Assembly (NCBI RefSeq): GCF_003762835.1
Contig: NZ_RJWA01000013.1
Coordinates: forward strand, 1 to 64,000
Direction of reading: 5' to 3'
Length of the DNA: 64,000 nt
Origin: Micromonospora sp. HM5-17
Lineage (GTDB): Bacteria > Actinomycetota > Actinomycetes > Mycobacteriales > Micromonosporaceae
The notes below the pieces were generated by a model. That model made no database searches and was not told the origin of the DNA. It worked only from the letters and a program-made list of their open reading frames with translations. The position numbers were made by a program, and so were the translations under genes. Shown piece by piece: positions 1 through 64,000 of the stretch (within the stretch, counting starts at the first letter, position 1; every line of letters begins with the position of its first letter).

Positions 1-531
1 AGCGATGAGTCCGAAGACCAACCCCTCGGGGCTTCTGTTCCTCGCCGCACGTCTCCCGTCCGGCGCTTTCGTACGTTAGCCGACCGTTTTCGTCGCGTCA
101 AATCGGCTTTCACCGAATCGATCGACCCGTACGGTCACCCGATCACGGCACAGTTCGACAACCGAAACCATTGACCGAGGATTTCGGCAGACCGGCCGCT
201 CGCGAAGTCACCCACGCGCTCGCCCGGCGCACTGCCGACTCGCCACTCTACCCGGTCGGGAACGCGGCGCCAAATCGCCGCAGGGCGGTGCCGGTCACCA
301 TGCCCGACCAGGCACACGGCGTCGGGACGCCGCCCCGGACCCACGGCCCATACCTCGTCCGCGGTGCGTTGTCCGCGCTGCTCGGTCAGGCTGTTGCTCA
401 TGCGCGGGACTGCGCGGTCCGGCGGGAACGGGCCGGAATCGTGCGCGCGCAGGTGCACAACACCCCATCCGACCGGCGCATTCCCGACCGTCTCCCTGGC
501 CCGGGTGCCGATCAACGGTGCGGGTCAGCCG
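1..531. other. Non-coding spacer left of tyrS
   Basis: No convincing gene is present between the tyrS stop and the left edge. Open frames here are Arg/Pro/Gly-rich and look like frame shadows. The only clear signal is a minus-strand promoter at 73-101, listed separately. The bases after it (1-66) could be an RNA leader containing a GC-rich CCCC/GGGG hairpin-like stretch near 25-33. Confidence 0.6.
73..101 (-). promoter_or_regulatory. Strong sigma-A-type promoter, probably for an rRNA operon off the left edge
   Basis: Read on the minus strand the sequence is TTGACG-N17-TAACGT (-35 at 96-101, -10 at 73-78), close to consensus with ideal spacing. It points out of the window. No start codon or coding frame follows in the remaining 70 bases, so the product may be a stable RNA. 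A 16S rRNA operon beyond tyrS would fit related actinomycetes, but that is inference. Confidence 0.55.
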
Positions 532-1836
532 TCACCCGACCGTGCCCACCTCGACTCCGGCGAAGGTGCGCTTGCCTCGGCGGAGGACCAGGAACCGCCC
601 GTGCAGGAGCATCTCCGGACCGATCGGTGCCTCCGGATCGGTGATCCGCTGGTTGTTGACGTACGCGCCACCCTCGGCGATCGCCCGGCGCGCCTCGTTG
701 AGGCTGCTCACCAGGCCCGCCTCCCGGAACAACACCGCGACGGGCGGCAGTGAGTCCAGCCGGACCAGTCCGGCTTCGGCCAGCGCCGCGCGCAACGTCT
801 CGGGACCCAGCTCGTCGAGCGATCCACGACCGAAGAGCGCCTGGCTCGCCGCCACGGCCTGCCGCGCCTCCTCGGCGCCGTGGACCAGCGTCGTCAGCTC
901 CTCGGCCAGCGCGCGCTGGGCGGCCCGGGCGGCGGGCCGCTCCGCCGTCGCCTTCTCCAGCTCCTCGATCTCCTCGTGGCTGCGGAAGCTGTAGTACCTC
1001 AGGAGTTGGCTGATGTCCCGGTCGTCACTGTTGACCCAGAACTGGTAGAAGGCGTACGGGCTGGTCATCGTCGGGTCGAGCCAGACCGCCCCGCTCTCGG
1101 TCTTGCCGAACTTGGTGCCGTCCGCCTTGGTGACCAGCGGTGTGACGAAGGCGTGCACCGGCCCGCCGCCGCGGCGTCGGACGTAGTCCACCCCCGCGGT
1201 GATGTTCCCCCACTGGTCGGAGCCGCCGAACTGGAGCGTGCAGCCGTACCGGCGGTGCAGCTCGAAGAAGTCGTTGGCCTGCAGAAGCTGGTAGCTGAAC
1301 TCGGTGTAGCTGATCCCCGTCTCCAGGCGGGCCTTCACGATCTCACGGGCCAGCATCCGGTTCACCGGGAAGTGCTTGCCCACGTCGCGGAGGAACTCGG
1401 CCACCGACATCGTGCCGGTCCACTCCAGGTTGTTGACCGGCCGGGCCGCGTTCTCCCCCTCGTACGAGACGAACGGCGCCAGTTGGTCGCGGATCCGCTC
1501 CACCCAGCCGGCGACCACCTCCGGGCTGTTCAGGGTCCGCTCGCCCCGTTCGTTCGGGTCGCCGATCAGGCCGGTGGCGCCGCCGACCAGCAGCAACGGA
1601 CGGTGCCCGGCGAGCTGCAGTCGGCGCGCGGTGAGGACCTGCAGCAGGTTACCGATGTGCAGGCTGGGAGCGGTGGGGTCGAAGCCGACGTAGAACGTCA
1701 CCGGGCCGGCCGCGAGGTGCGCCCGCAGCTCGTCGAAACCGGTGGAGTCGTACATCAGGCCACGCCACCGCAGGTCATCCAGCACGGACTCCCGGCTTCC
1801 GGGGATGGCGGGGGGAAGGCTGCTGCTATCCGTCAC
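532..1836 (-). CDS. tyrS: Tyrosyl-tRNA synthetase
   Basis: Charges tRNA-Tyr with tyrosine in the cytoplasm (class I aminoacyl-tRNA synthetase). The class I signature is PSLHIGN at about residues 58-63, and the KMSKS loop is present as KFGKT near 242-246. A C-terminal S4-like RNA-binding segment (about 365-425) ends in a short basic tail. The GTG at 1836 is chosen because GGAG lies about 10 bases upstream and the resulting 434 residues match the bacterial family. The open frame extends to 1935, but the extra Arg/Trp-rich residues are not family-like. The gene stands alone and is divergent from the alpha-galactosidase. Confidence 0.95.
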   Translation of the reverse strand: MTDSSSLPPAIPGSRESVLDDLRWRGLMYDSTGFDELRAHLAAGPVTFYVGFDPTAPSLHIGNLLQVLTARRLQLAGHRPLLLVGGATGLIGDPNERGERTLNSPEVVAGWVERIRDQLAPFVSYEGENAARPVNNLEWTGTMSVAEFLRDVGKHFPVNRMLAREIVKARLETGISYTEFSYQLLQANDFFELHRRYGCTLQFGGSDQWGNITAGVDYVRRRGGGPVHAFVTPLVTKADGTKFGKTESGAVWLDPTMTSPYAFYQFWVNSDDRDISQLLRYYSFRSHEEIEELEKATAERPAARAAQRALAEELTTLVHGAEEARQAVAASQALFGRGSLDELGPETLRAALAEAGLVRLDSLPPVAVLFREAGLVSSLNEARRAIAEGGAYVNNQRITDPEAPIGPEMLLHGRFLVLRRGKRTFAGVEVGTVG

Positions 1837-2058
1837 GGTCCCGATTCTCCACCATCGCCTTCCCCGGCATCGCCCGCGGGCGGCCCCCACCGAGGTTTTC
1901 GACAGAGGCGGCGCGAGCCGGGGCGCCGGAAACACCGGGGCTCGGGCGGCGACGGCGGACCCGTCGCCGCCCGAGCCGACCGTTGACGGGACAGGAGGGC
2001 CGGCGGCACGCTACCCGGACCGGAGGTGACAGATCTCCCGCGCCCGGAGGTATCCGTC

Positions 2059-4254
2059 GTGACCGTTCCCCAGCAGACCCGCCCGGCGACGCGGGGTAGC
2101 ACCACCGACGGTTTCGTCCACCTGCGCCGGGCCGGGGTCAGCCTCCTCCTGGGGGTCGTCGACGAAGGGCTGCCCGTGGTGCTCCACTGGGGCGGCGATC
2201 TGGGTCCGCTGACCGACCCCGACCTCGCCGACCTCGGCACGGCGCTGCGGCGACCGGTCCGGCGCGGCGCACCGGACGGACGACCCGTCGGCGTCGTGCC
2301 CGAGCACACGCACGCGTGGTTCGGCCTGCCGGGCCTCACCGGGCACCGGGCCGGACGCGCCTGGTCGCCCCGGTTCGTCCGGACCGACCTGCGGGTGGTG
2401 GACGAGGTCGAGACGGCGCCGGCCTGCGCGGTGGTGACGGCCCGGGACGAGCACGCCGCCCTGGAGCTGGAGATCACCCTCGAACTCGACCAGGCCGGAC
2501 TCGTCCGGCTCCGCGCCGGGGTACGGAACCTTGCGCCCGCCGACCCGTACCAGCTTGACGGGCTGCTGGTGAGCCTGCCGGTACCGTCCCAGGCCGCCGA
2601 GGTGCTCGACCTCACCGGTCGGTGGTGCCGGGAGCGGGCGCCGCAGCGCCGTCCGCTCACCGTCGGTACCTGGCTGCGTGAGGGTCGTCGCGGCCGGTCT
2701 GGTCTCGACGCCACCCTGCTGCTCGTCGCCGGCACCTCCGGCTTCGGCTTCCGCTCCGGCGAGGTGTGGGGTCTGCACGTCGGCTGGAGCGGCAACCACC
2801 GCAGTTTCGTCGAGCGGACGCCGGAGGGCGAGACGGTCCTGGGCGGTGGCGAACTGCTGCTCCCGGGCGAGCTGGTCCTCGCGCCGGGTGAGCGTTACCG
2901 CACGCCGTGGGTCTACGGCTCGTACGGGCGCGGACTCGACGAGATGTCCGGGAGGTTCCACGCCCACCTACGCCGCATGGCGAGCCCGCGCCGCCGGCCT
3001 CGTCCCGTGGTGGTGAACACCTGGGAGGCCGTCTACTTCGATCACCGTCTGGACCGGTTGATGGCCCTCGCGGACGCGGCCGCCCGGATCGGGGCGGAAC
3101 GGTTCGTGCTGGACGACGGGTGGTTCCGGGGCCGCCGGGACGACCGGGCCGGCCTCGGCGACTGGTACGTCGACCCGGACGTCTGGCCCACCGGGCTCCA
3201 TCCGCTGGTCGACCACGTACGCGGACTCGGCCTGGAGTTCGGGCTCTGGGTCGAGCCGGAGATGGTCAACCCCGACTCGGAGCTGGCCCGCAACCACCCG
3301 GACTGGCTCCTCAGCACCGGTGGACGGCTGCCCCGTCCGTCCCGCTGGCAGCAGGTTCTCGACCTGACCAACCCGGAGGCGTACGCGTACGTCCTCGGTC
3401 GGCTCGACGCGCTGCTCAACGAGTACGACATCGCGTACCTGAAGTGGGACCACAACCGGGATCTCCTCGACGCGGGACTCCCGCCGTCGGGGCGGCCGGG
3501 CGTCCACGCCCAGACCCAGGCCGTCTACCGGCTGCTCGACACGGTGCGGGAGCGCCACCCGCGGCTGGAGATCGAGTCGTGCGCCTCCGGCGGCGGGCGG
3601 GTCGACCTCGGCATCCTGGCCCGGACCGACCGGATCTGGGGCAGCGACTGCCTCGACCCGCTGGAACGGCAGTCGATCCAGCGCTGGACCCAACTGCTGG
3701 TGCCGCCCGAGCTGGTCGGTTCGCACGTCGGCAAGCCCCGGTCGCACCACACCGGGCGGACCCACAGCCTGGCGTTCCGGGCCGGAACGGCCCTCTTCGG
3801 CAGTTTCGGCGTCGAGTGGGACATCTCCACGATCTCGCCCGAGGAGGAGCGGGAGCTGGCGGGCTGGGTGGCGCTGTACCGGCGGTATCGGGACCTGATC
3901 CACGGCGGCACCGTGGTGCGGGCCGACCACCCCGACCCGGCGCTGTGGGTGCACGGGGTCGTCGCGCCGGACCGGCGCGCCGCGCTCATCGCCCTGGTCG
4001 GGGTCGAGACCGGGACGGTCAGCAGCCCCGGAGCAGTCCGACTGCCGGGGCTGGACCCCGGATACCGGTACACCGTGCGCCCGATCGCGCCCGAGCCGGC
4101 CACGACCACGCTCGCCGCCGCGCCGGCCTGGTTCACCGACGGCGGGGTACACCTCTCCGGCCGGGTCCTCGGCACCGCCGGCCTGCAGGCGCCGCCGCTG
4201 CGTCCGGGCGAACTGGTCCTGCTGCACCTCGCCGCGGATGGCACCGGGCGGTAG
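2059..4254 (+). CDS. Alpha-galactosidase, GH36 family
   Basis: Hydrolyses terminal alpha-1,6-galactosides such as melibiose or raffinose-type oligosaccharides. There is no signal peptide, so it should act inside the cell on imported sugars. The N-terminal beta-sandwich runs to about 290, then the TIM barrel. The nucleophile is Asp ~464 in YLKWDHN, and the acid/base lies in the S-D-C-L-D motif near 530. FVLDDGWF and WVEPEMVN are typical GH36 blocks. The open frame starts at 2026 with GTG, but the GTG at 2059 has GGAGG eight bases upstream and is preferred (731 residues). No dedicated transporter is adjacent. Confidence 0.9.
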   Translation: MTVPQQTRPATRGSTTDGFVHLRRAGVSLLLGVVDEGLPVVLHWGGDLGPLTDPDLADLGTALRRPVRRGAPDGRPVGVVPEHTHAWFGLPGLTGHRAGRAWSPRFVRTDLRVVDEVETAPACAVVTARDEHAALELEITLELDQAGLVRLRAGVRNLAPADPYQLDGLLVSLPVPSQAAEVLDLTGRWCRERAPQRRPLTVGTWLREGRRGRSGLDATLLLVAGTSGFGFRSGEVWGLHVGWSGNHRSFVERTPEGETVLGGGELLLPGELVLAPGERYRTPWVYGSYGRGLDEMSGRFHAHLRRMASPRRRPRPVVVNTWEAVYFDHRLDRLMALADAAARIGAERFVLDDGWFRGRRDDRAGLGDWYVDPDVWPTGLHPLVDHVRGLGLEFGLWVEPEMVNPDSELARNHPDWLLSTGGRLPRPSRWQQVLDLTNPEAYAYVLGRLDALLNEYDIAYLKWDHNRDLLDAGLPPSGRPGVHAQTQAVYRLLDTVRERHPRLEIESCASGGGRVDLGILARTDRIWGSDCLDPLERQSIQRWTQLLVPPELVGSHVGKPRSHHTGRTHSLAFRAGTALFGSFGVEWDISTISPEEERELAGWVALYRRYRDLIHGGTVVRADHPDPALWVHGVVAPDRRAALIALVGVETGTVSSPGAVRLPGLDPGYRYTVRPIAPEPATTTLAAAPAWFTDGGVHLSGRVLGTAGLQAPPLRPGELVLLHLAADGTGR

Positions 4255-4591
4255 CCGGATCAGCGGGGGTGGCTCCGTGACCGGGCCGGTCCGGTGTCGG
4301 CGAACCGGGTCGGTCGGGTAGGCGACGACCCACCACGGCACCGCGGCCCACGGGGTGCCGCCGCGATGACCGGTCCGCTCCGTCAGCAGCGTGGATTACG
4401 CCTTGACTCCCCCGGGACACCTGATCGACAATCCCTATGGGTTAGGTGGGGAATAGCGCAGCGGAGCGCCACCATCCCGTACGTCACCAGCGCCGCCCAT
4501 ACCGCGACCGTCACCGTCGGCCGGCCGGTACCCGTCCCGCCTGTTCCGTCGTCGGCCGGACAGGCTTCGACCATCTCGGGAAGGAATCCCC
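4255..4591. other. Intergenic region with the transporter promoter
   Basis: No coding frame is supported in these 337 bases. The region holds a candidate promoter (4403-4432) followed by a purine-rich stretch with CCCTATGGG and GGTGGGGA at 4433-4452. The start of the next gene is about 150 bases downstream, so its mRNA leader would be long. Confidence 0.45.
4403..4432 (+). promoter_or_regulatory. Candidate promoter for the TSUP-family gene
   Basis: TTGACT at 4403-4408, an 18-base spacer and GACAAT at 4427-4432. The -35 is good and the -10 is a variant seen in actinomycetes. It reads toward the gene at 4592. Confidence 0.4.
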
Positions 4592-5536
4592 GTGCGGAAA
4601 CTTCTGCTCCTCGCCCTGGTAGGGCTCGGTGCCCAACTCGTCGACGGCAGCCTCGGCATGGCCTACGGCGTCACCTCCACCACCCTGCTGCTGGCCATCG
4701 GCACCAACCCGGCGGCCGCCTCCGCCACCGTCCACCTTGCCGAGATCGGCACCACGCTGGCCTCCGGCGCCGCGCACTGGCGGTTCGGCAACGTCGACTG
4801 GAAGGTGGTGGCCAAGATCGGCGTACCGGGCGCGATCGGCGCGTTCGCCGGCGCGACCGTCCTGTCCCGCCTCTCCACCGAGGTCGCCGCTCCGGTCATG
4901 GCGCTGATCCTGCTCGCCCTCGGGATCTACATCCTGGTCCGGTTCACCGTCGCCGGCATCCCCCGGGAGCGGCTCGGGCGGCCGCTACGCAAGCGGTTCC
5001 TCGCCCCGCTCGGCCTGGTCGCCGGCTTCGTCGACTCGACCGGCGGCGGCGGGTGGGGCCCGGTCGGCACGCCCGCGATCCTGGCCAGCGGGCGGATGTC
5101 CCCACGCAAGGTCATCGGCTCCATCGACACCAGCGAGTTCCTGATCGCGGTGGCCGCGAGCATCGGCTTCCTGGCCGGGCTGGGCCGCGAGAACATCAAC
5201 TTCGCCTGGGTCGCGGTGCTGCTCCTCGGCGGGGTGGTCGCCGCACCGATCGCGGCCTGGCTGGTTCGACACATCCCACCGCGGATCCTCGGGTCGGCGG
5301 TCGGCGGCATCATCGTCGTCACCAACGTTCGGTCCCTGCTCCGCAGCGACTGGATCGACGCCCCCGACAACGTCCGCTACCCCGTGTACGCCGTCCTCTA
5401 CCTCATCTGGGCGCTCGCGCTGGTGTACAGCATCTGGCAGTACCGGGCGTACCGGGACCGCGAGACCGTGGAAGCGGTCGAGAGCGCCAGCCACGCCGAG
5501 GGGCGCGGGGTCGCGTCCACCCCGATCGTCGCCTGA
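4592..5536 (+). CDS. TSUP-family (TauE/SafE) membrane transporter
   Basis: Integral membrane protein of 314 residues with about eight hydrophobic helices in two similar halves. Family members export or import sulfur compounds and organosulfonates; the substrate here cannot be read from sequence. The helical hairpin near residue 15-30 (QLVDGSLGMAYGV) and the second-half repeat near 145-165 (GFVDSTGGGGWGPVGTP) are the paired TSUP motifs. The GTG start at 4592 has GGGAAGGAA about six bases upstream. The gene is single, and a hairpin separates it from the convergent FKBP gene. There is no sulfur-assimilation gene beside it. Confidence 0.88.
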   Translation: MRKLLLLALVGLGAQLVDGSLGMAYGVTSTTLLLAIGTNPAAASATVHLAEIGTTLASGAAHWRFGNVDWKVVAKIGVPGAIGAFAGATVLSRLSTEVAAPVMALILLALGIYILVRFTVAGIPRERLGRPLRKRFLAPLGLVAGFVDSTGGGGWGPVGTPAILASGRMSPRKVIGSIDTSEFLIAVAASIGFLAGLGRENINFAWVAVLLLGGVVAAPIAAWLVRHIPPRILGSAVGGIIVVTNVRSLLRSDWIDAPDNVRYPVYAVLYLIWALALVYSIWQYRAYRDRETVEAVESASHAEGRGVASTPIVA

Positions 5537-5615
5537 CGCCCACGCCGGGGCCAGTCTGGTCGTGGGCCTGTGCCCGGGCCGGCGGCGTTCACCTCACCGC
5601 CTCGATCCGTCGGGC

Positions 5616-5648
5616 GGCCGTCCGGTGCGCTTCCCGCACCGGACGGCC
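5616..5648. terminator. Bidirectional hairpin terminator
   Basis: Perfect 14-bp stem (5616-5629 with 5635-5648) and a 5-base loop CTTCC between the convergent TSUP and FKBP genes. There is no U-tract, as usual in high-GC actinomycetes. Confidence 0.75.
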
Positions 5649-5693
5649 CCTGCTACGACCACTCCCCGGCCGGGGCACCGACCGCGGCACGGA

Positions 5694-6392
5694 CTACCGC
5701 GCGTCGAGGACGTCCACGACGAAGCGCAGCGGCCCGGCCGGTTGGCCCTGGCGCGGGTTCTGGCCGTACGCCAGGTCGGTCGGGATGTCGAGCTGGACCC
5801 GGCTGCCGACCTTGACCCCGACCAGCCCCTGATCCCAGCCGGGAATGACGTCGCCGACGCCGATCCGGAACCGCGCGGGCTGACCGCTACGCCAGGAGGA
5901 GTCGAACTCCTCGCCGCTACCGTAATAAGCGCCGACATAGTTCACCACGATGGTCTGACCGCGGCGCACCTCCGGCCCGGTCCCCTCGATCAGCGTGGTG
6001 ACCTCGAGCGTGCTCAGCTCCCCGCGACCAGCCTCGACGACCGGCCGCTCGGACAGCCGCGGGTCGAGAGAGGCGCCGGGGGTCGGGGTGTTCCCGGCCG
6101 GTGTCGGGGCGGGTACGGTCGGCGCGGCGCTGGGCGTCGCGGCCGGGGTGCCGGCCGCCGCCGGCGTCGGCTCCGACCGGTCGTCGCGGTCGTCGCCGAG
6201 CACGATGAGCGCGGCGAACCCCAACCCGACCAGTACGGCCCCGGCGGTGGCGCCGGCCCGACGCTGCCGGCGTGCCCGGATCGCCGCCGCGCGTGCCGCG
6301 GCCGCCTCGGCGGCGGCCCGCCGCTCCTGCTTGGTCGGCCGCCGCTGGCTCGTCGACCCCGGCTGTTCGGTGGCCTGGACCCGATCACTCAT
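5694..6392 (-). CDS. Membrane-anchored FKBP-type peptidyl-prolyl isomerase
   Basis: Accelerates cis-trans isomerisation at prolines, probably outside the membrane where it may help fold secreted proteins. The 232 residues comprise a basic N-terminus, one transmembrane helix at about 48-66 (VLVGLGFAALIVLG), a Pro/Ala/Thr-rich linker to about 115, and an FKBP domain from about 130. The FKBP core motifs VVNYVGAYY, FDSSW, GVGDVIPGWDQGLVG and LAYG are present. The ATG at 6392 is preferred because upstream codons are Arg/Pro-rich noise; GAGGAG lies about 11 bases upstream. It could instead be processed as a secreted protein. Confidence 0.9.
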   Translation of the reverse strand: MSDRVQATEQPGSTSQRRPTKQERRAAAEAAAARAAAIRARRQRRAGATAGAVLVGLGFAALIVLGDDRDDRSEPTPAAAGTPAATPSAAPTVPAPTPAGNTPTPGASLDPRLSERPVVEAGRGELSTLEVTTLIEGTGPEVRRGQTIVVNYVGAYYGSGEEFDSSWRSGQPARFRIGVGDVIPGWDQGLVGVKVGSRVQLDIPTDLAYGQNPRQGQPAGPLRFVVDVLDAR

Positions 6393-6605
6393 CTGATCTC
6401 GGACTCCTCGGTGGATCGTGGGAGTAGGCGGGACGGTCGCCCATCGAAGGGCTTTGCACACCGTACCCGCGTCGGCCCGGTCCGGTCCTGGCCGGTGGTT
6501 CCCCGTCCGGTGGCCGAGCCGCCGGCCCCGCCCACGCCCGGCCGGAGGGCGGTCGGGGCCATCCCCGTGCCCACCGGGGCGGCGAACGGCGGGAGCCACA
6601 GAACG

Positions 6606-6642
6606 GCCGCCGTGGATACCCGTGCGAGGCATCCACGGCGGC
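6606..6642. terminator. Hairpin terminator after the beta-glucosidase operon
   Basis: Twelve-base perfect arms (6606-6617 and 6631-6642) around a 13-base loop, 26 bases beyond the stop of the minus-strand beta-glucosidase gene. It should end the sugar-uptake transcript before the FKBP gene. Confidence 0.65.
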
Positions 6643-6667
6643 GTCCCAGGGACAACGCCGACTCCGG

Positions 6668-8038
6668 TCAGCGCGCCGACCGGTCGGCCAGCCCGCCGCG
6701 CCGCTGGTGCTCGCGGATCAACTCGGCGTAGCGCAGCCCGCTCGCCTTGATGGTGCGTCGCTGGGTGGCGTAGTCGACGTGGACCAGGCCGAACCGCTTG
6801 TCGTAGCCGTACGCCCACTCGAAGTTGTCCAGCAGGGACCAGACGAAGTAGCCGTCGATCGGCACGCCCCGGGCGGCCGCCGCCGCGCAGGCCTCGATGT
6901 GCTGTTCCAGGTAGGCGGTCCGCTCCTTGTCCTCGATCCCGCCCTCCGGGGTGACCTCGTCGTACCAGGCCGAGCCGCTCTCGGTGACCATGATCCGGGG
7001 CGGGGCGTACGTCTGGTGCACCGAGACCAGCAGTTCCTCCAGGCCCGACGGGTAGACCTCCCAGCCCATCGCCGTCTGCACCGCGCCCGGCACCGGAATC
7101 TGCCGGGCGTATGGCACCGGCCCGTCCGGATCGTCCACGATCAGCTGCCGGAAGTAGTAGTTCAGCCCGAGGAACTCGGTGGGTGTCGCGATCGTCTCCA
7201 GGTCACCGGCGCGGACCGGAGGCTCCTGGCCGTACGTGGCGATCATGTCGGCCGGGTAGCCCCGGCCGTACAGGGGATCCAGCCACCACCGGTTGACGTG
7301 CCCGTCCGCGCGGACCGCCGCCGCGACGTCCTCTGGCCGGTCACTGGCCGGCTGGCACGGACTGGGGTTCAGCACGATGCCGACCGCGGCGGGCCGCGAC
7401 GCCGCCGCCCGGATCGCCGCGGTGGCGAGGCCGTGCCCGAGCAGGACGTGGTGTGAGGTCGCGACCGCCCGGGTGAGGTCCCGCTCGCCGGGGGCCATCC
7501 TCCCCTCCAGGTGCCCGATCCAGGAGATGCAGAGCGGCTCGTTCACCGTCACCCAGTCCGTGACCCGGTCCCCCAGCCGGCCGGCGACCAGGGCGGCGTA
7601 CTCGGCGAACGCCTCGGCGGTGGCCCGCTCCGGCCAGCCGCCCCGATCCTGCAGCGCCTGTGGCAGGTCCCAGTGGTAGAGCGTGACCAGGGGTCGGATC
7701 TCCGCCGCCAGCAGCGCGTCGACCAGCCGGTCGTAGAAGGCGAGCCCGGCCGGATTGACCGTACCGGTCCCGTCCGGCACGATCCGCGGCCAGGCCACCG
7801 AGAACCGGTACGCCCCGACGCCGAGCCGGCGCATCAGCTCCACGTCCTCGGGCCACCGGTGGTAGTGGTCGCAGGCCACGTCCCCGGTGTCGCCGTTGTC
7901 GACGGCGCCGGGCACCCGGCAGAAGGTGTCCCAGATGGACGGCTTGCGGCCGTCCTCGGCGACGGCACCCTCGATCTGGTACGCCGCGGTGGCGACGCCC
8001 CAGGTGAAGTTGGGCGGCAACTTGGACAGGTCCGACAC
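6668..8038 (-). CDS. Beta-glucosidase, GH1 family
   Basis: Retaining intracellular glycosidase that releases glucose from beta-glucosides such as cellobiose. The 456 residues form a single TIM barrel of normal GH1 length with no signal peptide. The acid/base is Glu167 in TVNEP and the nucleophile is Glu353 in MVTESGSAW; the N-terminal [14 protein letters not shown] block is diagnostic. It is the last gene of an importer operon on the minus strand (lipoprotein, two permeases, enzyme), so it probably acts on the imported sugar. The preceding gap is 152 bases without a clear independent promoter. Confidence 0.95.
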
Positions 8039-8190
8039 GGGTCGACTCTCCTCCTGGTTCTTGCGGACGCTTCGGGGCGCGCTCCGGCCCTACCGGGCGG
8101 TGGCACGACTGAGGGACGGGACGGGCCGCCGGGTGGGATCGCGGACGCGCCGGCGAGCGGCGGGACGCGGGACGGGGCGATACACGGCGG

Positions 8191-9030
8191 CTACTTGACC
8201 GCGCCGGCGGTCAGGCCGGCGACGAAGTACCGCTGCAGGGCCAGGAAGCCGACGACCACCGGGATGCTCACCACCACCGAGGCCGCCATGGCCTGGTTCC
8301 AGAAGACGTTGTACTGGGTGGCGTATCCCTGGAGCCCGACGGCGAGGGTGCGGCTGTTCTCGTCGGTCATCACGGAGGCGAAGAGCACCTCGCCCCAGGC
8401 CGTCATGAACGCGTACACCGTGACGGCGACGATGCCGGGGATCGCGGTCGGCAGGATGACCCGGAACAGCGTCCGCATCGGGCCGGCGCCGTCGACCTGG
8501 GCCGCCTCGTCGAGCCCGCGCGGGATCGAGTCGAAGTAACCGACCAGCATCCAGATCGAGAACGGCAGCGAGAAGGTCAGGTACGTGATGATCAGCCCGA
8601 GCCGGGTCGCGTAGAGCTCGATCCCGGTGAGGGTGCCGAGGTTGACGTAGATGAGGAAGAGCGGCAGCAGGAAGAGGATGCCGGGGAACATCTGCGTCGA
8701 CAGCACCGTGACCGAGAAGAGCTGCCTCCCTCGGAACCGGTAGCGGCTCACCGCGAAGGCGGCGAAGATCGCGATCGCCACCGAGACGATCGCGGCGACA
8801 CTGGCGACGAGCAGGCTGTTGACCATGTACCGGCCGAGCGGCACGGTCCGCCACATGTCCAGGAACGGCTGGATCGTCGGCCGGGTCGGCAGCCAGGTGA
8901 AGTCGCCCTGCACGTCGCGTAGCGGCTTCAGACCCGAGGTGACCATCACGTACAGCGGCGTGACGACGAAGAGAGTCAGCAGGCTGAGCACGATCCGACG
9001 GGCCCAGCGTTCACCGGTGGTCTCACGCAT
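8191..9030 (-). CDS. Sugar ABC transporter permease (MalG type)
   Basis: Inner-membrane subunit of a carbohydrate importer of the CUT1 class. The 279 residues carry six predicted helices. The cytoplasmic EAA loop that docks the ATPase is at about residues 175-200 (RGLDEAAQVDGAGPMRTLFRVILP). The start at 9030 overlaps the 3' end of the other permease gene by 8 bases, indicating translational coupling. No ATPase gene is present, so a shared MsiK-like ATPase elsewhere would be needed, as in other actinomycete CUT1 systems. Confidence 0.93.
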   Translation of the reverse strand: MRETTGERWARRIVLSLLTLFVVTPLYVMVTSGLKPLRDVQGDFTWLPTRPTIQPFLDMWRTVPLGRYMVNSLLVASVAAIVSVAIAIFAAFAVSRYRFRGRQLFSVTVLSTQMFPGILFLLPLFLIYVNLGTLTGIELYATRLGLIITYLTFSLPFSIWMLVGYFDSIPRGLDEAAQVDGAGPMRTLFRVILPTAIPGIVAVTVYAFMTAWGEVLFASVMTDENSRTLAVGLQGYATQYNVFWNQAMAASVVVSIPVVVGFLALQRYFVAGLTAGAVK

Positions 9031-10009
9031 ACGCTCTCCTGCGGTTCGTGACGAGCAGGTAGACGGCCGTGACCACGAGCAGGAAGAGCAGCAGGAGCAC
9101 GGACATCGCCGACCCGAGCCCGAAGTTCCAGGTCACGAAGGAGCTTTCGTAGATGTGGATCGAGATGAGGTCGGCCTCTCGCGGCGCGGCGCCGCCGAAG
9201 AGGACGTACGGGGTGGTGAAGTCGTTGAAGGTCCAGAGGAAGAGGACCAGCAACAGGACCTGGTTGACCGGGCGGAGCAGCGGCAGGGTGACGCTGCCCA
9301 GCCGCCGCCAGAATCCGGCGCCGTCCATCGCAGCCGCCTCGTAGAGGTCGGCGGGGACGTTCTGCAGGCCGGCCATGATGCAGAGGAAGGCGAACGGCCA
9401 GGACCGCCAGACCGAGACGACCAGCAGCGACCAGAAACTGTTGCCGCCGATCAGCCAGAAGGGTGGCTCGTCCACCAGCCCGAGCTGGGCCAGGACGTGG
9501 TTGACCAGGCCGGTGTCCCGCTGAAACAGAAAGCTCCAGGTGATCACGGCGGTGTAGACCGGCAACGCGTACGGGGTCAGGAAGAGGGTCCGCAGCAGGG
9601 CCCGACCTCGGAACGGCCGTTGCAGGAAGACCGCCGCCGCGAGGCCGAGGACCCAGGAGAGCCCGACCGAGGCCACCGTGTAGACCACGGTCACCCAGAA
9701 CGAGTGGACCAGGTCCTTGCCCGTGGCGGAGTCGAGGTCGAGGGTGACCCGGTAGTTCTCCAGGCCCGTGAAGGGCGCGGTGGACCAGTCCCGGATGTGG
9801 AACTGGGTGAGCTCCAGCAGGCTCATCCAGACCCCGACGAGCATCGGGACGATGTGGACGCCCAGTTCGAGCACGAGCGCCGGGACGAGCAGCAGGTACG
9901 GCAGGAGAAGTCGCCGGCTCTTACGGCGACGGGCACGGCGGCCGGCCGCGGCGGGCACGGCCGGCGGGCCGGTGGGCCGTACCGGACCGGGTGCGGTGGT
10001 GGTGGCCAT
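9023..10009 (-). CDS. Sugar ABC transporter permease (MalF type)
   Basis: Partner permease of the CUT1 sugar importer. The 328 residues begin with a Pro/Ala-rich and then strongly basic cytoplasmic tail (ARRRKSRR near 27-35), followed by six helices. The EAA loop is near 210-235 (ADLYEAAAMDGAGFWRRLGSVTLP). The gene is separated from the binding-protein gene by 205 bases holding a long hairpin, and it overlaps the second permease gene. Together they form the membrane channel. Confidence 0.93.
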   Translation of the reverse strand: MATTTAPGPVRPTGPPAVPAAAGRRARRRKSRRLLLPYLLLVPALVLELGVHIVPMLVGVWMSLLELTQFHIRDWSTAPFTGLENYRVTLDLDSATGKDLVHSFWVTVVYTVASVGLSWVLGLAAAVFLQRPFRGRALLRTLFLTPYALPVYTAVITWSFLFQRDTGLVNHVLAQLGLVDEPPFWLIGGNSFWSLLVVSVWRSWPFAFLCIMAGLQNVPADLYEAAAMDGAGFWRRLGSVTLPLLRPVNQVLLLVLFLWTFNDFTTPYVLFGGAAPREADLISIHIYESSFVTWNFGLGSAMSVLLLLFLLVVTAVYLLVTNRRRAYA

Positions 10010-10019
10010 CAGGTCCTCT

Positions 10020-10115
10020 CGGAGCCGGACCGGCCGTCGGACCGGTCCTCTCGAATCCGGACCGGTCGCGACCGGCCGGTCTGGGTCCGGACCGGCCGGC
10101 CGGTCCGACCGGTCC
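10020..10115. repeat. Short GC-rich CCGGACCGG-type repeats
   Basis: Between the binding-protein and permease genes, GGACCGG/CCGGTCC units recur at least six times in both orientations. They can fold into alternative stem-loops. No spacers of constant length occur, so this is not a CRISPR array. It may add RNA structure to the neighbouring 16-bp hairpin. Confidence 0.5.
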
Positions 10116-10122
10116 CGTCAAG

Positions 10123-10166
10123 GTGGACCGTGGAGGGGTGGCGCGTCGTCCCCCTCCACGGTCCAC
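10123..10166. terminator. Long intercistronic stem-loop
   Basis: A perfect 16-bp inverted repeat (10123-10138 with 10151-10166) around a 12-base loop, lying just after the stop of the binding-protein gene and 114 bases before the first permease start. Such structures in sugar importer operons usually terminate most transcripts or protect the upstream mRNA, so that more binding protein than permease is made. That role is inferred. Confidence 0.7.
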
Positions 10167-10214
10167 GTCGGTGTCGTGACGCCGGTGGTCGGCGCCCGTC
10201 GGGGCTGTCCGGGC

Positions 10215-11516
10215 TCAGCTGCCCATCTTCTGCTGGGCCACGCTGAGCTTCTCCCTGACCAGCGCCTCGGTGATGGGTTTACCGCTCGCGGCGTCGGCGA
10301 AGAGCTCCTTCATCGCGGCGCCGACCAGCGTCTCGAACTGACTCTCGTTCGGCACCTGGGGCAACGGCGCGGCCGTGGTGGTGAGCACCTCCCGGAGCAC
10401 CTTCTGCTCCGGGGCCTGGAAGGCCGGGTCGGCGCCCGCCGTGGTGACCGACGGCAACGAGCCGTAGGTCTTGTTGAGGATGATCTGCTCCTCGTCGCTG
10501 GTCATGAACTTGACGAACTGGAGCGCGCCGTCCCTGTTCTTGGTGTGCTTGAAGATCGCGATGTTGATGCCGGCGACCATGCTGTTGATCCGCTTGCCAC
10601 CCGGCGGGGTGGTGGCCGGGAACGGCACCGGGGCGACCCCCCACTCGTCGGGGCTCATCCCCTGGGCCTTGAAGTTGTTGCCGGCGGCCTGCCAGAGCAG
10701 CATCGCCGCCTTGCGGTTGGCGAAGTCGGCGACGGACTGGTTCTGCGCGTACTCGGCGTTGCTGGGGTTGACGATCTTGTCTGCCGCCATCAGGTCGATG
10801 TACCGCTTGACGGCGGCGACGTTCTGCGGCGTGTCGAAGGTCGGCCTGCCCGACGAGTCGAACCACTCGCCGCCCCACTGCTGGCCGAAGGTGAAGGCGT
10901 GGTGGGAGTTCTCCGAGGGGTTAGCACCCTCGATCGCGAGCCCCCACTGGTCGCCCTTGGTCAGCTTCTTGCCCACCTCGACCAGCTCCTCCCAGGTGGC
11001 TGGCGGGTTGGTGATGCCGGCGTCGGCGAACATCTTCTTGTTGTAGTAGAGCGCGTACGCGAGGCTGTACAGCGGCACCGCGGTCGGCGGCTTGCCCGGG
11101 GCTCCCGCGGCGGCAAGCGCGGCCGGCACGAACCGGTCCTTGCCGCCGACGGCGGCCAGGGTCGCGTCGTCGAACGGCACGAACGCGCCGGTCGCCTGGA
11201 GCGACGCCGACCAGGTGTTGCCGATGTTCACCACGTCGGGGCCCTTGCCGGAGGTGGCGGCGGCCAGCAGCCGGTTGAGCAGGTCCGACCAGGGCACCAC
11301 CTCAAGGCTGACCTTGATGCCGGTCTGCTTCTCGAACTTGTCGAGTTCGGGCTGCAGCGTCTGCTTGTCGAACTCGATGCTGGCGCCCTGGTTGCTCGCC
11401 CAGTAGGTGAGCGTCTTCGCGGCCTCGCCCGCGGATCCGCCCGAGTCGCCGCAGGCGGCGAGCGAGGCGGTCGTCACGAGGGCGGCGGCAAGTACTGCGA
11501 GGTGTCTCTTCGACAC
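10215..11516 (-). CDS. Sugar ABC transporter substrate-binding lipoprotein
   Basis: Extracellular receptor that delivers a carbohydrate to the two permeases. The 433 residues start with a signal peptide and a lipobox (TTASLAACGD; lipidated Cys at about 22). A family-1 solute-binding fold follows, with NGAEYAQNQSVADF-like and GPDVVNIGN-type segments. The GTG start at 11516 has AGAAGGG about seven bases upstream. The substrate is unknown; the operon-mate beta-glucosidase suggests a beta-linked oligosaccharide. Transcription starts in the region shared with the divergent ROK regulator gene, which carries a palindromic operator. Confidence 0.93.
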   Translation of the reverse strand: MSKRHLAVLAAALVTTASLAACGDSGGSAGEAAKTLTYWASNQGASIEFDKQTLQPELDKFEKQTGIKVSLEVVPWSDLLNRLLAAATSGKGPDVVNIGNTWSASLQATGAFVPFDDATLAAVGGKDRFVPAALAAAGAPGKPPTAVPLYSLAYALYYNKKMFADAGITNPPATWEELVEVGKKLTKGDQWGLAIEGANPSENSHHAFTFGQQWGGEWFDSSGRPTFDTPQNVAAVKRYIDLMAADKIVNPSNAEYAQNQSVADFANRKAAMLLWQAAGNNFKAQGMSPDEWGVAPVPFPATTPPGGKRINSMVAGINIAIFKHTKNRDGALQFVKFMTSDEEQIILNKTYGSLPSVTTAGADPAFQAPEQKVLREVLTTTAAPLPQVPNESQFETLVGAAMKELFADAASGKPITEALVREKLSVAQQKMGS

Positions 11517-11662
11517 GGTCTGCCCTTCTGCGTCGGCGGCCGCCCGGAGTCCGTTGGCAGGATGCGCCGCGGCGGGGGTCCGGACGGCCGGAGGTGGTGG
11601 AGCGGTGGGGCACGATCTGCCCGGAGGTGCCAGAACGATCCTGCCGGGGGTTCCATCAAGGC

Positions 11663-11682
11663 TTAATTAACGTCGTTATTAA
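11663..11682. promoter_or_regulatory. Candidate ROK-repressor operator
   Basis: AT-rich island in an otherwise GC-rich divergent intergenic region. Its core TAACGTCGTTA (11668-11678) is a perfect odd-centred palindrome, flanked by TTAAT and TTAA. It sits between the regulator and importer starts, where a repressor could control both directions. A related palindrome recurs at 13106-13118. Confidence 0.6.
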
Positions 11683-11758
11683 AGTGTGCGGCGGCCGGGC
11701 CGTCAAGGACTGGCCGTACAGTGGCTCCCGGCAGCGCCGGGTTTATCTGAGGCGGTGG

Positions 11759-12967
11759 GTGGACCTGGAACGGACGACGAACCGGATCGTGCGGCAACGC
11801 AACCGGTCCGCCCTGCTGTCGAAGCTCTTCCTCGAGGGGCCGCTGACCCGGCAGGACCTGGCCCGGAGCACCGGCCTGAGCCAGCCGGCGGTCAGCAACG
11901 TGGTCGGCGACCTGATCAGCGCCGGCCTGGTGGTCGAGGCCGGCGCGGTGGAGTCCGACGGCGGGCGCCCCAGCATGATGCTCCGGGTGGAGCCCCGGTT
12001 CGCCCTGGTGGCCGGGGTCGACGTCGGGGAGACCCGGGTCCGGGTCGAGCTCTTCGACCTGGCCATGACGCTGCTGGCCAGCGCGGACTACCCGCTCGAC
12101 GCGGACGGGCCGGCGCCGGAGGCCGTGGTCCGGCACATCCTGGCCGGGATCGAGGCCGTCACCACGCAGGCCGGGGTGGCCCGGTCGGACATCCTCGGCG
12201 TCGGCATCGGCGTCTCCGGCGTGGTGGTCCAGGGCGACGAGGCGATCGTGCACGCCCAGACCCTCGGCTGGCACGGGGTGCCGCTGGAGCGGCTGCTCCG
12301 GGCCGAGATCGACCTTCCGGTGCACATCGACAACGGCGCGAAGACGCTGGGCCAGGCGGAGATGTGGTTCGGCGCCGGCCGGGGCAGCCGACACGCCGTC
12401 TTCGCGCTGGTCGGCTCCGGCGTCGGCGCCGCCGTGGTGACCAACGGGGTGATGTACCGGGGTTCGTCGAGCAGCGCCGGCGAGTGGGGGCACACCACCC
12501 TGGTGTACGGCGGACGCGCCTGCCGGTGCGGGGCTCGGGGCTGCCTGGAGGCGTACGTCGGCGCCGAGGGGATCCTCGACCGCTACCGCGAGGCCCGGCA
12601 CGGCCGGGAGGTTCCCGGCGCCGACGAGGAGTCCCAGCTCAACGCGCTGCTCGAGGACGCCGAGCGCTCCGCCACCGCCCGCCGGGTGCTGGAGGAGACG
12701 GCCGGCTACCTCGGCGCGGGGGTGGCGAATCTGATCAACCTGTTCAACCCGGAACGGGTGGTGCTGGGCGGATGGGCCGGAATGGCCCTCGGTGCCCGGT
12801 TGCTCCCCTCGATCCGGTCGGCCGCGGCTGGCCAGGCGCTACGTCAGCCGTACGAGCAGGCCCGCATCGAACTGGGGCAGCTCGGGGTCGACGCGGTGGC
12901 CCTGGGCGCCGCGACCCTGCCGATCGCCGAACTGCTCGCCGCGGGTGGCGTCCGTACCCGCACCTGA
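11759..12967 (+). CDS. ROK-family transcriptional repressor
   Basis: Probable sugar-responsive repressor of the adjacent importer operon. An N-terminal winged helix-turn-helix (about residues 15-70, LTRQDLARSTGLSQPAVSNVV) is followed by a ROK sugar-kinase-like domain. ROK zinc-binding cysteines appear in CRCGARGCLEAYVG (about 259-272). The GTG at 11759 has GAGG six bases upstream and gives 402 residues, the normal size; the frame is open back to 11594, but that stretch covers the operator region. The gene is divergent from the importer genes and upstream of the discoidin protein gene. Confidence 0.92.
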   Translation: MDLERTTNRIVRQRNRSALLSKLFLEGPLTRQDLARSTGLSQPAVSNVVGDLISAGLVVEAGAVESDGGRPSMMLRVEPRFALVAGVDVGETRVRVELFDLAMTLLASADYPLDADGPAPEAVVRHILAGIEAVTTQAGVARSDILGVGIGVSGVVVQGDEAIVHAQTLGWHGVPLERLLRAEIDLPVHIDNGAKTLGQAEMWFGAGRGSRHAVFALVGSGVGAAVVTNGVMYRGSSSSAGEWGHTTLVYGGRACRCGARGCLEAYVGAEGILDRYREARHGREVPGADEESQLNALLEDAERSATARRVLEETAGYLGAGVANLINLFNPERVVLGGWAGMALGARLLPSIRSAAAGQALRQPYEQARIELGQLGVDAVALGAATLPIAELLAAGGVRTRT

Positions 12968-13105
12968 CCGGGACGCGTCCGCCGCCCGGCCGGGGAACGC
13001 GTCCGCGGCCCCGGATTTCCCGCTGCCCGTACCCCCGGCAGCACCCGCGCCGCCGGGGCCCGCCGCTCGTGCCCGGCGACCGGCCCACCCGGACATCCGG
13101 GATAA

Positions 13106-13118
13106 ATTACGTCGTAAT
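13106..13118. promoter_or_regulatory. Second ROK-type palindrome
   Basis: ATTACGTCGTAAT is a perfect 13-base odd-centred palindrome. Its central ACGTCGT is identical to the site at 11668-11678. It lies 12 bases upstream of the -35 of the promoter for the secreted protein at 13368. Confidence 0.6.
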
Positions 13119-13129
13119 AGATTGATGTC

Positions 13130-13159
13130 TTGACGCCGACGGAAGGCGGGCGCCAGACT
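13130..13159 (+). promoter_or_regulatory. Candidate promoter of the discoidin protein gene
   Basis: TTGACG at 13130-13135, an 18-base spacer and CAGACT at 13154-13159. The expected start point (about 13167) falls just before the LacI-type operator, a classical arrangement for repression. Confidence 0.45.
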
Positions 13160-13169
13160 CGGGTTCCCG

Positions 13170-13183
13170 AGAGAGCGCTCTCT
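13170..13183. promoter_or_regulatory. LacI-family operator
   Basis: AGAGAGCGCTCTCT is a perfect 14-base palindrome with the central GCGC typical of LacI/GalR-family operators in actinomycete sugar genes. No LacI gene occurs in the window, so the repressor would be encoded elsewhere. Confidence 0.6.
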
Positions 13184-13367
13184 TCACCGTCTACACCCGA
13201 CACTGGAGTCGACCCCCACCACACCCCCACGCCCGGTCCGGACCGGAACACCCCGCCGCATCGCCGGCCGTCTCACCCCACCGCAGCCGCCACCGGCGTA
13301 CCGGCGCGGTTCTCTCTCCCCCCGTGCCGAGGCCACGTCGGGCGTGCCCTCCTGGACAGGTACCGTG

Positions 13368-15614
13368 ATGATTTCTCATCCTTTTTCCCGTCAGTCTCCG
13401 CCTGGCCGGCTCGCCGGCCCGACCGCACCCCGACGCCGGGGCGTCGCCCTCGGCGTCGCCACCGCGCTCCTGCTCGCGTTGACCCCGTTCGCCGGACCGG
13501 TGCCCGCCGCGCAGGCCGCGCCGACCCTGCTCTCCCAGGGACGTCCGGCCACCGCCTCCTCGACCGAACACGCCGGCGTCCCGGCCTCCGCGGCGGTCGA
13601 CGGCGACACCGGAACCCGCTGGTCGAGCGCCTTCAGTGATCCACAGTGGCTCCAGGTCGACCTCGGCGCCACCGCCACCATCAGCCAGGTCGTCCTGCAC
13701 TGGGAGACCGCGTACGCAAGCGCCTTCCAGATCCAGACCTCGGCCGACGGCAGTGGCTGGACCACCATCTACAGCACCACCACCGGCACCGGCGGCGTCC
13801 AGACCCTGACCGTCTCCGGCACCGGCCAGTACGTCCGGATGTACGGCACGACCCGGGCCACCGGCTGGGGCTACTCACTCTGGGAGTTCCAGGTCATCGG
13901 CGAGTACGCCGGTGGCGGCGACCCGGGTACGGTCGAGCCCACCGACCCGTTCAACCCGAACTTCGGCCCGAACACCTTCGTCTTCGACCCCTCGACGCCG
14001 ACGTCGGCGATACAGAGCCGGCTCGACTCGATCTTCGCGCAGCAGGAGACGGCCCAGTTCGCGCCCCGGCGCTACGCGGTGCTGTTCAAGCCCGGCACCT
14101 ACACCGCCGACGTCAACCTCGGCTTCTTCACCCAGGTCGCCGGGCTCGGTATGTCACCGGACGACGTCAACCTGAACGGGCACGTCCGGGTCGAGGCGTT
14201 CTGGATGGGCGGCAACGCCACCCAGAACTTCTGGCGAGCGGCCGAGAACCTCTCGGTGACCCTGCCCCCCGGCGTGACGGTCGAGCGCTGGGCGGTGTCG
14301 CAGGCGGCGCCGTACCGCCGGATGCACCTGCGCGGCGCGCAGAACCAGATCCAGCTCTGGAACGGCGGCGACGGCTGGTCCAGCGGCGGCCTGATGGCCG
14401 ATACCAAGATCGACGGGATGGTCGTCTCCGGCTCGCAGCAGCAGTGGTACTCGCGCAACAGCGAGTTCGGCAGCTGGAACGGGTCGGTGTGGAACATGGT
14501 GTTCCAGGGGGTGACCGGGGCGCCGCCGCCGCACTTCCCCAACCCCTCGCACACGGTGATCCCACAGACCCCGGTGGTCCGGGAGAAGCCCTTCCTGTAC
14601 ATCGCCGGCAACGGCGAGTACCGGGTCTTCGTCCCCGGACTGCGTACCAACTCGGCCGGCACCAGCTGGTACAACAAGACGCCGGTCGGCTCCTCGCTCT
14701 CGCTGAGCACCTTCTACGTCGTCCGGCCGGGCACCACCGCGGCGACCATCAACGCGGCGCTGGCCCAGGGCAAGAACCTGCTCTTCACGCCGGGCCTCTA
14801 CCGCATCGACGAGACGATCCGGGTCACCCGGCCGGACACCGTCGTGCTCGGCCTGGGCCTGGCCACCCTCGAGCCGCAGAACGGCATCGTCGCGATGACC
14901 GTCGCGGACGTGGACGGCGTCAAGATCGCCGGCCTCATGTTCGAGGCCGGGGTCACCAACTCCCCGGTGCTGCTGGAGGTGGGCCCGGCCGGGTCGTCGG
15001 CGAACCACGCCGCCAACCCGACCTCGCTGCACGACGTCTTCTTCCGGATCGGCGGCGCCGTCGCCGGCAAGGCCACCACCACCCTGCGGATCAACAGCCA
15101 CAACGTGATCGGCGACCACATGTGGCTGTGGCGGGCCGACCACGGTGACCCCGGCACCTACGGCTGGACCGTCAACCCGGCCGACACCGGGCTGGTGGTG
15201 AACGGCAACAACGTCACCATGTACGGCCTCTTCGTCGAGCACTACCAGAAGTACGAGGTGATCTGGAACGGCAACGGCGGACGGACGTACTTCTTCCAGA
15301 ACGAGAAGCCGTACGACCCGCCGAACCAGGCGGCCTGGATGAACGGGTCGACCCGGGGGTACGCGGCGTACAAGGTGGCCGACCCGGTGACCAGCCACGA
15401 GGCCTGGGGACTGGGTAGCTACTGCTACTTCAACGTCAACCCCTCCGTGGTCAACGAGCGGGCGTTCGAGGTCCCGGTCACCTCCGGCGTCCGGTTCACC
15501 AACATGGTCACCGTCTCACTGGGTGGGGTCGGCACGATCAACCGGATCATCAACAACGCCGGCGAGCCGGCCAACACCGCCAACCAGGTCCGCTACCTGA
15601 CCACGTATCCGTAA
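13368..15614 (+). CDS. Secreted discoidin (F5/8 type C) plus beta-helix protein, probable polysaccharide-active enzyme
   Basis: The protein has about 748 residues. A basic signal peptide (RRRGVALG, then a hydrophobic stretch ending PAAQA-A) allows Sec or Tat export. A discoidin/CBM32-like carbohydrate-binding domain spans about 50-180. The remainder is Asn/Gly-rich and appears to form two parallel beta-helix halves, with the second starting near 440 (YVVRPGTTAATINAAL). The sequence resembles actinomycete proteins annotated only as coagulation factor 5/8 domain proteins and recalls two-helix families such as GH55; no catalytic residues are claimed. The ATG at 13368 is preferred over the GTG at 13344 because ACAGG is correctly placed. 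Palindromes upstream suggest sugar control. Confidence 0.8.
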   Translation: MISHPFSRQSPPGRLAGPTAPRRRGVALGVATALLLALTPFAGPVPAAQAAPTLLSQGRPATASSTEHAGVPASAAVDGDTGTRWSSAFSDPQWLQVDLGATATISQVVLHWETAYASAFQIQTSADGSGWTTIYSTTTGTGGVQTLTVSGTGQYVRMYGTTRATGWGYSLWEFQVIGEYAGGGDPGTVEPTDPFNPNFGPNTFVFDPSTPTSAIQSRLDSIFAQQETAQFAPRRYAVLFKPGTYTADVNLGFFTQVAGLGMSPDDVNLNGHVRVEAFWMGGNATQNFWRAAENLSVTLPPGVTVERWAVSQAAPYRRMHLRGAQNQIQLWNGGDGWSSGGLMADTKIDGMVVSGSQQQWYSRNSEFGSWNGSVWNMVFQGVTGAPPPHFPNPSHTVIPQTPVVREKPFLYIAGNGEYRVFVPGLRTNSAGTSWYNKTPVGSSLSLSTFYVVRPGTTAATINAALAQGKNLLFTPGLYRIDETIRVTRPDTVVLGLGLATLEPQNGIVAMTVADVDGVKIAGLMFEAGVTNSPVLLEVGPAGSSANHAANPTSLHDVFFRIGGAVAGKATTTLRINSHNVIGDHMWLWRADHGDPGTYGWTVNPADTGLVVNGNNVTMYGLFVEHYQKYEVIWNGNGGRTYFFQNEKPYDPPNQAAWMNGSTRGYAAYKVADPVTSHEAWGLGSYCYFNVNPSVVNERAFEVPVTSGVRFTNMVTVSLGGVGTINRIINNAGEPANTANQVRYLTTYP

Positions 15615-15643
15615 CGACGGAACCACCTTCCGCACACGTCTCG

Positions 15644-15679
15644 GGTCCGCGTCCCCGGCCCCGCGCCGGGACGCGGACC
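15644..15679. terminator. Hairpin terminator between convergent genes
   Basis: Twelve-base perfect arms (15644-15655 and 15668-15679) with a 12-base GC-rich loop, between the discoidin protein gene and the DNA glycosylase gene that faces it. Confidence 0.7.
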
Positions 15680-15695
15680 GCGCCGCGTCCGCCCG

Positions 15696-16325
15696 TCACT
15701 CGGAGCCGGTCGGTTTCGGCCGGCGTGGGACGTGCCGGCGGTAGGCGCTCACCGTCGGGTCTCCGGCGATCCAGAACCGCCACGGCCGGTCGTGGGCACC
15801 GGTCACCCCGACCCGGGGACCGGCGGCGATCGCCGCCGGGGGCACCGGGCTGGCCGGCGGGCGCAGCCGTACCGGCCCGTCCCCGAGCAGGTAACGGCCG
15901 TAGACGGACCCGTCCAGCCCGAGCGCCGCGCAGAGCCGGGCGGGTCCGCGGGCCAGGTCCACGTCCCGACGTACGGCGGTCCGCCGCGCCCGGGCGACCT
16001 CGATCCCGTCGACCACCTCGCCCGCCCGGAGCAGGACCGCCGACGCCTCCCCCGCCGGCCCGGTCACGACGTTCATGCACCAGTGCATGCCGTAGGTGAA
16101 GTACGCGTAGGCGTACCCGGCCGGGCCGAACATCACCGCGTTGCGCGGGGTCCGTCCCCGGTGCGCGTGCGAGGCGGGATCGCCGCCGCTGCCCGCGTAC
16201 GCCTCGACCTCGGTGATCCGTACCGTGACGCCGTTCGCGGCGAGGGTGCTGCCGAGCAGTCCCCGGGCCGCGGGCAGCACCGGCCCGGCCAGCAGCGCGG
16301 CGAACTCCGTGGTGGTCAGAGGCAT
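15696..16325 (-). CDS. 3-methyladenine DNA glycosylase (AAG/Mpg family)
   Basis: Base-excision repair enzyme that removes alkylated purines. The 209 residues fit the family. Recognisable blocks are RGLLGSTL, ITEVEAYAG (about 38-46, with the catalytic Glu region), ASHAHRGRTPRNAVMF (about 51-66) and YAYFTYGMHWCMNVV (about 73-87). The ATG at 16325 has no good Shine-Dalgarno, so the message may be leaderless. The gene is single and faces the discoidin protein gene. Confidence 0.92.
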   Translation of the reverse strand: MPLTTTEFAALLAGPVLPAARGLLGSTLAANGVTVRITEVEAYAGSGGDPASHAHRGRTPRNAVMFGPAGYAYAYFTYGMHWCMNVVTGPAGEASAVLLRAGEVVDGIEVARARRTAVRRDVDLARGPARLCAALGLDGSVYGRYLLGDGPVRLRPPASPVPPAAIAAGPRVGVTGAHDRPWRFWIAGDPTVSAYRRHVPRRPKPTGSE

Positions 16326-16505
16326 GCGTCAAGCACATCACGAACGACGGCGGGCCCGTCCGGCGGGGAGCAGCGATCCATGCACAGAAGTCTGTGATTC
16401 ACCACCCGTTCAGTCACTCACTCGCGAGAGATCTCGGTCGCCGGCCTTGCGGCTCCCCACGGGCGACGCGATGGTTACGTGCAGTCACCGAAATGGAGGG
16501 TTGCC

Positions 16506-16676
16506 ATGTACGTCACCGCGGCAGCCGTCGCCGGGATGACCCTGGGCTTCGTCGCCGGCCTCTGCACCTACCGGACATCCCGCCGCTGGTGCGCCACCTG
16601 TGGCGGCGGCCTGAGCTGCCCGGCCTGCGCCACCGCCGGCGTACGCCGGAACACCCCGGCACGGCGGTTCCGATGA
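16506..16676 (+). CDS. Small membrane protein with a CxxC-CxxC tail
   Basis: Fifty-six residues: one hydrophobic segment (about 3-23, VTAAAVAGMTLGFVAGLCTY) and then a basic tail with paired cysteines, CATCGGGLSCPACA (about 32-45), which could bind zinc. The ATG at 16506 has GGAGGG five bases upstream. The stop codon overlaps the start of the next gene (ATGA), so the two are co-translated. The family is not recognised. Confidence 0.7.
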   Translation: MYVTAAAVAGMTLGFVAGLCTYRTSRRWCATCGGGLSCPACATAGVRRNTPARRFR

Positions 16677-17014
16677 GCGACGGGCGGGAGGTGCCGCACC
16701 TGCCGCCGGGGACGGTCCTCGACCTCGGCGCGGATGACTGGCGGTACGGCGACCAGCGGCTGCGGCTCATGGTGGAGTTCGTCCGCCTCGACCTGTCCCG
16801 GTACTACGACAACGAGTGGGTCTGGATCAGCGGGCAGCGACTGGCCCGGGACGGTTCCCCGTTGGGGCACCTGGACGCGCTGGTCAGGGTCGCGGCGCTC
16901 CCCGGCGGGCCGACGACCGACGGGAACGGCGCCTCCCGCGGGAACGGCACGTCCCACGGGAACGGCGCGGCGACGGGGCGGGCGAGGGGACACCGACGGT
17001 CGGCCAATCGGTGA
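16673..17014 (+). CDS. Hypothetical protein coupled to the small membrane protein
   Basis: The protein has 113 residues. The N-terminal two thirds look folded (LDLGADDWRYGDQ, VEFVRLDLSRYYDNEWVWI, LDALVRVAAL). The last 35 residues are a Gly/Asn/Arg low-complexity tail containing a repeated GNG[AT]S/GNGA motif. The start overlaps the previous stop (ATGA). It is soluble, with no signal peptide. Function is unknown; conserved Trp and Arg residues hint at a small binding domain, but no family is claimed. Confidence 0.7.
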   Translation: MSDGREVPHLPPGTVLDLGADDWRYGDQRLRLMVEFVRLDLSRYYDNEWVWISGQRLARDGSPLGHLDALVRVAALPGGPTTDGNGASRGNGTSHGNGAATGRARGHRRSANR

Positions 17015-17131
17015 GGGCGGCGTACCCCTCGTGCCGTTCCGGCGATGTCGGGCGCCGGACCGGGGCGGCACCCGACCCGCCGGAGCCGCGCGTCGCTCCG
17101 CCACCCGGCCGGCCGCGGCCGGCGGAGGCCG

Positions 17132-18607
17132 TCACCGGGGCAGCACCGACTCGGTGGACCACTCCCGCCAGCTGTCGAGCTGGTCGGCGGCGGCGGCGAG
17201 CTGCTCGGCCACCGGTCCCGGACCGGTCGAGCCCGGCGTGGTCCGCGCGGCCAACGCGGAGCGGACCGAGAGCACGTCCCGGACGCTCGGGTCGAAGTGC
17301 TCGCTGACCAGCCGCAGGTCCTCGTCGGAGACCTCGTCGAGTTCGCATTCCCGGGCCACGCAGAGCGCCACCAACCGGCCGGTCACCTCGTGCGCCTCCC
17401 GGAACGGCACACCCTTGCGGACCAGCCAGTCCGCGACCTCGGTGGCGAGGGAGAAGCCGGCCGGGGCGGCGGCGGCGAGCCGGTCCGCCCGGACCGTCAT
17501 GGTCGAGATCATCCCGGCCAACGCGGGCAGCACCAGGTCGAGGGTGTCGATCGCGTCGAAGACCGGCTCCTTGTCCTCCTGCATGTCCCGGTCGTACGTC
17601 AGCGGCAGACCCTTCAGCATGGTCAGCACGCTGACCAGCCCGCCGATCAGCCGGCCGGACTTGCCCCGGGCCAACTCGGCGACGTCGGCGTTCTTCTTCT
17701 GCGGCATGATCGACGAGCCGGTGGCGAAGGAGTCGTCCAGCTCGACCCAGCCGAACTCCTGCGAGGTCCACATCACCACCTCCTCGCCGAGCCGGGACAG
17801 GTGCACGCCGAGCAGCGCGGTGACGAAGAGGAACTCGGCGACGAAGTCCCGGTCGGCGACCGCGTCCATCGAGTTGGCGAACGAGGTCCGGAAGCCGAGC
17901 TCCTTGGAGACCGCCACCGGGTCCAGCGGCAGCCCGGAGCCGGCCAGCGCACCCGCGCCGAGCGGGCTGACCGCGGCCCGGTGGTCCCAGTCGCGCAGCC
18001 GCTCCAGGTCCCGCAGCAGCGGCTGGACGTGTGCCAGCAGCCAGTGGCCGAAGGTGACCGGCTGCGCGTGCTGCACGTGGGTCAGCCCCGGAGCCGGCGT
18101 CTCCAGGTTGCGGGCCGCCTGCTCGATCAGGGCGTCGGCCAGGCCGACGATCCGCCCGGCCAGACCACGGGCGTGGTCCCGCAGGTAGAGCCGCAGGTCG
18201 GTGGCGACCTGGTCGTTGCGGGACCGACCGGCCCGCAGCTTGCCGCCCAGGGCGCCGAGCCGCTCCAGCAGGCCGCGTTCCAGCGCGGTGTGCACGTCCT
18301 CATCCTCGACCGTCGGCCGGAACGTGCCGGTCCGGACCGCGGCCTCCAGGTCGTCGAGGGCGGCCAGCATCCGCCCCAGCTCGTCGGGGTCGAGCAGGCC
18401 CGCGGCGGCGAGCACCCGGGCATGCGCCCGGGAGCCGGCCAGGTCGTACGGGGCGAGCCGCCAGTCGAACTGGACGCTGATCGAGAGTCTGGCCAGCGCC
18501 TCCGCGGGACCGCCGGCGAACCGACCGCCCCACAGACTCGTACGGTTGGTCCCGGCGCTGTTCTCGGTCAGGCTCTTGTCGTCCACGCCGCCCATTGTGA
18601 AGGTCAT
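17132..18607 (-). CDS. argH: Argininosuccinate lyase
   Basis: Last step of arginine synthesis: cleaves argininosuccinate to arginine and fumarate. The protein has 491 residues. The fumarase/aspartase-superfamily signature GSSIMPQKKN lies in the flexible loop near residue 297, and LRAGRSRNDQVATDLRL near 120 is the substrate-binding block. The ATG at 18607 has GGGAGG nine bases upstream; an internal ATG at 18595 is the alternative. It lies 115 bases after argR on the same strand and closes the cluster. argG is not in the cluster or the window. Confidence 0.96.
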   Translation of the reverse strand: MTFTMGGVDDKSLTENSAGTNRTSLWGGRFAGGPAEALARLSISVQFDWRLAPYDLAGSRAHARVLAAAGLLDPDELGRMLAALDDLEAAVRTGTFRPTVEDEDVHTALERGLLERLGALGGKLRAGRSRNDQVATDLRLYLRDHARGLAGRIVGLADALIEQAARNLETPAPGLTHVQHAQPVTFGHWLLAHVQPLLRDLERLRDWDHRAAVSPLGAGALAGSGLPLDPVAVSKELGFRTSFANSMDAVADRDFVAEFLFVTALLGVHLSRLGEEVVMWTSQEFGWVELDDSFATGSSIMPQKKNADVAELARGKSGRLIGGLVSVLTMLKGLPLTYDRDMQEDKEPVFDAIDTLDLVLPALAGMISTMTVRADRLAAAAPAGFSLATEVADWLVRKGVPFREAHEVTGRLVALCVARECELDEVSDEDLRLVSEHFDPSVRDVLSVRSALAARTTPGSTGPGPVAEQLAAAADQLDSWREWSTESVLPR

Positions 18608-18722
18608 GTCGGGCAGCCTCCCAACCGGGCGTCCCTCGCTGACTCGCCGGGGCCGGTGACGGACTCCACGCGGGCGTCGGGCCCCTCGACCGCCCCCAGG
18701 TACGCCGGGACGGTGGGCCCGG

Positions 18723-21408
<2,686 letters not shown>

Positions 21409-21411
<3 letters not shown>

Positions 21412-21491
21412 GCCGGCACTCCGCCCCGCTCCGCGCCGCCCCGCGAAGCACCCGCACCGAGCCACCTGACGCGCTCGCTCCACTCGCTCAT
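21409..21491 (-). CDS. Putative 27-codon coupling micro-ORF between argB and argD
   Basis: The ATG at 21491 overlaps the argB stop (ATGA), and the micro-ORF's own stop overlaps the argD start (ATGA). It reads [10 protein letters not shown] and then a Gly/Ala-rich tail. It may exist only to carry ribosomes from argB to argD. The AGCGAGTGGAGCGAGCG sequence is a low-complexity motif common in actinomycete spacers, so a real peptide product is doubtful. Confidence 0.35.
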
Positions 21492-22393
21492 GACTCAACC
21501 GCTCCGGGCTCGGGAACCACCATCGTGCCGAATCCTTCCGACGTGAAAACTTCCAGCAGGGTCGAGTGCGCCACCCGACCGTCCACCACGTGCGCCGCCG
21601 GCACCCCGCCCCGCACCGCGCGCAGGCAGGCCTCCATCTTCGGCACCATCCCCGACTCCAGCGTCGGCAGCAGCTCGGCGAGCTGGTCGGCGGTGATCTC
21701 CGAGATCAGACTCGACGTGTCCGGCCAGTCGGCGTAGAGCCCGGGTACGTCGGTCAGCACGACGAGCTTGCGGGCCCCGAGCGCCACCGCCAGCGCGGCG
21801 GCGGCGGTGTCCGCGTTGAGGTTGTGCAGTACCCCGTCCGCGTCCGGCGCCACCGTGGAGATCACCGGGATCCGGCCGGCCGTGATCAGGTCGGCGACCG
21901 CCGAGACGTTCACCTGGTCCACGTCACCGACCTGGCCGACGTCGACCGGTTTCCCGTCCACGTACGCCGGGCGGCGGACGGCGGTGAAGAGCCGGGCGTC
22001 CTCGCCGGAGAGCCCGACCGCGAACGGGCCGTGCTCGTTGATCAGGCCGACGAGTTCCCGCCCGACCTGGCCGACCAGGACCATCCGGACCACGTCCATC
22101 GACTCCGGCGTCGTCACCCGCAGGCCGCCCCGGAACTCGCTCGGGATGCCGAGGCGGTTCAGCATCGCCGAGATCTGCGGGCCGCCGCCGTGGACGACAA
22201 CCGGCTTCAGGCCGGCGTAGCGCAGGAAGACCATGTCGGCGGCGAAGGCGCGCTGCAGCTCCGGATCGGTCATCGCGTTGCCGCCGTACTTCACCACGAC
22301 GGTGGCGCCGGAGAAGCGGGCGAGCCACGGCAGCGCCTCGATCAGCGTGGCGGCCTTCCGCTGCGCCTCGGTCAGGTCACGGGTCAGGTTCAT
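21488..22393 (-). CDS. argB: Acetylglutamate kinase
   Basis: Phosphorylates N-acetylglutamate; usually the feedback-controlled step in organisms that recycle acetyl groups. The 301 residues contain VVKYGGNAM (about 33), VVHGGGPQI (about 67) and [30 protein letters not shown] (about 195-224). The N-terminal helix (1-25) is of the arginine-sensitive type. The start overlaps the argJ stop by 4 bases. Confidence 0.96.
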
Positions 22394-23562
22394 GTCGAGT
22401 ACGCCGAGTTCTCGTGCACGTACGCGTGCGACAGGTCGTTGGTCAGGATGGTCGCGGCGGCGGAACCGGCGTGCAGGTCGATCCGGATGGTCACGTCCCG
22501 GCCGGAGAGGTCGACCTTTGCCCGGTCCTCGGCGGCGGCGCCCGCCCGGCAGACCCAGACGCCGTTGATCGCGACGTCGAGGGCATCCGGCTCGAAGACC
22601 GCGGTGGTGGTGCCGACGGCGGCCAGGATGCGACCCCAGTTCGGGTCGTTGCCGAAGAGTGCCGTCTTGACCAGGTTGTTCCGGGCCACCGCCCGCCCCA
22701 CCTCGACCGCGTCGTCCTCGTCGGCGGCGCCCGTCACCTCGATGGCGATGTCCTTGGTGGCGCCCTCGGCGTCGGCGACCAGTTGTCGGGCAAGATCGCG
22801 GCAGGCCGCGGTGACCGCCTCGGTCAGCTCGGCGCTGCTCGGCGTGACCCCGGCGGCACCGCTGGCCAGCAGCAGCACCGTGTCGTTGGTGGAGAGACAG
22901 CCGTCGGAGTCGATCCGGTCGAAGCTGACCCGGCAGGCGGCCCGGAGGGCTGCGTCGAGCACCTCCGGCTCGGCGACCGCGTCGGTGGTGAGGACGCAGA
23001 GCATGGTGGCGAGCGCCGGCGCCAGCATGCCGGCGCCCTTGGCCATGCCGCCGACGGTCCAGCCCGCGCCCGCGACCGTGGTCGTCTTCGGCCGGGTGTC
23101 GGTGGTCATGATCGCCTCGGCCGCCGCCGCACCGCCGTCGGTGGCCAGCGCCGCGACCGCCGCGTCCACTCCGGCCAGCAGCCGGTCCATCGGCAGCCGC
23201 TCGCCGATCAACCCGGTGGAGCAGACCGCCACCTCACCGGCGCCGACCGGCTCCGGCCCGCCGGCCCGGGTGAGCGCGGCGGCGAGATGCTCCGCCGTAC
23301 GGTGGGTGTCCTGGAAGCCCGGCGCACCGGTGCACGCGTTGGCGCCGCCGGAGTTGAGGACCACGGCCCGGACCCGCCCGCCGCGGAGCACCTGCTGACT
23401 CCAGAGCACCGGGGCGGCCTTGACCCGGTTGGTGGTGAAGACGCCGGCCGCCGCGGTCGCCGGCCCGTCGTTGAGCACCACGGCGACGTCGGGCGCGCCG
23501 CTGGCCTTGAGCCCGGCGGCGACTCCGGACGCCCGGAACCCGCGGGGCGCGGTGACGCTCAT
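22390..23562 (-). CDS. argJ: Ornithine acetyltransferase (bifunctional ArgJ)
   Basis: Transfers acetyl from acetylornithine to glutamate, recycling the acetyl group; some members also use acetyl-CoA. The 390 residues show the self-cleavage site [17 protein letters not shown] near 170-186, where the nucleophilic Thr begins the beta chain at [14 protein letters not shown] near 70 is also conserved. It sits between argC (37-base gap) and argB (4-base overlap). Whether it is mono- or bifunctional cannot be decided from sequence alone. Confidence 0.95.
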
Positions 23563-23599
23563 GCGTGTCTCCTCTGTCCGCTGGTCGCGGTTGCGCTGG

Positions 23600-24604
23600 T
23601 CACGGCGCGACGCCGTACGCCGACAGGCCGGTCGTCTCCGGCAGCCCGACCATCAGGTTCGCGCACTGCACCGCCTGGCCGGCGGCTCCCTTGCCCAGGT
23701 TGTCGATGGCGCTGACCACGATCAGCCGACCCGAGTCGACGTCGACGGTCGCCTGCAGGTGGCAGGAGTTGCTGCCGAGGGTGGCGGCGGTGTGCGGCCA
23801 GCGCCCCTCGGGGAGGACGTGCACGAACGGCGCCTCCGCGTACGCCTCGGCGAGCACCGCGCGGGGGTCGACGCCGGCCGCCGCCGGCACGGCGGTGACG
23901 GTGGCCAGGATCCCGCGCGGCATCGGCGCCAGCACCGGGGTGAAGGACAGGCTCCGTGCGCCGCTGGCCTGCTTGATCTCGGGCACGTGCTGGTGGGCGC
24001 CGACCCTGTACGGCGCGAGGTCCCCCATCACCTCACTGCCGAGCAGGTGCGGCTTCGGGGCCCGACCGGCGCCCGACGTGCCGGAGGCGGCGACCACCAC
24101 CACGTCGTCGGGCGCCGCGACCCCGGCCGCGAGCAGCGGCGCGAGCGCCAGGATCGTGGCCACCGCGTAGCAGCCGGTGTTGGCGACCCGGGTCGCGCCC
24201 GCGATCGCCGCCCGTTGCCCGGGAAGTTCCGGCAGACCGTACGTCCAGGCGCCGGCGTGCGTGCCGCCGTAGTAGCGGGTCCAGGCGCCGGGGTCGGTCA
24301 GCCGGTGGTCGGCGCCGAGGTCCACCAGCCGGACCGACTCCGGCAGACGCGCGGCGAGGGCCGCCGACTCGCCGTGCGGCAGAGCAAGGAAGACGAGGTC
24401 CGCGTCGGCCAGCACGCCCGGCTCGGTGGGAGCGAACGGGAGATCCAGTCCGGCGAGGTGCGGATGCACGGAGGCGACCGGCTGGCCGGCCTGACTGTGT
24501 GCCGTGGCCGCGACGAGGTCGAACTCCGGGTGTCCGGCGATCAACCGGAGCAGTTCGCCCCCCGCGTAGCCGCTGGCCCCCGCCACCGCGACACGAAACC
24601 CCAT
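23600..24604 (-). CDS. argC: N-acetyl-gamma-glutamyl-phosphate reductase
   Basis: NADPH-dependent reduction in arginine synthesis and first gene of the operon. The protein has 334 residues. The Rossmann motif VAVAGASGYAGGEL is at 5-18 and the catalytic-cysteine block VANTGCYAVA near 141. The ATG at 24604 is placed five bases after GGAGG; the GTG at 24610 lies against the ribosome-binding site and is less likely. Promoter and ARG-box-like operator are directly upstream. Confidence 0.96.
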   Translation of the reverse strand: MGFRVAVAGASGYAGGELLRLIAGHPEFDLVAATAHSQAGQPVASVHPHLAGLDLPFAPTEPGVLADADLVFLALPHGESAALAARLPESVRLVDLGADHRLTDPGAWTRYYGGTHAGAWTYGLPELPGQRAAIAGATRVANTGCYAVATILALAPLLAAGVAAPDDVVVVAASGTSGAGRAPKPHLLGSEVMGDLAPYRVGAHQHVPEIKQASGARSLSFTPVLAPMPRGILATVTAVPAAAGVDPRAVLAEAYAEAPFVHVLPEGRWPHTAATLGSNSCHLQATVDVDSGRLIVVSAIDNLGKGAAGQAVQCANLMVGLPETTGLSAYGVAP

Positions 24605-24613
24605 GCCCACCTC

Positions 24614-24627
24614 CGCATGTCTATGCA
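24614..24627. promoter_or_regulatory. ARG-box-like ArgR operator
   Basis: On the minus strand, TGCATAGACATGCG contains the palindrome GCAT-N4-ATGC. It lies immediately downstream of the -10 of the argC promoter, near the predicted transcript start, where ArgR could block transcription. Confidence 0.55.
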
Positions 24628-24631
24628 GAGG

Positions 24632-24660
24632 ACGGTATCACCATTCGTTTTGGGCCGCAA
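24632..24660 (-). promoter_or_regulatory. argC operon promoter
   Basis: Minus strand TTGCGG (24655-24660), a 17-base spacer and TACCGT (24632-24637). Spacing is ideal and the -10 fits TANNNT. It would drive argCJBDFRH with a short leader. Confidence 0.6.
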
Positions 24661-24788
24661 CGTCACGCAGCGGATGTGGGAGATTATCACCACAAAACCG
24701 GCAACGGGTTTTATCAGACCTCTACTCGTCGTTGTCCTGGGCGCCGCGATAGGAGACGCCGTGCTGGGACACGTCCCCGCGGTGTCCG

Positions 24789-25967
24789 TCAGCCCCGGAA
24801 CCGCCAGAGGCCGAGCCGGTCGGGTGCGGTCCGGCAGACGAGGACGGTGAGGCCGGCCCGGCAGTCCACCACGCCGGCGGGCAGGGCGCCGATGATCTCC
24901 AGCGAGGCGCCGCGGGCCACGGCGAGCAGGGTACGCCCGCCGGACGCCTCGGGCCGGAGCAGGATGTCCGGCGACCAGACGATCGAGTGCCAGCCGATGG
25001 GCCGGCTCCGGGTCCAGCGCTCCGCGCCGGTGTCCGGGTCGAGGGCGACCACCTGGGACTCACCGTCCAGACAGGCCAGACCGCCGCAGTCCCGGATCGC
25101 CTCACCGGACCCGCTGCCGGGACGGCTCCACCGCGGGGTCAGGTCCGGCAGGTCGTACCCGGTGACCGAGAAGCCCGCCCGGTCGGGGTGCCGCAGCACC
25201 AGCCGGCCGGCGATCACCCGGGGATTGTGCTGCGCGTAGTCCGCGGGCGGCAGCTGGCCGGTGCCGACGACACGACCGGTGGCCGGGTCGTACAGCTCGG
25301 CCGCCACGGTGTCGTGTACGACCAGAACCCGGGGCGGATCGCCGGGTACCGGCTGCACCACCGCCGTCGACGACAGCGGCAGCCGCCAACGGACCGCGCC
25401 GGTGGCGAGCTCGACCGCCTCGACGGCGCCCTCCAACCGCCGTCCCGCCCCGGAGAGGCTGCGGACCTCCCAGACGCCGAGCCCGATGGTGCTGTCCGGC
25501 ATCCGCAGCACGCGCCCCGGCCGACTCCACCACACCGCACCCGTCGCCGCCGACCGGGCGGTGGTGACGGTGCCCCGCCCCACCGTGCTGACCTCGGCGA
25601 TCAGGAGCACGTCTCCGACCAGGTCCGCGGAGTACCGGCCAGCCGGCTCCGCCGGCACGCTCCAGCGCCGGGCACCGCCATAGAGCTCGTACGCCGTCAG
25701 CGTGCCGGTACGCCCGCCCGGACCGGCCCGAGCCACGGAGACCAGGAGCAGGTCACCGGCGACGAAGAACGTGCTCCCGGCCGGTACGGCGAGAGTGCCG
25801 GTGGCGCGCAGCCGCCCGTCCGGCGGACCGGCCGCGGTGAGGCAGAACAGGACCAGGAGGGTGACCAGGACCCCGGCCCGCCACCGGATGGCGACCCGCC
25901 GCGATCCGGGCGACGGCGCCGGCTCGTCCGCCAACCGACCGTGATCCTCACCGAGGTCGATGAGCAC
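24789..25967 (-). CDS. Membrane-anchored PQQ-like beta-propeller protein
   Basis: The protein has 392 residues. A cytoplasmic N-terminus (about 35) is followed by one hydrophobic helix (VLVTLLVLFCLTAAG) and an extracellular propeller. Blades are recognisable by repeated TGAVWW, TGAVRWRL, TGRVVGTG and TGAERWTR motifs. Cysteines appear near DCGGLACLDG and VDCRAGLTVLVC. Family members bind ligands or scaffold partners; no catalytic function is visible. The GTG at 25967 has GGAGAG ten bases upstream, and the frame before it is Arg/Pro-rich noise. It is the last gene of a four-gene operon (28830-29912, 27278-28756, 26068-27261, this gene). Confidence 0.75.
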   Translation of the reverse strand: MLIDLGEDHGRLADEPAPSPGSRRVAIRWRAGVLVTLLVLFCLTAAGPPDGRLRATGTLAVPAGSTFFVAGDLLLVSVARAGPGGRTGTLTAYELYGGARRWSVPAEPAGRYSADLVGDVLLIAEVSTVGRGTVTTARSAATGAVWWSRPGRVLRMPDSTIGLGVWEVRSLSGAGRRLEGAVEAVELATGAVRWRLPLSSTAVVQPVPGDPPRVLVVHDTVAAELYDPATGRVVGTGQLPPADYAQHNPRVIAGRLVLRHPDRAGFSVTGYDLPDLTPRWSRPGSGSGEAIRDCGGLACLDGESQVVALDPDTGAERWTRSRPIGWHSIVWSPDILLRPEASGGRTLLAVARGASLEIIGALPAGVVDCRAGLTVLVCRTAPDRLGLWRFRG

Positions 25968-26067
25968 CGTTCCGCGTCTCTCCACCCGCACTCCCGACCC
26001 GCCGACGCCGTGCGGACCTTCGGCGCGGTCCCCGGCGCCGCTGCCCGGCACCGGCCGCGACCGCCGC

Positions 26068-27261
26068 TCAGTCGAGCGTAACGGCCCGACCGCCGGACGT
26101 GGCGGGCTGAAGCCGCCGGATCGTCCGCACCGCCAATCCGACCAGGACCACCCCGACCCCGGCCCACACCCCGGCCGCGAACGGGGTGGACCGCACGTCC
26201 GCCAGCATCCCGAGCCCGGGCCGGGCGACCGCGATGCCGATTCCGCCCAGGCAGGTGACCACACCGACGATCGCGGCGCGCACCGGTCGTGGGGTGACCT
26301 CGTTGGTCAGGACCTCCAGGACGGTGGTGCCGAGCGCGTACCCGAAGCCCATCACCGGCAGGAAGACGAACGGTCCGAGCCAGGCCACCTGGCTGACGGC
26401 GACCAGGGAGCCGAGGATCAGGCCGAACGCGGTGGCCAACGCCGCCCCGCGGCGCCGGCCGACGTACCCGGCGGCCAGGCCGCCCAGCACCGAGGCGGCC
26501 GCGAACGCGCCGTACATCCAGCCGGTGGCCCGGGTGGACAGCCCCAGTTCCAGGGCCAGCGGCTGGAACAGGATCCGTGCGCTCCAGCCGAAGAGCAGCA
26601 GCAGGATCCCCAGCCAGACCGCGCGGCGCACCCGGATGTCCGCGATCGCGCCCCGCACGTCGCGCAGGATCCCCGAGAGGCTGGAGACCACCCGGGATCC
26701 GCGGATCTCGGGCAGGGTGAGCGCGAGCAGGAAGGCCACCCCGGCCAGACCGGCGGTGACCGCGAACGGCAGCCGCGGATCCACCTCGTACAGGTATCCG
26801 GCGGCCAGCAGCGAGAGCAGCACGGAGACACTGCCGACCGCGCGGACCAGCCCGAAGGCGCGGGCCGGACTGATCTCCAGTTCGTCCTGTTGGCAGAGTT
26901 CGTAGAGGTAGGTGCTCGCCGCGCCGGAGGTGAACGCCCAGAGCACGCCCCAGAGCACCCAGGCGGCGAAGAGGAGCCCGACACCGCGGATCTGGGTGAT
27001 GGTGACGAACGTCAGCACCGACCCGCCGGCCAGCACCAGGTAGGTACGGCGCCGGCCGAGCAGGTCGGCCACCACCCCCGCGGGGAACTCACAGACCACC
27101 GCCACGATCCGGAACACCGCGTCGGCGAGCACCGCCGTGGTGAGCGGAAAGCCCAGATCCCGGAGGTAGATCAGCCAGACCGGAAACCAGAACTGCACCT
27201 CGAGCAGGAACTGCGCGAGGGTGAAGACCCGGATGGATCGGCTACGGAGCGCCTGTCTCAT
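26068..27261 (-). CDS. Major facilitator superfamily transporter
   Basis: The protein has 397 residues and 12 predicted helices. The MFS motif-A-like loop is ADLLGRRRTY (about 65-74), with a second copy after helix 8 (GYVGRRRGAA). The substrate cannot be inferred; the overall form resembles drug or metabolite exporters. The gene follows the hypothetical membrane protein gene by 16 bases and precedes the propeller gene by 100 bases, so it belongs to the same transcript. The ATG at 27261 lacks a strong Shine-Dalgarno (GGGACGG about 11 bases upstream). Confidence 0.85.
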   Translation of the reverse strand: MRQALRSRSIRVFTLAQFLLEVQFWFPVWLIYLRDLGFPLTTAVLADAVFRIVAVVCEFPAGVVADLLGRRRTYLVLAGGSVLTFVTITQIRGVGLLFAAWVLWGVLWAFTSGAASTYLYELCQQDELEISPARAFGLVRAVGSVSVLLSLLAAGYLYEVDPRLPFAVTAGLAGVAFLLALTLPEIRGSRVVSSLSGILRDVRGAIADIRVRRAVWLGILLLLFGWSARILFQPLALELGLSTRATGWMYGAFAAASVLGGLAAGYVGRRRGAALATAFGLILGSLVAVSQVAWLGPFVFLPVMGFGYALGTTVLEVLTNEVTPRPVRAAIVGVVTCLGGIGIAVARPGLGMLADVRSTPFAAGVWAGVGVVLVGLAVRTIRRLQPATSGGRAVTLD

Positions 27262-27277
27262 CCGTCGCGCCGTCCCG

Positions 27278-28756
27278 TCACGTGCTGCGGTCCCGGCGGA
27301 AGAAGAGGTAGATGACGACCAACAGCACGGAGAGCACGCCGGAGCTGATCACGACCGCGTCCGCCGGCTGCGCGGCGACCCACTCCACGATGGAGGAGCG
27401 GCCCAGGTCGTAGACGGACATCTCCGGGTCGGTCGCCACTGACCGCCCGAACTCGGTCACCGCCAACGCGGTGCCGAGGATCGAGGTCATCGCGATACCG
27501 AGCAGGATGAGGTCGGTGAACATGGCCGACCGTGCGGTACGCCGTGCGGCCAGCTCGGCCAGCCGCCGGCTGCAGAGCTCGACCTTGAACAGCACCGGCT
27601 GCTCCAGCAGCCGCTCGCAGTCCCAGAAGTCGAGGATCGCGTCCATCTCCACCCGTACCCCGCGCTTGAGGTACTTCGAGACGTTCTGGCGCTCCATGAT
27701 GATGAGCTCGGCACGCTGGCTCAGCCGGGTCAGTTCTCCCCTCAGCTGCTCCAGTTCCCACCGGGAACGCGCCGCGGCCGTGTCGGCGAGGATCGTGGAC
27801 AGCCGGGTGTCGATCCGCTCCAGGACCCCGTAGAACACCTGGGCGTAGCGCAGTGCCTCCCACTGGTCGCGGAACGGGTCGCCGGGAAGCATCCGACCCC
27901 CGGCGCCGGTCCGGTCGAGGAAGATGTAGTTCAGCCAGCGCACGAGGTGGCTCAGTTCGCCCTCGATCAGCCGCTCGGCGGGTGGCCGGTCGCCGTCCCT
28001 GACCGTCACGTCCTTGACCCAGTGCCGGATCATCTCGGCGGCGTCCGGCGCCTCGGGATTCACCAGCAGGCTGCGGGTGACCCAGAGCACCTCGCCGAAC
28101 TCGGCCCGGACCGGGTCGTCGGCGGGGGTGGCCGCGAGCAGCACCCGCTCGTCCGGGTCGGCGGCGCGAAGCAGGGCCAGCACCGGATCCAGGTAGCGTC
28201 GGACGACCTCCCGGGCAACCCGCTCACCCATCGCCACCGCCGCGGCCTGCAGTTCGTCGAGCCGGGTGGTCAGCTCCCCCGCGTGCCCGGCGAGCCATCC
28301 GTCGACATCGGACAGCATCTCCAGCAGCATCAGACCGTGGTCGTAGAGGCGGAAGCTGATCTCGGTGACGCCGGTGTGCAACGCGTCGGTGGCCCCGGTG
28401 AACTCGTCCGGCAGGTGTGCCGGGCGCAGCGTGCCGGTCAGCACGTGCAGGGTCCGCTCGTCCCCGTGGTAGCTGATCGTTCGGTAGAGGTTCAGCGAAC
28501 TGCGGGGGCGGGTGTGCTTCAGCTCGATCGCGGGCGGCGGTCCCGGGTCGGGCGGTGGCGCCGATCCCGGTCCCCCGGCCGGCGGTGCCTCGGCGGGTGA
28601 CGCCGTCGTCGCGGGGTCCAGCCGTCGGAGCAGGTCGTCCAGCTCGGGTTGCCGTTCGCGCCAGAAGCGGGCGTGGGACACCGGGTCACGCAGGGACGCC
28701 CCCGGCACGGCGTAGTAGTCCACCACCACCGGGGCGAGGATCCGAAGCTGCGTCAC
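27278..28756 (-). CDS. Hypothetical protein with two C-terminal membrane helices
   Basis: The protein has 492 residues and no recognised family. It has an alpha/beta N-terminal region (1-45), a Pro/Ala/Gly-rich linker (about 48-75), and a mixed region with SLNLYRTISYHGDERTLHVLTG and ITEISFRLYDHGLML-like strands (about 90-150). A long, charged, mostly helical part (about 155-410) is followed by helices near 412-432 and 465-485. This resembles the topology of CorA-type or Rmd1-type proteins, but the CorA GMN motif is absent. The GTG at 28756 has GGGAGG about five bases upstream. It sits between a receptor-like gene and a transporter gene. Confidence 0.75.
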   Translation of the reverse strand: MTQLRILAPVVVDYYAVPGASLRDPVSHARFWRERQPELDDLLRRLDPATTASPAEAPPAGGPGSAPPPDPGPPPAIELKHTRPRSSLNLYRTISYHGDERTLHVLTGTLRPAHLPDEFTGATDALHTGVTEISFRLYDHGLMLLEMLSDVDGWLAGHAGELTTRLDELQAAAVAMGERVAREVVRRYLDPVLALLRAADPDERVLLAATPADDPVRAEFGEVLWVTRSLLVNPEAPDAAEMIRHWVKDVTVRDGDRPPAERLIEGELSHLVRWLNYIFLDRTGAGGRMLPGDPFRDQWEALRYAQVFYGVLERIDTRLSTILADTAAARSRWELEQLRGELTRLSQRAELIIMERQNVSKYLKRGVRVEMDAILDFWDCERLLEQPVLFKVELCSRRLAELAARRTARSAMFTDLILLGIAMTSILGTALAVTEFGRSVATDPEMSVYDLGRSSIVEWVAAQPADAVVISSGVLSVLLVVIYLFFRRDRST

Positions 28757-28829
28757 GCCACCTCCCGGATACCCCGGACGCCGCCACCGCCGGACCGACC
28801 GAACCGGTCGCGGATGCCACCCGATCCGG

Positions 28830-29912
28830 TCACGATCCCTCCTCGGTCAGCAGCAGCGCCCGGGCGTCGACGTACAGCACCCGGCCCTGAGCCGGCCCGT
28901 TGGACACCTTCACCCGGACGAGGATCCGTCCGGTCGGCTCCTTGGCCGCGTCGAGGAACGCGTCCGGCCAGGCGAGCACCTGGGCCCGGGTGCCGCGCGG
29001 AGCGAGCAGCACCAACCGGCCCGCCGCGTCCCGCAACTCCACCAGACCGGTGTCGCCGACCGGGGTGAGGGTGACCTCTCGGCTCGCGGCGGGCACCAGG
29101 TCGGCGACGAGGTCCGCGTACTCGTCCGTCCGGCGCATCTCGGCCAGCGCCCGGTTGAACTTCCGCATCACGATGGCGGCCTCGGGGGTGTCCGCCATCA
29201 TGAAGTGGAGTCCCTGCACGGAATGCACCAGCGGGTTGTCGCCGGGCAGGTAGCCGAAGTCGGCGGCGTCCCCCGCGAACGTCGGATCGGCCAGCGCCGC
29301 CCGGCCGGAGAGCAGCCCCTCGGCGAGGAGGTCGACGCGGCCGTCGGCCAGGGCCTGGAAACCGTCGGCCGTCGACGGAAACTCGACGAGCTCGCCGACC
29401 GCCGCGTCCAGCTCCGCCCAGTAGTCGTAGCCGGCGATACCGCCGACCCGCAGTGCGGCGAGGTCGGCCGGGGTGGAGACCGCCGGGGCACCGGCACGGC
29501 GGTGGTAGAACAGCACGTACTCGAAGTCGATGAGGGGATCGGAGAGCAGCAGGTCGGCACGCCGGGATGCGCTGGCCACCATCGGGAACATGCCGAGCGA
29601 CGCGCCGGACCGGACCCGTTCCTCCGCCAGCGTCCACGAGGTGTACGAGATCTCGGGGCGATAGCCGGACCGGCTCAGGACCTCCACGACCAACTTGGTG
29701 ACCGGCCCTCCGTCGGGCAGCTCCGGGCCGACGAACGGGGCCCAGTCCCCGCTGGAGACCAGGAGCGGCCGGGCCGGCGGGGTGGGCGACGAGCGCAGCC
29801 CGGTGACGATGATCATGCTGGCCACCGCGACGACCACCAGCAGCGCCGCTACCGGCCCCCAGGTCCGGAGCCACCTCGTCGGGCTGGAGATCCGAAGTGG
29901 ATGCGGACTCAT
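28830..29912 (-). CDS. Membrane-anchored family-3-type solute-binding protein
   Basis: The protein has 360 residues. One N-terminal helix (about 20-42, VAALLVVVAVASMIIVTG) is followed by a periplasmic-binding-protein fold (about 50-280) of the amino-acid-binding class: YTSWTLAEERVRSG, ADLLLSDPLIDFEYVLFYHR and FQALADGRVDLLAEGLLSG. A C-terminal extension of about 75 residues looks like a separate beta domain (VRVKVSNGPAQGRVLYVDA). No lipobox is present and no ABC permease or ATPase is nearby, so it may be a receptor rather than a transport subunit. The ATG at 29912 follows AGGAAG by about eight bases. Confidence 0.8.
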   Translation of the reverse strand: MSPHPLRISSPTRWLRTWGPVAALLVVVAVASMIIVTGLRSSPTPPARPLLVSSGDWAPFVGPELPDGGPVTKLVVEVLSRSGYRPEISYTSWTLAEERVRSGASLGMFPMVASASRRADLLLSDPLIDFEYVLFYHRRAGAPAVSTPADLAALRVGGIAGYDYWAELDAAVGELVEFPSTADGFQALADGRVDLLAEGLLSGRAALADPTFAGDAADFGYLPGDNPLVHSVQGLHFMMADTPEAAIVMRKFNRALAEMRRTDEYADLVADLVPAASREVTLTPVGDTGLVELRDAAGRLVLLAPRGTRAQVLAWPDAFLDAAKEPTGRILVRVKVSNGPAQGRVLYVDARALLLTEEGS

Positions 29913-30042
29913 GATCGTTCTTCCTATCATGACCGCACAAACCGGCAGCCGCGTGGTGGGCGCCCGACGGTCGGCGGGTCCAGACACCGGACAGGCGACG
30001 GCACTCGGGCGGCACCCACGTCACACCGGCATAGCACGCTCG

Positions 30043-30084
30043 ACGGCGACGGCCGCCGCACAGGTGTGCGGCGGCCGTCGCCGT
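30043..30084. terminator. Hairpin terminator after pheT
   Basis: Twenty-base perfect arms (30043-30062 and 30065-30084) meeting at GG, so the real loop is about six bases. It lies 70 bases past the pheT stop and separates pheST from the receptor operon. It is one of the strongest hairpins in the window. Confidence 0.8.
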
Positions 30085-30153
30085 TCCCGGCGGAATCGGT
30101 GGCCGGTACCCGGACCCGCGGGCCGACCCTCGGCCCCAGGTGAGCGCCGGCCG

Positions 30154-32733
30154 TCAGGCGCCGCGGAGGACCGCGCCACAGCGGCGGGCGGCCTCGGCCA
30201 CTGCGGCGTCTCGGGCCGCGACCGCCTCCTCGCCGGTCAGGGTGCGATCCGGGGCCCGGAAGACCAGCTTGTACGCCAGCGACTTCCGCCCCTCACCCAG
30301 CTGCGCCGACTCGTAGACGTCGAAGAGCCGGACCGATTCCAGCAGCTCGCCGGCGCCGTCCGTGAGAGCCCGTCGAACCTCGTCCGCCGGGACCCCCGCA
30401 TCCACGACCAGCGCCACGTCGATCAGCGCCGGCGGATATCCGGAGATCTGGGGCGCCGGCACCACCGGCGCGACGGGCAACGCGTCCAGGTCGATCTCCA
30501 TCGCGCTGGTACGGGCCGGCAGCTCCAGCGCCGACAACGCCGCCGGGTGCAGCTCGCCGGCGTACCCGACCGTGACGCCGTCGACGAGGAACTCGGCGCA
30601 GCGGCCCGGATGCCAGGGGGCGTACGCGGCCTGGCGCACGACGATCCGCTGCTCGGGGATGCCGGCGGTGGCGAGCACCACCCGTCCCGCCTCGATCGCG
30701 TCGGCCCAGCCCGCCGGCCGGCCCGGCCCCCACCACCCGGTCGGCTCGACCTCGCCGGTGAGGACGGCGGCGACGTGCCAGGGCTGCTCCGGCAGGACCG
30801 AGTCGGCGGCGGCGAACTCGGCGTCGCTCGGCCGGTGGGCCACCCCCATCTTCGGAGGCTCCCCCGCCTCCGGCCGGGGCAGGAAGACGAGGCCGATCTC
30901 GTAGAGCGCGAGATCCCGCTGGCCGCGGCTGACGTTGCGGCGCAGCGCGCCAAGCAGGGTCGGGAGCAGCATGGTCCGCATCAGCGGATCGGTGTCGGAG
31001 AGGGGGTTGGCGACCCGCATCGTCCGACGCCGCGGATCGTCGGCCGGCAGGCCGAGCCGGTCGAAGATCTCGGCCGCCACGAACGGGTGCGTCAGCACCT
31101 CCACGAAGCCGTTCTCGGCCAGCGCGCGGCTGACCGAGCGGCGTCGCCGCTGCGTCGGGGTGAGTCCGCGCCCGGGCGGGGCGAGCGGCAGGACCGACGG
31201 TACCCGGTCGTAGCCGTCCAGCCGGACGACCTCCTCGATCAGGTCGGCCGGGTCGGTGAGGTCCGGCCGCCAGGTCGGTGGGGTCACCACCAGGGTCGGC
31301 GGCCCGCTGGCGTGCCGCCCACCGGCGAGGCTGGCGGCGGCACTCCGCGCGTCCGTCCGGGACACCGCGCACCCGACCCGTTCCAGCAGCTCGACCACCC
31401 GCTCCGGCTCGTACGCCACGCCGACCCGTCGGGCCGGTAGGTCCGCGTCGATCACGATCCGACCCGGGGGCGTCGTGTGGTCGATGTCCAGCACCTCGTC
31501 CCCGACGGTGCCGCCGCCGTACGTGGTCATCAGCGTCACCGCACGCTCCAGCGCGACCAGCGGCAGCGCCGGGTCGACGCCCCGTTCCCAGCGCTTCGCC
31601 GCCTCGCTGAACAACCGGTGCCGCCGGGCGGTCCGGCCGACCGTCACCGGATCCCAGTGCGCCGCCTCGAAGAGCACGTTCGTGGTGGTGGCGACGACCT
31701 CGCTGCTCTCGCCCCCCATCACCGCCGCGAGCGAGATCGGCACCCCGCCGTCGGGGCCGGCGAGCGAGTCGGGCAGCCCGGCGTCGCAGATGACCAGGTC
31801 CTCGGGATGCAGCTCCCGTACCACCCCGTCCAGCGTGGTCAGCCGTTCCCCGGCCACCGCGCGGCGCACCACCAGCTCGCCCCGGAGCGCGTCCAGGTCG
31901 TACGCGTGCATCGGCTGACCGAGTTCCAGCATCAGGTAGTTGGTGATGTCGACGGCGAGCGAGATGCTCCGGATGCCGGCGACCGTGAGCCGCTGCCGCA
32001 TCCACCGCGGAGACTCGGCGAGCGGGTCGATACCCCGGACCACCCGGGCCGCGAACCGGTCGCAGCCGACCGTGTCGACCACCCGCACCGGGTACGCCGG
32101 CGTGGCGGTCGCCCCCGGCGCCGGCAGCTGGGCCGGATCACGGAACGGTACGTCGAAGGCGTGCGACAGCTCCCGGGCCAGCCCGCGGACCGACATCGCG
32201 TACCCCCGGTCCGGGGTGATCTCGACCTCGACCACCACGTCGTCGAGCCCGATCACCGGGCGCGCGTCGTCGCCCGGCTTGGCCGGGACGTCCTCGGTCA
32301 GCACCAGGATCCCGGAGTGGTCGTCACCGATGCCGAGTTCCCGGGCCGAGCAGATCATCCCGTGGGAGATCCGCCCGTACGTCTTCCGGGCGGAGATCGC
32401 GAAGCCGCCCGGGAGAACCCCACCGGGAAGGATCACCACCACCCGGTCGCCGGGCGCGAAGTTGGTCGCCCCACAGATGATCTCCTGCGGTTCACCGGTG
32501 CCGTTGGCGGCTCCGACGTCGACCCGGCAGAACCGGATCGGCTTCTTGAACCCGGTCAGCTCCTCGATCTCGAGAACCTCGCCGACCACCAGCGACCCGG
32601 TGACCGTCTCCCGGAGGTCCACGATGGACTCGACCTCGATGCCGAGGTTGACCAGTGCCCGGTCCAGCTCCTCGATGCTCAGCTCGGCCGGGAGCTCGAC
32701 GTACTCCCGCAGCCAGGAAAGGGGAATTCGCAT
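30154..32733 (-). CDS. pheT: Phenylalanyl-tRNA synthetase beta subunit
   Basis: Forms the alpha2-beta2 enzyme with PheS; contributes tRNA binding and editing. The protein has 859 residues, slightly longer than typical. It has the EMAP/OB-like tRNA-binding domain at about 40-155, the B3/4 editing domain about 220-400, the B5 domain about 420-500, and the C-terminal ferredoxin-fold anticodon-binding domain from about 765 (QISGYPPALIDVALVVD). pheS ends 62 bases upstream. Confidence 0.96.
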   Translation of the reverse strand: MRIPLSWLREYVELPAELSIEELDRALVNLGIEVESIVDLRETVTGSLVVGEVLEIEELTGFKKPIRFCRVDVGAANGTGEPQEIICGATNFAPGDRVVVILPGGVLPGGFAISARKTYGRISHGMICSARELGIGDDHSGILVLTEDVPAKPGDDARPVIGLDDVVVEVEITPDRGYAMSVRGLARELSHAFDVPFRDPAQLPAPGATATPAYPVRVVDTVGCDRFAARVVRGIDPLAESPRWMRQRLTVAGIRSISLAVDITNYLMLELGQPMHAYDLDALRGELVVRRAVAGERLTTLDGVVRELHPEDLVICDAGLPDSLAGPDGGVPISLAAVMGGESSEVVATTTNVLFEAAHWDPVTVGRTARRHRLFSEAAKRWERGVDPALPLVALERAVTLMTTYGGGTVGDEVLDIDHTTPPGRIVIDADLPARRVGVAYEPERVVELLERVGCAVSRTDARSAAASLAGGRHASGPPTLVVTPPTWRPDLTDPADLIEEVVRLDGYDRVPSVLPLAPPGRGLTPTQRRRRSVSRALAENGFVEVLTHPFVAAEIFDRLGLPADDPRRRTMRVANPLSDTDPLMRTMLLPTLLGALRRNVSRGQRDLALYEIGLVFLPRPEAGEPPKMGVAHRPSDAEFAAADSVLPEQPWHVAAVLTGEVEPTGWWGPGRPAGWADAIEAGRVVLATAGIPEQRIVVRQAAYAPWHPGRCAEFLVDGVTVGYAGELHPAALSALELPARTSAMEIDLDALPVAPVVPAPQISGYPPALIDVALVVDAGVPADEVRRALTDGAGELLESVRLFDVYESAQLGEGRKSLAYKLVFRAPDRTLTGEEAVAARDAAVAEAARRCGAVLRGA

Positions 32734-32795
32734 GACTCAGACCACCGCATCCGTTCCGTCGTCCACCGCGTCCGTTACGCCGTCGCGCATCTCCG

Positions 32796-34232
<1,437 letters not shown>

Positions 34233-35138
34233 TCAGGTCGACATCTCCCCGGTCGTGGTCCGCGTCTCCGGGACGGGGCGCCGCCCGGAACGCAATGCTC
34301 TGGCGGAAGCGTACAGGCAAACCGCCGCGGCGGCAGCCAGGTTGAGGCTCTCGGCACGCCCGTGCAGCGGCACCCGGACCCGGGCGTCGGCCGCCTCGGC
34401 CAGCTCGGCCGGCAGCCCGTGTGCCTCGGAGCCGAAGAGCCAGGCGGTGGGGCCGGCCAGGCCTCCGCGGTCGGTGAGGTCGTCCAGGTCGGTCTCGCCG
34501 TAGCCGGAGGCGGCCAGCACGGTGAGGCCGGCGGCGCGGAGCACCGCCACCACCTCGGCCGGGTCGGGGGCTCGGACCACGTCGAGATGGAACAGGCTCC
34601 CCGCGGAGGCGCGCACGCACTTGCCGTTGTACGGGTCGACCGCCTCGCCGGCGAAGATGACCGCCTGCGCCCCGGCCGCGTCCGCGGTCCGCAGCACCGT
34701 GCCGGCGTTACCCGGGTCCCGGATCTCGGCGAGCACGGCGACCAGCTCGGGTCGGCGGCGTACCGCCTCGGCGAGCGGGACGTCGACCCGGTGGCAGACG
34801 GCGACGATCCCCTGCGGGGTGACGGTCTCGGTGAGCCCGGCGAGTGCCTCGTCGGTCAGCGCGGAGACCGGGATCCCGGCGCCCGCGGCGGTCGCCGCCA
34901 GGTCGGCGTACCGGCCCAGGCCGGTGGGGGTGCCGAAGAGCTCGACCACCACGCCGGGGCTGGCCAGCGCCTCCCGGATCGCCTGCGGCCCCTCGGCGAG
35001 AAACCGGCCGGTCTGGTCCCGCTCCCGGCGACGGTGCAGCCGCCGGGCCGCGACGACCCGCGGGGTACGGGGGGTGAACAGCGAATGCTCCCTGGTGCAG
35101 ACACGGTCGAGGCGCCCCACCCGCGGATGGACCGGCAC
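34233..35138 (-). CDS. SpoU/TrmH-family RNA 2'-O-methyltransferase
   Basis: SAM-dependent trefoil-knot methyltransferase acting on rRNA or tRNA. It has an N-terminal substrate-binding domain (about 15-120) and the SPOUT core with AEIRDPGNAGTVLRTADAAGA (about 148-168), AWLFGSEAHGLP (about 246) and VRVPLHGRAESLNLAAAAAV (about 265-285), the three family motifs. The GTG at 35138 is chosen with GAGG about eight bases upstream. Homology starts clearly only at FTPRTPRVVAARRL (about 16), so a later start is possible. It follows rplT by 29 bases, probably in the same transcript. Confidence 0.85.
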   Translation of the reverse strand: MPVHPRVGRLDRVCTREHSLFTPRTPRVVAARRLHRRRERDQTGRFLAEGPQAIREALASPGVVVELFGTPTGLGRYADLAATAAGAGIPVSALTDEALAGLTETVTPQGIVAVCHRVDVPLAEAVRRRPELVAVLAEIRDPGNAGTVLRTADAAGAQAVIFAGEAVDPYNGKCVRASAGSLFHLDVVRAPDPAEVVAVLRAAGLTVLAASGYGETDLDDLTDRGGLAGPTAWLFGSEAHGLPAELAEAADARVRVPLHGRAESLNLAAAAAVCLYASARALRSGRRPVPETRTTTGEMST

Positions 35139-35167
35139 GTGGGACGCCTCGATCGGATGGTGCAAGG

Positions 35168-35560
35168 TCAGGCGGCCTGCGCCGAGGCGCCGCCGGTGCC
35201 CTCGGCCGCCACGGCGGCGCGGGCGACCTTGACGATGCCCGCGAAGGCGGTCGGGTCGTTGACCGCGAGGTCGGCCAGGATCTTGCGGTCGACCTCCACC
35301 CCGGCGAGCTTGAGGCCCTGGATGAGCCGGTTGTAGGTCATCCCGTTGGCCCGGGCGCCCGCGTTGATCCGGGTGATCCACAGCTGCCGGAAGTCGCCCT
35401 TGCGGTCACGCCGGTCCCGGTAGGCGTACTGCATCGAGTGCAGCACCTGCTCCTTGGCCTTGCGGTAGAGCCGGGAGCGCTGGCCCCGGTAACCGCTGGC
35501 GGCCTCCAGCACGGTACGGCGCTTCTTCTGAGCGTTTACTGCCCGCTTGACGCGTGCCAT
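35168..35560 (-). CDS. rplT: 50S ribosomal protein L20
   Basis: rRNA-binding protein needed early in 50S assembly. The 130 residues start [15 protein letters not shown] and include [16 protein letters not shown] and [19 protein letters not shown]. The C-terminal tail is Ala/Gly-rich. The gene lies 31 bases after rpmI. In other bacteria L20 represses the infC-rpmI-rplT operon; no pseudoknot operator was identified here. Confidence 0.97.
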
Positions 35561-35591
35561 CTCAACTACTCCTTCTCAGATCAGGCGCGCG

Positions 35592-35786
35592 TCAGCGGGC
35601 CAGCAGCTTCTTGATCCGCTTGTAGTCGGCCTTGGCCACCTCGACCGTGCCGGTGAGCCGGCGAGTCCGGGTGGAGGCCTTCTTCTCCAGGTTGTGGCGC
35701 AGCCCGACCTGCTGGGCAACGATCTTGCCACGGCCGGTCACCTTGACCCGCTTGCCCATCCCGGTGTGGCTCTTCATCTTCGGCAT
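35592..35786 (-). CDS. rpmI: 50S ribosomal protein L35
   Basis: The 64 residues are very basic and begin MPKMKSHTGMGKRVKVTGRGK, the family signature. It lies 20 bases after infC and 31 before rplT in the conserved infC-rpmI-rplT order. Confidence 0.97.
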   Translation of the reverse strand: MPKMKSHTGMGKRVKVTGRGKIVAQQVGLRHNLEKKASTRTRRLTGTVEVAKADYKRIKKLLAR

Positions 35787-35806
35787 TGTGGTGCGTCTCT
35801 CCCCTG

Positions 35807-36445
35807 TTACTCGCCGGCGGTCCCGGCGGATCCGGCCGCGTTTGGCGATGCGCCCTTGGCCGGCGGTGCCTCGGCGGCACCAGCCTCCCGCTCGCGCGCC
35901 GAACCCGACCTCGCCGCCGAAGCAGCGGCCTTGGTGGCCCGATGCGGAGCCAGGACCATGATCATGTTACGACCGTCCTGTTTCGGAGCGGCCTCGACGT
36001 ACCCCAGGTCCGAGATCTCGGACTCGAGCCGGCGCAGGAGCCGATAGCCCAGCTCCGGTCGACTCTGCTCGCGACCCCGGAACATGATCGTCACCTTGAC
36101 CTTGTCGCCCGCCTTGAGGAACCGCACCACGTGGCCCTTCTTGGTCTCGTAGTCGTGCGGGTCGATCTTCGGGCGGAGCTTCATCTCCTTGATGACGGTC
36201 TGTTGCTGGTTACGCCGCGCTTCGCGCGCCTTGAGTGCGCTCTCGTACTTGTACTTGCCGAAGTCCATGAGCTTGCACACCGGCGGGCGCGCCATGGGCG
36301 CAACCTCGACCAGGTCCAGGTCGACGTCCGCGGCCAGCTGCAGGGCGCGCTCGAGCGGGACGATGCCCACCTGCTCGCCCTCAGGGCCGACCAGTCGGAC
36401 CTCACGTGCCCGGATCTGCTCGTTCACGCGTGGCTCGACGCTGAT
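35807..36445 (-). CDS. infC: Translation initiation factor IF-3
   Basis: Prevents premature 50S joining and checks start-codon pairing. The N domain (about 10-75, [16 protein letters not shown]), linker helix and C domain (about 85-175, [17 protein letters not shown]...MIMVL) are complete. The last 30 residues are an Ala/Gly/Ser tail. No ATG or GTG has a fitting ribosome-binding site: the GTG at 36427 is 22 bases from AGGAGG. An in-frame ATC at 36445 sits four bases after AGGAGG (36450-36455) and gives ISVEPRVNE, matching the family N-terminus. A rare AUC start would allow IF-3 autocontrol. Only the start is uncertain. Confidence 0.93.
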
Positions 36446-36521
36446 GAGGCCTCCTCGTGGTGATCCTTCACCGGCCCCGCGTCAGCGGCGGCCGGTCCTT
36501 CGTGCGTCGACCACAAGCAGA

Positions 36522-36545
36522 AGGCCCCGGCATCCGCCGGGGCCT
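36522..36545 (-). terminator. Attenuator-like hairpin in the infC leader
   Basis: Perfect 10-bp stem AGGCCCCGGC/GCCGGGGCCT with a 4-base loop, followed on the minus strand by TTCTGCTTGT, which is comparatively T-rich for this genome. It is 77 bases before the infC start and after the promoter, so it could control read-through into infC-rpmI-rplT. Confidence 0.6.
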
Positions 36546-36729
36546 GCTCGACCGGTCAGGGTGATCCCGAAGAACCACGCTCCGGCCCGGCGGAACCGAA
36601 CCGGTGACCGGACCCGGCCGCCATCTCGCAGCGACTCGGGTGGGAGCAGGCGCTCCGCTTGATGACTGCCCGGGTGCGTTTGTCGCGTTCGGCGACGGGC
36701 GCAGCCCGAGAGCAGTGGTCGACTGATGA

Positions 36730-36759
36730 AGACTAGCAGGTCAGCCCGCACGATGCCAA
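36730..36759 (-). promoter_or_regulatory. infC operon promoter
   Basis: Minus strand TTGGCA (36754-36759), an 18-base spacer and TAGTCT (36730-36735). Good match; it predicts a leader of nearly 280 bases. Confidence 0.55.
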
Positions 36760-36817
36760 AACGGGCAGCCCGGGGCGCGGACCACCGGACGGGTCGGATC
36801 GGGTCCGCTCGGGCGAC

Positions 36818-37297
36818 CTATGCGGAGCCGCCCGACGACCGCTGGTGGGCGGCGTGCAACGCGCGGAGCGCGCGCACCCCGTTGACGGCCCGCTCCCGGT
36901 CCACCACCTGGAGAGCGAGAATCGGCAGCAGCTCATCGTCGTCCAGCTCCACGCTGGCCCAGGCGGAGCCCCGGTTGAACCGGATCCCCCGCACCGCGTC
37001 CCAGGGCAGCTCATAGCCGCCGACGAGGTTGCGCACCCGGATCCCACGGCTGTCCGCCTCGACCCGGGGACGGGTGAAGATCAGTACGACGGCGGCGCCG
37101 AGCACACCCAGCCCGGCCATGGCGAACTGGTCGCCCCGCTGAAACGTCGCCTGGCCCGAACCGGTCGAGCCGTGCAGGCCGATGCTGAGCAGGGTGAACA
37201 GCAGCACCAGCACGGGCGCCGCGATCCAGCAGAGCACCCGGATGCGGTGCGGCCGGACCCGTACGGCGGGCTCGCGGACCACGACGGAGTCGGTCAC
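36818..37297 (-). CDS. PH-domain membrane protein
   Basis: The protein has 159 residues. Two hydrophobic helices (about 22-42, WIAAPVLVLLFTLLSIGLHG, and about 58-75) are followed by a bacterial PH-like domain (about 78-145) with GIRVRNLVGGYELPWDAVRGIRF, which is characteristic of the actinomycete PH-domain family. The acidic DDDELLPILAL strand is also present. The function is unknown; PH-like proteins of this kind are thought to act at the membrane. The GTG at 37297 has only a weak Shine-Dalgarno; the frame is open to 37363. Confidence 0.8.
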   Translation of the reverse strand: MTDSVVVREPAVRVRPHRIRVLCWIAAPVLVLLFTLLSIGLHGSTGSGQATFQRGDQFAMAGLGVLGAAVVLIFTRPRVEADSRGIRVRNLVGGYELPWDAVRGIRFNRGSAWASVELDDDELLPILALQVVDRERAVNGVRALRALHAAHQRSSGGSA

Positions 37298-37424
37298 GAC
37301 GCCCAGTCTGCCACCTGGCGACGGCGCCACCTCACCGGGGCGGGCGCGGCGCCGCGGTGGCACGGGTCGGATGGCGGCCGGGACGCGGCGCCGCGGCTCG
37401 GGTGGCGCCCCGCGGGGATGCGGC

Positions 37425-38354
37425 TCAGGTGGCGGCGGGGGCGCCGCGGGCGGCCCGACCCGAGATCACGACGGCCAGGAGGGTGAGAAGTGCCCCGGCC
37501 AGCACGGCCAGACTCGCCCCCGGACCGCCCGGCCGTAGGTCGAGCAGGAGCGCTCCGCCGAGCTGGCCGGCGACCAGGGCCAGCCCGGTACGCAGCAGCC
37601 CCACGGAGCGGATCCCGAGCAGCACCACGACGGTGATCCCCACCCCGAGCGCGCCGCCGACGTAGAGGTACCAGTCGGCGGGCCAGTCAACCCGGCCGAG
37701 CCGGCCCAGTACCCCGGTGACGGCGGCCAGGGCAGCCATCGAGCTGGCGCTGACCACGAAGTTGGTGGCGGTGGCGGCGGCCGGGTTGCCGGTCGCCGAG
37801 AGCCGCCCGTTCAACGCCCCCTGAACGGCGATCAGCGCCCCGCCGACCACGCCCACCAGCACCAGGCCCAGTGCCAGGTCGCCGACCGGCCGCCCGAGCT
37901 GCGCCAACGCCACCGCGCCGATGCCGAGCAGCGCCCCGGTGAGCCGGGGCCCGGTCAGCCCGAGCCGGCCTGCCGGGGCGAGCCGGGTCCGGTCGACCGC
38001 GAGCCCGCCGGCGCTGTTCCCGGCGACCTGGGCGATGGTGAAGACCGCGACCCCGAGCACCGGTACCACGTACGTGCCGGCGGCAATGAAGAAGGTGCCG
38101 CAGAGCCCGCCCAGGTACGTCCACCACGGCAGCCGAGCCCGCCACAGCGCCCGCAGCCCGGTCCGCATCGAGGGCAGGGCCACCAGCCCGACCAGAACCA
38201 GCAGGAGCCCGCCGGTGTTGTTCACCAGCCCGCCCACCACCGGGTGACCGGTTCGCTCCCCCAACTCGGCGTTGGCCAGGTTCTGGGCGGCCGAGCCCAC
38301 GCCGCCGATGACCGTCAGCGCGATCGCCAGCCAGCCTGGCAACACCTTTCCCAT
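37425..38354 (-). CDS. YdcZ-type DMT-family transporter, two fused repeats
   Basis: The protein has 309 residues and about ten helices arranged as two homologous halves of five (DUF606/YdcZ repeat). Each half begins with a GxxxxxQxxxNxxL-like motif: AAQNLANAELG near 22 and AVQGALNGRLSA near 180. Such proteins are putative small-metabolite transporters; the substrate is unknown. The ATG at 38354 lies just after GGGGCGGCGG. It is a single gene between a PH-domain gene and a divergent small gene. Confidence 0.85.
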   Translation of the reverse strand: MGKVLPGWLAIALTVIGGVGSAAQNLANAELGERTGHPVVGGLVNNTGGLLLVLVGLVALPSMRTGLRALWRARLPWWTYLGGLCGTFFIAAGTYVVPVLGVAVFTIAQVAGNSAGGLAVDRTRLAPAGRLGLTGPRLTGALLGIGAVALAQLGRPVGDLALGLVLVGVVGGALIAVQGALNGRLSATGNPAAATATNFVVSASSMAALAAVTGVLGRLGRVDWPADWYLYVGGALGVGITVVVLLGIRSVGLLRTGLALVAGQLGGALLLDLRPGGPGASLAVLAGALLTLLAVVISGRAARGAPAAT

Positions 38355-38757
38355 CCGCCGCCCCGGCTCCCGTCCCACCGCTCCACTCCGTCCGCACGCC
38401 CGCAGAGGGCGGCCCCGCTCGGCCGGCCCGCGATCCACCGTGCCACCTCCACCGTCGCCGGCGGCGGTTGTCTGTGACCAAGATCGCGCCATGGCGCCCG
38501 GGGCGCGGCCGGCGCAGGGTCGGCCGGCATCCCGGCACGGCCATCCGACCGGGGCGGAACGCCCGTCGGCGGCGGCCCCGGCAACCGTACGGGGTCGGCC
38601 CGGGGAGGACGTGGCACACCCGACCCCGGCGCGGCGTCCGGACGGAGCGGCGGCACGCCCGGACGGAGACCGGGCGGCGCTCGGCGACGTCAGTCCAATA
38701 TGGAACACTGACGCCGCGCTCGGCATCCCGCCGAGCCGGGAGACATGGGGAGTTCTC
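38355..38757. other. Divergent intergenic region with inverted repeat
   Basis: No gene is supported in these 403 bases. The main feature is an inverted repeat at 38688-38713 just upstream of the small HhH gene. Confidence 0.5.
38688..38713. promoter_or_regulatory. Inverted repeat, candidate operator
   Basis: CGTCAGT (38688-38694) and ACTGACG (38707-38713) flank a 12-base AT-rich spacer, CCAATATGGAAC. The AT-rich centre is unusual here and could overlap the -10 of the small gene starting 44 bases downstream. Confidence 0.4.
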
Positions 38758-38982
38758 GTGCCGGTTACCGCCAACCTCGCCAAGCTGGTTGACAAGGATT
38801 ACCAGGACAAGACCGTGGCCGAGCTCGTCGACGCGCCGGTCGCCGCCCTCGCCGGAATCAGCGAGCGCGCGGCGACGCACCTCAAGGAGGCCCTCGGCAT
38901 CAAGACGATCGGTGACCTCGGTCGGAGCCAGTACTTCCAGACGGCCAGCGCGATCGTCCACCTGGCGACGCACGGCGAGTAA
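38758..38982 (+). CDS. Small helix-hairpin-helix-like protein
   Basis: The protein has 74 residues and is fully soluble. The segment VAELVDAPVAALAGISERAATHLKEALGIKTIGDLG contains an HhH/SAM-like fold of the kind found in DNA-binding or RNA polymerase alpha C-terminal domains (AGISERAATHLKEALG, then TIGDLG). The GTG at 38758 has GGGGAG about six bases upstream. There is no partner gene in the same direction until the subtilase 187 bases later. Possibly a nucleic-acid-binding adaptor; this is inference. Confidence 0.7.
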   Translation: MPVTANLAKLVDKDYQDKTVAELVDAPVAALAGISERAATHLKEALGIKTIGDLGRSQYFQTASAIVHLATHGE

Positions 38983-39169
38983 GCGCACCGCCGCGAACCG
39001 GCCGCCGACGACCGGTCGTCGGCGGCCGGTTCCACACCGCCGAGCGGGGTTTCTGTACCGCTCATAATGACTGCCTGGTCGTCGCCGACGGGTGTCCCTC
39101 CGGACCTGGCGTCGAGATCCACTGCGTGGAACGATGCGCCTCGACCCCCAGGTCTCGAGAGGAAACCCC

Positions 39170-42100
39170 ATGAGACGACCTCTATGGCTCCGTGCGGGAC
39201 TGGCGGCAGCCCTGGTTCCGCCATTGACACTGGTCGCCACCGCCAGCCCGGGTCTGGCGGAGCCGCCGCCGTCGTTCACCGCCACCGCGCTCAGCCCCGT
39301 CGCGAAGGTCAGCGGTGCGAAGGCCCCGAGCAGCAGCCTCGCCCGCACCGATCCGGCGCTGCTCGGCCGTACCGACGCCACGCCGATCCCGGTCCTGGTG
39401 AAGCTCGACTACGACGCGGTGGCCAGCTACGCCGGCGGCGTCAGCGGATACGCCCCGACCAGCCCTCGCACGACCGGCCGCAAGCTGTCCGGCTCCCCGG
39501 CCGAGAAACGCTACACCGACTACCTGGTCAGCCGCGAGAACGCGTTTGTCAAGGACCTGAGCAGGCGGGTCCCGACGGCGAAGGTCGGCCACCGCCTGCG
39601 CACGGTGTACGGCGGGGTCTCCGCCATCCTGCCGGCCAACAAGATCGGTGAACTGCTGAAGATGGACGGCGTCGTCGCCGTCCAGCAGGACACCCTGCGC
39701 CAGCCTCTCACCGACTCCAGCGGTGCGTTCATCGGTGCCACCTCGGTTTACCCGCGGCTCGGCGGCACCCGCAACGCCGGCAAGGGGGTCATCGTCGGGA
39801 TCATCGACACCGGCGCCTGGCCGGAGCACCCCTCCTTCGCCGACCAGGGCAACCTCGGCGCGCCGCCGCCGAAGCCGGACGGCACGCCGCGCACCTGCGA
39901 CTTCGGCGACAACCCGCTGACCCCGGCCGTGGACGTCTTCCGGTGCAACAACAAGCTGATCGGCGGCGCCCGGTTCCTCGACACGTACGACCAGGTCGCC
40001 GGTGACGACGTCTACCGGTCGGCTCGGGACAGCGGCGGTCACGGCACGCACACCGCCTCGACCGCGGTCGGCAACGTCGTCTCCTCGGCGAAGGTCTTCG
40101 GGGTGGAGCGCGGCCCGGTGGCCGGGATCGCTCCCGGAGCCTGGCTCTCGGTCTACAAGGTGCTCGGCCCGCAGGGCGGTTTCACCTCCGACATCGTCAG
40201 CGCGATCCAGCAGGCGGTGAAGGACGGCGTCGACGTCCTCAACTACTCCATCGGCGGCGGGGGCGGCGGCCCCACGGACCCGAGCATGCAGGCGTTCTGG
40301 GACGCGTACGCGGCCGGCGTCTTCGTCGCGGCCTCGGCCGGCAACTCCGGCCCGGGCGCCGGAACGGTCGACAACTACGTTCCGTGGGTGACGACCGTCG
40401 CGGCCTCCACCCAGACCCGCGAGTTCAGCTCGACACTGACGCTGCGCAGCGGCGGAGACACCCTGACCCTGACCGGTGCCTCGATCACCGCCGGCGTGCC
40501 GGACGCCACCCCGGTGGTGCTGGCAGAGTCGGTTCCGGGCTACTCCGGCGGCGCCATCTGCCAGACCCCCGCGGCGGCCGGGACGTTCACCGGCAAGATC
40601 GTGGCGTGCCAGCGCGGGGTGAACGGCCGGATCGAGAAGGGCTACAACGTGGCGCAGGGCGGCGCGGTCGGAATGATCCTCTACAACCCGACCCTGCAGG
40701 ACGTCGAGACCGACAACCACTTCCTGCCGGCGGTGCACCTGGCCGACGGCACCAGGTTCAAGGCCTTCATGACCGAACACTCCGAGGTGACCGGGTCGTT
40801 CACCGCGGGCCAGACGCACAGCGGCAAGGGTGACGTGATGGCGGCGTTCTCGTCGCGGGGGCCGGGCGGTCTGGTCCTCAAGCCGGACATCACCGCGCCG
40901 GGCGTCCAGATCCTCGCCGGCAACACGCCGACGCCGGACGCGGTCGACGGCGGCCCGGCCGGCCAGTACTACCAGGCCATCGCCGGCACCTCGATGTCCG
41001 CGCCGCACATCGCCGGCGCCGCCGCGCTGCTGGCGGCGCTGCATCCGGAGTGGAGCCCGGGCCAGATCAAGTCGGCGATGATGACCACGGCGACGACCGA
41101 CGTGGTCAAGGAGGACGAGACCACCCCGGCCGACCCGCTGGACTACGGCAGCGGTCGCCTCGACCTGACCAAGGCCGACGAGCCCGGCCTGACCTTCGAC
41201 GAGACCGCCGACCGGATGCTCGCGCTCGGCGCGGACCCCCTCCGCGCGATCGACCTGAACCTGCCGTCGGTCGACGCCAAGGTGATGCCGGGCCGGATCA
41301 GCACCGTCCGCACCGCGACGAACGTCAGCGGCAAGACCCAGCGGTACACGGTGAAGGTCACCTCGCCGGCCGGAAGCCGGATCACCGTCTCGCCGCGTAC
41401 GTTCACCGTCAAGCCGGGCAGGTCGGTGAAGCTCCGGATCGAGATCTCGTCGACCGCGCCGACCGCGCAGTACTTCGGCGAGATCCGGCTGGTGCCGGCG
41501 ACCAGGAAGCTGCCGACCCTGCACCTGCCGGTGGCGTTCGTCCCCCGGCAGGGCGACGTCAGCCTCACCACCTCCTGCACGCCGGACCCGGTGTCCTGGC
41601 TCGGGACCAGCACCTGCACGGTGACCGCCCAGAACAACTCGTCCACGGCGACGACGGCGAGCCTGACCACCACCACGACGGTCCGGCTGCCGATCGTGTC
41701 GGCCTCGGGGGCGAAGGTCACCAACCCACTGAAGGCGGAGCGGAAGGGCGTCACGCTCCCCGGCCGCAAGGCGGGGGTCCCGTCGCTCGGTGCCGGCACC
41801 ATCGCCGGTGAGTGGCTCCCACTCGCCGACTTCGGCATCCCGCCGCAGGCGGTCGGCGACGAGGATCTGCTCAGCTTCAACGTGCCGGAGTTCGTCTTCA
41901 ACGGGGAGCGGTACACCTCGCTCTCGGTGGACTCCAACGGCTACCTGGTCGTCGGGCCCGCCACCGCCGAGGACAACAACTGCTGCCAGTTGCCCGGTTC
42001 CCTGCCAGATCCGGCCCGTCCGAACAACATCCTGGCGCCGTTCTGGACCGACCTGGACGGCACCGGCGCCCCCGGTATCTATGCCGCCACGCTCACTGAC

Positions 42101-42505
42101 GGCACCCGACGCTGGCTGGTCGTGGAGTGGCAGGTCAACGTCTGGGGCACCAACTCCAACCGGCACTTCCAGGTCTGGATCGGGCTGAACGGTACCCAGG
42201 ACATCGTCTTCGCCTACGACCCGGCCGCGCTGCCGGCCACCCCGAACAACCAGCCGTACCTGGTCGGGGCGGAGAACGCGGACGGCAGCGGCGGCGCCTC
42301 GCTGCCCGCCGGCACCCTGCCGACCGGCGACCTCCGGGTCACCAGCACGGACCCGGTCCCGGGTGGCTCCGTCTCGTACACCGTCAAGGTACGGGGCCTG
42401 CTTCCCGGTACGGGCACCGTCACCAGCACGATGACCAGCCCGATCGTCCGCGGAACCACGGTGGTACCGGACGACGTCACGGTCAGGTCGCCGGGCCGCG
42501 GGTGA
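39170..42505 (+). CDS. Secreted subtilisin-like serine protease (S8) with C-terminal extension
   Basis: The protein has 1111 residues. A signal peptide (about 1-31, ending GLA-E) is followed by an I9-type propeptide (about 80-170). The catalytic domain has Asp213 (IIDTGAW), His291 (GGHGTH) and Ser608 (GTSMSAPH), with a PA domain inserted at about 430-550. An Fn3-like domain (about 710-800), a CARDB-like stretch and a beta-rich domain around 900-1060 (SLSVDSNGYLVVG, NNILAPFWTDLDGTG) follow. The ATG at 39170 follows AGAGGAAA. It is extracellular and probably degrades proteins or processes other secreted products. A strong terminator follows. Confidence 0.93.
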   Translation: MRRPLWLRAGLAAALVPPLTLVATASPGLAEPPPSFTATALSPVAKVSGAKAPSSSLARTDPALLGRTDATPIPVLVKLDYDAVASYAGGVSGYAPTSPRTTGRKLSGSPAEKRYTDYLVSRENAFVKDLSRRVPTAKVGHRLRTVYGGVSAILPANKIGELLKMDGVVAVQQDTLRQPLTDSSGAFIGATSVYPRLGGTRNAGKGVIVGIIDTGAWPEHPSFADQGNLGAPPPKPDGTPRTCDFGDNPLTPAVDVFRCNNKLIGGARFLDTYDQVAGDDVYRSARDSGGHGTHTASTAVGNVVSSAKVFGVERGPVAGIAPGAWLSVYKVLGPQGGFTSDIVSAIQQAVKDGVDVLNYSIGGGGGGPTDPSMQAFWDAYAAGVFVAASAGNSGPGAGTVDNYVPWVTTVAASTQTREFSSTLTLRSGGDTLTLTGASITAGVPDATPVVLAESVPGYSGGAICQTPAAAGTFTGKIVACQRGVNGRIEKGYNVAQGGAVGMILYNPTLQDVETDNHFLPAVHLADGTRFKAFMTEHSEVTGSFTAGQTHSGKGDVMAAFSSRGPGGLVLKPDITAPGVQILAGNTPTPDAVDGGPAGQYYQAIAGTSMSAPHIAGAAALLAALHPEWSPGQIKSAMMTTATTDVVKEDETTPADPLDYGSGRLDLTKADEPGLTFDETADRMLALGADPLRAIDLNLPSVDAKVMPGRISTVRTATNVSGKTQRYTVKVTSPAGSRITVSPRTFTVKPGRSVKLRIEISSTAPTAQYFGEIRLVPATRKLPTLHLPVAFVPRQGDVSLTTSCTPDPVSWLGTSTCTVTAQNNSSTATTASLTTTTTVRLPIVSASGAKVTNPLKAERKGVTLPGRKAGVPSLGAGTIAGEWLPLADFGIPPQAVGDEDLLSFNVPEFVFNGERYTSLSVDSNGYLVVGPATAEDNNCCQLPGSLPDPARPNNILAPFWTDLDGTGAPGIYAATLTDGTRRWLVVEWQVNVWGTNSNRHFQVWIGLNGTQDIVFAYDPAALPATPNNQPYLVGAENADGSGGASLPAGTLPTGDLRVTSTDPVPGGSVSYTVKVRGLLPGTGTVTSTMTSPIVRGTTVVPDDVTVRSPGRG

Positions 42506-42540
42506 CAACCGGCCGGTCCGCCGGCTGACCGCACGAGCGC

Positions 42541-42574
42541 GAAGGGCACCCGAGCCACCCCTCGGGTGCCCTTC
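42541..42574. terminator. Terminator of the subtilase gene
   Basis: Fourteen-base perfect arms (42541-42554, 42561-42574) with loop CCACCC, 36 bases past the subtilase stop and facing the convergent DUF72 gene. Confidence 0.8.
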
Positions 42575-42670
42575 GTCGTCGGCGGCGGCGACCGTGTCAC
42601 GCGGCGACGGGGCGCCTCGACACCGTGACCGCGGTGGTGGAGTGGCCGCCGCCGGCGCCGCGTCGAGCGG

Positions 42671-43522
42671 TCAGAAGAGGGTCAGGGGCTCGACCGGAGC
42701 CGGCTCGGGCAGTGCCGCGAGGTCGGGCACCCGGGCCCGGACGTCGTCGTGGAAGCGGCGGGCGAGCACGGGTGCCTCGGCGTTGTCCGGCGTGTGGATG
42801 AACACGGTCGGCGAGCGACCCTCACACAGCCACCCGGCGACCACCTCGATCCAGGGCTGCCAGCCCTCGATCGTCCGCGCGGGGTCGTCGCGGCCGAGGT
42901 ACCGGACGATCGGCCGGTCGGTCAGCGCGACCGCCCGCAGCGGCAACCGCGGCTTCCTGGTCCAGGCCTCCCGTTCGGCGTCGCTGGTCGGCGGGCTGCG
43001 GAAGAACGCCGTCGTGTCGAACGGGACCCACTCCGCGGTCGCCGTGGCGAGGACTCCCTCGAGCAGCCGCGCGGCCCGGGGATCCGTGAAGAACGCGGGG
43101 TGCCGGACTTCTACGGCGTACCGGTGGGATCCGGGCAGCCGGCGCAGAAAGCGGGCCAGCGCGGGCAGCTCGGCGGGGGTGAACGATCCCGGCATCTGGA
43201 TCCAGAGGGCGTGCGCCCGCGGACCGAGTGGCTCGATCGCGTCCAGGAAGGCCCGCAACGGCTCGTCGACGTCGGCGAGCCGGCGCTCGTGGGTGACGAG
43301 CTTCGGAAACTTGATCACGAACCGGAAGTCCGGATCGGTCTGGCGTGCCCAGGAGGCGACGGTGTCCCGGGACGGTGTCGCGTAGAAGGTGGTGTTGCCC
43401 TCGACCGCGTTGCACCACCCCGCGTAGGCCCGCAGACGTTCGTGCGCCGGTAGCGGGTGCGGCACCAGGCGCCCCTGCCAGGAACGGTGCGTCCACATCG
43501 CGCACCCCACGTGCAGACGCAT
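42671..43522 (-). CDS. DUF72 (YecE-family) TIM-barrel protein
   Basis: The protein has 283 residues. Family blocks: VGCAMWTHRSWQG (about 5-17), YAGWCNAVEGNTTFYATPS (about 32-50), DFRFVIKFPKLVTHERRL (about 64-80), LWIQMPGSF near 108 and the C-terminal FIHTPDNAEAPVLARRF (about 243-259). The biochemical function of the family is not established. The ATG at 43522 follows a GGAGGGG about ten bases upstream. The prfH stop is 110 bases upstream on the same strand, so it may share the rtcB-prfH transcript. Confidence 0.88.
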   Translation of the reverse strand: MRLHVGCAMWTHRSWQGRLVPHPLPAHERLRAYAGWCNAVEGNTTFYATPSRDTVASWARQTDPDFRFVIKFPKLVTHERRLADVDEPLRAFLDAIEPLGPRAHALWIQMPGSFTPAELPALARFLRRLPGSHRYAVEVRHPAFFTDPRAARLLEGVLATATAEWVPFDTTAFFRSPPTSDAEREAWTRKPRLPLRAVALTDRPIVRYLGRDDPARTIEGWQPWIEVVAGWLCEGRSPTVFIHTPDNAEAPVLARRFHDDVRARVPDLAALPEPAPVEPLTLF

Positions 43523-43632
43523 GATCCCGCGTCCCCTCCCCCAGTGCACTCGGCGGCCCGGCTATCCGCACGACCGCCCGCCGGTACGGTATACGAACAC
43601 TCCGGCGGCGCGGAGGGTGCGACGCCCCCGGC

Positions 43633-44286
43633 CTACCCCGACCGGGCCGCACCGGGCCCGAGCCCCGGTCGTTCGACCCGGACGGGATCGCCGCGGACAA
43701 GATCGTCGTGGACCCGCCAACGGGCGGTCGCCGCGGCCCGCCTCGCGATCTGGTCGTTCCGCTCGAGCCGCTGTCGCAGCAGCTCCAGCGCGAGGCGACG
43801 GTTCTGGCTGAACCGCCGTTCGGCGTCGACCACGACGACGATCCCCGAGGGGCGGTGCGTCGCCCGGACGGCGGTGCTGACCTTGTTCCGGTGCTGTCCG
43901 CCGGGTCCCCCGGTCCGGCACGGGACGATCTCGACGTCCGCCTCGTCGAATCCGCTGCGTGGCGGGTCGACCTGGCACGGCCGGGCGACGACGTACCAGT
44001 TCTTGCGGCCGGCGCGCGCCCGGTAGGGGCTGGGTGCCTGCCAGCACAGTGTCCCGGTCCACGAGCTCACGAACTCCTCGGCGCCGGCGCCGGAGATCCC
44101 CAGCAGGACCGAGCGGTAGGTGCCCGGCCGGTCGCCGGGAACGGTCTGGACCCGGCGGGTCCTGATCCCCCGCCGGCCGGCGTCGGCCTCCAGCCGGCGC
44201 ACCAGCTGCGCGACGGCCCAGGCGCACTCCCGGGGGCCACGCCCGGCCGAGACGAGCAGGTGACGCTCGCCGCCGGTCACGCTCAC
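43633..44286 (-). CDS. prfH: Release-factor homologue PrfH
   Basis: Release-factor-like peptidyl-tRNA hydrolase that frees nascent chains from ribosomes with damaged 16S rRNA, preparing them for repair by RtcB. The 217 residues carry the catalytic GGQ at 129-131 (GGPGGQHRNKVSTAV) and the following ATHRPSGIVV block. The stop-codon-recognition domain of RF1/RF2 is replaced by a short N-terminal domain (about 1-110, with AQLVRRLEADA and RSVLLGISG). The GTG at 44286 overlaps the rtcB stop (GTGA). That pairing makes the PrfH identity firm. Confidence 0.92.
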   Translation of the reverse strand: MSVTGGERHLLVSAGRGPRECAWAVAQLVRRLEADAGRRGIRTRRVQTVPGDRPGTYRSVLLGISGAGAEEFVSSWTGTLCWQAPSPYRARAGRKNWYVVARPCQVDPPRSGFDEADVEIVPCRTGGPGGQHRNKVSTAVRATHRPSGIVVVVDAERRFSQNRRLALELLRQRLERNDQIARRAAATARWRVHDDLVRGDPVRVERPGLGPGAARSG

Positions 44287-45497
44287 GACCGCCCCCGGCT
44301 CCGGCGGCGTGCCGGAGCCTCCCGCCGGCCGGTACCGCCGGAGCCGGCCCCGGCGCGCTCGGCCGTCTTGTAGGTGACGAGCGGGACCGTCGAGGCGACC
44401 GGGGTGGCCAGACCGTGGTCGGTGAGGTCGGCGATCACCTGTTCGATCCGCTTGTACGCCATGGGCGCCTCCTCGAACAGCAGCTGGCGCTCGCCGCACA
44501 CCACGATCGAGCCGAGCGGCGTCCGCCGCAGCTCCTCGACCGTGTGCTTGGCCCGGCCCCGGCGCAGGGCGTCGGCGCGGGACATCTTGCGGCCGGCACC
44601 GTGGGCGACCGAGAAGTTGGCCTCCGGCCCGGCGTGGGCGGCCACCAGGTAGGAACACGTCCCCCGGGTTCCGGCGACGAGGACGTCACCGCCATCCCCG
44701 GGTGCCGCACCCTTGCGGTGCAGGTACCTCCCGTCGCGGATCTCGACCAGGTTGTGGCACCGGTCAACGACCGGCTCGGTGGGCTCGGCCCCGAGCGCGT
44801 GTAGCACCCGGGCGGCGATCAGCCGCCGGTTGAGCGAACCCCAGCGCACGGCGGCGTCGTGTCTGGCCAGGTACGCCGCGGGGTCGGCGGCCGGGCCGGC
44901 GCCGTACCGGTCGGTGTGCTCCCGCAGGATGCGTTCGCCCAGGCCCCGGGAGCCGCTGTGCACGATGAGAACGACGTCCCGGGCGGCGAGTCCGAGCCGG
45001 GCCGCGTGGCCGGGGTCGAGGACGCTCTGGATCCTCGCCAGCTCCACGAAGTGGTTGCCCCGGCCCACCGTCCCCAGCCCGTCGGTGTGGCCGGCGGGGA
45101 TGTCGCCGTCCACCACGGCCCAGGCCGGGTCGTCGGCGTCCCGCTCGGGGTCCAGGGCCCGGTCGAGGTCCGGGAACCGGGCGGCGAGCTGCTCGGGTAC
45201 GACGCGTTTGAGCGCGACCGGAAACACGGCGATACCACAGCCGATGTCGGACCCCACGAGGTGCGGGTACAGCACGGTCGACGCCATGGCGGCGCCGATG
45301 GGCGCCCCCTTGCCGGGGTGCAGGTCCGGCATGGCGGCGACGTGGATCATCCCGTCGAGGGCCGCCACCTGGTGGCACTGCGCGACGGCGTCGGACTCGA
45401 TCCAGCTACGGGCGGAGGCAAAGATGGTGACGGTGGCCGATCCGGTGGTGGGGACGGCCCGGGGCAGGAACGCCTGCCCAGAGTGTTGCTGCGACAA
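44283..45497 (-). CDS. rtcB: RNA-splicing ligase RtcB (PrfH-associated type)
   Basis: GTP- and Mn-dependent ligase joining 2',3'-cyclic-phosphate (or 3'-phosphate) and 5'-OH RNA ends. The 404 residues show MPDLHPGKGAPIGAAM (about 56-71), GSDIGCGI with the metal Cys at about 87, GTVGRGNHF (about 142-150), HSGSRGLG and the guanylylated His299 in AHGAGRKMSR. The C-terminal 25 residues are a basic tail. The likely start is TTG at 45497, with GGAAAG about seven bases upstream; homology begins by ATVTIFASARSW (about 21). Coupled with prfH, it should rejoin 16S rRNA cut by nucleases. Confidence 0.93.
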   Translation of the reverse strand: MSQQHSGQAFLPRAVPTTGSATVTIFASARSWIESDAVAQCHQVAALDGMIHVAAMPDLHPGKGAPIGAAMASTVLYPHLVGSDIGCGIAVFPVALKRVVPEQLAARFPDLDRALDPERDADDPAWAVVDGDIPAGHTDGLGTVGRGNHFVELARIQSVLDPGHAARLGLAARDVVLIVHSGSRGLGERILREHTDRYGAGPAADPAAYLARHDAAVRWGSLNRRLIAARVLHALGAEPTEPVVDRCHNLVEIRDGRYLHRKGAAPGDGGDVLVAGTRGTCSYLVAAHAGPEANFSVAHGAGRKMSRADALRRGRAKHTVEELRRTPLGSIVVCGERQLLFEEAPMAYKRIEQVIADLTDHGLATPVASTVPLVTYKTAERAGAGSGGTGRREAPARRRSRGRS

Positions 45498-45793
45498 CGA
45501 CGCTCTTTCCGGTAGAGGGGTGGGGACGGACGGGTGCCACGGCTCACCCGGACGCGGATCGGCGCTGCCGGGGCCTCGGCTGGACTGGGATGTCGTCCGT
45601 CAGAACGTCATGGCCCCACCCTGGCCGCACCCGGGCCGGCACGGCAAGTGGTTTTCGGGCGGCGTACGCCGGGCCGAGGCGGCCGGACGCCGGTCCCGGT
45701 CGGTTTGTCGGGCGGCTTTGTGGGAACGGCCACCGCCATGGACGCGCGGAGGACGACGCGGGGTCGACGCGACCGGCACGACGGGGCGGACCG

Positions 45794-46870
45794 GTGACCG
45801 CGGTGGGCGGGACCGGCTCGGGTCTGCGGGTCGTGGTGGTCGGCGCGACCGGCAACGTCGGGACGAGCCTGGTCGAGGCGCTGAGTGGTGATCCGGCGGT
45901 CGGCACGATCGTCGGGGTCGCCCGGCGACGGCCGCGCTGGCGGGTGCCGAAGACCGAGTGGATCGAGGCCGACATCGTGGAGTCGGACCTCGCGGAGATC
46001 TTCGACGGGGCCGACGTCGTGGTCCACCTCGCCTGGCTCTTCCAACCGACCCACCAGCCGCTCACCACGTGGCGGGTGAACGTCGTCGGCGGCCGGCGGG
46101 TCTTCGCGGCGGTCGCCCGCGCCGGAGTACGGGCGTTCGTCTACGCCTCCAGCGTCGGGGCGTACTCGCCGGGGCCGAAGGACCGGCCGGTGGACGAGGG
46201 TTGGCCGACGGACGGCTGGCCGGTCGCCGGCTACACCCGGGAGAAGGCGTACCTGGAGCGGGCCCTCGACGCCTTCGAACAGCAGCAGCCGCACGTCCGG
46301 GTGGTCCGGTTCCGCCCCGGGTTCATCTTCAAGCGGGAGGCCGCCAGCCAGCAGCGACGGCTCTTCGCCGGTCCGCTGCTGCCCGGGCGGCTGGTCCGAC
46401 CGGGAATCGTGCCGGTCGTACCGGACCTCCCCGGTCTGCGGTTCCAGGCGCTGCACGCGGCGGACGCCGCGGAGGCGTACCGGTTGGCGGTGGTACGGGA
46501 CGTCCGCGGCGCCTTCAACCTCGCCGCGGAGCCGGTCGTCGACGCCCGCCTGCTCGCCGACTGCCTGCGGGCCCGAACGGTACGGCTGCCCGCCGGTCCG
46601 GTCCGCGCCGTCCTGGCCGCCGCCTGGCACCTGCACCTGGTGCCCGCCGCCCCGCACCTGCTCGACGCGGTGTTCCGGATACCGGTGATGGACACCTCGC
46701 GGGCCGAGCGGGAGTTGGGCTGGTCGCCCCGGCACAGCGCCCGCGAGGCGATCGAGGAGTTTCTGGACGGCCTCCGGGCGACCGCCGGTCTGCCGACCGC
46801 CCCGCTGGCGTCCCGGCCCGGCGGCGGGCGACTGGCGGAGGTCGCGACCGGCGTCGGCGAGCGACCCTGA
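45794..46870 (+). CDS. NAD-dependent epimerase/dehydratase family protein (SDR)
   Basis: The protein has 358 residues. The Rossmann motif VVVVGATGNVGTSLVEAL is at about 13-30 and the SDR active site is likely in YASSVGAYSPG (about 118) with YTREKAYLE (about 147-155, YxxxK). The C-terminal part resembles sugar-nucleotide epimerases, including the final TSRAERELGWSPRHSAREAIEEFLDG. The substrate is unknown. The GTG at 45794 follows GGGGCGG. It is divergent from rtcB with 296 bases between them, in which no gene is seen. Confidence 0.85.
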   Translation: MTAVGGTGSGLRVVVVGATGNVGTSLVEALSGDPAVGTIVGVARRRPRWRVPKTEWIEADIVESDLAEIFDGADVVVHLAWLFQPTHQPLTTWRVNVVGGRRVFAAVARAGVRAFVYASSVGAYSPGPKDRPVDEGWPTDGWPVAGYTREKAYLERALDAFEQQQPHVRVVRFRPGFIFKREAASQQRRLFAGPLLPGRLVRPGIVPVVPDLPGLRFQALHAADAAEAYRLAVVRDVRGAFNLAAEPVVDARLLADCLRARTVRLPAGPVRAVLAAAWHLHLVPAAPHLLDAVFRIPVMDTSRAERELGWSPRHSAREAIEEFLDGLRATAGLPTAPLASRPGGGRLAEVATGVGERP

Positions 46871-46925
46871 TCCGCCCGACCCGGGCCGACCGCACGGATC
46901 CGACACCCGCGTCGCACCCCGCTCT

Positions 46926-47630
46926 TTCGGCGCCCTCAACGCCGCGACCGGAGAGATCATCTGGCAGGTGCCCGAACCGCACGGCGGCCAGGCGGTGGGT
47001 CCGGCCACCACGGCCAACGGCGTGGTCTACTACGGCGCACTGAACGGCTACATGTACGCGTTCGACGCCGCCACCGGCGAGCTGCTCTGGGAGTACCAGG
47101 GCGTCGGGGCCTCGAACGCGGGACCGGCCATCGTCGACGGGCGGCTGTACTGGGGCAACGGCTACGAACGCCTCGGGCCGACCAGCACGACGTTCTACGC
47201 CTTCGGTCTCCCCGGCGCCCCGACCACGCCGCCCACCACGCCCCCGACGACCCCACCCACGACCACCCCTCCGACGACCCCACCCGCGACGACACCGCCC
47301 ACGACACCGCCGACCAGTTCTCCGGCCCGTGCCTGCGACGCGACGTACCGGGTGGTGAGCGAGTGGCCCGGCGGCTTCCAGGGTGAGGTGGTGGTACGGG
47401 CCGGGCCCACACCGATCAACGGCTGGACCGTCCGGTGGACCTTCCCGGCCGGCCAGCGGATCAGCCAGCTCTGGAACGGCACGCTCACCACCACCGGCGC
47501 TGACGTGACGGTCCGGAACGCGCCCTACAACGGCTCGCTGCCCGCGAACGGCACCACGACCTTCGGGTTCCTCGCCAGCTGGACGGGCAGCAACACACCG
47601 CCGGCCGCGACCAGTTGCACCAGTCCCTGA
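46926..47630 (+). pseudogene. 5'-truncated PQQ-type beta-propeller protein with CBM2
   Basis: Only the 3' part of a secreted polyvinyl-alcohol-dehydrogenase-like protein remains. Homologous sequence starts abruptly with FGALNAATGEIIWQVPEP at about 46926, then YGALNGYMYAFDAATGELLWEY and the last blade. A Pro/Thr linker (about 47215-47320) and an intact CBM2 cellulose-binding domain (about 47330-47627, CDATYRVVSEWPGGFQ and GWTVRWTFPAGQ) follow. There is no signal peptide, no early blades and no start with a ribosome-binding site. The frame runs upstream into sequence with no propeller similarity, directly after the epimerase stop at 46870. A deletion is the simplest explanation. Confidence 0.75.
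47215..47330 (+). repeat. Pro/Thr linker repeat
   Basis: Degenerate CCNACNACN triplet repeats encode PTTPPTTPPTTPP-type linker between the propeller fragment and the CBM2 domain. A normal flexible linker, not a regulatory repeat. Confidence 0.7.
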
Positions 47631-47650
47631 CGGACGGGGTCCCCGCCGAC

Positions 47651-47695
47651 GACGAGGCCCGCGTGGCGCGCTCCCTCGCGCCCGCGGGCCTCGTC
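47651..47695. terminator. Hairpin terminator between convergent genes
   Basis: Thirteen-base perfect arms (47651-47663, 47683-47695) with a 19-base GC-rich loop, between the CBM2 fragment and the pectate lyase gene. Confidence 0.7.
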
Positions 47696-47813
47696 CGGCC
47701 GACCGGTCGAGCGGGCGAGGTCGGCGGAGCCGAATCCCGGACGACGTCCGCCGGTTGGCCGGGGGTGGCCGCGCTGTCGACGGGTTACGCCCGCACCGCG
47801 GCGGATCCTCCCG

Positions 47814-49361
47814 CTATCCGGCGTAGGTTTCGAACTCGGCGACCCGCGGGGTGCCGGTCGCGCTGCCGATCCTGAAGGTGATCTTCCTGAGCGAGACCGG
47901 GGCGAAGGTGATGGTGCCCGCCCCGCTACCGGAGGTCAGGACCGCACCCGTGTCGTGGTTGATGACCTGCCACGAGCCGATGTTTCCTACCGCCCCGGCC
48001 GCCTCCCGGATGACGATCCGGGACACCGTGGTCGCGGAACCCCACTTGATCGAGATGTCCCCGGTCGAGCCGACCGGCGACCAGTAGGTGCTCAGGTCGC
48101 CGTCCCGGACGTTGCCATAGCTCGTTCCGCTGGCCTTGCTGGAGCCGTCGGCCCCGGCCCCGATGCTGAGGTTGGTTCCACCGGGCTGGGTCGGCCCCGG
48201 GGTGGGGGTCGTCGGCCCTGTCGTGGGCCGGGTCGGGGTCGCCGTCGGCGTCTGCGGCGCGCAGTTGCCGTCCGACACCCGCAGCCCGGTGTTGGCGCCG
48301 GCCGTCTGGCGGACGACCTCCGGCACGCAACCGGCCCCGTCGAGCCGGTAGGAGTACGGGATGCCGACGCTGGTGTTGGACCGCGGGTTGGGGCCGGCGG
48401 GGTTGTTCTCGCTGCCGGGGCTGGACCAGGTCACGTTGTCGAAGATGTTGCCGTTGACCTCCCAGTAGCCGGCCTCGTCGGTGTAGAAGGTGCCCAGGAC
48501 GTCCTTGGAGTTTCGGAAGTAGTTGTTCTCCACCTTGGCGCGGGCCCCGGCCCGGGAGTTGATTCCGGACTCGTGGAGGCTCACGTAGTGGTTGTTGTAG
48601 ATGTGGGCGATGCCGCCGCGCAGGAGAGGCGTACGGGAGTCGATGTTCTCGTACAGGTTGTGGTGGAACGTGATGTAGCCGTTCGAGAGGTCGCTCTCGC
48701 TGGACCCGACCAGCCCACCGCGACCCGAGTTTCGCAGGATGCTGTAGGACAGCGTCACGTACTGGGTGTTGTTCTTCAGGTCGAACAGGCCGTCGAACCC
48801 CTCCGACTCACCACCCGAGGCCTCCAGCGTGACGTGGTCGACCCAGACGTTCCGGACGTTGCTCTCCATGCCGATGGCGTCACCGCCGTTCGAGGTGGGC
48901 GAGCCCGACTTCTTGACGTTCCGGACGGTCACGTTCTGGATGATGATGTTGCTGGCGTCGCGGATGTGGATGCCCAACTGGTCGAAGACGGCCCCGCTGC
49001 CGACCCCGATGATCGTGACGTTGCTGATCTCCTTGAGTTCGATCTTGTCGGCGGCGGTGTTGCAGCTCGCGCCCGACACCTTGGTGGTGTTGCCGTGGTT
49101 GATGGTCCCCTCGACCTCGATGATGATCGGGGTACTGCTGCTGGGCCGGTTGCACAGGGCCGCGTGGATCGCGGTTCCCGTGGTGGCCCGCACCGTCTGC
49201 CCGCCCGCACCGCCGGTGGTCCCACCGTTGAGGGTCGCGTAGCCGGTGGCGCTACCGGACGCTGCGGACGCCCGGGACGTCGGCAGCACCGCACCGGCCG
49301 CGACCGCCACGGCCGCGGTAACCAGCGCCGCCGGGAGTCCCCACGCGATTGGTCGTCTCAT
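47814..49361 (-). CDS. Secreted pectate lyase (PL1-like) with C-terminal F5/8-type domain
   Basis: Cleaves polygalacturonate by beta-elimination outside the cell. The protein has 515 residues. The signal peptide (about 1-34) ends ASA-A; the right-handed beta-helix (about 40-345) has WVDHVTLEASGG (about 147), the RNSGRGGLVG and SRTPLLRGG region (about 205-250) and many GNTT/NNIIIQNV ladder motifs. A Thr/Pro linker (about 373-395) leads to a discoidin-like carbohydrate-binding domain (about 397-515, ADGSSKASGTSYGNVRDGDLSTYWSP). The ATG at 49361 is clear. A LacI-type operator and promoter lie 460 bases upstream. Confidence 0.92.
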   Translation of the reverse strand: MRRPIAWGLPAALVTAAVAVAAGAVLPTSRASAASGSATGYATLNGGTTGGAGGQTVRATTGTAIHAALCNRPSSSTPIIIEVEGTINHGNTTKVSGASCNTAADKIELKEISNVTIIGVGSGAVFDQLGIHIRDASNIIIQNVTVRNVKKSGSPTSNGGDAIGMESNVRNVWVDHVTLEASGGESEGFDGLFDLKNNTQYVTLSYSILRNSGRGGLVGSSESDLSNGYITFHHNLYENIDSRTPLLRGGIAHIYNNHYVSLHESGINSRAGARAKVENNYFRNSKDVLGTFYTDEAGYWEVNGNIFDNVTWSSPGSENNPAGPNPRSNTSVGIPYSYRLDGAGCVPEVVRQTAGANTGLRVSDGNCAPQTPTATPTRPTTGPTTPTPGPTQPGGTNLSIGAGADGSSKASGTSYGNVRDGDLSTYWSPVGSTGDISIKWGSATTVSRIVIREAAGAVGNIGSWQVINHDTGAVLTSGSGAGTITFAPVSLRKITFRIGSATGTPRVAEFETYAG

Positions 49362-49819
49362 CCTCGCCTCACCTTCGTCTGCGCATGTCGTCGCGGTTGT
49401 GGTCGTCCCGCGGTCCGGCGCGCCGCCGGCCTGTCCCGGCGGGACCGGTCGCCGCTCGGCTCGGGAGCGCCGGCCGGGCGGAATCGGGTCGGCGGGGGTG
49501 CCACCGCCCGTGCCCGTCCCACGTCGGCCGTACGGTCAGTGCACCGTGACCGCGTTCCGCCCCGCTCCACCGGCCGTGCTGCCGGGCGAGGCCCGACGAG
49601 GCCGGTGGGAGTGGCCGGACACCGGGGCGAGCGAAGCGACGAGAAGCCGCGACGCGGGAACGGCGGCGGGCCGCCCGACGGCTCGTCACGGCGGACACCC
49701 TTCGTTCCGCGGCGCCTCGACATCCCGGGTGTGAACGCCCGCCCACGCCGGATCGGGAGCGGTCCCGGGCGGGGTCGCCGCGGGCACCAGTGATGATCAC
49801 CTCCGCCGGACGACGGAGG

Positions 49820-49833
49820 GGAAAGCGCTTTCC
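49820..49833. promoter_or_regulatory. LacI-family operator for the pectate lyase
   Basis: GGAAAGCGCTTTCC is a perfect 14-base palindrome with central GCGC. It starts about seven bases after the -10 of the promoter at 49840-49869, so it covers the transcript start. Confidence 0.65.
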
Positions 49834-49839
49834 ACTGCG

Positions 49840-49869
49840 AGAATAGGAAGGCGCCTATGGATATGGCAA
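49840..49869 (-). promoter_or_regulatory. Promoter reading toward the pectate lyase
   Basis: Minus strand TTGCCA (49864-49869), an 18-base spacer and TATTCT (49840-49845). The -10 is near consensus and AT-rich for this genome. Confidence 0.55.
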
Positions 49870-49940
49870 GGATCCGGTCCGGATTGCGGTAGAACGCCCG
49901 GCCGTTCGCGGCCGGAGCGGTGACCGCCCCGGCCGCGAAC

Positions 49941-51251
49941 TCAGCAGGAGGAGGGTCGGTAGGCCGTACCCGACTTGGTGAGCGTGCCGCCGCCCTCGAG
50001 TTGCACGGTCACGCTCCAGGTCACCGACGCCTGGGTCAGCTCGGGGTTGTCCCCCAGGTCGGGCGGCAGTTCGCCGGAGAACGACGTACCCCCGCCGGAG
50101 AGCCGGTAGGTCCCGGTGCCGCCGACGTTCCGGTCGTAGCCGTGGGTTCCGGTCGCGGACCTGCCCCGTCCGTTGTGGACGGTCACGGCGACGTGGATCG
50201 TCCACCCGTGACCCGCGCGCCAGCCCGTGCAGTGGCTGCCGCTGGTCGAAACCGACAGGGAGGGCTTGGGCGACGCGGTGGTGCGCCGGGGTGCCGAGGC
50301 GGGCTTCGTGGTCCGCGGTGCCGACTGCGGCCGTCGCGGCGCGCCCGCGTCGCCGGGCGGATTCGGCTTGGTACGGCTCGGCGTCGTCCTTCCGGGCGTC
50401 GTCGGTGCCGCCGAGGGGGTGGCCGGCAGCGGCGCGACCGACGGCGCCGGCAGCGGGGCGAGCGACGGCGCCGGCACCATCGCCTGCACCGGCTGGTCGG
50501 GTCGCCCGGGGTCGTCCTCCACCATCCAGGGCACGGCGACCCCGACCGCGGCGATGAGAACCAGCACCGCCGCGACCGGCAACCAGCGGGACCGGATGCC
50601 GGGAGGCGACGACGTGGACGACGAGGCCGCCTCCGCGCCGGGGTGTGCGGGCGGCTTCGCGTCGGCGTCGTCCCGGGGACCGCGCACGACCCGGACGGGT
50701 CGGAGCGCGGACGAAAGCGAACGGAGCAGGGCGCGCCCACCGGCCGCGACGCCGGCGGCGGGGGCCGCGGACCCCGACGCCGAGGTGGAGGTGGACGTCG
50801 ACGCCGAGGCGGACGCCGGATCGGAGGCGGAGGTGGCCGCAGACGTTGGCGCCGAGGAGGGCGCCGGCGCCGCTCGCTCGCCGCCCGAGGCCGGGGAGGT
50901 CGTGACGGACGTCGCGGCCGGCGCGGTAACGGGATTCGTCTCCCCGGCCTTCCGGGTCGGTACCGCCGGGGACCCACCAGGCTTCGGCTCGACACCGACC
51001 TCGGCGGCTGGCGCCGGGGCACCGGCCGATGATCCGGGGGCAGCCGCAGCGCCGGTGTCCGGGGGCGTCTGCGCGTCGGCCGAGTCAGCAACGGCCGGGG
51101 CCGCGACGGTCCCGGTCTCGCCGTCGGCAGCGGCGTCGGGCGGGGTCGTCAGCTCCTCGGACGGGGCCAGCCGGGCGCCACATCCCGGGTTGAGACAGTA
51201 CGCGCTGCCGCTGTCGTCCTCGGTGCCGCACGCGCCACAGGTCATCGCCAC
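49941..51251 (-). CDS. Zinc-ribbon, single-pass membrane protein with Ala/Ser/Pro-rich regions
   Basis: The protein has 436 residues. A zinc ribbon (CGACGTEDDSGSAYCLNPGCG, Cys near 5, 8, 19, 24) is at the cytoplasmic N-terminus. A low-complexity Ala/Pro/Ser/Thr stretch (about 30-205) leads to one helix (WLPVAAVLVLIAAVGVAVPW, about 222-241). Outside lie a Pro/Thr/Arg linker (about 250-340) and a compact C-terminal domain (about 345-436, with two Cys, GWTIHVAVTVHNGRG and YRLSGGGTSFSGEL), which looks Ig-like. The function is unknown. The GTG at 51251 has GGGAG five bases upstream; a TACGAT -10 lies at 51289-51294. Confidence 0.8.
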   Translation of the reverse strand: MAMTCGACGTEDDSGSAYCLNPGCGARLAPSEELTTPPDAAADGETGTVAAPAVADSADAQTPPDTGAAAAPGSSAGAPAPAAEVGVEPKPGGSPAVPTRKAGETNPVTAPAATSVTTSPASGGERAAPAPSSAPTSAATSASDPASASASTSTSTSASGSAAPAAGVAAGGRALLRSLSSALRPVRVVRGPRDDADAKPPAHPGAEAASSSTSSPPGIRSRWLPVAAVLVLIAAVGVAVPWMVEDDPGRPDQPVQAMVPAPSLAPLPAPSVAPLPATPSAAPTTPGRTTPSRTKPNPPGDAGAPRRPQSAPRTTKPASAPRRTTASPKPSLSVSTSGSHCTGWRAGHGWTIHVAVTVHNGRGRSATGTHGYDRNVGGTGTYRLSGGGTSFSGELPPDLGDNPELTQASVTWSVTVQLEGGGTLTKSGTAYRPSSC

Positions 51252-51763
51252 GGCGTCTCCCTCTGGTCTGGACCGGCTCTATGTCGTGATCGTACTCACG
51301 TCCGACTCGCCGATCCCGTACGCCGGACGCAGACCTGTCGCACCCGACGCGGCCGTCGCCTCGCCATGGTCGGCGGGCGTCCGTCACGACGTATCAACGA
51401 GCCCTCTGCCGTGCTCATCGTGACATGGAGCACTGTGCAGCGCCTACCCCGCACCTCTCGACCGGCCGCTGGCTCGGCCCGACGCGGTCTGACACCCACC
51501 ACTTCGCCATGCCCTCCACCCGCTGTCGGGCGATCCGGTGCTACGCCCCCGGAATGACCCGCGGCGGGCGACAACACACACGAGACCGGACCCCGGGGTG
51601 CGGGCAGTGGCGGTCGCCACGACCGGGACGGACGCACGCCGGTTTCCCGGTGCCGGGCGCGCGCCGCACCACGGGTCCGAGACGGACCCCGCAGGACGGT
51701 GGCTCCACCCTGGTCTGAGGGGTCGGTTACCAGCGAGGACGCGGCAGGTCTCACACTGGGGCC
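51252..51763. other. Divergent intergenic region
   Basis: No gene is supported in these 512 bases; open frames are Arg/Pro-rich in all frames. Apart from a TACGAT box (minus strand) serving the zinc-ribbon gene and a CACACT box six bases before the TM2-like start, no structured element was recognised. Confidence 0.4.
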
Positions 51764-52267
51764 GTGACGAACCCCTCTCCACCGCGGTGGGACGGCGCCG
51801 ACGAGACGACGTACCGGGAGCTGCCGCCCACCCTTCCGCTGAACCTGCCGGCGCCGGTCTCGGCCGAGCCCGAGGTGGTCCGCACGTACCCGGCTGGTCC
51901 CTACCCGCCCGCCGGGCCGTACCCGCCCGCCGGCCCGTACCCGCCCGCCGGCCCGTACCCGGTGCCGGTCCCGGTCGGGGTCGACGTACCGCAGAAGTCC
52001 ACTGTCGCCGCGGTGCTGCTGGAACTGATCCTCGGGCTGTTCGGCATCTTCGGCGTCGGCAACCTCTACGCCGGCCGGATCGCCGCCGGGCTCACGCTGA
52101 TGCTGTCGTTCTGGGTCCTGTTCTGGATCAACCTGGCGCTGGTGTTCCTGGCCGTCGGCCTGGTGACGCTGCCCCTCACCTGGCTCGCCTACCTGGTCAC
52201 GGGACCACTGCTCGCCGCGACGGGCGTCGACCGGTACAACCGGCGGGCGCGCGCCGGGCTCTCCTGA
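51764..52267 (+). CDS. TM2-domain-like membrane protein with Pro/Tyr-rich N-terminus
   Basis: The protein has 167 residues. The N-terminal half is Pro-rich, with four tandem copies of a GPYPPA unit (about residues 45-68). The C-terminal half has two or three helices with a TM2-like core: KSTVAAVLLELILGLFGIFGVGNLYAGRIAAGLTLML (about 79-115). Such proteins occur with signalling or envelope systems in actinomycetes; no function is assigned. The GTG at 51764 lacks a clear ribosome-binding site and lies close after a CACACT box, so a leaderless message is possible. Confidence 0.85.
   Translation: MTNPSPPRWDGADETTYRELPPTLPLNLPAPVSAEPEVVRTYPAGPYPPAGPYPPAGPYPPAGPYPVPVPVGVDVPQKSTVAAVLLELILGLFGIFGVGNLYAGRIAAGLTLMLSFWVLFWINLALVFLAVGLVTLPLTWLAYLVTGPLLAATGVDRYNRRARAGLS
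51898..51964 (+). repeat. Tandem coding repeat
   Basis: About four near-identical 18-base units (GCCCGCCGG/GCCGTACCC type) encode the GPYPPA repeats of the TM2-like protein. Copy number is likely to vary between strains. Confidence 0.65.
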
Positions 52268-52739
52268 CCGCCCCGGTCCACGCCCGGGAGGCGGCGACCC
52301 GGCGCGGCGCAGGTGATGGTCCGGTACGGCCCGTGGTGGGTCGAGTCAGGCGGGGTCCGAGCAGGTCCCAACGGTTGCCGGCGATGTCACGGAAGACCAC
52401 GACCCGCCCGTAGGGCTCGGTCCGCGGCGCGCTCACGAACTCGACCCCGAACTCGCGCATCCGCCGGTACGCGGCGTCGAAGTCGTCCACCCGCAGGAAG
52501 AAGCCGACCCGGTCGGCGACCTGGCGACCGACGCTGGCCGCCTGCCGTTCGCCGTCAGCCCGGGCCAGCAGGATGCCGGTCTGGGCGCCGGGCGGCCGAA
52601 GGACGACCCATCGTTTCGGGCGGCCGTCGTTGGTCACCGAGGGCGAGTCCTCCACCAGCTCGAAGCCGAGCGCGCGGGTGAAGAACTCGATCGCCGGGTC
52701 GTACTCGTCGACGACGATGGTCACCAGCTCGATGCGCAC
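52197..52739 (-). CDS. VOC-family (glyoxalase-like) protein with frameshifted 3' end
   Basis: A single vicinal-oxygen-chelate domain fills about residues 1-128: MRIELVTIVVDEYDPAIEFF, GILLARADGERQ and GRVVVFRDIAGNRWDLLGP. The family normally ends here. Instead the frame continues for about 50 Arg/Pro/Ala-rich residues and overlaps the convergent TM2-like gene by 71 bases. Removing one base from the GGGG run at 52352-52355 would give ...LLGPA and a stop at 52346-52348, so a one-base insertion (or sequencing error) is likely. The GTG at 52739 matches the family N-terminus. The substrate is unknown. Confidence 0.8.
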   Translation of the reverse strand: MRIELVTIVVDEYDPAIEFFTRALGFELVEDSPSVTNDGRPKRWVVLRPPGAQTGILLARADGERQAASVGRQVADRVGFFLRVDDFDAAYRRMREFGVEFVSAPRTEPYGRVVVFRDIAGNRWDLLGPRLTRPTTGRTGPSPAPRRVAASRAWTGAVRRARRAPAGCTGRRPSRRAVVP

Positions 52740-52913
52740 CCCGGCAGGGTACGCCGACCCGGTCGTCTCTTTGCGGAGATGACGAGCCGGGACGCCGACC
52801 TCGACGATAGGGAACCGAGGGATACGCCGTCCCGGCCGCCACCTCGGTAGCGTCGCCGGGCCGTCCGGTGTCACACCCCGGGCGGCCCGAACGGCGGCAG
52901 GCTGCCGTCGGGG

Positions 52914-53759
52914 TCAGAGCCGGCAGGCGTGGATGTCGGTGACCAGGATGGCGCGGGCTCCGACGTCGTACAGCTCGTCCATGATCCGGTGTACGTCGCG
53001 CCGCAGCACCATCGCCTGCACCGCGACCCAGCCCTCCCGGTGCAGCGGGGAGATGGTCGGCGACTCGATGCCCGGGGTCAGCGCGGTCGCCTTCTCCAGC
53101 AGGTCCGCCCGTACGTCGTAGGCGAGCATCACGTAACGGCGGGCGACCAGCACTCCCTGTAGGCGCCGCACGAGCTGGTCGACCTGGACGTTGCCCGGCG
53201 CGCCGGTACGCCGGATCAGCAGCGCGGACGAGCACAGGATCGGTTCGCCGACGATCGCCAGGCCGGCCTGCCGCAGCGTGGCCCCGGTGGAGACGACGTC
53301 GGCGACCACGTCGGCGACGCCGAGGCGTACCGCGTTCTCGACCGCGCCGTCGAGCCGGATCACGGTCGCGGAGATCCCGTGTTCGGCCAGGTACCGCTCG
53401 ACGACGCCCGGGTACGCGGTGGCGATCCGCCGTCCGGCGATCTCGTCCACCGTCGCCACCGTGTCGGGCCGGGCGGCGAACCGGAACGTCGCCGCCCCGA
53501 AGTCGAGGTCGAGGACCTCCTCGGCCGGGCTGCCCGAGTCGACCAGCAGGTCCCGGCCGGTGATGCCGAGATCAAGGTCACCGGAGCCGACGTAGGTGGC
53601 GATGTCCCGGGGACGGAGGTAGAAGAACTCGACGTCGTTGGCCTCGTCTCGGCAGAGCAGATCACGGTCGTCGCCGCGCTGGCGGTAGCCCGCCTCGCGC
53701 AGCATCTGGGCGGCCGGCCCGGAGAGGGTGCCCTTGTTGGGAATGGCGATACGCAGCAT
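52914..53759 (-). CDS. hisG: ATP phosphoribosyltransferase, long form
   Basis: First step of histidine synthesis, joining ATP and PRPP, and feedback-inhibited by histidine. The 281 residues match the long form with its own C-terminal regulatory domain (about 210-281), so no HisZ is needed. Catalytic-domain motifs: IPNKGTLSGPA, YVGSGDLDLGITGRDLL and the PRPP loop VADVVADVVSTGATLR (about 148-163). It lies 107 bases after hisE on the same strand. Confidence 0.96.
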   Translation of the reverse strand: MLRIAIPNKGTLSGPAAQMLREAGYRQRGDDRDLLCRDEANDVEFFYLRPRDIATYVGSGDLDLGITGRDLLVDSGSPAEEVLDLDFGAATFRFAARPDTVATVDEIAGRRIATAYPGVVERYLAEHGISATVIRLDGAVENAVRLGVADVVADVVSTGATLRQAGLAIVGEPILCSSALLIRRTGAPGNVQVDQLVRRLQGVLVARRYVMLAYDVRADLLEKATALTPGIESPTISPLHREGWVAVQAMVLRRDVHRIMDELYDVGARAILVTDIHACRL

Positions 53760-53866
53760 GCTGAGTGCTCCTCGCGGTCAGTGGCAGGACTGTCGGCCAA
53801 ACGGTTTCGGCCACGGTCGGCGAATCAACCTGACGCCCGCGTCGCGGACGGGACACGGCGGGGCAC

Positions 53867-54130
53867 TCACAGATGTCGGTAGACGTCCTTGAGCTCCAGG
53901 CCGGTGGCGAGCATCAGCACCTGCGCCTGGTAGAGCAGCTGGGAGATCTCCTCGGCGGCCCGTTCCGGCCCCTCGTGCTCGGCGGCCATCCACGCCTCGG
54001 CCGCCTCCTCGACGACCTTCTTGCCGATCGCGTGCACGCCACGCTCCAGCGCGGCCACCGTCGCCGAACCGGGGGTACCGGCCGCGGCCTTGGCCTGAAG
54101 CTCGGCGAACAGCTCCTCGAACGTCTTCAC
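53867..54130 (-). CDS. hisE: Phosphoribosyl-ATP pyrophosphatase
   Basis: Second step of histidine synthesis. The 87 residues form the MazG-like helical fold: [32 protein letters not shown] (conserved Glu residues for Mg) and the [17 protein letters not shown] block. The GTG at 54130 has no Shine-Dalgarno; GACAAT (54139-54144) lies eight bases upstream, consistent with a leaderless message. HisI is not present in the window. It precedes hisG, a common actinomycete pairing. Confidence 0.94.
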
Positions 54131-54237
54131 GACATCGGATTGTCGCAAGCCACCGGCCCGGTCCCGGGCGCCGGGTCCGGACGCCGCCCACCAGGTGGAC
54201 CGCGGGCCAACTCGGCGCCGTCCGTACGTCGCGGGGA

Positions 54238-55512
54238 TCACCGCACCGTCACGAGGTGGTCGTCGAGGTGCCGCTCGCCGCCGTCGGCCGGCGAGATCGC
54301 GTACGCCGTCAGCGTGTACCGCCCGGGCGGCAGGGTGACGGTCAGCCGTCGCTCCCCCTGGGCCGGCCCGGCGACCGACAGCGTGACCACCTGGTCCCGC
54401 ACCGTACGGCCGCCCTGCGCGATCCGGAGCCGGGCGGTCGCCTCGGGCAGGATCCCCGCCACGTGGACCTCGAAGGTGCCCGACACGGTATCCCCGTGCT
54501 GCGGCGAGACGAGCCAGACCGGGGCGAGCACCTCCGCCGCCGGCGCCCGGCGGAGCACTCCGGAGACCTCCACCCGGTCCCAGAGCCGGTCGGCCGGGGC
54601 ACCGTCGAGCCGGAGTCGGACCCCGGAGACGCCGGGGACGGCGGTGACGGTCCAGACCAGCTGCTGAACGGCGAGCCGTGCCCCGACCTCGTCGACGTCG
54701 TGGCGGGTCACCCCGCCGAGGTCGATGGTGGCGATGCCCCGGCTGACGCTCACCCCGCGCAGCTCGGTCCCGACCGGCCAGGAGCTGCGGTAGTCGGGAT
54801 CCATCCCCGTCGGGCCGTCGAGCATGTTCCGTACCGCCGCGGTGATCCGGTCCGCGGCGGACCCGTCATGCAGCCAGAGCCGATGGAACTCGCGGTAGAG
54901 CCGGGGTCGTCCAACCGGGCCGCCGAGGTAGTAGACGGCGAGGTCGGCCCGGCGGTCCGGGGCACCGGTGCCGCCGGGCCGGGTGGGGGCCACGACCGAG
55001 GGTGCCGGAGCGGGCACCACCCGCGGCCCGGCGGAGTCGGACGGGCTCACCGCCGGCGAGGGCAGCGCGTCGGCGGCGGGCGGACCCACCTCGGACGGCG
55101 CGGGCGGGCCACCGGCTACCCCGACCGCCACGGCGGCCACGGTCAGCACGGCGACCGTCACCAGGCCGGCGGCCGCCGGCGACCAGCCGCACCAGCGCCC
55201 GGCCAGCGGCACACGCCGGCGCCTGGTGGCTCTCGTGCCACCGCGGATGCGACGCCGGATCTCCGGCAGTGCGTCCGGCCGGGGTTCGATCCGCTCGGCG
55301 TACGCCGCGAGCACCCGCCGCAGCACGTCCTCGTCCGTCGGCGGTGGTGTCTCCCCGCCCGGCCGCCGACCGCCGGCGTGCCCTCCCCCGACCGCGCCGG
55401 CCGGAGCGCCGGCCGTCGGGTCGCCGCCCCGCGGAGCGTTCACCGTGCGATCACCGCCCCTCGGAGGGTTCATCGTGGCGTCGCCGACCGGCGGGTTCCA
55501 CTCGTCGCTCAT
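54238..55512 (-). CDS. GerMN/Gmad2-domain membrane protein, probable partner of the ECF sigma factor
   Basis: The protein has 424 residues. The cytoplasmic N-terminus has a PRGGD repeat (about 14-32), then a short helical region (about 62-95, [32 protein letters not shown]) and one membrane helix (about 116-138). Outside are a Pro/Ser linker, a GerMN domain (about 190-300, LAVYYLGG... and [15 protein letters not shown]) and a Gmad2 Ig-like domain (about 320-424, [20 protein letters not shown], with [17 protein letters not shown]). The start overlaps the sigma-factor stop (ATGA). It may act as an anti-sigma or sensor protein; this is inferred from position and topology. Confidence 0.82.
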
Positions 55513-56030
55513 CGCTGCGCCTCCAGGCTCTGCTTCAGCGCGGCCAGGCCGCGGAAGGTATGGCTCTTGACCGCGCCCCGGCTGACCCCCATCAGCGCGG
55601 CGGTCTCGGCCTCGGAGAGCTCCGCGTAGTACCGCAGCACGACCGCCTCCCGTTGCCGGGTCGGCAGCGCCCGCAGCGCGGTGATCACCGCGTCCTGCCG
55701 GAGCAGGTCGAGCGCGCCGATCTCCGCGCTCGGTACGTCGGCTCGCGGCCGGGCCGTCGCGAGATGCGCCTCGACCACCCGGCGGTGCCGCAACGCCGAC
55801 CGGCACCGGTTGACCACGCTGGTCCGCAGGTAGCAGAGCGCCTTGTCGGCGTCGCGCAGCCGCGCCCAGCGGCCGTGCAGGGCGACGTAGCCGTCCTGCA
55901 CGATCTCCTCGGCGGCGCCCTGGTCGTGCAGCAGCAGCGTGGCGAGCCGCACCAGCGGTCGGTAGTGGGCGACGAAGAGGTGGGTGACCGCCTCGTCCGC
56001 CGCCCACTCCCGCGGTTCCGGATACGTCAT
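55509..56030 (-). CDS. ECF RNA polymerase sigma factor (SigE-like, short form)
   Basis: The protein has 173 residues. Region 2 is at about 15-85 (HLFVAHYRPLVRLATLLLHDQGAAEEIVQDGYVALHGRW) and region 4 at about 115-165 (LRALPTRQREAVVLRYYAELSEAETAALMGVSRGAVKSHTFRGLAAL). It redirects RNA polymerase to a small regulon, probably in response to an envelope signal. The ATG at 56030 follows GGGAGG by three to five bases. It is co-translated with the GerMN/Gmad2 gene. The frame runs to 56258, but that part is Arg-rich and not sigma-like. Confidence 0.93.
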   Translation of the reverse strand: MTYPEPREWAADEAVTHLFVAHYRPLVRLATLLLHDQGAAEEIVQDGYVALHGRWARLRDADKALCYLRTSVVNRCRSALRHRRVVEAHLATARPRADVPSAEIGALDLLRQDAVITALRALPTRQREAVVLRYYAELSEAETAALMGVSRGAVKSHTFRGLAALKQSLEAQR

Positions 56031-56291
56031 GGTCCTCCCGCCGGGCGGGTCGGAGACCAGGTGCGTCGTCACGCAGTGGTGACGCGCCACCCCCGGCTCC
56101 GGTTTACCGGCCGCCGCCTCCGATCCGCGTACCGGTCGGCGTCCGTCGTCTCCGGTGTACCGCCGTCGACGGTCGGACACCACTCGACCGGCTGATACCC
56201 GACCAATCCCCACCGTCCCGACGGATCGCCGCAGGCCGACGAAAATCCCTATCCACACGACGGAAATCTATGGCCGACGTCGACGGGTGCC

Positions 56292-56297
56292 TATGCT
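56292..56297 (+). promoter_or_regulatory. -10 box for a leaderless mRNA
   Basis: TATGCT at 56292-56297 ends seven bases before the ATG at 56305, the spacing expected when transcription begins at the start codon. The -35 is not recognisable. Confidence 0.4.
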
Positions 56298-56304
56298 GTC
56301 GACC

Positions 56305-57162
56305 ATGGTTCGTCGATCGACGTCGGTCGCGCTCGCGACCGCCACCGTTCTGCTCGCGGCCCTGGCCGGCTGCGCGCCCGTCCAACAGCCCGCCCCGACG
56401 CCGGTGCAGGACAACGCCTGCACCAAGGACAAGCTGAAGACCAAGACACCCGGGAAACTGACCGTCGCCACCGACGAGCCCGCGTACGAACCATGGTTCA
56501 GCGACAACCTGCCGGCCAGCGGCAAGGGCTTCGAGTCGGCGGTCGCGTACGAGGTGGCGGAGCAGCTCGGGTTCGCCCGGATCGACGTGCAGTGGATCCG
56601 GGTGCGGTTCGAGAACGCCATCGCGCCGGGGCCGAAGGAGTTCGACTTCGACATCAACCAGTTCTCGATCACGCAGGAGCGCCAGCGGGTGGTCGACTTC
56701 TCCGCGCCGTACTACCTCGTGCGGCAGGCCGTCGTCGCCGGGAAGGACTCGAAGATCGCCGGCAAGACCACGCTCGCCGCCCTGAAGGACGCCAAGCTCG
56801 GCGCACAGGTGGGCACCACGAGCTACCAGGCGATCACCGACATCATCCAGCCCACGGTCAAGCCGCAGGTCTACAACAGCAACGACGACGCCAAGAAGGC
56901 CCTGCAGAACGGCCAGCTCGACGGACTGGTGGTGGACCTGCCCACCGCCTTCTCCATCACCAGCGAGCTCACGGACACGACGGTCGTCGGTCAGCTCCCC
57001 CAGGTCGGGCTGCCGGAGGCGTTCGGCCTCGTCCTGGACAAGGACTCGCCGCTGACCGGCTGCGTCAGCATGGCCGTCGACGCCCTGCGGGAGAACGGCA
57101 CCCTCGCCGAACTGGAGAAGACCTGGCTCGCCGAGGTGGCCGGCGCCACCGAGCTCACGTGA
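56305..57162 (+). CDS. Polar amino-acid ABC transporter binding lipoprotein
   Basis: Extracellular receptor of a polar amino-acid importer. The 285 residues have a lipobox LAALAGCAP (Cys at about 22) and a family-3 binding fold (about 45-280): TVATDEPAYEPWFSDNLP, FDFDINQFSITQERQRVVDFSAPYY and GTTSYQAI. The ligand is unknown. The start at 56305 (MVRR) is preferred over 56293 because of the -10 box spacing and the signal peptide. It overlaps the permease gene by 4 bases. Confidence 0.93.
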   Translation: MVRRSTSVALATATVLLAALAGCAPVQQPAPTPVQDNACTKDKLKTKTPGKLTVATDEPAYEPWFSDNLPASGKGFESAVAYEVAEQLGFARIDVQWIRVRFENAIAPGPKEFDFDINQFSITQERQRVVDFSAPYYLVRQAVVAGKDSKIAGKTTLAALKDAKLGAQVGTTSYQAITDIIQPTVKPQVYNSNDDAKKALQNGQLDGLVVDLPTAFSITSELTDTTVVGQLPQVGLPEAFGLVLDKDSPLTGCVSMAVDALRENGTLAELEKTWLAEVAGATELT

Positions 57163-58004
57163 GGCCGACTCACCACCACCCCTCCCCGGTCGCGCGTCAG
57201 CGGGCCGCCTACCGACGACGGCAGACGGTCCGCTCGGTGCTGGTCGCCGCCGCCTCGACCGGTGTCCTCGGCACCCTGCTGGTGATCGCGGTGACCGGCG
57301 CGCCCGGCTGGCACCGCGTCCGGCAGTCCTTTCTCGACGCCGGCATCGCCCGCGCCGCGCTGCCGGAGGTGGCCGCGGGGCTCTGGCTCAACGTCCGGCT
57401 GCTGGTCTTCTGCGCCCTGGGCGCGCTCGCCGTCGGGCTGGCGGTGTCGCTGCTGCGGACCCTACGCGGGCCGGTGTTCTTCCCGGTCCGGGCCCTGGCC
57501 ACCGGCTACACGTACACGTTCCGGGGCCTGCCGCTGATCATCGTCCTGTACGTCTTCACCCTCGGCGTGCCCGGCCTGCGGCTCCAGGGCACGCCTCCGG
57601 TGCTGGTGCTCGGCGGGCTCGCCCTGGTCCTCGTCTACGGCGGCTACCTCGCCGAGGTCTTCCGGGCCGGCATCGAGTCGGTCCACCCCAGCCAGCTCGC
57701 CGCCGCCCGGTCGCTGGGGCTGACCTACCGGCAGACCATGCGGTACGTCGTCCTGCCGCAGGCGATCCGCCGGGTCGCCCCGCCGCTGCTCAACGACGTC
57801 GTCGCGCTCCAGAAGGACGTCGGGCTGGTCTCGCTGGCCGGGCCGATCGACGCGGTACGCGCGGCCCAGATCGCCACCGCCGAGACCTTCAACTACACGC
57901 CGTACATCGTCGCCGGGGTGCTCTTCGTGCTGCTCGCCATTCCGTTGATCGCGGTCACCGACTGGGTGACGCTGCGCGCCGCCCGCCGGCAGGCCGCCCG
58001 ATGA
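57159..58004 (+). CDS. Polar amino-acid ABC transporter permease
   Basis: The protein has 281 residues with about six helices. The basic N-terminal tail (QRAAYRRRQ) is followed by the HisMQ-type permease core, including TYTFRGLPLIIVLYVFTLGV and the EAA-like loop LAAARSLGLTYRQTMRYVVLPQAIRRVAPPLLND (about 173-208). A GTG start overlaps the binding-protein stop (GTGA). The stop overlaps the ATPase start (ATGA). A single permease gene implies a homodimeric channel. Confidence 0.92.
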   Translation: MRPTHHHPSPVARQRAAYRRRQTVRSVLVAAASTGVLGTLLVIAVTGAPGWHRVRQSFLDAGIARAALPEVAAGLWLNVRLLVFCALGALAVGLAVSLLRTLRGPVFFPVRALATGYTYTFRGLPLIIVLYVFTLGVPGLRLQGTPPVLVLGGLALVLVYGGYLAEVFRAGIESVHPSQLAAARSLGLTYRQTMRYVVLPQAIRRVAPPLLNDVVALQKDVGLVSLAGPIDAVRAAQIATAETFNYTPYIVAGVLFVLLAIPLIAVTDWVTLRAARRQAAR

Positions 58005-58750
58005 CCCCGCCGGTGTTGCGCTGCCGCGCGCTGCGCAAGGCATACGGCGGACAGGTCGTCCTCGACAATCTCGACCTCGACGTCGCCGAGCACGAGGTGG
58101 TGGCGCTGATCGGCGCCTCCGGCTCCGGCAAGTCGACACTGCTGCGCTGCGTCAACCTGCTGGAGGACCTCGACGACGGCACCATCCACCTCGACGGTGA
58201 CCACATCACCGACCCGCGGGTCGATCCCGATCTGGTACGCCGCCGGATGGGCATCGTCTTCCAGGCGTACAACCTCTTCCCGCACCTGCGGGTGCTGGAC
58301 AACATCACCCTCGCCCCGATACGCGTGCATCGGCGGCCCCGTGCCGAGGCCGAGGCGCAGGCCCGGGACCTGCTGGCGCGGGTGGGGCTGGCGGAGAAGG
58401 CCGAGGACTACCCGGACCGGCTCTCCGGTGGACAGCAGCAACGGGTGGCGATCGTCCGGGCGCTGGTCAACTCGCCCCGGCTGCTCCTGCTCGACGAGGT
58501 GACCTCGGCCCTCGACCCGGAGCTGGTCGGCGAGGTCCTGACGATGATCCGGGACCTGAAGGCGGAGGGGATGACCATGGTCCTCGCCACCCACGAGATG
58601 GGCTTCGCCCGCGAGGTCGCCGACCGGGTCTGCTTCCTGGACGGCGGACGGGTCCTGGAGGAGGGGCCGCCGGAGCGGGTGCTGGGTGAGCCGACCGAGC
58701 CGCGAACCCGGCAGTTCCTGCGCCGCATCGTCGAGGCCGGCCGGCTCTAG
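58001..58750 (+). CDS. Polar amino-acid ABC transporter ATP-binding protein
   Basis: The protein has 249 residues. Walker A GASGSGKST (about 38-46), Q-loop VFQAYNLFPHL (about 87), signature LSGGQQQR (about 142-149), Walker B LLLLDEVTSALDP (about 163-175) and the H-loop ATHEM. It is of the GlnQ/HisP type. Last gene of the importer operon; its start overlaps the permease stop by 4 bases. Confidence 0.95.
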   Translation: MTPPVLRCRALRKAYGGQVVLDNLDLDVAEHEVVALIGASGSGKSTLLRCVNLLEDLDDGTIHLDGDHITDPRVDPDLVRRRMGIVFQAYNLFPHLRVLDNITLAPIRVHRRPRAEAEAQARDLLARVGLAEKAEDYPDRLSGGQQQRVAIVRALVNSPRLLLLDEVTSALDPELVGEVLTMIRDLKAEGMTMVLATHEMGFAREVADRVCFLDGGRVLEEGPPERVLGEPTEPRTRQFLRRIVEAGRL

Positions 58751-58785
58751 GCTTCGTCCGGGACCGGTTTCCCGGCGCCGGGTGG

Positions 58786-58810
58786 GGGCCCCGGGCGCGG
58801 ACCCGGGCGC
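58786..58810. repeat. Tandem 12-base repeat
   Basis: Two adjacent copies of CCCGGGCGCGGA-type sequence in the 70-base gap between the ATPase gene and ribH. Probably a chance GC-rich duplication next to the terminator. Confidence 0.35.
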
Positions 58811-58811
58811 G

Positions 58812-59387
<576 letters not shown>

Positions 59388-60704
59388 TCAGCTCGCGACC
59401 TGGCGGGCAAGCTCCTCGGCCGCCGGCAGCGCCCCGGCCGGCCCGTCCGGTCCCTCGGCCGTTCCGTCCGGGTGCTCCACGGCGACCGGACCGTCCAGCC
59501 CGTCCAGGAGATGTCCCATCCGGTCCCGCTTGGTCCGCAGGTAGCGGACGTTCTCCGGCGTGGCCCGGACCGGCATGGGCTCCCGGCCGACCACGGTCAG
59601 CCCGTGGCTCTCCAGGCCGGCCTGCTTTGCCGGGTTGTTGGTGAGCAGCCGAATCGACCGGACGCCGAGGTCGTGGAGGATCTGGGCGCCGCTGCCGTAG
59701 TCGCGGGCGTCCGCCGGGAGCCCGAGGTCGAGGTTCGCGTCCACGGTGTCCCGGCCCAGATCCTGCAACTGGTACGCCCGCAGCTTGTGCAGCAGCCCGA
59801 TCCCCCGGCCCTCGTGCCCGCGCAGGTAGAGGACGGCCCCCCGCCCCTCGGCGGCGATCCGGGCCAGGGCGGCGTCGAGCTGGGGACCGCAGTCGCACCG
59901 CAGCGAGCCGAAGACGTCGCCGGTGAGGCACTCGGAGTGCACCCGGACCAGCACATCCCGTCCGTCGCCGAGGTCGCCGCAGACCAGCGCGACATGCTCG
60001 GCCGAGTCGTACTCGGCGCGGTATCCGATGGCGCGGAACACGCCGTACCTGGTTGGCAGCCGCGCCTCCGCGACCCGCTCGACCTGCTGCTCGGTCCGGC
60101 GCCGGTACGCGATCAGGTCCGCGATGGTGATCAGCGTCAGCCCGTGGTCGGCGGCGAACCTCTCCAGGTCCGGCCGGCGCATCATGGTGCCGTCGTCGTT
60201 GACCAGCTCGCAGAGCACCCCGACCGGGCGGAGCCCCGCGAGCCGGGCGAGGTCGACGGCGGCCTCGGTGTGCCCGGCCCGACGCAGCACCCCACCCGGC
60301 TTCGCCCGCAGCGGTACGACGTGCCCCGGACGGGCCAGGTCGGACGGCACCGTGGCCGGGTCGGCGAGGAGCCGGATCGTCCGGGTCCGATCCGCGGCCG
60401 AGATGCCGGTGCTCACCCCCTCGCGGGCGTCCACCGTCACCGTGTACGCCGTCCCGCGTCGGTCCTGGTTGGTGTGGTACATCGGCGGGAGTTCGAGCCG
60501 GTCCGCCTCCTCCTCGGTGAGGGGAACGCAGATGTAGCCCGAGGTGTGCCGGACCATGAAGGCGACGAGTTCGGGGGTGGCCCGTTCGGCGGCGAAGATC
60601 AGGTCGCCCTCGTTCTCCCGGTCGGCGTCGTCGACGACGATGACCGGCCGGCCCGCCGCGATGTCGACCAGCGCCTGTCCGATACCGCCGCTGTCGGTCG
60701 TCAT
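59388..60704 (-). CDS. ribBA: Bifunctional DHBP synthase / GTP cyclohydrolase II
   Basis: Supplies both riboflavin precursors. The 438 residues comprise the N-terminal DHBP synthase (about 1-200: [44 protein letters not shown]) and the C-terminal GTP cyclohydrolase II (about 205-400). The zinc site is [21 protein letters not shown] (about 257-277) and a further signature is [12 protein letters not shown] (about 293-304). A short acidic tail follows. The ATG at 60704 has GGAGG seven bases upstream and overlaps the ribE stop. Confidence 0.96.
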
Positions 60705-61330
60705 GCCACGACCTCCAGTCCCTCGGCCGGCAGTCGCCCACCGGTCGCGAGCAGTCGTTCCACGTACTTGGCGAGCACGTCGACCTCCAGGTTCACCGGC
60801 GCGCCGACACCCTTGCGGCCGAGCGTGGTCGCCGCCAGCGTGGTCGGGATCAGCCCGACCGTGAACGTCTGGGCTCCGAGCCCGGCGACGGTCAACGAGA
60901 CCCCGTCGACGGTGACCGAGCCCTTCTCGACGACGTACCGGGCGAGTCCGGCGGGAAGGGAGAAGGTCACCGTCTCCCACCGTTCGGCCGGCTCCCGCCG
61001 GACGATCTCGGCGACCCCGTCGACGTGTCCCTGCACCAGGTGCCCACCGAGCCGACTGCCCAGGGTGGCGGCCCGCTCCAGGTTGACCGGGTCGCCGGGA
61101 CGGAGCGCGCCGAGCGCGGTCCGCCGGAGGGTCTCCCCCATCACGTCGGCGGTGAAGACGTCGCCGTCGACGTCGACCACGGTCAGACAGACCCCGTTGA
61201 CCGCGATCGAGTCACCGTGCCGGGCATCCGAGGCGACGAGAGGACCACGGACCGTGATCAGGGCCGAGTCGCCGCCCGTCTCGACCCGCTGCACCAGCTC
61301 GCCCAGCTCCTCCACGATTCCGGTGAACAT
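60701..61330 (-). CDS. ribE: Riboflavin synthase alpha subunit
   Basis: Dismutates two lumazine molecules to riboflavin. The 209 residues consist of two repeated lumazine-binding barrels: [13 protein letters not shown] at the start, then [21 protein letters not shown] (about 39-59) and its repeat [19 protein letters not shown] (about 133-151). The stop overlaps ribBA by 4 bases and the start is four bases after ribD. Coordinates are firm. Confidence 0.96.
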
Positions 61331-61334
61331 TCGC

Positions 61335-62396
61335 TCAGCCCTCCGTCTTCCGGGGAAACGCGGTGACCCGCAGATCGGGGCCGACCGGCGTGATGTCGGT
61401 GAACTCCAGGTCGACGACCTCGGAGATGGTCCGGATGCCGGCATCGGCCAGCGCCGCCGGGCCCGCGCCGAGCAGCTTCGGCGCCAGGTAGCCGACGACC
61501 TTGTCGATCAGGCCGGCGGCGAGGAAGGCGCCGGCCAGGGTGGGTCCGCCCTCCAGCAGCGCCGCGCGTACCCCGCGCTGGTAGAGCGCGGCCAGCAGCG
61601 CGACGAGGTCGACCCGGCCGTCCGGACCGGCGCCGACCTCGGCGGCGGTCGCCACCCAGGTGGGGGCGGCGGCGTCGCGGACCCGGGCGTCGGACGGGGT
61701 ACGTCCGGCGCTGTCCACCACGACCCGCAGCGGCTGCCGGATCGCGAGGGTGCCGTCGCGCAGGTTCCGGACGGTCAGCCGGGGGTCGTCGGCGAGCACC
61801 GTGCCGACCCCGGCGATCACCGCGTCGACGGTGCCCCGCAGCGCGTGGACGTCGATCCGGGACGCCTCGGACGTGATCCACATGCTGGTGCCGTCGGCGG
61901 CCGCGATCCGCCCGTCCAGGGTCGCCGCGTACTTCCAGATCAGGTACGGCCGGCCGCGCCGCACGGCGGTCAGCCAGGCAAGATTGCCAGCCTCCGCCTC
62001 GGCGGCCCGGACCCCGACCTCGACCTCGACACCGGCGTCCCGCAGCGTCTCGGCGCCGCCGGCGGCGACCGGGTTGGGATCGGTGACGGCAACCACGACC
62101 CGGCGGACGCCGGCCCGGATCAGCGCCTGGGTGCAGGGACCGGTCCGGCCGGTGTGGTTGCAGGGTTCCAGGGTGACCACGGCGGTGCCGCCCCGGGCGC
62201 GTTCACCGGCCTGGGCCAGCGCGACGATCTCGGCATGCGGACCGCCGGCGTACGCGTGGAAGCCCTCCCCGACGATCTCGCCCCGTGCGTCGAGCAGGAC
62301 ACAGCCGACCAGGGGATTCGGACTCGTCGTGCCCAGACCGCGGGCCGCCAGCGCGATCGCGCGGCGCATCGCCTCGTCGGTGGAGACACTCCCCAT
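61335..62396 (-). CDS. ribD: Bifunctional riboflavin deaminase-reductase
   Basis: Performs two early riboflavin steps. The 353 residues have an N-terminal zinc deaminase (about 5-120: HAEIVAL and TLEPCNHTGRTGPC) and a C-terminal reductase (about 145-345: YAATLDGRIAAADGTSMWITSEASR, LLEGGPTLAGAFL). The ATG at 62396 has GGGAG about ten bases upstream. First gene of the rib operon, 166 bases after the FMN riboswitch. Confidence 0.95.
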   Translation of the reverse strand: MGSVSTDEAMRRAIALAARGLGTTSPNPLVGCVLLDARGEIVGEGFHAYAGGPHAEIVALAQAGERARGGTAVVTLEPCNHTGRTGPCTQALIRAGVRRVVVAVTDPNPVAAGGAETLRDAGVEVEVGVRAAEAEAGNLAWLTAVRRGRPYLIWKYAATLDGRIAAADGTSMWITSEASRIDVHALRGTVDAVIAGVGTVLADDPRLTVRNLRDGTLAIRQPLRVVVDSAGRTPSDARVRDAAAPTWVATAAEVGAGPDGRVDLVALLAALYQRGVRAALLEGGPTLAGAFLAAGLIDKVVGYLAPKLLGAGPAALADAGIRTISEVVDLEFTDITPVGPDLRVTAFPRKTEG

Positions 62397-62561
62397 GCCG
62401 ATCGTTCTCCCTCTCCCTCGCGCGCTCGGTCGCCAGGCGCGGGCGGGAGTGGGAGATACGGGCGTGCGGCGGCGGAGGAACGGGGACGGCAGCCGCCGGC
62501 CCCGGCGGACCACGACGGCACGGCCTGGCGATGCCGGCCGCCCCGGGTCCGTCCGTCCCGT

Positions 62562-62736
62562 GCGCTGAACTCCCATCCGGACTGTCTGAGCGTGGGCGCT
62601 ACCCGCGCTCAACCGTCGGCCCCGGATTCTCACCGGGTCCACCGGGCGGCCTGTCGGCCGACCGGGTCGCGGGCTCACCGGGAGCTGTCGCCCCGGATCA
62701 CCGCCGGTTCGGAATTACACCGAGTCCCGCCAGCGC
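62562..62736 (-). ncRNA. FMN riboswitch (RFN element)
   Basis: Reads GTAATTCCGAACCGGCGGTGAT near the 5' side and GAGAATCCGGGGCCGACGGTT then GTCCGGATGGGAG near the 3' side, the conserved RFN core. Helix P1 closes as GCGCTG (62731-62736) with CAGCGC (62562-62567). It lies upstream of ribD on the same strand and should reduce expression of ribDEBAH when FMN is plentiful, probably by masking the ribosome-binding site or by termination in the following 160 bases. Confidence 0.92.
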
Positions 62737-62925
62737 GTGGTGGGTACGGGTTGAGTTTTACACGGATCCGGGGCGCGGTGGCCAGGGGGCGACCGACCTC
62801 ACACCGGTGCGGTGGCGCCGACCCGGCCGCGCCAGGGCGGCGGTCCCCGCGGAGCCGCCCGGCACGGCGGCGGCAGAGGCGGCTCGCGCCCGCCCGTCGG
62901 GCGCACCGTGCCGGGTGACGGCCGA
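62737..62925. other. Riboswitch promoter region
   Basis: No gene. The rib promoter must lie here on the minus strand; a TAAAACT stretch at about 62754-62760 is the only AT-rich candidate for a -10. Confidence 0.35.
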
Positions 62926-63888
62926 TCACCTCCGGGTGCGCCGCCGGTCCATCGCCACGAACGACCCGGGCTGGCTCTTGGCCACCGTCTTCATCTCCGA
63001 CGCCGCCGCGATCACCTCGAGCGGGTCGGTGAACCGGCGTTCCGGCACCGACAGCGAGACCCCGATGGAGAGGGTGACCAGGTGAGCCTTCTGGATGTTG
63101 CCCCGGCGGTCCTTCAGCTCGACGTAGCCACGCTTGGCGTCCTCCGGGTCGTACAGCTCGTCGGCGGTTTTCTCAAAGTCGATCACCGCCCGCTCGGTGA
63201 GGGGCCGGACCTGCTCCGGGGCGCAGACGATCACGAAGTCGTCGCCGCCGACATGCCCGAGGAAGGCCGGGGGCAGCCCGACCGACACGACCGCCCGATG
63301 CAGGCTCCGGGCCAGGGCGGTGATGAACTCGTCTCCCCGGACGAAACCGTAGCGGTCGTTGACACTCTTGAATCGGTCGATATCGATGTATCCGACCGCG
63401 TAGTCGACGCCACTGCGGACCCGGTCGGTGATCTCGCGACGGATCCGCGTGTTGCCCGGCAGGCCGGTCAGCGGAGAGACCTCGCGGAACTCCTTGTTGC
63501 GGCGCAGCGTCGAGCTGATCCGGGCGACGAGTTCGGCGGTGTCGAAGGGCTTGACCAGGTAGTCGTCCGCGCCGGCGGTGAGCCCGTGGACCTTGTCCAC
63601 GGTCAGCCCCTTGGCGGTCAGCATGATCACCGGCAGCGCGGAGGTCATCGGATTGGCCCGGAGCCGACGCGTCAGCTCCAACCCGTCGATCCGAGGCATC
63701 CGCAGGTCGATCACGGCCAGGTCGGGGCGGCGCTGGTCGATCACCTCGAGCGCCTCCTGGCCGTCCCGGGCCTGCATGACCTCGAACCCGTGCAGCTCAA
63801 GGTTGAACGAGACGAACCGGACGATGTCCTCGTCGTCGTCCACGACCAGGATGACGTCGGGCCGGTCCTCGGCCCCGTCGACGCTCAC
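62926..63888 (-). CDS. REC-GGDEF response regulator (possible diguanylate cyclase)
   Basis: The protein has 320 residues. The receiver domain (about 10-125) has acidic pocket VVDDDED, phosphoacceptor Asp61 (VIDLRMP) and Lys113 (VKPFD). A linker helix leads to a GGDEF-type domain (about 130-310) with LTGLPGN, YIDIDRFKSVNDRYG and HVGGDDF at 212-218. The canonical signature is GG(D/E)EF; here the fourth residue is Asp, which may weaken cyclase activity or signal a regulatory role. The GTG at 63888 overlaps the rpe stop (GTGA). No histidine kinase is adjacent. Confidence 0.88.
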   Translation of the reverse strand: MSVDGAEDRPDVILVVDDDEDIVRFVSFNLELHGFEVMQARDGQEALEVIDQRRPDLAVIDLRMPRIDGLELTRRLRANPMTSALPVIMLTAKGLTVDKVHGLTAGADDYLVKPFDTAELVARISSTLRRNKEFREVSPLTGLPGNTRIRREITDRVRSGVDYAVGYIDIDRFKSVNDRYGFVRGDEFITALARSLHRAVVSVGLPPAFLGHVGGDDFVIVCAPEQVRPLTERAVIDFEKTADELYDPEDAKRGYVELKDRRGNIQKAHLVTLSIGVSLSVPERRFTDPLEVIAAASEMKTVAKSQPGSFVAMDRRRTRR

Positions 63889-64000
63889 GGCCGTGGCGCG
63901 GCGCGCTCGGCCAGCCGCCGCAGCTGCGTCACCGCCGCGGCGGGATCCGCCGCGCCGTAAACCGCCGTGCCGGCGACGAACGCGTCCGCGCCGGCCTCGG
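63885..64000 (-). CDS. rpe: Ribulose-phosphate 3-epimerase, C-terminal part
   Basis: Partial gene cut by the right edge. The last 37 codons read EAGADAFVAGTAVYGAADP and then a helical tail ending RAAPRP, matching the final strand and helix of Rpe (AGSAVYGxxDP). It interconverts ribulose-5-P and xylulose-5-P in the pentose phosphate pathway. Its stop overlaps the start of the REC-GGDEF gene. Confidence 0.85.
   Translation of the reverse strand, partial: EAGADAFVAGTAVYGAADPAAAVTQLRRLAERAAPRP

Follow-up and report, generated by a model that had tools for sequence, protein, structure and literature searches.

The rtcB2-prfH gene pair

The window, i.e. the whole stretch of 64,000 nucleotides from Micromonospora sp. 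HM5-17 that was analysed, carries on its minus strand the gene for an RtcB-family RNA ligase, rtcB2 (44283–45497; 404 amino acids, start codon TTG), the gene for release factor H, prfH (43633–44286; 217 amino acids, start codon GTG), and, exactly 110 bases further downstream on the same strand, a DUF72 gene (42671–43522; PF01904, 187 bits). Read from the sequence, rtcB (45497 to 44283) and prfH (44286 to 43633) share the four bases GTGA (44283–44286), a stop/start overlap suggestive of translational coupling, and RtcB contains the motif AHGAGR and PrfH a GGQ, here within GGQHRNK, all in agreement with an earlier sequence-only reading of the locus. Both proteins score above the NCBI family cut-offs, RtcB with 479 bits for NF007153 (cut-off 407) and 325.6 bits for the PrfH-linked RtcB family TIGR03073 (cut-off 271.8), PrfH with 192.4 bits for TIGR03072 (cut-off 166.65), confirming the pair as RtcB2-PrfH with a TIGR03073-type RtcB directly upstream of prfH. 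The start of rtcB at 45497 is supported by its relatives, as TTG is the start codon in 109 of 117 and is preceded by a conserved Shine-Dalgarno sequence. Neither a second RtcB nor an archease was found in the host assembly.

The Mn/GMP ligands of RtcB (D84, C87, N148, H149, H180, H248 and H299) are invariant among 17 relatives, and alignment to the structures 2epg and 4dwr showed the metal-binding and guanylylation residues to be intact. PrfH aligns to residues 136–296 of RF2, and its best matches in both sequence and fold are 9mor and 7sa4, in which PrfH was solved on damaged 70S ribosomes. The AlphaFold model comprises release-factor domains 2 and 3, and the statement of the sequence-only reading that PrfH has no stop-codon-reading domain is therefore inexact: domain 2 is kept and domain 1 is missing, as has been reported for the PrfH family (PMC9223846, PMC6514570). 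Among 116 aligned actinobacterial PrfH sequences both GGQ and the Arg of GGQ-x-R are present in all, and 114 read GGQHR; the solved PrfHs have a Val at the position of this Arg.

Rescue and religation by the enterobacterial pair, which had been put forward as established, are borne out by the E. coli homologues, which act on ribosomes cut by colicin E3 (PMC9223846). The RtcB2-PrfH pair of E. coli ATCC 25922 (PMC9223846; the RFH operon of Baranov 2006, PMC1586002) consists of proteins of the same two families in the same order, with the stop/start overlap, the GGQ and the RtcB active site also seen in the window, but its PrfH is about 38% identical and reads GGQHVNK instead of GGQHRNK. We regard the pair in the window as almost certainly belonging to the RtcB2-PrfH family, and as an ordinary member of this known module.

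Distribution of the module

RF1 and RF2 score about 110 bits, and proteins with at least 150 bits were counted as true PrfH. By this measure PrfH is present in about 118 of 251 Micromonosporaceae genomes (about 47%). When 395 Actinomycetes genomes were sampled across the class, four reached PrfH-level scores, two from Micromonosporaceae and two from Microbispora species (Streptosporangiaceae), and the module was found in no family besides these two. A named search located it in Plantactinospora, with which the host of the window was grouped, in Micromonospora, in Actinoplanes and in seven genera of the Streptosporangiaceae. The record NZ_LT559118.1 (L170) is labelled Nonomuraea gerenzanensis plasmid I, is 11.85 Mb long and is evidently a chromosome.

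About 50 distinct genomic sites are occupied by the module. In a tree of RtcB and PrfH (FastTree, modest support) 36 of the 37 loci labelled Streptosporangiaceae group in a single clade embedded among Micromonosporaceae loci, suggesting that the module passed between the two families once. The end of rtcB lies close to prfH in about 100 of the 110 relatives for which the distance was taken, the exception being a group of Actinoplanes (L055, L063, L067, L076, L079, L082, L091, L097, L110), where a spacer of about 200–800 bp separates the genes, so that the usual stop/start coupling is lost. We looked for an additional protein in this spacer and found no convincing ORF, no Rfam match and no convincing tRNA. 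In one Micromonospora locus (L131, G201; about 5990–7463) rtcB is interrupted by a 490-codon ORF whose product, judged by eye, resembles a group II intron reverse transcriptase, and prfH beyond it is intact.

A conserved three-codon ORF upstream of rtcB2

No feature of the locus is more informative than a conserved leader element, which the sequence-only reading had missed. In an alignment of 129 distinct actinobacterial leaders, i.e. the DNA upstream of rtcB, the block CATGACGT(A/T)CTGACGGAC, which reads ATG-ACG-TTC/TAC-TGA, is much more conserved than its flanks. In the window it forms a mini-ORF of the leaderless type, ATG ACG TTC TGA (Met-Thr-Phe-stop; 45600–45611, minus strand), about 115 nt ahead of rtcB; between the mini-ORF ATG and the start of rtcB, the median over the leaders is 102 nt. 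Of the leaders, 117 match the block with no more than three mismatches and allow an rtcB start to be assigned, and in this set the ATG is kept in 115 and the stop in all 117 (TGA in 113, TAA in 4). The inner codons vary, codon 2 being mostly ACG, ATG or AGG and codon 3 TAC, TTC or CTC, with an invariant G as third base of codon 2. Four leaders outside the set retain ATG-N6-stop (L073, ATG ACG TTC TAG; L105, ATG AAT CGC TGA; L109, ATG TAT CGC TGA; L249, ATG CTG ATC TGA), and about seven actinobacterial leaders have no recognisable element.

Sequence and column statistics over 118 leaders point to a sigma-70-like promoter directly before the mini-ORF, so that the conserved short ORF stands between the predicted promoter and rtcB. 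In the window a -10-like box, CAGGGT (45618–45623, minus strand), ends 6 nt before the ATG, and a -35-like box, TTGCCG (45642–45647, minus strand), lies 18 bp from the -10 box. Across the leaders the ATG follows the -10-like box after about 7 nt, and about 17 bp separate this box from a TTGCC -35 box. Because of this spacing, the transcript probably begins at or within one base of the mini-ORF AUG.

The host genome has a single exact copy of a 15-nt version of the leader motif, and a 17-nt version was found in 22 of 121 genomes of the family, at most once in each; the reversed controls gave no match in either search. At its roughly 50 genomic sites the module is accompanied by the motif but by no regulator gene, which fits a self-contained cis device. 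In a few of the 22 genomes with the exact 17-nt motif PrfH was not detected (e.g. G056:C2:422480-422496, G102:C1:5082157-5082173 and G111:C1:147343-147359), and there the motif could either precede different genes that have this leader or be what is left of a lost module.

The block could also be read as an operator, with ATG and TGA being coincidental: a repressor would cover the transcription start by binding CATGACGTWCTGACGG, in which 8 bp separate two TGACG half-sites. Its overlap with the start site, as is the case for repressor sites, the invariant third base of codon 2 and the continuation of the conservation beyond the stop (CGGAC) would all fit such a site. However, Streptosporangiaceae disrupt the first half-site (TGATG, TGAGG) yet keep ATG and stop, stop codons are replaced by other stops only, and both the single exact copy per genome and the lack of a regulator gene travelling with the module speak against a repressor, so we consider an operator unlikely. 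Still less probable is a constitutive repair operon, in which the block would be a strong promoter with its initial transcribed region and would sense nothing. The conserved region does include both promoter boxes (-35 and -10) as well as the likely start site, but these boxes are far less conserved than the 17 nt that follow them, and an inducible leader has a precedent in Pseudomonas aeruginosa (PMC12057347).

Predicted pairing of the leader RNA

Downstream of the mini-ORF the leader contains further elements that are predicted to pair. The sequence GACGGAC (45595–45601, minus strand), which overlaps and follows the mini-ORF stop, is the 5' arm of a predicted helix, with GTCCGTC (45525–45531, minus strand), about 30 nt before the rtcB start, as its 3' arm. 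The rtcB Shine-Dalgarno sequence of the window, GGAAAGAG (45503–45510, minus strand), is, from conservation and folding, the predicted partner of the mini-ORF; in the 117 leaders a Shine-Dalgarno sequence GAAGNGAG is conserved at about -13 to -6. The minimum-energy fold of the window leader contains both pairings, mini-ORF:Shine-Dalgarno region and GACGGAC:GTCCGTC, and this leader folds better than 199 of 200 shuffled versions (z = -2.43).

Among the 46 leaders GACGGAC and its 3' arm are paired in 97% of cells with little covariation, and the pairing of the mini-ORF region with the downstream arms is position-specific, at 86% of cells as compared to 34–58% when the regions are slid against each other. 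The mini-ORF:Shine-Dalgarno pairs are formed in 78.8% of cells of the Micromonosporaceae alignment and in 97% of cells of the Streptosporangiaceae alignment. With the first 20 nt shuffled, an average of 2.8 pairs to the Shine-Dalgarno region is expected, as compared to 4.5 with the native sequence. Covariation of the pairs was not above that of shuffles in the Micromonosporaceae alignment and weakly above it in the Streptosporangiaceae alignment. In the predicted helices GACGG:CCGTC is near-invariant, with only scattered compensation (L119, L234, L075 and GAGGC:GCCTC in Actinoplanes). Codon 3 and the Shine-Dalgarno sequence are strongly associated in a cross-table (27 A-T and 43 T-A combinations among 105), an association that is not significant on the tree. 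The conserved pairing could reflect shared ancestry, and sequestration of the Shine-Dalgarno sequence by the mini-ORF region, as modelled here, is plausible rather than established.

Leader ORFs of rtcB2-prfH operons outside actinobacteria

Non-actinobacterial rtcB2-prfH operons were drawn from plasmid and viral collections. An ORF of 10–16 codons with a good Shine-Dalgarno sequence precedes rtcB2 in E. coli, Proteus, a Klebsiella IncC plasmid, Methylosinus, Tritonibacter, Rhizobium, Aureibacter and a contig of the viral collection. Such ORFs were counted in 8 of 14 lineages, as compared to 2.4 expected from shuffles (p = 2.7e-4). Shinella has a similar leader ORF with a Shine-Dalgarno sequence that by eye is weaker, and no leader ORF was found upstream of rtcB2 in Skermanella, Novosphingobium, L280 and L283. 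The Methylosinus leaders differ from one another by synonymous changes only, and the peptide stretch SFAGL(V/I)R is common to the leaders of Klebsiella and L278.

In E. coli (L257, 4746–4793) and Proteus (L265, 956–1003) the Shine-Dalgarno-led leader ORF has 15 codons, as opposed to the three codons of the leaderless mini-ORF in the window. By eye, the leaders of these two species look like an erm-type translational attenuator with four arms. In E. coli the leader Shine-Dalgarno sequence would pair with CTCTTTGC, GCAGAC with GTCTGC, and CCATTTCC with GGAATGG at the rtcB start; the arms of Proteus differ compensatorily (GCGGACA:TGTCCGC and CCAATC:GATTGG), although covariation could not be claimed from a mere two species. 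The minimum-energy folds of both leaders contain the first and the last of these pairings.

The conjugative Klebsiella IncC plasmid NC_021667 (L269) carries rtcB2-prfH next to sul1 with a 13-codon leader ORF of its own, and on the Shinella plasmids L267 and L276 the rtcB2-prfH pair is immediately preceded by a second gene of the RtcB family.

A putative translation-sensing leader for ribosome repair

We consider it probable that the window contains a rescue-and-repair operon, RtcB2-PrfH, gated by a leader that senses translation, and, on balance, lean towards the mini-ORF being a translated sensor. The selection on the mini-ORF argues against the latter as it appears to act at the nucleotide level, the third base of codon 2 being G throughout as at a protein-binding site. 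By homology, PrfH would enter the A site of ribosomes whose decoding centre is damaged and free the nascent peptide, and RtcB2 would re-seal the cut 16S rRNA. Judging from the promoter spacing, the mRNA would start at or within a base of the mini-ORF AUG. When free, the mini-ORF and the bases around its stop are predicted to pair with the region up to and including the rtcB Shine-Dalgarno sequence, which would damp translation. A damaged or drug-bound ribosome stalled on the mini-ORF might instead keep this segment single-stranded, by analogy to PA5471.1-armZ-prfH, leading to more RtcB2, and synthesis of PrfH would follow that of RtcB2 through translational coupling. We thus infer a self-sensing repair operon, in which stuck or damaged ribosomes may switch on their own repair.

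The closest precedent is found in P. aeruginosa, where armZ is an RtcB-like gene adjoining PA5470/prfH and is induced by ribosome stalling on the leader PA5471.1 under ribosome-targeting antibiotics, an arrangement called unique to MexXY by a 2025 review (PMC12057347, PMC13041342). Compared by description, PA5471.1-armZ-PA5470 and the window share an RtcB-like gene beside prfH with a short leader ORF ahead. PA5471.1, however, encodes a longer peptide and is a proposed transcription attenuator, whereas the ORF of the window has three codons, is apparently leaderless and is predicted to act by Shine-Dalgarno sequestration; moreover, ArmZ acts as MexZ anti-repressor. Leaderless short ORFs ahead of actinobacterial operons are also known from mycobacteria, where polycysteine ORFs control operons (Canestrari 2020, cited in PMC9031893); these sense cysteine by their codon content, whereas the type in the window keeps start, length and stop while its inner codons vary. 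The literature searched, which mostly excludes subscription papers, makes no mention of a leader for other rtcB2-prfH operons, and, as far as the accessible literature shows, the leaderless three-codon leader is new and apparently undescribed.

More tentatively, control through a leader ORF, exerted by stalled or damaged ribosomes, may be general to rtcB2-prfH operons, a proposal that we put forward with slightly more doubt than confidence. The actinobacterial form would then be reduced to a leaderless AUG-N6-stop that pairs with the Shine-Dalgarno region of rtcB. Cut ribosomes may still be able to initiate on leaderless mRNAs and would in this way induce their own repair. The PA5471.1-armZ leader would possibly be one case of a wider theme, and the three-codon element common to two actinomycete families, together with the longer leader ORFs in other phyla, bears on how repair genes might be switched on only when ribosomes break.

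Many hosts of the module are antibiotic producers, and therefore both ribosome-targeting drugs and ribotoxins could plausibly act as the signal. The sequence-only reading had taken the pair to imply exposure to competitors' ribotoxins; ribosome-targeting antibiotics are an equally good candidate. An E3-type toxin gene gave no match in the host, with the search control equally silent, and of 201 Micromonosporaceae genomes only two, both of which lack PrfH, contain the E3-type nuclease domain PF09000 (L255 and L256; short frames of 86 amino acids).

The DUF72 neighbour

Whether the DUF72 gene belongs to the unit, as had been suggested, was addressed by comparing prfH neighbourhoods. DUF72 is near-core, being present in 212 of 251 genomes (E ≤ 1e-20) regardless of prfH, and lies within about 8 kb of the module, always on the same strand, at 20 of 118 Micromonosporaceae loci. 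DUF72 is within 8.3 kb of the module on the same strand at 5 of about 50 sites versus 0.08 expected from random placement, a crude null since DUF72 and the module may favour the same variable regions; conserved co-occurrence was not found. In the module tree the linked loci belong to different clades, and none of the other low-copy families recurs this often on the same strand. Linkage is absent from all six further Plantactinospora genomes and from all Streptosporangiaceae module loci, and in genus g34 the module directly follows DUF72 in two species, one of which has no rtcB, and DUF72 occupies this site in relatives that lack the module as well. Near-core, mostly located elsewhere and unlinked in relatives, DUF72 is thus judged to lie outside the unit. 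A three-gene repair unit of DUF72, RtcB2 and PrfH, to which the same-strand proximity, its unmatched recurrence and its spread over clades could point, is hardly credible in view of the unlinked relatives, the genomes with DUF72 and no prfH, and the g34 site. The repeated proximity itself is a real oddity. At one locus (L044, G105) prfH occurs without rtcB and with DUF72 directly upstream, and its sister L036 retains the order DUF72-rtcB-prfH.
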